From contig PCBK01000199.1 in the NCBI GenBank assembly GCA_002731275.1, positions 1-32,293 on the forward strand: a stretch of 32,293 bases of DNA, given 5' to 3'. Origin of the DNA: Deltaproteobacteria bacterium. GTDB lineage: Bacteria; Myxococcota_C; UBA6777. The translations under genes were made by a program, and so were the position numbers. Under the pieces are notes generated by a model. The model had not been told where the DNA came from and ran no database searches. It saw only the letters and a program-made list of their open reading frames with translations. Below, in pieces: positions 1 to 32,293 of the stretch (its first letter is position 1; each line of letters opens with the position of its first letter).

Positions 1-231
1 CAAACATGCCCGGCAGAAGGGGCGACAAAACCCTGCACCTGTGCAGACGGTGCGGCGAGCACGCAGCTCTGTACAGGGGGTCAGTGGGCCGCTTGTAATT
101 GTCAAACAGGTGGCGGTCCTGGCGAAGGTTGTGGCTGTTCAACGCAAACACATGAGACCTCTGGTGTGCCCCCCTTCTTCTTCTGGTGTGTCCTCCTCCT
201 CTGGTTTTCCCTCCGACTCCGCCGCAAGTAA
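1..231 (+). CDS. C-terminal fragment of a Cys-rich surface protein with MYXO-CTERM-like anchor
   Basis: Frame 1 is open from the left edge to TAA at 229-231 and gives 76 residues, so the gene begins outside the window. The visible part is Cys-rich (C3, C12, C14, C24, C32, C34) and ends with Gly-Cys-Gly-Cys at residues 43-46, a short polar spacer, a hydrophobic segment from about 57 to 69 rich in Phe, Leu and Trp, and an R-L-R-R-K tail. That is the layout of MYXO-CTERM sorting signals, which in myxobacteria are removed by a rhombosortase/CAAX-type myxosortase to leave the protein at the cell surface. Family role is known; the assignment here rests on the pattern alone. The function of the missing N-terminal part cannot be inferred. 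It converges on the phosphodiesterase gene that ends at 301. Confidence 0.75.
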   Translation, partial: QTCPAEGATKPCTCADGAASTQLCTGGQWAACNCQTGGGPGEGCGCSTQTHETSGVPPFFFWCVLLLWFSLRLRRK

Positions 232-300
232 ATCACTCTAAGGCTCCAACAACCCAAGACACTTCCTTCCTCTTTTGGCAGCCCTCACTTCCCCCCACGG

Positions 301-1245
301 TCACTTTGTAGCAGCTTGTTCTTTGAGGACTTTTGCGAGTCGATCGGGATAATCGGTGATGATCATGTTCACACCGAGCTTGAGCATACGCTTCATATCT
401 TCGGGCTCATTGACCGTCCAGACATTCACAGCGAAGCCTCTTTGTTTGGCCCACTTCATGTATGCCTCATCGACCATCTTGAAATCAGGGTGTACAGCGT
501 CGGGTTGGGCGAGCCACATGAGCCAGAGTTTTTTGATGTAGTAGGGGACGCCTTCGTTGGCGTAGATAAGTCCCGTAGGGATACCTGGTGCATACCCACG
601 AAAGCGCCATACTGCGAGAGGATTAAAAGACGAGATGATCACCCTCTTCTCAAATTGGTAGGATTTGATCAGCGCGGCGATCTTGCGTTCAGCGCCCTTG
701 TCGCTGGCGTCTTTGTTTTTGATTTCGACGTTGAGGACGATCTTTGGGTACTTTTTGTAGTAGTCAAAGACAGCACGTAGTGTGGGGATCTTGGCCTGAC
801 GAAAGATCGCGGGGACATCTTTGGCGTGAGTGCGCATTTTGTAATAGACACTCAAATCGAGCATGTCGTTGAGCTGTTTGAGGGTCAGGTCACGGACCTT
901 ACCTTTTTTGTCTTTAAGTCGCTTTTGTAGGACTTGATCGTGAAAGACGACGAGTTGCTTATCAGCGGTCAACATGACATCGAACTCGACACCTTGCGCG
1001 TCGCTCTTTTGGGCTGCCTCGAAGGCCATGAGCGTGTTCTCAGGAGCCAATCCAGCGGCACCACGGTGTCCGATGTTGAGTGTCGCGACTTTCCCTTGCA
1101 GGTGATCGATCTTAATGGGCGTCCACGGCATGAGTATTCTCCCGACCAATAGAGAGCTTCCCAGTATACACGTCGCGATACTGAGCATGAAAAACTTTCC
1201 AACAAATCCGGCGTTGGTCCATCGTTGTGAGAGCGATGCAAACAC
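301..1245 (-). CDS. membrane-anchored glycerophosphodiester phosphodiesterase
   Basis: GDPD-family TIM-barrel enzyme that hydrolyses glycerophosphodiesters to glycerol-3-phosphate and an alcohol. With the GTG start at 1245 the product has 314 residues. AAGGAG lies 7 bases upstream of that GTG, whereas the longer open frame to 1470 would run across the start of the divergent phosphatase gene. Residues 14-36 form one hydrophobic segment, so the enzyme is probably anchored in the inner membrane with the barrel on the periplasmic side. Catalytic motifs are intact: HRG at 60-62 followed by PENT, E87 and D89, H102-D103, and VEIK at 173-176. The family is also used for lipid remodelling and phosphate scavenging. 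Exact substrate cannot be told from the sequence. Confidence 0.9.
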   Translation of the reverse strand: MFASLSQRWTNAGFVGKFFMLSIATCILGSSLLVGRILMPWTPIKIDHLQGKVATLNIGHRGAAGLAPENTLMAFEAAQKSDAQGVEFDVMLTADKQLVVFHDQVLQKRLKDKKGKVRDLTLKQLNDMLDLSVYYKMRTHAKDVPAIFRQAKIPTLRAVFDYYKKYPKIVLNVEIKNKDASDKGAERKIAALIKSYQFEKRVIISSFNPLAVWRFRGYAPGIPTGLIYANEGVPYYIKKLWLMWLAQPDAVHPDFKMVDEAYMKWAKQRGFAVNVWTVNEPEDMKRMLKLGVNMIITDYPDRLAKVLKEQAATK

Positions 1246-1252
1246 GTCTGGT

Positions 1253-1258
1253 CTCCTT
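1253..1258 (-). promoter_or_regulatory. ribosome binding site setting the GTG start of the GDPD gene
   Basis: AAGGAG on the - strand (CTCCTT as printed) ends 7 bases before the GTG at 1245. It favours that start over upstream ATG codons, which lack a Shine-Dalgarno sequence and would overlap the divergent gene. Confidence 0.65.
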
Positions 1259-1376
1259 GGGCCACTGGATCTTTCCGCGGCCTTCTCTTTGTGTAACAGG
1301 TAGAAGGCCACTATATCCCATATCACGTAACATATGCTACAATCCTGTTTTTGGGTTGACAAACTTGCCTGTAGAT

Positions 1377-1380
1377 GGAG
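1377..1380 (+). promoter_or_regulatory. ribosome binding site setting the TTG start of the HAD phosphatase gene
   Basis: GGAG ends 7 bases before TTG at 1388. The in-frame ATG at 1334 has no comparable site and would add residues ahead of HAD motif I that the family does not have. Confidence 0.6.
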
Positions 1381-1387
1381 AGAGATC

Positions 1388-2041
1388 TTGGCGCACTCAT
1401 TTGCTCTGTATATATTTGACTTAGACGGTACACTCGTTGATTCACTCAAGGATCTGGCTTGCGCGGTCAATCGCGTTCTGGAGGTGATGGGGTGTCCACA
1501 GCTTCCAGAACAACAGATCCACGGGTATGTCGGCCAAGGTGCTCGCTGGCTGCTCGAAGAGTCCCTGAAGGCCGCAGGTGCAACGTCAGATCGCTTGGAG
1601 GAGGCTCGCGGGCACTTCTTACCTATCTACTCCGAGCAATTGACAACACACACGCACTTCTTTCCGCAAGCACTGGAGACCATCGACACACTCTCGAAGA
1701 ATGGCGCCAGGGTCGCACTTTGTACAAACAAGCCTTATGAGTTAACGGAGAAGTTGCTCAAACACCTCGGCGCCTGGGAGCGTTTTGAGATCATCTTGGG
1801 TGGAGACAGTCTGCCCACAAAGAAGCCCGATCCAGCCCCTCTCGTACATATCATGCAACATTGTGGTGTATCAGCCGACAATACACTTATGATTGGAGAC
1901 AGTACCTTCGATATCATCGCGGGGAAGGCTGCGGGAACAGCGACATGCGCGGTGACCTTTGGCAACCATGATAAAAACACTTTACAAGACGAACACCCCG
2001 ACTTTATGATCGAACAACTTTCGCAAATTTTGTCACTTTAG
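1388..2041 (+). CDS. gph: HAD-superfamily phosphatase, phosphoglycolate phosphatase-like
   Basis: Soluble cytoplasmic HAD hydrolase of 217 residues, the usual Gph length. From the TTG start, motif I is FDLDGTLVDS with nucleophile D11 and acid D13, motif II is CTNKP with T113, motif III is the KKPDP lysine at about 145-146, and motif IV is GDSTFD with D171 and D175 followed by AGKAAG. The helical stretch between motifs I and II fits a C1 cap. Gph removes 2-phosphoglycolate, for instance from DNA 3'-end repair; other small phosphate monoesters are possible because HAD enzymes are promiscuous. The stop is 11 bases from the amidase start, so the two genes are probably one transcript. The 142 bases between this start and the GDPD start must hold the divergent promoters. 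Confidence 0.85.
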   Translation: MAHSFALYIFDLDGTLVDSLKDLACAVNRVLEVMGCPQLPEQQIHGYVGQGARWLLEESLKAAGATSDRLEEARGHFLPIYSEQLTTHTHFFPQALETIDTLSKNGARVALCTNKPYELTEKLLKHLGAWERFEIILGGDSLPTKKPDPAPLVHIMQHCGVSADNTLMIGDSTFDIIAGKAAGTATCAVTFGNHDKNTLQDEHPDFMIEQLSQILSL

Positions 2042-2052
2042 AAGGATGTATC

Positions 2053-3468
2053 ATGCCGAAGTTTTTGTTTGCACATCGACACCTCTCGTTGTGGGTTTTG
2101 CTTCTTTGTCTCGTTGTGCCTGCGTCTGAGAGCGTGGCCCACACAGCAACGACAACACTGACAGCCCCACTCTACCGTACAAGCTTTGATCAGGCACGGA
2201 TCAAGCATACGTTCAGCAATGGCGTCAGTCCGGTCATGCAGGGTAAGGATTTCATCCGACTGGGGATGATGTGGGATGGCAATGGGACGATAGAGTGGCA
2301 GGTGCGTTTTCGCAAGCAGGGACAGCCGTGGACAGCGTGGTTGAGCACAAAGCGGATCTGGACGGAGAAGTTACTACACGTCGATCACATCGATGTGCCA
2401 AGTGGTAAGGCTGATCATGCGCAGGTCCGATGGTTGGGGACGGGGGATGTGACGTATATCGTCCTCGCGTTGATTCAGAAGATCGGTGAGCCCGGCGCAG
2501 TGTACCACCCAACGCCTCAATCCTCAGGAAAAATTGGCAGCAGCATCTCTAGATTGACGGGTCCCTTTCATCCACGTAAAGATTGGGGAGCGAAGGCGGC
2601 CAAGTGTACTTCAGCGGATGTAAACAAGAACAAAATGGCGATCCACCACACAGCAGGTCCCAACAACGACACATCAAGTCCAGAAGCTCGTATGCGCCAG
2701 ATCCAGAAGTTCCATCAGGACACGAGGGGTTGGTGTGACATTGGCTATCACCTGATCGTCTCTCAGGACGGAGAAGCCTGGGAAGGCCGCCCGACAGAGA
2801 CACTTGGCGCACACGCAGGTGGGAGCAACAATACAGGTAACATTGGTATCAGCTATATGGGCGACTACACGAGCATCAAACCCAATCAAAAGATGCTGTG
2901 TCGCGGCGCGATCCTGATCGATTGGGGAGTCAAGACGTATGGTATCAAGCGCAATCGTCAAACGATCAAGGGACACAGGGAATACAAATCCACATCGTGT
3001 CCAGGTGATGCCTTCTTTCCGCTGCTCGATTCACTCGTCCAGTTGTCCTCTACGATGAAGGGATGTGGCACGACGACGATCGAACCTACACCTGAACCAA
3101 CGCCAGAGCCAACAGCCGAGCCTGCTCCCGAGCCGACAAAGCCCGAGCCTGTTGTGGAACCAACGCAAGAGCCCGCTCAACCAGAACCGACAAAGCCAGA
3201 CGCATCCACACCTGAGAGTAGCCAACCAGAGCCCCCCCCAACAGCAGACACAAAGCCCAAAGAGAAGGGACAAATCATTGATCTTGGGAGTGGTAAAAGT
3301 GTCTGCAAACAAGACAGCGATTGTGGAAAAGGGTTCCACTGCAAAGAACAGACTTGTGTGAAAGCGAATGGCTGTGGCTGCGATAGCACAACACCTTTGT
3401 CGACACCCCTGACATTGCTGGTGATTTTATTGTTTGCATTTACACGCCGCCGTAACGCAATGCATTAA
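2053..3468 (+). CDS. secreted PGRP-type N-acetylmuramoyl-L-alanine amidase with MYXO-CTERM-like tail
   Basis: Exported 471-residue protein. Residues 1-29 form a Sec signal peptide ending SVA-H. After an all-beta-looking region of about 135 residues comes an Amidase_2/PGRP domain at about 171-325 with the zinc ligand pattern intact: an IHHT His (198/199), H308 in GHREY and C316 in SCPGD. Family enzymes cut the bond between muramic acid and L-alanine in peptidoglycan. A long Glu-Pro-Thr linker (about 343-405) follows, then a small Cys knot (C418, C424, C430, C435) and Gly-Cys-Gly-Cys at 440-443, a hydrophobic segment (452-464) and RRR at 465-467. The end matches MYXO-CTERM surface sorting signals. 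AAGGA lies 7 bases before the ATG. A long stalk and surface anchor suggest a lytic domain displayed outward, possibly for predation or defence; this is inference. Confidence 0.88.
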   Translation: MPKFLFAHRHLSLWVLLLCLVVPASESVAHTATTTLTAPLYRTSFDQARIKHTFSNGVSPVMQGKDFIRLGMMWDGNGTIEWQVRFRKQGQPWTAWLSTKRIWTEKLLHVDHIDVPSGKADHAQVRWLGTGDVTYIVLALIQKIGEPGAVYHPTPQSSGKIGSSISRLTGPFHPRKDWGAKAAKCTSADVNKNKMAIHHTAGPNNDTSSPEARMRQIQKFHQDTRGWCDIGYHLIVSQDGEAWEGRPTETLGAHAGGSNNTGNIGISYMGDYTSIKPNQKMLCRGAILIDWGVKTYGIKRNRQTIKGHREYKSTSCPGDAFFPLLDSLVQLSSTMKGCGTTTIEPTPEPTPEPTAEPAPEPTKPEPVVEPTQEPAQPEPTKPDASTPESSQPEPPPTADTKPKEKGQIIDLGSGKSVCKQDSDCGKGFHCKEQTCVKANGCGCDSTTPLSTPLTLLVILLFAFTRRRNAMH

Positions 3469-3533
3469 CAGAGGCAAGTCTCGTTACAACGACACATGCC
3501 CCCAAAAGAGACCGTACAGACCTCAAATATCCC

Positions 3534-3564
3534 TTGACTTTCCCTCATAATTTTTTCATATACA
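3534..3564 (+). promoter_or_regulatory. possible sigma70-type promoter for the NHL lipoprotein gene
   Basis: TTGACT and TATACA are separated by 19 bases, slightly longer than the ideal 17. The site lies in an AT-rich stretch 47 bases ahead of the TTG start at 3611. It is the only reasonable pair I see between the amidase stop and this gene. Confidence 0.3.
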
Positions 3565-3610
3565 AAGCCACAATCCCCGTACAATAGAAAAGAAACAGAG
3601 GGCAAAGAGA

Positions 3611-5287
3611 TTGAGTATCAGAACATTGTTGATAGTCGTATACGCATTGCTATCCATAACAAGTGCATTCTCCTGCATTCAAATAGGTCGGTCTCATCCT
3701 TGTGGTACAACACCAAATGGAAAAAAAGTAGGGTGTGATGGTGATGACATTTGTCATGAAGGATGGTGCGTTCCTCGCAATTGGAAGGAATTGGAAAAAC
3801 AAACCAGCACAAGAGATGGGAGTGGGGGAGTTGAAAAAAACTCAGAGTGGCTTGCTGAGAAGCAAAGTAGTGACGCTGCAACGCAACCCGAGCCTACAAA
3901 AGAACAACAAAGCACCCCAGAAACACTGTGTAAAGGGACATGTTCACTGGGGAACAAAAAACCATGTTATCCAAATACAACAGGCTGTACACCCAATGGT
4001 TCCTGCGAGGGGAATTGCCACATGGGTGTGCAATTTTGTTTTCTAAAAGATGAATGTCCCACTTGGTCCGAATGTTTGGAAGCAACAACCCCCTCACAAG
4101 AAATATGTGATGGCAAAGATAACAACTGCGATGGGAAAGTCGATGAGGTTGATCCGCTTGTGGGAAAGGAATGCAAACCAACAACCACAACCCCTTGCAA
4201 AACAGGAACGTGGAAGTGCATAAACAACACAAGGAGCTGTGTCGCTACACAGCCACAAACAGAAAAATGCGGAAATCAACAAGACGATGACTGTGATGGT
4301 TCGGTCGATGAAGGATGTGTAGCGACATTTTCAGGAACAGGAAAACCTGGATACAAAGATGGTCCTGCAACCAACTCACAGTTTCAGGATCCAGGCTCAC
4401 TCACCATAGATCAACAAGGTAATCTCTATGTCGTATCCCCAAAAACACACAGAATAAGGAAGATAGACCCATCAGGTACTGTCATAACATTCGCAGGAGA
4501 CGGAACACAGGGAGACAAAAACGGCCCTGCTCTCCAAGCCAAGTTTAATGATCCCTACGGTCTTGTGTTTGACAGCAAGGGCAATCTATTTGTTGCTGAT
4601 AGATCAAACTTTCGAATAAGAAAAATAGACCCATCCGGTCTTGTCACAACATTCGCAGGAGATGGAACACAAGGAGACAAAAACGGCCCTGCTCTCCAAG
4701 CACAATTTACCTCTCCCACAGCGCTTGCGATAGACAAGCAAGACAACCTGTATGTCGCAGACAACACAACGTTAAAAATAAAGAAAATCACCTCCTCTGG
4801 GATAGTAACAACGTTTGCAGGCTCTGGTTCATTTGGGTACAAAGATGGTCCTGCATCACAAGCACAATTTGAGCAATTATCTGGATTGATCAGTGATGGC
4901 AAAGGAAACTTGTATGTCGCGGATGGTACGAATCAAGTGATAAGAAAAATCGATCAAGCAGGAAATGTCATCACATTCGCAGGCAACAGAATAAAAGGTT
5001 ATAAGGATGGTCCCGCCTTACAAGCACAATTCAGTGAGCCACATAGCCTCGCTTTCGATAACAAAGGTAATCTGTATGTCACTGACACATCGAATTTCCG
5101 TATCAGGAAGATCGATCCAGCTGGAAATGTAACCACACTTGCAGGTGATGGAACACAGGGTTTCAAAAACGGTCTTTTGTTGCAAACACAATTCTCTGTA
5201 TTGTACGGCATTGCTTACAATGGAAAAGATAGCCTCTATCTCTCGGACACAACAAACTACCGCATCAGAAAGTTGACTCTCCCTTGA
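3611..5287 (+). CDS. lipoprotein with MopE-like metal-binding motifs and a six-blade NHL propeller
   Basis: 558 residues from a TTG start, with GAGGG 8 bases upstream. Residues 1-22 are a signal peptide ending AFSC, a loose lipobox that would place acylated Cys at 22. A Cys-rich region follows (22-235). It includes two MopE-like motifs of the form C-D/G-x-x-D-x-x-C-D-G-x-V-D-E at about 166-179 and 220-234, a motif class linked to metal binding in secreted proteins. Residues 238-558 are six NHL-type repeats of about 54 residues, each with GYKDGPA-like, GNLYVAD-like and RIRKID-like segments, enough for one closed propeller. NHL propellers bind proteins or glycans, so a surface binding role is plausible. 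No catalytic motif is visible. Part of the propeller is nearly identical at DNA level between blades. Confidence 0.85.
   Translation: MSIRTLLIVVYALLSITSAFSCIQIGRSHPCGTTPNGKKVGCDGDDICHEGWCVPRNWKELEKQTSTRDGSGGVEKNSEWLAEKQSSDAATQPEPTKEQQSTPETLCKGTCSLGNKKPCYPNTTGCTPNGSCEGNCHMGVQFCFLKDECPTWSECLEATTPSQEICDGKDNNCDGKVDEVDPLVGKECKPTTTTPCKTGTWKCINNTRSCVATQPQTEKCGNQQDDDCDGSVDEGCVATFSGTGKPGYKDGPATNSQFQDPGSLTIDQQGNLYVVSPKTHRIRKIDPSGTVITFAGDGTQGDKNGPALQAKFNDPYGLVFDSKGNLFVADRSNFRIRKIDPSGLVTTFAGDGTQGDKNGPALQAQFTSPTALAIDKQDNLYVADNTTLKIKKITSSGIVTTFAGSGSFGYKDGPASQAQFEQLSGLISDGKGNLYVADGTNQVIRKIDQAGNVITFAGNRIKGYKDGPALQAQFSEPHSLAFDNKGNLYVTDTSNFRIRKIDPAGNVTTLAGDGTQGFKNGLLLQTQFSVLYGIAYNGKDSLYLSDTTNYRIRKLTLP
4487..4701 (+). 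repeat. near-identical 53-base direct repeats within the NHL propeller
   Basis: Bases 4487-4539 and 4649-4701 match at 51 of 53 positions. They are 162 bases (54 codons) apart, exactly one propeller blade. The two differences are synonymous third-base changes, which points to recent blade duplication or gene conversion. Confidence 0.85.
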
Positions 5288-5377
5288 GGTTTATGCGCTC
5301 ATCGAACATGCATAATCCTCTCCCCCAGGATGACGCTGCTTCCTCCCCCTCCCGAAAAAAATTCGATACATTCTCTC

Positions 5378-5414
5378 CCAAAACAAGACCTACTATGTAG
5401 GTGCTGTCTTTTGG
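5378..5414. terminator. imperfect hairpin downstream of the NHL gene
   Basis: A perfect 6-base stem (ACCTAC/GTAGGT, 3-base loop) lies inside a longer imperfect outer pairing that starts CCAAAA and ends TTTTGG. It sits 91 bases after the NHL stop. No clear U-run follows, so termination is only one possible role. The rest of the 235-base gap up to the next gene holds no recognisable gene. Confidence 0.35.
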
Positions 5415-5522
5415 CCTTAGTGTGTCAACGCACAACCTCAAGACAAAGGCGCCATCCAAAAAACATAAGCATCTCGATCAGATCGGATGTTCAACTCATA
5501 CAAGAGGAGCTTATAGAGGAAC

Positions 5523-6713
5523 ATGTCTTTACGAATGTGGTGGATACGACTCGGTTGTTGGACATTTTGTATAGCGCTTACCACAACAGTTGGTTGTGGT
5601 TCTGAAAAGCCCCAGATCTGCGTCGATGTGTCAGAGTGCGCCTCTCTCGGTGATGATTACACCTGCCGCGATAACCAATGTCTACTCAAAACAGAAGAAG
5701 AGAAGAAAAAAGAACTCTGCCCCGACTCATGCACAAAAGATGACGAATGTGCCAAATGCACAGATGGACTCACTGCTTGTGTCCGTGGCGCCTGTCGTAA
5801 ACCTGAACCCAAAGCCGAAAAGTTTGGTAAGTGCGGAAATAACGGCAAACAATGTGGCGAAAATGCCAACTGTGTCGTTCTCCAACAAGGCGCCTCACAC
5901 GGCTACTGCCTCCCCACCTGTGTCCCTAGCCAAAATAAATGCGAAAACGATATCGGTGTCTGTCGCGAGCTCAAAAATGGACAAGGCGCATGTATTCCAC
6001 AAGGCCAAGTCGACAAAGGTGGAAGCTGCACCTACGACCCTGATGCCGAGCTCCTCGACCCCACCAAGGCATGCAAGAGCGGCTACGTCTGCCTCAACGG
6101 CAAGTGCGACACCCCACCCGAAAAAGCACTCTACGAAAAATGTGACCAACTCTCCACCTGCGCCAAAGAGACACAGTGTGTCGTTCTTCAATCTGGCGCA
6201 GGACACGGCTACTGCCTCTCCTCATGTGATCCAGCACAGGCAAGCTGCGACGGCGGAAAAGGCATCTGTGAGAGCACCAACACATCCCTCGGCGTCTGCT
6301 TCCCACAAGGAACACAGACCGTAGGTGGCGCGTGTGGTGTCACTGTCGACGCCGAAAAACTCGACGCAAGCAAGATCTGTCGTCCTGAACTTCGCTGCGT
6401 AGATGACAAATGTATCAAGCCCACCGAAGTCGGAACGGACGGTATCTGCAACGAAAAAGCGATCTGCAAAAACCAAGAGGTCTGTATTCGATTCACAACA
6501 GGCACGGCAGACGGTGTCTGCCTGCCACTCGTCAAAGAATGCGACGAAACAACCAACGTCTGCGCCACGGGACGCATCTGCTTGCCAAGACAAGATGGGA
6601 CTGGACTTTGTGTCAAAGACTGTTCCGCCGGAAAACCATGCCCCACAGGCACTTCTTGCGAACAAATCCCCGCAGGACAAACTGTCGAGGCCTGTATCCC
6701 CCCCACACAATAA
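5523..6713 (+). CDS. Cys-rich lipoprotein with internal duplication
   Basis: 396 residues. The signal peptide ends TTVGC, giving an acylated Cys25; GAGGA stands just upstream of the ATG. The rest is a string of disulfide-type knots. A first region (30-95) carries CxxxxxDC-like motifs. Residues about 101-199 and 204-298 are clear copies of each other, sharing CVVLQ-GA-HGYCL, then G-x-C-x7-G-x-C-F/I-PQG, then a GG-x-C segment and an L-x-G/D-KC ending. A third, shorter and more diverged copy runs from about 303 to 393. No enzyme motif is present. It is an outer-surface or periplasmic structural protein by inference. Its stop is 2 bases from the stop of the convergent kelch gene. Confidence 0.8.
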   Translation: MSLRMWWIRLGCWTFCIALTTTVGCGSEKPQICVDVSECASLGDDYTCRDNQCLLKTEEEKKKELCPDSCTKDDECAKCTDGLTACVRGACRKPEPKAEKFGKCGNNGKQCGENANCVVLQQGASHGYCLPTCVPSQNKCENDIGVCRELKNGQGACIPQGQVDKGGSCTYDPDAELLDPTKACKSGYVCLNGKCDTPPEKALYEKCDQLSTCAKETQCVVLQSGAGHGYCLSSCDPAQASCDGGKGICESTNTSLGVCFPQGTQTVGGACGVTVDAEKLDASKICRPELRCVDDKCIKPTEVGTDGICNEKAICKNQEVCIRFTTGTADGVCLPLVKECDETTNVCATGRICLPRQDGTGLCVKDCSAGKPCPTGTSCEQIPAGQTVEACIPPTQ

Positions 6714-6715
6714 CG

Positions 6716-9700
6716 CTAATATGCCCTGCGTTTCCATACAAAGAAGTTGTAAGGCGCCGAAGACGTCAACCCAAACCCACCATCATGCAAACCAACACCT
6801 CGATCCCCCAAAATACCTCCTTCAAAGCGACCCATGACCAACAATGAACGCTCTTGTGTGATATTCATATCCTCGATTTGCTGGCTGTATGGACGCGAAA
6901 GTGGAGGATCGCCTAGCGACGTCAAGCGACGATATCGCCCCTCCTTATCCAATTGCAACAAAAACGCATCCACTCCCTGTGTCTGTAACCACGGCACACC
7001 CGGAAACGGCGAGTATGTGCCCTCCAAAGCTCCACCAAACCACCAATCGCCCGAAGCTCCCCTTGCCATCGCCTTCACTTGCTCGCACACACCCGGACAG
7101 GTCCGCTCACTCTGGGCAAAGTCAAAGAACCACCGGACCTCTCCCGATGCCTTCGATAAACCAGCTAAAAAGAGCCACCCACCGTCTGCTCCCTTTACCG
7201 CAAACGATGTCCCCTTCACAGGTAACGAAAAGTCACTGACAAAGACACCTGCGATCACAGGACCTGCCTCCTCGATCTTGAGCGATATTGCACGCTCTCT
7301 GCCCGTCCCTCCCCAACCTTGTGCCCACTCGACGCCTTTGTCAGTGAGCTTCATCACAAACATATCGAGATCCCGCGCAACTCGCGAAAGTCCTCCCTCC
7401 CGGATCTTCAACACGCCAGTATAGAGACCCAACACATACAACGCCCCGGTTGGTTCCACTGCCAATCCAAGCCCAATACTGACTTCATCGGAGTCGCCCT
7501 TTGCGATGTGCAATGCTTCGACGACAAACGATTGCGCTGCAGGACGGACACGCGCCAAAAACATCTTCTCACCAGCGACAGAGAGCGAACGATCGAAGAT
7601 CTGACGTCCATTCGCCCTTGTCACTCCTGACAACCAATAGGACTGCGCTCCAGGGATGAGTGACAACACATAGATCCCACCATCCATACGAAAAGCACGC
7701 ACAGATAAGGCTTTTTTCTGGAGAGGATCCAGGCGCGCCAACAGTATCCTTCGTTCGGGCAAACGAGCGATTGGACGATCAAAGAGCGTCGCACGTGAAG
7801 AAAACACAAAGCTCACCAACAACATCCCATCAGGATCGATCGAGAGTGTGACAGGCTCACGCTCCGTCACTACCGAGTCTCCTGTTGCGAGAGAGTCTGT
7901 CAGACGCTCAGACCACAAGAACGTTCCGTCCTTCGACCACTTCAACAACATTAAGCTTCGACCAGACGAAGAAGAGAAAGTCTTTCCACCAAACAGCGTA
8001 AGCGTCCCTTCGAAACTAAAGAGCGTGTAGATATCTCCAAATCGATCGGAGACAACCTTCATGTGGCCAATCGAAGCGTGACTCTCCCCTCCAATAAACC
8101 ATGAATCCGTCGTGATCTGTGGTGATGGAATCGCTGGAATCTCTTGGGGTGGTGTCATCACCATTGTGTACGCTCTCGAAGCGACTTCCAGGGTACGAAA
8201 GGGAGGTGTCCAGCTCCCTATTCCACCGATCAGTACGAAGCGCTGAGTTGAAGCCTCCCCCGGCATCGGTGCCAACATAGACCAAAAGCGACCACTCGTG
8301 GCGCGCTCAGCAAACGTATCCACAAAAAACACATCAGGCCTGTCCAGTTGTGGTGCATGACGCACGAGCAAAGGCGAGAGATTCCCCGTCCCACCAAGTC
8401 CTTCGCGTTGGCGAATACCACCGGCGATCAGGATACCCGACGTGTAAGACAAGGCCCCATGGAGAGCCCTCGGCTGGAAGGTGTAGGGGACGATCTTATC
8501 CCCCTGTTTGGTGTAGGCTTGTGGTTGTGAAACACGCCACTCTTCGCCTTCTTTGGACAAAAATGCAGCGTCAGCGTGGAGCGCTTGGAAAGAAAAGAGC
8601 CCACCTGTACCAGTGTGTAAATACCCGCCCACAACGAGCAGGGCCCCTGTCTCCAAAAGATGTGTCGAGTGCCCTGCACGTGGAAGCTTCATTTGGAGCG
8701 TCGGCCAGATATCACCTGTCTTTGTCACAAGAACAGGCTGCTCCATCACGCCACCATCAACAGGGCGCGTAGAGAGACGCACGGAGATCGAACCGGACAA
8801 CGCCCCAACCGGAACCACCCATCCAAAGCTGTTACTCCGCAAAACACTCTGCCCTCGAAGCAACAATCCTCCGAGCACAAGGACTTCCTTCCCCCCCTTC
8901 AACAACGTCGAGGTGTGAAAGAGGAGCTGCAGCTCCTTTCCAGAAGAAGACACTCCAGGACAATAACCACCCATCGTATGGGGCTGAAAAGAAGCTCCCT
9001 CCGAAGAGAATGTGTGATGACCACCTACAGGGTTTGTCAACGTGGTCTCTTCACCAAGTCGAAGTGTCCCATCCTCTAAAATATCGATCTTTTCGATAGA
9101 AGCCGTACACCCGTCAGGGGTCCAACCACCCAACACGTAGATCGCATTTGAGACGCGCACGACAGAATGAAAAGCCCGACCTTTTCGAAGTGATACAGGT
9201 GACTTTGTCCATTCACCGCTCCCACTGTCAAAGAGCCAAAGTGCAGCAGAGACTTTGTCAGGCCGAGGCAATCCTCCCACCACCTGAAGTGTGGAAGCCC
9301 CACCAATCACCAGCAAACGCCCACTAGGCAACGAGACGATTTTGTGACCGACGAGTGGGAGCGCTGTGTTCTCGACAGCCCCTCCCTGCTGTGACCACGT
9401 CCGCCAGAGCGAAAAGGTGTTGGGTTTCGACAAAAAGATGCGCAACTCACGGGCCTCACACGCAGCCCTCGTCAACGACGCCAGCCCCACAAGCACGACG
9501 GCTCCCCGCGCATCCATCACCTCCACCTCAAAAGAAGGTAGCGCTGTCTCCAACAGGCTTGGACATGTATACGTCGTTGAGAGAGCTTGTTTGTCCGTTA
9601 CGATCTGCGTTTGAAGTGACTGTCCGGGAAGCTGCGTCTTCAGCACAACCTTTTGCCCTTGCCCACCCAAAGTAGACGTCACATCCTGATCGAACAACAA

Positions 9701-9817
9701 CACGATACGGATAGGTGTGGGGGTCGTACAGCTCACAAGAAGCCCAGCCACACACAGCACGAGGAGCACAAGGTATCGCATATACACACGACATTGGAGA
9801 GAGAGAAGTCGCTTCAT
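6716..9817 (-). CDS. kelch/beta-propeller repeat lipoprotein
   Basis: 1033 residues with a signal peptide ending LLVSC (acylated Cys30). The start at 9817 is supported by a 4-base ATGA overlap with the stop of the upstream PEGA-like gene; M13 is an alternative start that keeps the signal peptide. Residues about 155-600 contain kelch-like repeats (IYVLGGW, LLVIGG, LLVVGGY, VLIGGIG spaced with Gly-rich hairpins), a galactose-oxidase-like propeller fold. Residues about 600-1010 resemble SBBP-type beta-propeller repeats (ALYVLGLY, DMFVMKL, WWFGGAL, DAFLLQLDKEG). Two propellers in one lipoprotein suggest a binding or scaffold role rather than catalysis; copper-ligand residues of galactose oxidase are not evident. 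It is translationally coupled to the PEGA-like membrane protein, so the two may act together in the envelope. Confidence 0.82.
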   Translation of the reverse strand: MKRLLSLQCRVYMRYLVLLVLCVAGLLVSCTTPTPIRIVLLFDQDVTSTLGGQGQKVVLKTQLPGQSLQTQIVTDKQALSTTYTCPSLLETALPSFEVEVMDARGAVVLVGLASLTRAACEARELRIFLSKPNTFSLWRTWSQQGGAVENTALPLVGHKIVSLPSGRLLVIGGASTLQVVGGLPRPDKVSAALWLFDSGSGEWTKSPVSLRKGRAFHSVVRVSNAIYVLGGWTPDGCTASIEKIDILEDGTLRLGEETTLTNPVGGHHTFSSEGASFQPHTMGGYCPGVSSSGKELQLLFHTSTLLKGGKEVLVLGGLLLRGQSVLRSNSFGWVVPVGALSGSISVRLSTRPVDGGVMEQPVLVTKTGDIWPTLQMKLPRAGHSTHLLETGALLVVGGYLHTGTGGLFSFQALHADAAFLSKEGEEWRVSQPQAYTKQGDKIVPYTFQPRALHGALSYTSGILIAGGIRQREGLGGTGNLSPLLVRHAPQLDRPDVFFVDTFAERATSGRFWSMLAPMPGEASTQRFVLIGGIGSWTPPFRTLEVASRAYTMVMTPPQEIPAIPSPQITTDSWFIGGESHASIGHMKVVSDRFGDIYTLFSFEGTLTLFGGKTFSSSSGRSLMLLKWSKDGTFLWSERLTDSLATGDSVVTEREPVTLSIDPDGMLLVSFVFSSRATLFDRPIARLPERRILLARLDPLQKKALSVRAFRMDGGIYVLSLIPGAQSYWLSGVTRANGRQIFDRSLSVAGEKMFLARVRPAAQSFVVEALHIAKGDSDEVSIGLGLAVEPTGALYVLGLYTGVLKIREGGLSRVARDLDMFVMKLTDKGVEWAQGWGGTGRERAISLKIEEAGPVIAGVFVSDFSLPVKGTSFAVKGADGGWLFLAGLSKASGEVRWFFDFAQSERTCPGVCEQVKAMARGASGDWWFGGALEGTYSPFPGVPWLQTQGVDAFLLQLDKEGRYRRLTSLGDPPLSRPYSQQIEDMNITQERSLLVMGRFEGGILGDRGVGLHDGGFGLTSSAPYNFFVWKRRAY

Positions 9818-10770
9818 GGTGCTGTGTACCCGCGGAATTCGATCGTTGGTGAGACGTCAGAAACAGGTCGAGTCGTGCTCCAAACAACGAGCCCTGCGAC
9901 ACCACCGACGACGACAAGGCCGGCACCGATCCCGACCCCGACGACCCAAGGCGCAACTGCTGGAGGGACATTGCGCTTCTTGGGGAGTCCATCACTGAGC
10001 CGAACGACGACCTTACGATGTTCCCAGTCATTGACGTAGATAAGCCGTTGCCACACAAGGCGGCCTTTTTGCTTGATGCGCAAATGTGTCGGGACCGCCT
10101 TGGTCAAAAATGTCGACGCTGATGGACGCCAAAACACCTCACCTTTTCGCATCACTCCCCGCTCCAGCTTCGCTCCCTCGGGAATCTTTGTCACGGTGAC
10201 CTTTGATGGGACCTGCCAACAACGCTTGCGCAACACCTTCGCCTTGCGAATACGACGGGGTAAAACAGGATTGATCGACCACTCTTTCCACGTTGGAGGA
10301 ACCGTCGAAAAGAGCGCATGAAATGTGTCCATCCGATGACAAGCGCGAAACTTTTCCCCGGCACGCCAAGCCGCTCGTGCGGCAAGGGATAACGTATCAC
10401 AACGCCCTAACACAAGGATGTATGGGTTCTTTCCCTTCTTTGTCTTGAGCGCGCTCAACATCTCATACGTCCGCAAAAACATCTCCTCAGCCTTCTTCCA
10501 CTTCTTCATCCGGAAGTGCACAAGCGCGCGAAAGTACATTTGTTCGGTTGTCAGGGTCTTTTTCTTTTTTTTGGGTACAGGTCGTTGAGGGGATTTTTTG
10601 GCAGGAGGCGCGACACGCTCGCGCACAGAAGGCGCAGGAGCTGTCACCTGTGCAGATGCGAGACTCGACCCAACACACACCAACACACTCGCGAGAAGAC
10701 ACACACAAACGCACTCTTTCACGGAAAGAATGCGATGTATCACCAAACAAGCATCATGTGCCTTTGTCAT
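9814..10770 (-). CDS. TPR/PEGA-like envelope protein with C-terminal transmembrane helix
   Basis: 318 residues from ATG at 10770, with GAGG 7 bases upstream. Residues about 17-40 are a hydrophobic signal sequence ending ASA-Q. A Lys/Pro-rich stretch (50-72) is followed by helices with TPR character (73-145, with ALVHFRMKKWKKAEEMF typical of one TPR helix pair). Residues about 188-260 resemble a PEGA domain (VTVTKIPEGAKLERG...). A strongly hydrophobic Gly/Val helix lies at 272-297. This architecture is common in myxobacteria for periplasmic or membrane scaffold proteins of unknown role. The last 4 bases overlap the start of the kelch lipoprotein gene, implying a shared operon. Confidence 0.75.
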   Translation of the reverse strand: MTKAHDACLVIHRILSVKECVCVCLLASVLVCVGSSLASAQVTAPAPSVRERVAPPAKKSPQRPVPKKKKKTLTTEQMYFRALVHFRMKKWKKAEEMFLRTYEMLSALKTKKGKNPYILVLGRCDTLSLAARAAWRAGEKFRACHRMDTFHALFSTVPPTWKEWSINPVLPRRIRKAKVLRKRCWQVPSKVTVTKIPEGAKLERGVMRKGEVFWRPSASTFLTKAVPTHLRIKQKGRLVWQRLIYVNDWEHRKVVVRLSDGLPKKRNVPPAVAPWVVGVGIGAGLVVVGGVAGLVVWSTTRPVSDVSPTIEFRGYTAP

Positions 10771-10847
10771 CAACCCACCTCATCGCAAGTGTGTTTGGAA
10801 GAAACATGAAGTTCCGAGGTCATGTCATGACTTGACCAAGGACTCCA

Positions 10848-11621
10848 TCAGGATGACTTCCTCAAAAAGACGAACTGCTCGTCTGTCGAGTTGGCTTCGT
10901 CAAAAGCGTAGCCAGTCTCTTCGAAGTTTTTGAGGTCTTCGGGATCTTCGATGCGATTGCGGATAATGTAGTTGGCCATCATCCCACGCGCTCGTTTTGC
11001 GTACAAAGCGATCATCTTGTACGTCCCCTTCTTATACTCTTTAAACACCGGCTGTATCACACGACAAGGCAATGTTTTGGGGACCAAAGACTTAAAATAC
11101 TCGTTGGAGGCGAGATTGACGAGGATGTCATCTCCTTGTGCGTTGATGTCCTTCATCAACATCTCTTGCAGCTCATCTCCCCAAAAAGAATAGAGGTCTT
11201 TGCCTTTGGTGTTCTTGAGTTTGGTCCCCATCTCCAAGCGATAAGGCTGGATCAAATCGAGCGGACGCAAAAGCCCGTACAGGCCAGAGAGGATACGCAG
11301 GTGTTCCTGTGCATACGAGAAGTCATCTTCATCGTACTCTTCGAGCTCAAAGCCCGTGTAAGAGTCACCATCAAACGCAAGCAGCGCTTGGCGCGCATTC
11401 TCTTCGTTGAAGGGCGTCTCAAACTCCTGATAACGATCGATGTTGAGCAGCGCGATCTTCTCGCTGACCTTCATCAAGGAGCGCAGCGCCTCCGTATCAT
11501 ACTCACGTAAGATCTCGATCAATTCGGAAGATTGGTCAAGCTTGCGTGGTGTTGTGTGTGTCTTTGTTTTGCGGGGTGTTGTCCAATCCAGTGTTTTGGC
11601 TGGAGACAATACGATCAACAT
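10848..11621 (-). CDS. yaaA: peroxide stress protein YaaA (UPF0246)
   Basis: 257 residues, the standard family length, starting MLIVLSPAKTLDW, the family's signature N-terminus. Other conserved blocks are visible: LLAFDGDSYTGF, RILSGLYGLLRPLDLIQPYRLEM, FWGDEL, LVNLASNEYFK and the KRARG...Y motif near the C-terminus. In E. coli YaaA limits intracellular iron and DNA damage under hydrogen peroxide and binds DNA; the biochemical activity is poorly defined. AAGGAG lies 8 bases before the ATG. It has the same orientation as its neighbours, but 77 bases separate it from the PEGA-like gene, so it may have its own transcript. Confidence 0.93.
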   Translation of the reverse strand: MLIVLSPAKTLDWTTPRKTKTHTTPRKLDQSSELIEILREYDTEALRSLMKVSEKIALLNIDRYQEFETPFNEENARQALLAFDGDSYTGFELEEYDEDDFSYAQEHLRILSGLYGLLRPLDLIQPYRLEMGTKLKNTKGKDLYSFWGDELQEMLMKDINAQGDDILVNLASNEYFKSLVPKTLPCRVIQPVFKEYKKGTYKMIALYAKRARGMMANYIIRNRIEDPEDLKNFEETGYAFDEANSTDEQFVFLRKSS

Positions 11622-11681
11622 GCACCATTCTCCTTTGGGTTTGATGAAAGTCGTTGAATGTCTTCATCTGCATCGAGAGTT

Positions 11682-12191
11682 TCAGCGTCCGGTGATAAGG
11701 GCATATACACGTCTAATGTGTTGTGTTTTCTGCAACCGAATACGCAGGATACCGCTCGTGATTTGCGCATAGATAGGCGCCGCGAGGACGACTTTTCCTC
11801 CGACAACAATTGCAAGTATACGTCCCTTATGGCGTCTTGTCATGAGGGCAAATCGTCTCTTTGCACCTGCACGTAACGCGAGATGGATCAGTGGACGCCC
11901 TGTGCGAACATCAGGCAGCAACCTCACCTCACGAAGATGCCGACCAGACAGCAAAATACGTGATGAGAGAGGAAAGATCTCGCCGCTCTCCCACGAAGAA
12001 AAACGTTGAGCCTTTGGGTTCGTCGACACAAGCCGCAGCGCAAAGGAACGAAAACGAGGTGACATCAGAGCGCCTCCCCTCACTGCAGGCCTCTTCGCCT
12101 TTTTCGTGGTCGGCCTCGTCGAAGGCCCCTTCGCGAAAGACCAGGAAGGTGACAACAAAACGGAAAACACGAGAAGCATTCGCAGTATCAT
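11682..12191 (-). CDS. small secreted protein with SecD P1-head-like domain
   Basis: 169 residues with an N-terminal signal peptide (cleavage after SFA, about residue 20) and no lipobox. The C-terminal 70 residues resemble the P1-head subdomain of SecD: G-R-P-L-I-H-L-A-L, GAKRRFALMTRRHKG, then RILAIVVGGKVVLAAPIYA and an I-TSG-ILRI strand. In SecDF this region binds substrate on the outer face of the membrane. Here there are no transmembrane segments, so it cannot be a translocon subunit. Stand-alone proteins of this sort occur in other genomes without a defined job. GAAAGGG lies 7 bases before the ATG. The similarity is seen by eye only. Confidence 0.6.
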   Translation of the reverse strand: MILRMLLVFSVLLSPSWSFAKGPSTRPTTKKAKRPAVRGGALMSPRFRSFALRLVSTNPKAQRFSSWESGEIFPLSSRILLSGRHLREVRLLPDVRTGRPLIHLALRAGAKRRFALMTRRHKGRILAIVVGGKVVLAAPIYAQITSGILRIRLQKTQHIRRVYALITGR

Positions 12192-12243
12192 CCATGTACC
12201 CTTTCAGATGAGAGAGAAGTCATGTGGGGGAGCAGGTGGGACA

Positions 12244-12275
12244 AGCAAGCATTCTACAGGTTGAGAATGCTTGCT
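12244..12275. terminator. perfect 12-base inverted repeat between the M50 protease and the SecD-like gene
   Basis: AGCAAGCATTCT and its exact complement are separated by an 8-base loop (12256-12263). It lies after the protease stop and ahead of the next gene on the - strand, the position expected for a terminator. No T-run follows on either strand, so it could instead be an operator or RNA processing site. Confidence 0.55.
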
Positions 12276-12320
12276 AGAGGATCTTAGGCCATTGCGTCCA
12301 AGAAAAAAGAAGGGCTCACC

Positions 12321-13220
12321 TCAGGCATCACCACGCAGGCGGAACTTCGCGTCGAGATACTTTTCGAGGAGCTGTCGTTCATGTGGTTTCAGCGCGTGGA
12401 TACCGATCTCATCGGTGCGTCGCATCAACTCTTCGGCCTTGCTGCGGTTGGACCACACAAAGAATCGATCACTGAGACGACCAAAACCACCGCCAGACTT
12501 TCCAGGTAACAAATGTCCCCAAAAACCCTTGGGGCCATTGAAGAGATGCTGGTGACGTTTGACCTCTTGGTAGTTAATAAACAACAAGAACAACGCGATG
12601 ATGAAGGCCAGCGGGCCAATCCATGTAAAGATCAAACCGAGCATTCCGAGCACGATCAAGATCGTCATCGACCAAGGCAAGGTCTTGCGGATCGCCTCAC
12701 GCGCACCCGAACGCAGCGTCACCCACTGCCGTACAAATTGCCCACCATCCAACGGAAAGATCGGCAACACGTTAAAGATAAACAGGATCAAGTTGATAAA
12801 TCCCATCCACCAAAACAACGCTCCGACGATTGGGATCAACGCAAAGACGATCCCAAACACAATCCCAATCACCGCCAGGATCCCCGAAACAATCGGTCCC
12901 CAAGCGATCACCCACATCTGTTGTTTTGTACTGAGGCCGCCAGGGACCTCCGCCACACCACCAAACAAGTGCAGGACAATACGACGTGGACGCGCCCCAA
13001 AGTGCGCAGAACTTAACGCGTGGCCTAACTCGTGAAGATACACGGAACCAAATAAGATGACCGGTGAGAGCAGCCGTACAAAATTCATCGTCAAGATCGA
13101 GGCGAGCACCTCAAAGGCTGCATAAATTAACAACACAATATGGAGATCCAACGGGATCCCAAAGAATTTCCCCACTCGAAATTGTCGATCAAGTGGATGT
13201 GAACCATCACCAACAAACAT
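12321..13220 (-). CDS. M50-family site-2-type zinc metalloprotease
   Basis: 299 residues, polytopic membrane protein. HELGH at 63-67 supplies the zinc-binding histidines and catalytic Glu, and LDGG at 157-160 within NVLPIFPLDGGQ supplies the third ligand Asp; both are diagnostic of M50 (site-2 protease, SpoIVFB-like). Hydrophobic helices lie near 27-45, 50-75, 102-160 and 183-217. Such proteases cut substrate transmembrane helices and often release sigma factors or transcription factors; no partner gene is adjacent. The soluble C-terminal 80 residues are basic and lack a CBS domain. GGAG stands about 8 bases upstream of the ATG. Confidence 0.9.
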   Translation of the reverse strand: MFVGDGSHPLDRQFRVGKFFGIPLDLHIVLLIYAAFEVLASILTMNFVRLLSPVILFGSVYLHELGHALSSAHFGARPRRIVLHLFGGVAEVPGGLSTKQQMWVIAWGPIVSGILAVIGIVFGIVFALIPIVGALFWWMGFINLILFIFNVLPIFPLDGGQFVRQWVTLRSGAREAIRKTLPWSMTILIVLGMLGLIFTWIGPLAFIIALFLLFINYQEVKRHQHLFNGPKGFWGHLLPGKSGGGFGRLSDRFFVWSNRSKAEELMRRTDEIGIHALKPHERQLLEKYLDAKFRLRGDA

Positions 13221-13241
13221 CGACCTGCTCCTTTCTATGAT

Positions 13242-13258
13242 AAGACCACTACGGTCTT
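13242..13258. promoter_or_regulatory. small hairpin in the leader of the M50 protease gene
   Basis: AAGACC and GGTCTT pair around a 5-base loop, 22 bases upstream of the protease ATG and just ahead of its Shine-Dalgarno site. On the + strand it is followed by TT. It could modulate translation or be incidental. The remaining part of the 213-base gap shows no gene. Confidence 0.3.
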
Positions 13259-13433
13259 TTGGACTTGTTTATGACACACCTCCCCTTCAACATTGGAAGT
13301 GTAGAAGGTGTCGTTTCGATGTTGTTAAAGTAACGATAAAAGACAACTTGGCAAGCACAAATGATGCCCCTCACTGAGTTCAACGCCCCCTCCCATCGTC
13401 ATCACAAAAAAGCCTTCCATTTTTTCAACGACC

Positions 13434-16400
13434 TCAATGGACGCGCTTCGTACCGTTTCGTTGGATCACGATGGTGTAGAGCTTCTCAAGCCCCGTCTCT
13501 TTGTCGAGAAGATACTTCGAAGTTGAGGTCATAATGGCGCTCAAATCAGCGGCTGACAGAGAGGTCCCCTTCGCGGGCTCCAGACGGTTGATCCCCGAGA
13601 AGATATCACCAAACATCCCCACGAGATAACCATTTTGTACAGGGTGCGGTGTCATCGCGTTGCGGAACAACGTCAACAGGATATCCTGTGTGTCTCCAGG
13701 AATCGAGCGATGCAAAAACACCACGAGCCGACGCAGCATCACCGCACGTTTTTTGATGGTCGTTCCCATAAAACGCATGATCGGTACACGGATATCATCA
13801 GGGATCGGTGCCATCAAGCCAGCAAAGAGGCTCAACAGATCGCCAAATTGTTTGGGTTGCGTGGTGGGGTCTGGCACGACGTGATGAAGCAAACCGACAA
13901 ACAAACGCAAGATCTCCCGGTCCTTCGTCAAATCATCGAGTAAATCGAGGAGCGGTGGCATCAAAGGATCGAGCAAGAGACCTTCAATGTCACGCTGGAT
14001 ACGTCCAAGAACAGGGCCCCATTGGCCTTCTTTTTCGCGCAGCTCTGCACGATTGGCGAGGAACTTGAGCGCGCTCTCCAGGACAACAGGCGCGCGTGTG
14101 TTCTTAAAGGTCGCGTTGCTCCCCTTTCCTTCGACCTGGAGGAGTAGATCGCCCATACTCTTTGTCGCCTCGTTCCAGGCCAACTGTGCGCGGAGCTTGC
14201 TCGGCCCTTCGAGGGCCTTGGTCATCAGACGAAAGGACTCAAGCAACTGACCGATAGGTGTTTTCTCGTATGTGTCGCCGGGTTTCCCCATCACATAGGC
14301 GAGATAATTTTGCAAGCTCGTGGTCGCAAGCTCTGCGTTGGGTTCATCGCTCAGACGGAGCGTGCTGAGGACTTTGCCCATCGACTCAAGTCGTTCGAGC
14401 AGACCGGCCTTTTCAGTTGCCTGAAGCAGGATATTCTCCATGCTACGGATGTTGCTACGGGGGGATGGATAGGCGGGCTGTCCGGCTTTTGTCTTCTCGG
14501 CATTGGCATCGGACGCCCAATGCCTGTGTAGGACGACAAAGAGCTCTAGCAGACGTGGGAGTTTCTTGTGTTTGTCGAAGACCTCCGCGAGCGGTTTGAG
14601 CGCACCACCGACCTTCGCGACGACACCAGACGCGAGGGCTGCGAGCAATGCATCCGCGTGGTGATTGCGGACCTTGTACCCCTGCTTGTCGATCACATCA
14701 TCCAAAAGGATGGTCAACTTCAATCCCGCGACGAGTGGGACATCTTTAAAGACCAGCTCGCGGTTGAGAAAGATTCCGAGCTGCTCGGGGTTGGGCTTCT
14801 CAGAAAGGCCCATCGCAGGGAGTGATTGTGCGAGCGCGTCCTTCAGGAAGCCATCGGGGATGGGTTCCCCATTTTGGTAAATCGTATCCCACACAGACGC
14901 TTTTCCGATGATCGCCTTCAGATAAAACAGCGCGAGGTTGTCGATCCGCATCTCCACGATGGGGATCGTGATCCCATCAGCGGACTTCAGCTTCGAAGCA
15001 TATTTGTGACCGTTGACGTTGGCCAACAGATGCAACATCCGCTGCAAGTAGCTCAAGTTCCCAGGATTATCACCTTTGGAGAGATCGACTTTGTCGCGGA
15101 AAATATGCTGTCGCTGCCCTGTGAGCTTGTGCTGTCCGTAATCCTGGAGGGTGATGCGATCTTTTCGATAGCGCATCATGTCGATCAAACCTTGCTTGAT
15201 CCCAGATGTAAAACCTGGGGTTTGCAAGGCTTTTAAGAGATCTTCGACAAATCCAGGGGAAGACATGACGTCCTGTAGGATCGGCAAGAGATCTTTAAAC
15301 AACGTGTTATCCGAGAAGACCTTTGCAAAGAGGTCTTTGCCGGCGATGTCGGAGATCTCTTGTATCATCGCGAGTTGGGCAGCGAGCTCGCCCTTCTCTT
15401 TGGCGACGATCCGCGCGAGTCCACGCAGCACTTTGTAGGTACGTGGTCCTTTCAAGAGTGGGAAGATCGCTCGCACAGCTTTGATGACAGGACTGTTTGC
15501 GGAGAAGCCCTGCGTCTGGGGATCGATCGGTTCGAGCAGCGGTCGGATACCGACGGTCATATTCAGAGGAAATGGGACGGAGTTTCCAGTGGAGGAAACC
15601 TCCTTGGGGATCAAGCGTCGGGCATCCCACAAAAGCGCACCGAGGACGGTTTGTGAGAGATTGCGAATATCGTAGACAGGCTGGTTGCCGGTCAATGCCT
15701 CTCCACAACGGCCCCTTTCGCCACCAGGATTGCCAAAGGGCGCAGGGAGCGGTTGAGGGAGCTTTTTCCCTGCGTCTGTCAGGATCGGATCGCCGTTGGT
15801 GTCAAACCGAACGACACAACGTTCACCTGTCCCAACGTCGAGCTTTGGATCGGTTGAGAACAACAGATCGGAGATAAGATCGGGGAAAGGACTCTCTTTT
15901 CTGCGGTTGGTGCGCAATAAGTAATCTGCGATCGCAGGTAAGAGTTTCTTCAGGTAGGGGGTCTCAGAGCTATGCTCCGTGATCGCGTCATCGTGATACC
16001 CATCATTGTTGCGAAGCCACGTCATAACGCGGCTCAAGAGCTCCCGTTGTTGGGGATAGGTGATCATTTGACGGAGTAGACTTCCGTCACCACTGGCGAT
16101 TGGAGGCGTCATCCCCTTGCGCTGGGAAGCGAGCACGAGCCCTTTGATCACATCGACGTTGTTGGCCAGATCGAAGAGCGCACCACCAAATTCCTGTGTG
16201 ATCCCAGGGAGTGTACCGTCATCATAATAGGGCAACAAAGAACGAAGATAGGATTCGAATGGCGAGAGAAGATCGGCAGGGACGATCGCGTTGGTTGTTG
16301 TGATGATGTCCCACTTAATATGCGCTTGTTCAACAGCCGCGACGCGCTCTTTGGAGAGTTTTGGGTGGACACGCGCTTCTCGAAGCAAAAACTTAAGCAC

Positions 16401-16586
16401 CTCCTGCCCCAAGTCGCGTTTGGGCGCGACAAAGTTATCACTCGGTGCACCTCTCCCTTCAGGCATCCGGGAGCATCCCATCCAAAAAAACAACACACTG
16501 GACAGACCAAGACAAAACCATACGTACCAGCGACGCTGCTGTGTCCTTGGCCAGACCCTCTTGTTGGTGGATTGTCTTCTCACCAT
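13434..16586 (-). CDS. very large lipoprotein of unknown function
   Basis: 1050 residues. A basic N-terminus is followed by a hydrophobic segment and WMGC, a loose lipobox with Cys38; GAGG lies about 8 bases before the ATG. The mature part looks almost entirely helical with Leu-rich pairs of helices, for example RLPRLLELFVVLHRHW, LLDLLDDL and ILRLFVGLLHHVVP, so an armadillo/HEAT-like solenoid is possible. Two cysteines (in GERC and GRCGE near residues 258-294) lie around a DTNGDP segment. I recognise no family and no catalytic motif. It is the first gene of the long - strand run and is divergent from the amidohydrolase fusion, with which it may share a control region. Confidence 0.75.
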   Translation of the reverse strand: MVRRQSTNKRVWPRTQQRRWYVWFCLGLSSVLFFWMGCSRMPEGRGAPSDNFVAPKRDLGQEVLKFLLREARVHPKLSKERVAAVEQAHIKWDIITTTNAIVPADLLSPFESYLRSLLPYYDDGTLPGITQEFGGALFDLANNVDVIKGLVLASQRKGMTPPIASGDGSLLRQMITYPQQRELLSRVMTWLRNNDGYHDDAITEHSSETPYLKKLLPAIADYLLRTNRRKESPFPDLISDLLFSTDPKLDVGTGERCVVRFDTNGDPILTDAGKKLPQPLPAPFGNPGGERGRCGEALTGNQPVYDIRNLSQTVLGALLWDARRLIPKEVSSTGNSVPFPLNMTVGIRPLLEPIDPQTQGFSANSPVIKAVRAIFPLLKGPRTYKVLRGLARIVAKEKGELAAQLAMIQEISDIAGKDLFAKVFSDNTLFKDLLPILQDVMSSPGFVEDLLKALQTPGFTSGIKQGLIDMMRYRKDRITLQDYGQHKLTGQRQHIFRDKVDLSKGDNPGNLSYLQRMLHLLANVNGHKYASKLKSADGITIPIVEMRIDNLALFYLKAIIGKASVWDTIYQNGEPIPDGFLKDALAQSLPAMGLSEKPNPEQLGIFLNRELVFKDVPLVAGLKLTILLDDVIDKQGYKVRNHHADALLAALASGVVAKVGGALKPLAEVFDKHKKLPRLLELFVVLHRHWASDANAEKTKAGQPAYPSPRSNIRSMENILLQATEKAGLLERLESMGKVLSTLRLSDEPNAELATTSLQNYLAYVMGKPGDTYEKTPIGQLLESFRLMTKALEGPSKLRAQLAWNEATKSMGDLLLQVEGKGSNATFKNTRAPVVLESALKFLANRAELREKEGQWGPVLGRIQRDIEGLLLDPLMPPLLDLLDDLTKDREILRLFVGLLHHVVPDPTTQPKQFGDLLSLFAGLMAPIPDDIRVPIMRFMGTTIKKRAVMLRRLVVFLHRSIPGDTQDILLTLFRNAMTPHPVQNGYLVGMFGDIFSGINRLEPAKGTSLSAADLSAIMTSTSKYLLDKETGLEKLYTIVIQRNGTKRVH

Positions 16587-16799
16587 ACCAAAAACCTCTT
16601 TTTCACTACATAATTACAAGTTTCAGAAACAATTACGAAACATTATCATGAAGCAAATCACCACCGCAAGACAAAATGAACGAAAACAGGTATGATGTAC
16701 GGACATTTTTTGGGTGTGAGGATCTTTTGGGTGACTCGTGTCATCTCAATAGCGAACAAAAGAGAAGCCATACCCACAGAAAGTATGAATGAAGAATTG

Positions 16800-16806
16800 A
16801 AGGAGG
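16800..16806 (+). promoter_or_regulatory. ribosome binding site setting the GTG start of the amidohydrolase fusion
   Basis: AAGGAGG ends 5 bases before GTG at 16812. That start yields a compact lipoprotein signal peptide beginning M-R-R-I-V-Y, whereas the in-frame ATGs at 16692 and 16785 would put 31-40 extra residues in front. Confidence 0.75.
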
Positions 16807-16811
16807 CAATT

Positions 16812-19703
16812 GTGCGTCGTATCGTGTATTTGATATTGGCACTCAGTTTCGTATTCACTTTGAATATCGGAGCTTGTGGTCGTCCAGGTAAAGAGATCGT
16901 CACTGAGACCGCCAAAGAGCAGGTCGATGAAAAAACCCCCGGCAAAGAAGCCGGTGACGAACCCACCCAGACAGAAAAAAAACAAGACGAGCCCACACAA
17001 ACAGAACAAAACAATGACGGTGGAACACCAGAAGTTCCCCCCAAAGAAGAAGCTCCAAAGGAAGAAGCTCCCAAAGAAGACACTCCAAAGGAAGAAGTCC
17101 CCAAGGAAGACACTCCGAAAGAGCAAGATCCCACCCCCAAATCGTGTCCCAACAATACGCCTCCCGCAGTCAGCACACTGTGTGAAGTCACAAAAGGTGG
17201 CACCTCGACGCTCTTCCAAGCGCACATTGTGACTCCCGACGGCATCCTCGAAAATGGCCAGGTCCACGTCGATGGCAGCGGAAAGATCACTTGTGTAGGT
17301 TGTAACTGTGCAGCCAACGACGGCGCGACCAAGATCTTCTGCAAGGACGCCCTCTTGTCTCCTGGTCTGATCAACGGGCACGACCACATCGGTTGGGCGA
17401 CACGTCCTCCCACACCACACGGAGATGAACGCTTCGACCACCGCCACGACTGGCGTAAAGGCAAAAACGGTCACAAAAAGGTCTCCTCTGGTGGCAGTGA
17501 CACATCCAAAGAAGCAGCCGCATGGGGAGAGATCCGCATGATGATGGGTGGCGCGACGAGTATCATTGGCTCAGGTGGAACCTCAGCCTTGATCCGTAAC
17601 CTCGACCGCGATCGTGGTGGACTTCCTGGCTCACTGCGCTACAGCACCTTCCCTCTCGGAGACTCCGGCGGCTCAACACATGACACTGGATGCACCAGCT
17701 ACAAAATTGAACAGGCCAGCAGTCTGAGCAAATACACAGCCTACTTCCCCCATGTCTCCGAAGGTGTCAACCTCGCTGCGCGAAACGAGTTTGTCTGCAC
17801 CAGCTCGTCAGCAGGTGGTGGGCAAGAGCTCGCGACCAACAAAGCCGCGTTCATCCACGCGATCGGCCTCAATGCTTCCGACGTCTCTGTTATGGCGAGC
17901 AAAGGAACCGCTGTCATCTGGTCCGCGCGAACAAACATCGACCTCTACGGACACACGATCCTCGCGCCGATGTATCATCGTATGGGCGTCTTGATCGGTC
18001 TCGGAACAGACTGGTCCATCAGCGGCTCGATGAACATGCTGCGAGAGCTTCAGTGCATCGACAGCCTCAACAAGAACCACTACAACAAGTTCTTTACAGA
18101 TCGTCAACTCGTCGACATGGCGACCATCAACAACGCCAAAGCCAGCCACACTGAGCGCTACATCGGCGCGATCAAAGCAGGCCTGTATGCAGACCTCTCG
18201 CTCTTCGACGCACGCACTAACAAAGCGTACCGCGCGATCCTCGATGCCAAAGTCGAAGATGTACACCTCGTCATGATCAGCGGAAAGATCCTCTACGGTG
18301 CCTCCGACATTCTCGCAACAGCCGTCAAAGATGGAACCACTGCATGTGAAGAAGTCGATGTCTGTGGCAAAAAGAAACGCTTCTGCCTCAAGGGTGAGTC
18401 CTTCTCAAGCAAAGTCAGCACCTATAGCGAACTGAAAACACACCTCGACAACAAATCCCAAAATGCAAACCCCAAATACACAGTGTACCCAACCTTCTTC
18501 TGCACAAAACCGGACAAGGAGCCCTCTTGTGTACCTGAGCGTAAGCGCAGCGCTGATGTACCCAACCTCCCTGCGAGCCAAGGAAATGACAAGGATGGTG
18601 ATGGTGTCGAAGACAGCAAAGACAACTGCCCCTCTGTCTTCAACCCGATCCGCGCAATGGACAACAACGTCCAAGCAGACTTTGACAACGACAAAGTCGG
18701 TGACGCCTGTGACCCATGTCCGCTGACAGCGAACTCCACGACCTGTAAAGCGCCCGATCCAAATGACCGTGACGCCGATGGTATCAAGGACAACAAAGAC
18801 AACTGTCCCGCCAAAAACAACCCCAACCAGGAAGACAAAGACAAAGACGGTGTGGGTGATGTGTGTGATGATTGCCCCAATACACCCAACCCCAACGGGC
18901 AAAAGTGTCCAGCCCTTGCGGCCAACATCTACGACATCAAAACCGGAAAGATCAAAGAAGACACGGAAGTCACGCTCACCAACCAGCTCGTGACTGCAGC
19001 AGACGCCCGTCAGATCCGCGCGATCATCCAGGTCAAGCAAGGTGATCCAGGATACAACGGCACGGACAACTCCGGACTCTTCGTCTATCTTGGTGATGCC
19101 AAACTCACAGGTACCATGCCCACTTACAAAGCAGGCGATCGTATCACCATCACTGGCTTTGTCAGCGCATACAACGGACAACTTCAGATCAACAAAATCA
19201 GCGCGATGACCGTGACACCAGGAACAGAAGCGCTCCCCGCGCCTGTCGTCGTGAAGGTCGCTGATGTCTATGACAAGAACTCCACAAAAGCCAAGGCGCT
19301 TGAGTGTGTGATTGTCAAAGTCGAGAATGTCGAAGTCACCAGCGCAAACCCAGATGGCAGTAGTGATTACGGTGAATTCGCGGTTTCTGATCCAACTGAC
19401 AAAACAAAAGCGCTGCGCGTCGATGATATGTTCGACTCCTCAGCGTATACAGGTTCAGTCTGGTGTAGCTGGAGCGGAACCGCAGGTGATGACAGTTACT
19501 GCTATGGCACGGATAAGTGCCAATGTCCCCAAGCGACCTGCGCCAAAGGCACAGCAGATGCCCGTTGTTACCCACAAGGTGGAGCCGCTGCACCTGACAA
19601 ACGAAAGGTTGGCGACACATTCAAGTCGATCACAGGTCCCCTTCAATTTACCTTCAGCAACTTCAAGATCACTCCACGCAACGCCCAAGACATCCAGTTC
19701 TAA
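16812..19703 (+). CDS. surface lipoprotein fusing an amidohydrolase to TSP3-like and OB-like regions
   Basis: 963 residues from the GTG start. The signal peptide ends NIGAC (Cys22). A Glu/Lys/Pro-rich stalk with PKEE and PKED repeats runs to about 108. Residues about 145-500 are an amidohydrolase-superfamily domain: HDH (H190, H192) in LINGHDH, H314 in PHVSEG, H349 in FIHA and D400 in GLGTDWS fit the metal ligands of the ATZ/TRZ-like branch, which hydrolyses C-N or C-Cl bonds on rings and related substrates. Residues about 592-695 hold thrombospondin type 3-like calcium motifs (DKDGDGVEDSKDNCP and a second copy). The C-terminal 250 residues begin with an OB-like fold (about 705-800) similar in feel to those of secreted nucleases. 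The substrate is unknown. Fusion and export of this enzyme class are unusual. Confidence 0.85.
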   Translation: MRRIVYLILALSFVFTLNIGACGRPGKEIVTETAKEQVDEKTPGKEAGDEPTQTEKKQDEPTQTEQNNDGGTPEVPPKEEAPKEEAPKEDTPKEEVPKEDTPKEQDPTPKSCPNNTPPAVSTLCEVTKGGTSTLFQAHIVTPDGILENGQVHVDGSGKITCVGCNCAANDGATKIFCKDALLSPGLINGHDHIGWATRPPTPHGDERFDHRHDWRKGKNGHKKVSSGGSDTSKEAAAWGEIRMMMGGATSIIGSGGTSALIRNLDRDRGGLPGSLRYSTFPLGDSGGSTHDTGCTSYKIEQASSLSKYTAYFPHVSEGVNLAARNEFVCTSSSAGGGQELATNKAAFIHAIGLNASDVSVMASKGTAVIWSARTNIDLYGHTILAPMYHRMGVLIGLGTDWSISGSMNMLRELQCIDSLNKNHYNKFFTDRQLVDMATINNAKASHTERYIGAIKAGLYADLSLFDARTNKAYRAILDAKVEDVHLVMISGKILYGASDILATAVKDGTTACEEVDVCGKKKRFCLKGESFSSKVSTYSELKTHLDNKSQNANPKYTVYPTFFCTKPDKEPSCVPERKRSADVPNLPASQGNDKDGDGVEDSKDNCPSVFNPIRAMDNNVQADFDNDKVGDACDPCPLTANSTTCKAPDPNDRDADGIKDNKDNCPAKNNPNQEDKDKDGVGDVCDDCPNTPNPNGQKCPALAANIYDIKTGKIKEDTEVTLTNQLVTAADARQIRAIIQVKQGDPGYNGTDNSGLFVYLGDAKLTGTMPTYKAGDRITITGFVSAYNGQLQINKISAMTVTPGTEALPAPVVVKVADVYDKNSTKAKALECVIVKVENVEVTSANPDGSSDYGEFAVSDPTDKTKALRVDDMFDSSAYTGSVWCSWSGTAGDDSYCYGTDKCQCPQATCAKGTADARCYPQGGAAAPDKRKVGDTFKSITGPLQFTFSNFKITPRNAQDIQF

Positions 19704-20021
19704 GGCCGCCAGCTTCTTGATGGGTTTCGTCTCTTGACGTCCCTCATCCTGCCCTCCTGCATCATTCCATCCACAAAATAGCCAATCACTTCAGCAACCT
19801 TCATGCTCCCTCCAAAGCTCGTGATCTATGCGCTTTACGCCACAAAAGTGATGTCTCTATACCCTTGAAAATCCATCATATTTATTTTTTTCCAACAAAA
19901 TGCAATCCGATCTTTTTTGTCTTACGTAGATGTATGGGAAAGAAACATTTTGTGTCGAAAACTTCTCGCTTGTTATATCAAAAAATATGACAAGTGACAT
20001 CGCAATTGAACTGGAGCAACT
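19704..20021. other. noncoding stretch between the amidohydrolase fusion and superoxide reductase genes
   Basis: 318 bases without a credible gene or strong hairpin. The second half is AT-rich with T-runs near 19879-19890 and 19911-19918. The likely promoter of the next gene lies at its right end. Confidence 0.6.
19950..19978 (+). promoter_or_regulatory. possible sigma70-type promoter for the superoxide reductase gene
   Basis: TTGTGT and TTATAT are separated by 17 bases, 44 bases upstream of the ATG, in an AT-rich context. Both hexamers deviate from consensus. Confidence 0.35.
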
Positions 20022-20522
20022 ATGAACAAGTCTTCCATGGATCGACGTGCATTTTTGAGGAACTCAAGCGCCGCAGCGCTTCTTTTCACCGTCCCTACGT
20101 GGGTTTGGAGTACGGGGTGTGGTAGCGGGCCAGAAGTCGTGGAGAAAAACGAGACGTGGGAAAAGGACGCCGCGGCGCTTGAAGCCAAAGGCACAGTCCT
20201 GACCAAAGAGGAGCCTGGAAAATGGTCGGAGAAGGTCACACCTCACATCCCTGCAGCGACTTTCAATGAGGGCGCAAACTCCGTCGACGTCGTTGTTCCC
20301 CACCCGATGACAACAGAACACTGGATCTCTGATGTGTACATCAAAAACCAGGATGGCATTGTGATTGGATATCAAAAATGGGAGGCCAAAGCGTACGAAG
20401 GGGATGAGGCGAAAGCAGCAAAAGCGACGTTCACGTTGCCAGCAGGTACGACGATGATCGCGATGTACTCATACTGCAACCTTCACGATCACTGGAAGGT
20501 CGAGGGAACAAAGATCGGCTAA
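20022..20522 (+). CDS. Tat-exported superoxide reductase-like lipoprotein (neelaredoxin type)
   Basis: 166 residues; GGAG lies 5 bases before the ATG. The N-terminus has a twin-arginine motif (DRRAFLR, R8-R9), a hydrophobic segment and STGC, so the protein is probably a Tat-exported lipoprotein with Cys33. The C-terminal 100 residues are a superoxide reductase iron centre: H75 in HIP, H94 and H100 in HPMTTEH, C152 and H155 in YCNLH supply the four-His, one-Cys ligand set. These enzymes reduce superoxide to peroxide without releasing oxygen. Tat export fits a cofactor loaded in the cytoplasm. The residue before H75 is Pro, so the Lys of the usual EKH motif is missing; K71 is nearby. There is no N-terminal desulforedoxin rubredoxin-like domain. 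Confidence 0.88.
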   Translation: MNKSSMDRRAFLRNSSAAALLFTVPTWVWSTGCGSGPEVVEKNETWEKDAAALEAKGTVLTKEEPGKWSEKVTPHIPAATFNEGANSVDVVVPHPMTTEHWISDVYIKNQDGIVIGYQKWEAKAYEGDEAKAAKATFTLPAGTTMIAMYSYCNLHDHWKVEGTKIG

Positions 20523-20527
20523 CAGCA

Positions 20528-22129
20528 CTAGAACTTGGTGCCGTCAACCTTGGTGCCTGGAGAAAAGAGAGCACCGTTGGCAGCGGTCACGGTGCTGTGT
20601 TTCACACATGTGCCTGTCAGCTCTGGATCCAATGTCACGGACTGGTCATCACCTGCATTGCAAGCCCCTGTACCGTATGTAAAGCTCGCCAACTCTGTGC
20701 CAGCAGCATTCTTCACACTCACAGTCCCACTTGAGTTTGCGAGACTGACCTTCCCGGAAGAAGCTGTATAGACAAACGCACCTCCAAATTTGCTATGTGC
20801 GTTTCCAGTGTTTGCTTCTGTATCAGTGGACATTCCACCACCAAAGATGACGACTGCGCCTTTTGGAGGTAACTGCAGTGCGCCAAAGTCGTGAATTTTG
20901 CTCGTCTTGCTGTAAAGCTCAAGTCCAGCGAGCTGGAGTGTCTTACTGGAGACGTTCACGATCTCGATAAACTCGTCGTTGTACGTCTCACGCGTTCCGT
21001 CTTTGTTAGCGTCTCCGTTTGTGGTGTCGGGATCGGCGTGAACTTCGTTGATCACAAGATCGCCAGCCGCAGGTGCATTCCCGGTGGGTTGCTCAACGAC
21101 GGGCTCTGGTGCGACCTCTGGAGTCGCTTCGGTCCCACCATCTCCCTGGCTAGCTTCTGTTTGTGTCTCTGTCGAAGGCTCAGGAGTGGGCTCTGGCTTG
21201 GGAGGCTCTTTGGAGAACTCCAAGCCACCGACTCGTGTACCAGGCGAGAACAGTGTCCCCCCAACTGTATCGGCCTTACTGTGAAGAATACAAGTCCCTG
21301 TCATGTCAGGATTGAGCGTAACAGACTCGGACTTTCCGCCTGCACAATCACCTGATCCATACTCAAACTTGCCAAGCTCCGTGTCATCAGCAGCCTTGAG
21401 CACGATGACTTTCCCAGAGTTGGTCAAAGACAGACGGGAGCTCGTGCTGCCGTTTTTGGTGATGTACACCAGTGAGCCACCGAACTTGCTGTGTGCTTTG
21501 CCAGTGCCAACCTCTGTGTCAGCAGCCATCCCGCCACCAAAGACAACGAGTCCTTGTTTTGCCGCGAGGAGGACACCTTCGGGGACGGTAAACAAGACCT
21601 TTCCGCCATCATCTGTGATCTTGACACCGGCGATATAGAGGTCTTTATCAGTGACATTCACGATCTCGATGAATTCGTCTTCATAGGTGTCTCGTGTGCC
21701 GTCTTTGTTGGCGTCCCCTTTGTCGTTACCTGTAGGGGGGCTGTAGAGGATCTCGTTGATCACAAGCTCACCCGCTTGTGGTGCAGGTCCTGGAGGCGGT
21801 TCGTCTTTGACAGTCTCTTTGACTTCATCGACTGGATTGTTGTCATCGACTGGATTGTTGTCGTCGGTGGGGTTTTTGTCGTCAGTGGTGGTCTTGTCAT
21901 CCACTGGTTCTTTTTCGTCTTTGATGGTTGGCTCTTCTCCACCATCATTGATAGCAGCTTCTTTACGAGGTTCACAGACACCCGAAGTTTGGCTGCTCTC
22001 TTTCACACAGTATTGTCCAGCAGGACAGTCCAATGTGGTCTTGCATGAGGGATTGCCACATCCCGTAAAATGAAACGAAAACACAATACCTACAAGGGCG
22101 AGGCCCGAAGCGATCCAGCGAAAAAACAT
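20528..22129 (-). CDS. lipoprotein with two lamin-tail domains
   Basis: 533 residues from ATG at 22129, with GGAGAAGG just upstream. The signal peptide ends FTGC (Cys24). A small Cys knot follows (CKTTLDCPAGQYCV to about 52), then an acidic Asp/Lys/Thr/Pro stalk (about 60-115) with DDNNPVDDNNPVD repeats. Residues about 119-305 and 356-533 are two lamin-tail (LTD) domains, each with LVINE at the start, DANKDGTR and DEFIEIVNV, FGGGM and AHSKFGG. They are joined by a Glu-Pro-Thr linker. The DANKDG part looks like a calcium loop. LTDs are immunoglobulin-like folds found on secreted bacterial proteins, often with nucleases, but no enzyme is attached here. Its stop is 5 bases from the superoxide reductase stop. 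Confidence 0.87.
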   Translation of the reverse strand: MFFRWIASGLALVGIVFSFHFTGCGNPSCKTTLDCPAGQYCVKESSQTSGVCEPRKEAAINDGGEEPTIKDEKEPVDDKTTTDDKNPTDDNNPVDDNNPVDEVKETVKDEPPPGPAPQAGELVINEILYSPPTGNDKGDANKDGTRDTYEDEFIEIVNVTDKDLYIAGVKITDDGGKVLFTVPEGVLLAAKQGLVVFGGGMAADTEVGTGKAHSKFGGSLVYITKNGSTSSRLSLTNSGKVIVLKAADDTELGKFEYGSGDCAGGKSESVTLNPDMTGTCILHSKADTVGGTLFSPGTRVGGLEFSKEPPKPEPTPEPSTETQTEASQGDGGTEATPEVAPEPVVEQPTGNAPAAGDLVINEVHADPDTTNGDANKDGTRETYNDEFIEIVNVSSKTLQLAGLELYSKTSKIHDFGALQLPPKGAVVIFGGGMSTDTEANTGNAHSKFGGAFVYTASSGKVSLANSSGTVSVKNAAGTELASFTYGTGACNAGDDQSVTLDPELTGTCVKHSTVTAANGALFSPGTKVDGTKF

Positions 22130-22814
22130 ACCTTCTCCTATCCCATTCGTTGATGAATTGGACACATACAATAGATAGACGCATCCAACTATAAAAAAAC
22201 CCCCCCGAAAATGCAAGCCGCCCGACAAAAGACCTTTTCCCTTCATGGATCAGCCTTCTAGGTATCTTTGCGGCGTTCTCAAGCGACAAGTTACAGAGAT
22301 GTCACGGGCACTTTGCGGTCTTCATCAGAGGAAACACACACTGTAAGCAAAATGTTGGAAAAAAAGCTGTGTACAGACGACTTCATAACGGATCCACTTC
22401 ACAGAAAGTGCATGGGACAGATTTGAATTCGCTCATGTTCCAGAACCAAAAAGGTTGTCCAATGCCTCTACAGAGATGTCCAGCTCACCAAACATCGAAG
22501 GCGAGCAACATGTCATGAGAACAAAACACAAACTTTTGACACAACAACACACCTGGGGACTGGATTTTTTTGCGTTATATTTCTATGATGTTGACCTGTT
22601 TGATACTTAAGACGACCCAAAAGGGTATGCTACATCATTTCACTCCAAAAAAGGTACAAACACAACCTCTTTGGGATGTGTACGATACTTGTAGCAGCAA
22701 TGTACGTGCGATGTGATGTACATACATTGCCCATGATGAAAGTATTTTGGAGACGTCGGACAAGGTGTTGCGCTCTTACCCACAGAGGCAACACTTATGG
22801 GAGGTTTTTTGAGA
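22130..22814. other. long noncoding divergent region ahead of the IPT/TIG lipoprotein gene
   Basis: About 680 bases between divergent lipoprotein genes, with no credible gene. There is a TTGACA at 22536 without a matching -10, a short ACCC/GGGT hairpin near 22615-22626, and ATGTAC/GTACAT half-sites around 22700-22725. It may hold promoters, a long leader RNA or a small RNA, none of which I can define. Confidence 0.5.
22131..22138 (-). promoter_or_regulatory. ribosome binding site setting the start of the lamin-tail lipoprotein gene
   Basis: GGAGAAGG on the - strand lies one base before the ATG at 22129, with its GGAG core 5 bases away. The upstream ATG at 22246 would place 39 odd residues ahead of a proper lipoprotein signal peptide. 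Confidence 0.5.
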
Positions 22815-25800
22815 ATGAAAGCGAATCGTTTGGGCCGCTATGGCTCCTTTCTTATGTCGTGTTTTATGGTCCTATTTTTGGCGATGGGGATCACCGCCTG
22901 TGATTGTGGTGCCCCTCCAGGAGTCGAAGGAAATCTTCCCGACGGTGGGACAATCGTCGACAAGACCAATCAATGCCCACAAGAGTTGACTCCCTGCAAC
23001 AACGACAATGAATGTCAAACTTGTGGTGGTGGACTTATCTGTATCGCCGGGCAATGCTCCGTCGATCCCCGCCCCGATCGCAAGCCCACAGATACACCTC
23101 CAGTCGTCGACGAAAAACCCGACGTTCCACCTCAACAATGTCCAACATTGTGCAGCAATCACGACGATTGCCCAACCTCCAAATGCGGCGAGCGCAACGA
23201 ATGTGTCAACGGCGTCTGTTCCTATCCAGCGCGCAAATGTCCCGACTCATGTACAGAAGACGCGCAATGTCTGACACCTGCTTGCGGCTCAAGTATCCGA
23301 TGTTACCAAGGCAAATGTACAAAACTCCCTGCATGTCCCAAAGAGTGCCTCTCTGACGATGACTGCTCACTTCCCACTTGTGGGACGCGAAATCGCTGTA
23401 TTTCAGGCTTCTGTGCAGAGCCTCCCAAAAACGATCCCCCTGTCGCTGTCGCGCTCAAAAGCCAGAAGGTCTCTGTTGGTTCACTTGTCCGCCTCGACGG
23501 AAGCCAAAGTAAAGACCCAGACGGTGACAAACTCACCTATTCATGGAGCTTTTCATCCAAGCCAGCCAACAGCAAAACGGACTTTAACGACAGCACCGCG
23601 GTCAGTCCGGCGTTTGTTCCAGATGTCGCGGGTGAATATGTGATCGAGCTGCTCGTCAATGACGGCCAACTCGACAGCAAGCCCTCAGTCGTGCGCATCA
23701 GCGCGACCAAGAACGCTGGTCCCACGCTGCTCTCACTCGCACCTTCCACACTTGTGCGTCCCACCACAGACTTTACGGTCTCGCTGTTCGGGACAAACTT
23801 TGACGCAGGCGCAAAAGCCGTCTTCAAAGGACTCCTTGGTGTCACGACATTTGTCAACTCGACAGAGCTGAGAGCCAAACTCCCAGCCAACCCACCTGTC
23901 GCGAAGTACTCCGTGTACGTTCAAAACAGCGATGGGCAAATCTCCAACGTGTTGACCTTCGCGATCACCAACGCCCCAAGCGATCCCCCACGTGTGATCA
24001 GGATCACCCCCACAGAGGTCAAGACGAATGCAGCCTTTACGCTCTCTGTTGTAGGTGAAAAATTTGCGAATGGTGTGACCATCCAGGTCGATGGACAGCC
24101 TTACAAGACCAACTTCTTCTCTTCAGGTTTGCTCAGCGCAGTCCTCTCGAAAGGTCTGACTGCAGGTCTGCACACAGTCAACGTCGTCAATCCAGACGGA
24201 CAAGCAAGTAATTCCGTCACATTGCGCGCAACAACAGTTCAAACATCACCTGTACTTGACTCTGTGACACCCAACTCCATCTTCGCCAACCAAAAGCTGA
24301 CACTGACCCTCAAAGGGAAGCGTTTTGTAGCAGGTGCGAAGATCCGGATCGCCGGACAGACCTTCGCAGCAGCCTCTGTCACAAGCACACAAATCCTCGT
24401 TACAGTCGCCCTGTCCAACGCAGGAAACTTCGGCGTCGAGGTGCTCAACCCGAATGGAGAGACCAGTAACCGCCTCTCCCTTGAGGTGAAACCTCCCCTC
24501 AGCAAACCGGTCATTCAGACTCTCTCTCCAGCAACCACCACGGAATTGACGGCAGTTACAGTCGCAGTCAAAGGGACGGGATTTGTCAACGGCGCGAAGG
24601 TGACGCTCAACAACATCGCATACACAACGACGTTCGTCTCCGCCACAGAGCTACGTGTAAGCCTCCCAGCGACAGTGAAAGCCGGGAAATACCCCGTCCA
24701 AGTCACCAACCCAGACAACCAGACAAGTAACATCGTCGGCTTGTTGTTCAATCCCAAACCTCCTGCACCTGTCCTTTCGGCCCTCAGCCCCGCGAAGATC
24801 CCACAAGGGGTTACCACAACAGTGACCCTCACAGGGAACAACTTCTTGAGAGGCGCTCAGGTCCAAGTCGGCACGAGATTGTACCCAACGACGTTTGTCT
24901 CGGGAACACGGCTTACAGTATCCGTCACCAAAGGACTGACCGCAGGCAATTACCCTGTCGTCGTGTTCAACCCAGACAGCCAAAAGAGCAACACTCTTCA
25001 GCTCAATATCTTTAAATATCCTGCACCTGTACTCAAGTCCATCTCCCCCACACAAGGCATGACTGGACAGGTCGTCTCCGTTCAACTTTTGGGCGCCAAC
25101 TTCCTCAATGGTGCCAAAGGTGTCTTCCAAGGTGGGCAACAAAATACCCGCTTTGTGAGCGCGACAGAGTTGGCCATGACGCTCTCACTTAACGGTCTCG
25201 GCGCTGGAACGTATCAAGTATGGGTCCAAAATGCCGATGGACAGGTCTCCAACAAGATCGCGTTCACAGTCGACGCGCCCAAAGGACCCCAGATCAACCA
25301 GATCCTCCCCAACAAAGGGGCGACCAACACCAAAGTGAACATCCTCATCGATGGTACAAACTTCGTCAAAGGCGCAACCATTTCGTTCGCCTCGAAGACC
25401 ATCCAGACGACCTTCGTCAACATCTCCAGCCTCAGCGCGGTCTTTGACCTGACAGGAATCGCAGCCGGGACTTACCCCGTCAAAGTGACAAACCCCGATG
25501 GCTCAGAGTCCAACAACGTTTACTTTACCGTCTCAGGCCAAAAGTTGCCCGCACCTGTGTTGACGAGCGTCTCGCCAACACAACTCAAACTGGGCACAAA
25601 CAAGCCGATCTACCTCACCGGTAAAAACTTCCAGAACGGTGCGTTGTTGATGCTTCCCCTCCCATTTGTCGGCTCGATTGGCTTGCCATGTAACTATATC
25701 AACGCCAACACTCTCGTTGTGACCGCGCAATTGCCGAGTATTCCCTTCCCATTCCCGGCGCGCACCATCAACGTGTATGTCCAAAACCCCGACAAGCAAA

Positions 25801-25835
25801 ACAGTAACCGTAAACCCGTCCAAATCTCCAACTAA
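22815..25835 (+). CDS. lipoprotein with Cys-rich modules, a PKD domain and eight IPT/TIG domains
   Basis: 1006 residues from ATG at 22815, which has GGGAGG 10 bases upstream; ATG at 22797 is an alternative that adds six residues. The signal peptide ends ITAC (Cys29). Four Cys-rich segments (about 54-200) share a C-x-D-D-C...C-x-x-x-x-C-x-x-G-x-C pattern. One PKD domain follows (about 205-300; LDGSQSKDPDGDKLTYSW is typical). The remainder is eight IPT/TIG immunoglobulin-like domains of about 85 residues, each with a GxNF-like strand, TTFVS-T-L and YPV-V-NPDGQ-SN. Such arrays form rod-like adhesins or receptors. No catalytic domain is present. The HDAC-like gene begins 81 bases downstream on the same strand and may be read through. 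Confidence 0.88.
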   Translation: MKANRLGRYGSFLMSCFMVLFLAMGITACDCGAPPGVEGNLPDGGTIVDKTNQCPQELTPCNNDNECQTCGGGLICIAGQCSVDPRPDRKPTDTPPVVDEKPDVPPQQCPTLCSNHDDCPTSKCGERNECVNGVCSYPARKCPDSCTEDAQCLTPACGSSIRCYQGKCTKLPACPKECLSDDDCSLPTCGTRNRCISGFCAEPPKNDPPVAVALKSQKVSVGSLVRLDGSQSKDPDGDKLTYSWSFSSKPANSKTDFNDSTAVSPAFVPDVAGEYVIELLVNDGQLDSKPSVVRISATKNAGPTLLSLAPSTLVRPTTDFTVSLFGTNFDAGAKAVFKGLLGVTTFVNSTELRAKLPANPPVAKYSVYVQNSDGQISNVLTFAITNAPSDPPRVIRITPTEVKTNAAFTLSVVGEKFANGVTIQVDGQPYKTNFFSSGLLSAVLSKGLTAGLHTVNVVNPDGQASNSVTLRATTVQTSPVLDSVTPNSIFANQKLTLTLKGKRFVAGAKIRIAGQTFAAASVTSTQILVTVALSNAGNFGVEVLNPNGETSNRLSLEVKPPLSKPVIQTLSPATTTELTAVTVAVKGTGFVNGAKVTLNNIAYTTTFVSATELRVSLPATVKAGKYPVQVTNPDNQTSNIVGLLFNPKPPAPVLSALSPAKIPQGVTTTVTLTGNNFLRGAQVQVGTRLYPTTFVSGTRLTVSVTKGLTAGNYPVVVFNPDSQKSNTLQLNIFKYPAPVLKSISPTQGMTGQVVSVQLLGANFLNGAKGVFQGGQQNTRFVSATELAMTLSLNGLGAGTYQVWVQNADGQVSNKIAFTVDAPKGPQINQILPNKGATNTKVNILIDGTNFVKGATISFASKTIQTTFVNISSLSAVFDLTGIAAGTYPVKVTNPDGSESNNVYFTVSGQKLPAPVLTSVSPTQLKLGTNKPIYLTGKNFQNGALLMLPLPFVGSIGLPCNYINANTLVVTAQLPSIPFPFPARTINVYVQNPDKQNSNRKPVQISN

Positions 25836-25916
25836 ATCCAACACCCCTCCCCGCCTCTTCCCCATACATTCCCACAATATCCACAACTCTCTCGAAAAGG
25901 TGACCAGAGCTCCCCT

Positions 25917-26813
25917 ATGAAATGTTTTTATAGCGACCACTTCGTCCTCCCACTCCCTCCAAAGCATCACTTCCCGATCCAAAAGTACGCCATGTTGCAT
26001 CGCACTTTGCGCACAGAGCAGATCGTCGAAGAAGCACAGCTCCACCCTCCCCCTCCCGTTCCCTTGCCGTTTTTGCTCGCCGCACACTGTAAAGAGTACG
26101 TCGAACGTGTCCGTTTGGGCCAACTCTCCAAACACGAAGTTCGGCGTATTGGGTTCCCCTGGTCTCCTGCACTTTATGAGCGCTCAATCCGCGTCGCCGG
26201 CGCGACGATTGAAGCGTGCAAGGAGGCTCTGTCTGCGGGGATCTCAGTCAACTTGGCGGGAGGGACACATCATGCTTCTTATGACAGGGGGCAGGGATAT
26301 TGTGTGTTCAACGATAGCGCTGTCGCAGTAAGAGCTCTTCAGGCAGAACACTCCATCAAACGCATCCTGATCCTCGACTGCGATGTCCATCAGGGGAATG
26401 GGACCGCTGAGATCTTTGCAGACGAACCGGATGTCTTCACCTTCTCAATCCACAACCACAAAGCCTTCCCTTTACACAAAGCCGTCAGCGATCTGGATAT
26501 CGATGTTCCCCCCAAAACACAAGATACCGCGTATCTTGCGTTGTTAACGCAAGGTCTCGAAGAGGTCTTCGCTCGTTTCTCCCCTGAGTGTGTGATCTAC
26601 CTCGCAGGTGTCGACCCCTACGAAGATGATCGGCTCGGTGGCCTGTCGTTGACCAAAGCAGGTCTCGCACAAAGAGATCATCTGGTCTTGCGTGCTTGTC
26701 GAGAAAGAGGCCTCCCTGTCGCGATCACAATGTCAGGTGGATATGCCCACCGCATCGAAGACATTGTCGCATTGCACGCACAGACCATCGAGATCGCCAC
26801 AGGGTATATTTGA
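25917..26813 (+). CDS. histone deacetylase family protein, class IV-like
   Basis: 298 residues, full length for bacterial members and predicted cytoplasmic. The arginase-like deacetylase fold motifs are intact: H118-H119 in GGTHHA, the DRGQGYCVFND block, zinc ligands D156 and H158 in LDCDVHQGNG, D233 in AGVDPYEDD, and the transition-state Tyr276 in SGGYAHR. The DRG-x-G and DVHQGNG spelling is the pattern of class IV (HDAC11-like) enzymes. Known members remove acetyl or longer acyl groups from lysine or small amines; the substrate here cannot be read. The N-terminus (LPLPPKHHFPIQKYAML) is conserved and supports this start, although the upstream Shine-Dalgarno is weak. It converges on xerC with a 23-base gap. 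Confidence 0.9.
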   Translation: MKCFYSDHFVLPLPPKHHFPIQKYAMLHRTLRTEQIVEEAQLHPPPPVPLPFLLAAHCKEYVERVRLGQLSKHEVRRIGFPWSPALYERSIRVAGATIEACKEALSAGISVNLAGGTHHASYDRGQGYCVFNDSAVAVRALQAEHSIKRILILDCDVHQGNGTAEIFADEPDVFTFSIHNHKAFPLHKAVSDLDIDVPPKTQDTAYLALLTQGLEEVFARFSPECVIYLAGVDPYEDDRLGGLSLTKAGLAQRDHLVLRACRERGLPVAITMSGGYAHRIEDIVALHAQTIEIATGYI

Positions 26814-26836
26814 TTGTTGTTGGGATTGGGAAGAAG

Positions 26837-27970
26837 CTATCCTTCGTCGGGGACTTTTTGGGCGCGGGGGTGGGCTGCGCCATAGGCAGCCATCAAACTC
26901 TTGATGTTGACGTGTGTATAGCGTTGTGTTGTGGAGAGACTTTCGTGACCGAGTAGCTCTTGAATCCCACGCAAATCGGCCCCGGATTCGAGCAGGTGTG
27001 TCGCAAAGGAGTGACGCAGACCGTGGGGACTGATCCGACAGCGAGCCGCCGTCTCAAGCACATATTTATCAACGACACGACGGACACTTCGCGCTGTAAG
27101 CCGACCACCTTTGTAATTTAGGAACAAGGCCTCATGTGCAGCCATTCCTTCGTCAGCCGCGGCGAGCAATTGACCACGAAGATTCATGTAGTGCTTGATC
27201 GCCTCAAGCGCAGGACCACCGATCGGGACGATACGTTCTTTGCGCCGTTTTCCGAAGATCTTGGCGAATCCCCACGGTCTCAAGCTGTCGAGGTCAAGAG
27301 AGACGAGCTCACTGACACGCATCCCTGTCGCATAGAAGAGCTCAAGGATCGCACAATCGCGTGCACCGAGGGCGGTTCGATCGTCGGGAGCATCGAGCAG
27401 TCGCCCGATCTCTTCGATCGTCAAGAAGCGCGGAAGTGCGCGTGGTTGTTTGGGATTATTGATAAAATCGAGGGGGTTTTGTTCGAGCACTTCCTGGCGC
27501 ATCAAGAATCGAAAGAAACTGCGCAACGCGCTGAGCTTTCTGTTGAGCGTACTCGCCTTGTTGTCCTTCTCGTAAAGAACGGCGAGAAAACCACGAAGGT
27601 GTCGACGGTGGACTTGTGTAGGGTCGAGAATCTCCAACGCGACGATATACTCCAAAAAGGCGCGAATATCCCGTTCGTATGCACGCAGCGTGTGCTGAGA
27701 AGATTGTCTCACAAGGCCCATATAATCGAGAAAACGAGCCTTCCAGTGCAGCCATGTCTCTCCAAAATCCGCCTCTGTAATCGGCTTGGCGTCTTTCTCT
27801 TGGAGCGCCTTGACCGTCTTTTTACGCTGCTCTTCGACGGACTCTTTTGGCGCGGGCGCCTTCTTGGACGCTCGCTTTGTGGGAGTCTTTTTGGCCTTCT
27901 TTTTGGTGCTTGCGGCCTTCTTTTTCTTTGGTTTTTTGGTCTCTTTCTCGGACGAAGTTACATCATTCAT
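26837..27970 (-). CDS. xerC: tyrosine recombinase XerC with Lys-rich N-terminal extension
   Basis: 377 residues from ATG at 27970, with GGAG 7 bases upstream; the longer frame to 28015 lacks a site. Residues about 70-160 are the SAM-like core-binding domain, and 180-360 the catalytic domain, with R218 in TGMRVSE, K241, H316-x-x-R319 in HGLRH, H342 and nucleophile Y351. The end, AAYGAAHPRA, matches XerC rather than XerD. XerC/D resolve chromosome dimers at dif during division; an integrase role is less likely because no phage genes are nearby. Unusually, residues 1-60 are a Lys/Ala/Pro/Thr-rich tail resembling histone H1 C-termini, absent from typical XerC proteins of about 300 residues. The tail probably binds DNA. 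Confidence 0.93.
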   Translation of the reverse strand: MNDVTSSEKETKKPKKKKAASTKKKAKKTPTKRASKKAPAPKESVEEQRKKTVKALQEKDAKPITEADFGETWLHWKARFLDYMGLVRQSSQHTLRAYERDIRAFLEYIVALEILDPTQVHRRHLRGFLAVLYEKDNKASTLNRKLSALRSFFRFLMRQEVLEQNPLDFINNPKQPRALPRFLTIEEIGRLLDAPDDRTALGARDCAILELFYATGMRVSELVSLDLDSLRPWGFAKIFGKRRKERIVPIGGPALEAIKHYMNLRGQLLAAADEGMAAHEALFLNYKGGRLTARSVRRVVDKYVLETAARCRISPHGLRHSFATHLLESGADLRGIQELLGHESLSTTQRYTHVNIKSLMAAYGAAHPRAQKVPDEG

Positions 27971-27977
27971 CAACACA

Positions 27978-27981
27978 CTCC
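27978..27981 (-). promoter_or_regulatory. ribosome binding site setting the xerC start
   Basis: GGAG on the - strand lies 7 bases before ATG at 27970. It keeps the Lys-rich tail in the product but excludes 15 residues encoded upstream. Confidence 0.55.
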
Positions 27982-28474
27982 ACTGAACAAACATACAATC
28001 ATCATACACGATCAACGTACCATCTCATGACCTCTCTGCTCAAATTTTGACCACAGCTCTGAAGGCAAAACAAAACTTTCTCGCGATCGTCGTGTTTGAA
28101 AGGGTATCACTCACCTCCTACGCAGAAGCGAAGTAGCGCAGCAACATCAAAATGTTGAACGCTCCAAGAAGTCGATCCGTCAGATATCTGATACGTTCAT
28201 GGGGTGTGCTCGTCATACAAACCCAACAGGTCACCACTTATTTGGAGGGTGAAGGGACAGTAACTCTTTGTTTCCAAAGACAGAGAGTCTATCACAGGGA
28301 AGTGGATCAAAATCATGAAAAGGTGTACATTGGATGTGGCATTTTTCATGCTAGACGGTGTTCAAGATTTGGCACCTTATCACTTTAGAAAGACATGCAC
28401 CGAGAGAGTGCATCGATAGAATCGGCAACTTTTGCCAACATAGAAGAATCGCATATCTTTACATGAATGTCCTC
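27982..28474. other. noncoding divergent region ahead of the CDC/YCC repeat lipoprotein gene
   Basis: About 490 bases between xerC and the large Cys-rich gene. An open frame at 28152-28388 has no Shine-Dalgarno and no recognisable product. No clear promoter pair or strong hairpin is visible. Confidence 0.5.
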
Positions 28475-28480
28475 AGGAGG
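28475..28480 (+). promoter_or_regulatory. ribosome binding site setting the start of the CDC/YCC lipoprotein gene
   Basis: AGGAGG stands 6 bases before ATG at 28487 and only 3 bases before ATG at 28484, favouring the second ATG. In-frame ATGs further upstream have no such site. Confidence 0.7.
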
Positions 28481-28486
28481 AAGATG

Positions 28487-31400
28487 ATGGCTCGTTTACT
28501 CAAACGTCGCTACACCCTGTTCCTCGGGCTAATGCTCACATTGGGCTTGCTCGTTGGGATCACAGGAGGTTGTGATTGTGGTGGTTCACCAGGAACCGAA
28601 ACAATCACCGAAACAAACACGGAGAACCCAACAACAGACGGAGGTGAGGTCGTCGCAGAGAAGGACGGGACCTGTACCCAGCGCTGTGACTGCCCACAAG
28701 GACAAGAATGTCGGGACAGCAAATGTGTGATCCTTGATGCACCAGTCTATTGCTGCGATCGCGATCAATGTCCCATTGGTAAGGCTTGCTTAAACGCCGA
28801 TGGTAGCAACGGCTCATGTGATGTACGGACACCCTGTAAACACAACTGTGAGTGTTCACAAGGACTCGCCTGTGAAAAAGGCTACTGTACCAAGACCAGT
28901 AAGATTGTTTACTGTTGTGAACAATCAGGTTGCCCAGCGGGCGAACAGTGCGAGTCGATCCGTGGAGGCACCAAGACCTGTGGTAGCGAAGGCTCCCCTT
29001 GTGTCTCTGCGTGTGGTTGTGTCGCAGGTCTTGCTTGTGTCAACGGTCAATGTACAAAGAGCAGCACAACTGTTTACTGTTGTGATAACACCAACTGCCC
29101 AGAAGGACAGGTCTGTGAGACAGCCAAAGGCGAACGTGGTGTTTGCGGAAAGATCAAAAAATGTAACTCAGCGTGTGATTGTCCCACAGGCCAAGCATGC
29201 TCAAACGGACGATGTGTCGTCTCTCCTGTTCCCGTCTACTGTTGTGATAAGCCCAACTCTTGCCCCTCCGGCCAAGCTTGTGACACAGCAGATGGTCGAC
29301 GCCAAACCTGCCCCACTCAAACCGAATGTACCCAACATTGTGACTGTGCCCAAGGCCAATTCTGCAACAAAGGAGCCTGTGTCGTCGGCACATCCCCTGT
29401 CTATTGTTGTGACAAAGCAGGGTGCCCAGTTCGCCGCTCCTGCTTTACCAAAAACGGTGGCGTCGGAACATGCCCAGACAAGAAGTGCGTCAAAGACACA
29501 GACTGTGGTGCGCCCTCCTGTCGTCAACAAGGGACACAATGTACAACCGCCGTCCCACGCTGCCTTGATGATGGTTCATGCTCCAACGAAGTGAGCAGCA
29601 GCGCAGGTAGCTGTGATCCAGCAACAGGCAAATGTACAACCACAGCACAATGTAAAGTCGACTGTGATTGTCCCCAAGGTCAGGCGTGCTCAAACGGTGC
29701 TTGTGGCATCGCAAATATCGTAAAGTACTGCTGTGACAAAGAAGGTTGTCCAAAAGGACAAGCCTGCAGCCGAACAGACGGAAGCGCAGGTGTTTGTGGT
29801 GGCACAACAGGATGTAGATCCAACGCAGAGTGTGGAAAGACTTCGTGCCAGCAACTTGGAACGGACTGTGCGCTGAACACCCCAACATGTGACGTTGCCA
29901 CAGGAAAATGTGTACCTGGCGCACAACTCGTACGAAACGCTGATTGTAAAACACAAAACGGTCAACTCACCTGTGTTCCACGTACAGGCGTCGTTTGTAA
30001 GACTCACTGTGACTGTCCACAAGGACAAGGCTGCTCTAGTGGCCAGTGTATCGGAGGCACCTTCCCCACATATTGCTGTGACAAAGCCGGATGCCCAACC
30101 AAACAAGCTTGCTACAACAAAGATGGTACTCCTGGTATCTGCCCAGGTGTCGGTGGATGTAAAACGGACCAAGATTGTGGCAAAGCTTCCTGCCGACAAA
30201 GCGGGACGACGTGTGTTGTGACAAAACCAACCTGCGACACGACAACAGGAACATGTCGAAGCTCATCAGCCGCCTCTCCAGGCGTATGTGACCCCAACAC
30301 TGGTTCATGCACACCACTCACTCCATGTCAGGTCCATTGTGATTGTCCCCAAGGACAGGCTTGCGCGACAACGCCCTTCGGCATCAGAGTTTGCCAACAA
30401 GTCTCCACACCAGTCTACTGCTGTGATAAAGCTGGATGTCCTTCCAGCACAGCGTGTTTTGATAAAAACAACGCAAGAGGGACATGCCCCATCACATGTA
30501 CCTCTCCATGTGATTGTAATACAGGCGAAGATTGTGTGAGTGGGCGTTGTACCGTGACTCCAAATCCTGCGTATTGCTGTGACGATCCACAGAAATGTCC
30601 TGCAGGTGCTGTCTGTAAAGACAAGTCGGGCAAAGCCGGTACATGCCCACAAACACAACGTCCCTGCAAGAATGTTTGTGATTGTGTCCAAGGCGAAGCC
30701 TGCACCAACAACGTCTGTGTCAAGACGAGTAACCCAACAGTCTTCTGTTGTGAGCAGCCCTCTTGTCCGGCAGGAAAAGCCTGTGTCAACAGTCTCAATC
30801 AACAAGGAACATGCCCCGTTCCCTGTAAAAATGATTGTAGCTGTACACAAGGTCAACGTTGTGTGAATGGTACTTGTACAAGCAGCTCCGGTAACGGTTA
30901 TTGCTGCACTAAATCGGGATGTCCCGCCAACTTCAGCTGTACCAACCCCGATGGCAGCCGCAACCGATGTCCGACGCAAAAATGTAACTCCGCCTGTGAT
31001 TGTAACCAGGGAGAAGACTGCCGAAATGGCCAATGTACAAGGGTGTTCCCTGCTGTGTACTGTTGTAGCAAGACAGGATGCCCACAAGGTCAGTCTTGTA
31101 AAAATGCACAAAACACATGGGGAACGTGTCCAAATGTCAACACGTGTAGCTCTCCATGTGATTGTCCACAAGGGCAAGACTGCTTCAAAGGCCAATGTAT
31201 CCAGGTCTTCCCATCGATCTACTGCTGCTCCAAAGTAGGCTGCCAACCTGGACAGGCTTGCTATGACAGCAACAACAAAGCCGGAGTTTGCCCCGGTTCA
31301 CAATGTACAACATCATGTGATTGTCCCAACCAAGGTCAGTCATGTGTGCGTGGTCGTTGTGCTTCTTCTAATCCGCGAATCTATTGCTGTAGCAAACCCG

Positions 31401-31957
31401 GATGTCAATCAGGCCAAAGCTGCGAAGATACAAACGGCAACCTGAGTGTTTGCCCTGGCGCACAATGTAAAACGGCTTGTGATTGTAATCAGGGTGAAGA
31501 TTGTCGAAATGGTCAGTGTGTCAGAAGTTCACCTGCGGTGTATTGCTGTAGTAAAACGGCATGCCGCGCAGGACAAGCTTGTGTCAACACAAACGGAACC
31601 TCCGGCACCTGCCCTGTACAATGCAAAGTGGATTGTGATTGCCCACAAGGAAATCGTTGTTCAGCAGGTACCTGCTACCCAACTACGACAGCGTACTGTT
31701 GTAGTAAAGCGGGATGTCCGACAGGCCGAACTTGTACGACAACTACAGGACAACGTAGTGTCTGTGGTGGAAGCACCGGACAAAGCTGTAAGGTCCGTTG
31801 TGATTGTAACCAAGGTGAAGAGTGTGTGAATGGTCGATGTCAACAAGGACCAAGCCCTGTTTACTGTTGTAGCAAGGCCGGATGTCCTTCGAACTTCGTC
31901 TGTCAGGATTCAACTGGACGCACCAGCTTCTGTCCCACGACTCCCCCAGCTCCATAA
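28487..31957 (+). CDS. giant Cys-rich lipoprotein made of 17 CDC/YCC modules
   Basis: 1156 residues. The signal peptide ends TGGC (Cys29). After a short Glu/Thr linker, from about residue 58 to the C-terminus the protein is 17 tandem modules of 48-55 residues, each with about ten cysteines in the order C-x3-CDC-x-QG-x2-C-x2-G-x-C, then YCC-x-K-x-GCP-x-G-x2-C, then a GxC end. After modules 5, 6 and 7 lie three inserted segments of a second type (C-x4-DCG-x2-SC-x2-GT-x-C...CD-x2-TG-x-C). The early modules mostly read YCCD, while modules 12-17 read YCCS. There is no anchor other than the lipid. If all cysteines pair, it would be a stiff, protease-resistant rod. No known domain name fits the whole module. 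Its function is unknown; a surface structure or metal binding is possible. Confidence 0.85.
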   Translation: MARLLKRRYTLFLGLMLTLGLLVGITGGCDCGGSPGTETITETNTENPTTDGGEVVAEKDGTCTQRCDCPQGQECRDSKCVILDAPVYCCDRDQCPIGKACLNADGSNGSCDVRTPCKHNCECSQGLACEKGYCTKTSKIVYCCEQSGCPAGEQCESIRGGTKTCGSEGSPCVSACGCVAGLACVNGQCTKSSTTVYCCDNTNCPEGQVCETAKGERGVCGKIKKCNSACDCPTGQACSNGRCVVSPVPVYCCDKPNSCPSGQACDTADGRRQTCPTQTECTQHCDCAQGQFCNKGACVVGTSPVYCCDKAGCPVRRSCFTKNGGVGTCPDKKCVKDTDCGAPSCRQQGTQCTTAVPRCLDDGSCSNEVSSSAGSCDPATGKCTTTAQCKVDCDCPQGQACSNGACGIANIVKYCCDKEGCPKGQACSRTDGSAGVCGGTTGCRSNAECGKTSCQQLGTDCALNTPTCDVATGKCVPGAQLVRNADCKTQNGQLTCVPRTGVVCKTHCDCPQGQGCSSGQCIGGTFPTYCCDKAGCPTKQACYNKDGTPGICPGVGGCKTDQDCGKASCRQSGTTCVVTKPTCDTTTGTCRSSSAASPGVCDPNTGSCTPLTPCQVHCDCPQGQACATTPFGIRVCQQVSTPVYCCDKAGCPSSTACFDKNNARGTCPITCTSPCDCNTGEDCVSGRCTVTPNPAYCCDDPQKCPAGAVCKDKSGKAGTCPQTQRPCKNVCDCVQGEACTNNVCVKTSNPTVFCCEQPSCPAGKACVNSLNQQGTCPVPCKNDCSCTQGQRCVNGTCTSSSGNGYCCTKSGCPANFSCTNPDGSRNRCPTQKCNSACDCNQGEDCRNGQCTRVFPAVYCCSKTGCPQGQSCKNAQNTWGTCPNVNTCSSPCDCPQGQDCFKGQCIQVFPSIYCCSKVGCQPGQACYDSNNKAGVCPGSQCTTSCDCPNQGQSCVRGRCASSNPRIYCCSKPGCQSGQSCEDTNGNLSVCPGAQCKTACDCNQGEDCRNGQCVRSSPAVYCCSKTACRAGQACVNTNGTSGTCPVQCKVDCDCPQGNRCSAGTCYPTTTAYCCSKAGCPTGRTCTTTTGQRSVCGGSTGQSCKVRCDCNQGEECVNGRCQQGPSPVYCCSKAGCPSNFVCQDSTGRTSFCPTTPPAP

Positions 31958-31977
31958 GAACCCTTATTTGCTTCATG

Positions 31978-32017
31978 CACTTTGCAACCCCCCCTTCAAC
32001 AAACCTCTCCATCCCCC
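31978..32017 (+). repeat. 40-base direct repeat, copy 1
   Basis: Matches 32254-32293 at 38 of 40 positions. It begins CACTTTGCAACC and ends CTCTCCATCCCCC. The copies are 276 bases apart. Confidence 0.85.
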
Positions 32018-32031
32018 TGAGCCTTCGGCTC

Positions 32032-32072
32032 TTCCCCCTTCCTCTCCATCCTCTGGAGAATGGAAGGGGGAG
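32032..32072. terminator. long hairpin after the CDC/YCC gene
   Basis: The outer stem has 11 pairs (TTCCCCCTTCC with GGAAGGGGGAG, one G-T pair). The inner stem is 6 pairs (TCTCCA/TGGAGA) with a 5-base loop, and there is a 2-base bulge on the 3' side. It lies 75 bases after the stop codon. Only a short TTTT follows, so it may terminate transcription or be part of a repeated intergenic element. Confidence 0.5.
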
Positions 32073-32185
32073 ACATTTTGCCGATAAGTACGGTATTTCG
32101 CTTGAGTTCTGCTCCAGGCGCAGTTGCACTTGTGTCTTCGCAAAATGCACCCGAATGTACGACACAATCCCTCATGATCATACGT

Positions 32186-32201
32186 ATGTCGCAAGCGACA
32201 T
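32186..32201. repeat. 16-base palindrome in the right-end noncoding region
   Basis: ATGTCGC and GCGACAT flank a 2-base AA centre. It could be a protein-binding site. The loop is too small for a stable RNA hairpin. Confidence 0.4.
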
Positions 32202-32253
32202 CCTCCTAATGCTCGACTGCTCGGACAACATATGCGGTTGTCATTTGCGACGC

Positions 32254-32293
32254 CACTTTGCAACCACCCCTTCTACAAACCTCTCCATCCCCC
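32254..32293 (+). repeat. 40-base direct repeat, copy 2, cut by the window edge
   Basis: Matches 31978-32017 at 38 of 40 positions and is still matching at the last base, so the repeat probably continues outside the window. Confidence 0.85.

Follow-up and report, generated by a model that had tools for sequence, protein, structure and literature searches.

A probable myxococcotal lipoprotein of 17 tandem ten-cysteine modules as a candidate disulfide-stiffened rod

What might a bacterium build from a lipoprotein that consists almost wholly of cysteine-rich repeats? The question is raised by an open reading frame at 28487-31957 on the forward strand of contig PCBK01000199.1 of a Deltaproteobacteria bacterium. 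The window, by which we mean the whole stretch of DNA that was analysed (32,293 nucleotides), is the whole contig, and the genome, a metagenome assembly of Myxococcota type, has 10.75 Mb. The ATG start and the stop codon of the frame are both correct, and the encoded protein has 1,156 residues and 196 cysteines, with cysteine making up 17.4% of the mature chain.

An earlier note on this DNA had read the protein as 17 tandem modules with CDC and YCC landmarks, ten cysteines each and little else. Using a strict cysteine pattern, C-x3-CDC-x5-C-x4-C-x7-YCC-x4-C-x5-C-x9-C, we recovered exactly 17 modules of 48-54 residues with exactly ten cysteines apiece, just as the note had counted. The modules do make up nearly the whole protein; overlooked were a 34-residue linker near the N-terminus and three inserts, each 59-66 residues long and containing eight cysteines, located between modules 5/6, 6/7 and 7/8. 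Elsewhere the modules are joined by linkers of 3-7 residues that mostly begin with proline. All 196 cysteines are assigned in this way, because 17 x 10 in modules, 3 x 8 in spacers, C29 of the lipobox and C31 give 170 + 24 + 2. The DNA of the modules is 51-69% identical (mean 58%), and no tandem DNA repeat was found over the gene region with Tandem Repeats Finder; the repeat exists at the protein level only. The features are listed in Table 1.

Table 1 Features of the lipoprotein gene and its divergent neighbour (positions in the window)
Feature	Residues	Position	Strand	Basis or remark
Signal peptide MARLLKRRYTLFLGLMLTLGLLVGITGG	1-28	28487..28570	+	Sequence: basic N-terminus followed by a hydrophobic core; Cys at 29
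Putative lipid-attachment Cys29, C31 and 34-residue acidic T/E/G-rich linker	29-62	28571..28672	+	Sequence
Modules 1-5, 10 Cys each	63-329	28673..29473	+	Profile matches, E about 1e-14 to 1e-17
Spacer 1, 8 Cys	330-388	29474..29650	+	No family match for spacers of this type
Module 6		29651..29797	+	Cysteine pattern
Spacer 2, 8 Cys	438-503	29798..29995	+	Cysteine pattern
Module 7		29996..30142	+	Cysteine pattern
Spacer 3, 8 Cys	553-613	30143..30325	+	Cysteine pattern
Modules 8-17, direct tandem, linkers of 3-7 residues	614-1149	30326..31933	+	Cysteine pattern; TIGR04201 match 31613-31675 within
Tail PTTPPAP and stop		31934..31957	+	No C-terminal sorting tag
Tyrosine recombinase gene, Xer-like, divergent		26837..28015	-	Pfam Phage_integrase

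Orthologs of the protein were found in all four further genomes of the family, with 15-17 modules each (one ortholog is split across two contigs), and paralogs, mostly with 10-12 recognised modules, lie alongside in the same genomes, which also carry MYXO-CTERM proteins. Across 124 modules from the five genomes the cysteine columns show no or almost no variation, with one column kept in 123 of 124. Since all ten columns hold in essentially all of these modules, the ten-cysteine module is not a chance pattern. The D of CDC, G10, G16, the Y before CC and a P or G after C33 are conserved as well, and the loops between the cysteines vary widely from module to module within this fixed frame. When orthologs from other genera were compared, 15 of the 17 window modules were most similar to the module at the corresponding position in G001, and likewise 15 of 17 in G003. 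The two closest orthologs differ with dN 0.019 and dS 0.22 (dN/dS 0.083), with no cysteine gained or lost. Judged from these comparisons, the array is old, stable and under purifying selection, because its cysteines are conserved, its dN/dS is low and most modules match their positional counterparts. Each of the seven distinct orthologs and paralogs that are complete has an even number of module cysteines (194, 210, 210, 182, 152, 152 and 126; a near-identical eighth protein also has 126), where the counts omit the lipid cysteine and, where present, its C-x-C neighbour. Genes 51-66% identical to the neighbouring recombinase stand beside the orthologs in 4/4 relatives, an adjacency that looks like plain synteny. 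The Xer-like gene was considered as a functional partner and rejected, since despite its conservation it looks like a housekeeping recombinase.

Each module consists of two halves of similar plan. Half 1 reads C1-x3-C5-D-C7-x5-C13-x4-C18; apart from an extra cysteine at position 5, this is the Myxo_Cys_RPT repeat C-x5-C-x5-C-x4-C. The TIGR04201 model of this repeat has 22 positions and a curated cut-off of 25 bits; in a scan of the genome the start of module 16 reached 26.3 bits, while the other half-1 copies stayed below the threshold and a scan of the whole protein gave seven stretches and 19.6 bits, under the cut-off. By its spacing and this match we assign half 1, and half 1 only, to Myxo_Cys_RPT (TIGR04201), which agrees with the impression in the earlier note that the first half resembles CxxDxDC knots. 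Half 2, C27-C28-x4-C33-x5-C39-x9-C49, is arranged in the same way except that its last loop is longer, and it carries an extra cysteine beside the first. Four pieces of half 2 and three spacers gave no TIGR04201 match even at E 10, and no recognised family was found for either in the libraries scanned.

Pfam returned nothing for the whole protein even at E 1, probably through composition correction, and scans were therefore carried out module by module on a set of 28 modules. The closest candidate was the uncharacterised DUF7107 (PF23416), which weakly matches 18 of the 28 and spans nine of the ten cysteines (best E 0.00032); two modules of the window score 19.3 and 11.2 bits against it and one from another genome scores 17.1 bits, all short of the cut-off of 24.6, and a literature search on it gave no paper. 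No library family spans the whole module above its cut-off, so the statement that the module matches no nameable family exactly still stands. A profile search that placed it wholly inside a characterised family had been named as a refutation of the note; no such placement of the module was obtained, and only half 1 falls inside TIGR04201. A half-2 profile searched against solved structures gave KASH2 (E 0.013) and the Dumpy DPY module (1oig, E 0.07). A weak profile match to the CREMP structure 9pgb (E 0.48) was also obtained, and Pfam Dumpy_DPY touches 5 of the 28 modules (best E 0.0091). We treat the KASH2, DPY and CREMP matches as leads to a possible fold, not as proof of common descent. Matches to a Nab2 zinc finger and to CART were rejected as short look-alikes in cysteine spacing. 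A tandem disulfide-knot lipoprotein of Myxococcota is of a kind already known. As far as the libraries and literature searched extend, neither the ten-cysteine double unit nor its amplification to 17 copies has been described.

AlphaFold2 (AF2) models were obtained for one module (40 sequences; pLDDT 89.3, pTM 0.58) and for four modules in a row (15 sequences; mean pLDDT 85, pTM 0.43). Both place two beta-hairpins in each module, at positions 11-14/17-20 and 38-40/46-48. As the pTM of the four-module model is only 0.43, the geometry between modules and the straightness of the chain are not fixed by it. Half 1 of module 15 (model residues 159-185) overlays weakly on the inhibitor cystine knot (ICK) toxin VSTx (1.3 A over 27 residues, Z 2.0), and overlays on squash inhibitor knottins are also weak (0.6-0.9 A over 19-21 columns, E about 9-10). 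The single-module model had no match in the PDB, which is no proof of a new fold; Foldseek rows for nsp3/4 and dextransucrase were set aside as being without support. In ICK-type folds the corresponding cysteines pair 1-3 and 2-4. Because the VSTx and squash counterparts pair in this order, C1-C13 and C7-C18 would be the pairs of half 1. For half 2, the proposed pairs are C27 (or 28)-C39 and C33-C49; all pairings within the module are predictions.

A fifth disulfide, C5 with C28 (or 27), would then staple the two halves together. Among 57 cysteine-rich frames from the loci analysed, many of them related by descent, CC comes after a half 1 with the extra cysteine in 140 of 151 cases, but after a half 1 that lacks it in only 7 of 1,704. 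Five exceptions belong to the same family and have the two cysteines split as CxxC or CxC; the six others, from other Myxococcota, have the extra cysteine and no CC. The staple is proposed because the two extra cysteines almost always occur together. Since the repeats share descent, this co-occurrence is an association and not an independent test, and its Fisher p-value was set aside for that reason; it holds in several lineages. It suggests a disulfide staple between the halves through the two extra cysteines.

The wider occurrence of the module was then examined by profile search. In a domain-wide spread of 386 genomes at E <= 1e-5, matches fell in the protein's own family only, and a profile from the orthologous block likewise recovered only metagenome-assembled genomes (MAGs) of that family. 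Within the phylum of genome G032, which we take for Myxococcota because TIGR04201 and MYXO-CTERM occur in it, 75 of 195 genomes match at E <= 1e-3, many of them partially. Full matches over 49 positions occur in two settings: as a single module mid-way in long Myxo_Cys_RPT lipoproteins that start with CGRT (L042-L046), and as five tandem modules in a lipoprotein of genome G453 (L047). The genome of the window itself encodes a protein (L006) of about ten modules that have CPDC or CTC where CC would stand, a small lipoprotein (L004) with one spacer and one module. A plasmid search gave no match.

Where would such a protein reside? Its lipobox, T-G-G-C, is weak and atypical, with T-G-G at -3 to -1 (T at -3) against the canonical L-A/S-G/A. 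The cysteine at this site is kept in the orthologs and paralogs (paralog motifs include A-V-G-C and L-G-G-C), and C-x-C at the mature N-terminus is found in nearly all relatives with such an end, paralog L026 having a single cysteine. We consider the protein to be probably an exported lipoprotein, with a predicted N-terminal lipid anchor joined to the array by the flexible acidic linker, and its location is presumably the cell surface. A model scan found no MYXO-CTERM in the protein, yet MYXO-CTERM proteins exist in the genome, and neither a head domain nor a partner gene is evident. The disulfide-generating VKOR is present in 5/5 genomes and no DsbB was found in the same five; the cysteines would probably be oxidised in the periplasm.

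Taken together, the best explanation is a lipoprotein rod that is rigid, resists proteases, contains about 97 disulfides and serves as a structural surface spacer or fibre, and on balance we lean towards it. The mature part would be a linear array of 17 double-knot modules and three spacer knots, each module comprising two beta-hairpin mini-domains of the cystine-stabilised beta-sheet or disulfide-directed beta-hairpin kind. The disulfides would make the rod stiff and resistant to protease and denaturation, and the lipid and linker would tether it to act as a spacer, fibre or coat element. As the scans showed neither a head nor an enzyme nor a sorting tag, the function must lie in the array. 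Of the three roles offered by the earlier note (rigid surface fibre, metal sink, phase-variable coat), the fibre is the best supported, its structural role being drawn by analogy with the proposed TraA stalk, the CREMP fibres and Dumpy. A more specific version, which we put forward tentatively and would not rate as an even chance, is that the ten-cysteine unit is a distinct, undescribed stapled double hairpin, in which two Myxo_Cys_RPT-type knots each gained a cysteine, were locked covalently and then multiplied in this lineage, giving one lipoprotein with a continuous rod of about 97 disulfides, comparable to the animal fibres CREMP and Dumpy.

The Myxo_Cys_RPT region of TraA of Myxococcus xanthus was proposed by its authors as a rigid stalk (PMC3325183). 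The window protein shares with it the repeat of half 1 and an exported, cysteine-rich, tandem design in Myxococcota; it differs in that every double unit carries two additional cysteines (C5 and one of those in YCC), the two types of half strictly alternate, and the predicted anchor is an N-terminal lipid, without PA14 head or MYXO-CTERM. A TraA-type receptor was rejected, the protein having no Pfam family, no PA14 and no MYXO-CTERM. CREMP of the avian eggshell membrane and SP75 of the slime-mould spore coat form structural disulfide-rich fibres from long tandem arrays of C-x4-C-x5-C-x8-C (PMC3068167). Half 2 (C-x4-C-x5-C-x9-C) is spaced almost identically and fits the broader form C-x4-C-x5-C-x6-10-C of such repeats, although the homology is not significant, these proteins are eukaryotic and they lack a double unit with a fifth disulfide; moreover, the repeats of CREMP are nearly identical to one another, whereas the window modules are not. 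In KASH2 (Kartesh 2), a disulfide-directed beta-hairpin of a sea star, I-III/II-IV pairing was proven by directed synthesis, and its authors suggested a convergent origin of the fold (PMC11891777). Half 2 resembles it over the CPAGQxC-DG stretch and in the x5 spacing between II and III, but KASH2 is a single free peptide of 27-28 residues and not a tandem array. Drosophila Dumpy, an extracellular protein of giant size, is also composed of small disulfide modules in alternation (EGF-DPY-EGF); there, DPY alternates with EGF, and the protein has a transmembrane anchor and a ZP domain (PMC2930355).

The main rival to the rod is multivalent loop binding, in which the knots would be scaffolds and their variable loops would bind a ligand (glycan, protease or matrix polymer) in the way of knottins or EGF/EB arrays. 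The knottin-like hints in the fold, the loops that vary so widely on a fixed cysteine frame, and the positions that keep their own sequence across genera, as expected if their tasks differ, all suit it; however, the family scans found no known binding domain or motif, and positional conservation also follows from descent and purifying selection. We regard a binding array as rather unlikely.

Less probable again is a cysteine-rich lipoprotein held in the periplasm, at the inner or outer membrane, which would act as a redox buffer or envelope bridge instead of a surface fibre. In E. coli, Asp at +2 is an inner-membrane retention signal for lipoproteins, and the mature +2 residue of the window protein is Asp. 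Among the relatives this residue is D, G, Q or R, and with such variation it probably does not govern sorting here. A knot array of 1,100 residues, if extended, could also exceed the width of the periplasm.

A metal sink, with reduced cysteines binding soft metals as in a secreted metallothionein, seems very improbable. A 17% cysteine content, C-x-C and C-C pairs, and two modules that touch Pfam Metallothio_6 at E 0.11 would be in line with it, but the protein is predicted to be exported in genomes that all encode VKOR, cysteine parity is even in seven proteins, the frame is of the Myxo_Cys_RPT or disulfide-directed beta-hairpin (DDH) type with conserved Gly, Pro, Tyr and Asp, and the AF2 hairpins have good local confidence. 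Least credible of all is a phase-variable or recombining coat protein with a changing repeat number, as could be imagined from tandem modules that number 15 to 17 in orthologs and 11-12 in paralogs beside a tyrosine recombinase gene, because the module DNAs are too diverged, with no tandem DNA repeat, to give slippage a substrate, and the positional match across genera, the low dN/dS and the resemblance of the recombinase to a housekeeping Xer gene all disfavour it.

If the preferred reading of a rigid rod is right, this bacterium would build a long, covalently stiffened rod from mini-folds that are used in animal toxins and matrix fibres. It would also define a new ten-cysteine domain, present in several families of Myxococcota and often located within repeat lipoproteins that have no annotation. 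The array may further serve as a tandem scaffold of natural origin, and as a substrate that makes high demands on the VKOR-type disulfide machinery of these bacteria.

The eight-cysteine spacer is a separate repeat family in its own right, for which a search of the family libraries returned no match. Candidate TIGR04201 (Myxo_Cys_RPT) repeats, the type to which the first half of the ten-cysteine module belongs, are extremely abundant in the genome of the window and its four relatives, each of which has between 500 and 2,029 such candidates at first look.

Within the window's own genome, the paralog on contig C152 has about 10 modules in which CPDC, CPSC, CQFC or CTC replaces CC, followed by a cysteine-rich tail of a different type. 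In a protein of 854 aa on contig C163, the spacer-type repeat (CSMSGTTCVQSNPSCSSGGSC...) forms a long array, and two ten-cysteine modules are present as well.

The VKOR of all five genomes is located in frames 440-605 aa long, which suggests fusion of VKOR to another domain. In the window's own genome, VKOR and the 12-module paralog share one contig, ~13 kb apart.

Downstream of the array gene, the intergenic contig end carries an imperfect ~37-base word (TTTGCAACC.CCCCTTC.ACAAACCTCTCCATCCCCC) twice, and this repetition is probably why the assembly stopped there.

Coordinates of additional features
Feature	Position	Strand
Lamin-tail-domain protein	window 20528-22246	-
Histone-deacetylase-family protein	window 25917-26813	+
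Intergenic contig end	window 31958-32293	
VKOR (example)	G000:C13:23280-23672	

In Myxococcota family f223, the lipoproteins L042-L046 and L049 have CGRT at the start and dozens of Myxo_Cys_RPT repeats, and every one of them has one or two ten-cysteine modules embedded. Within these repeat arrays, the module looks as if it were the marker of a joint.
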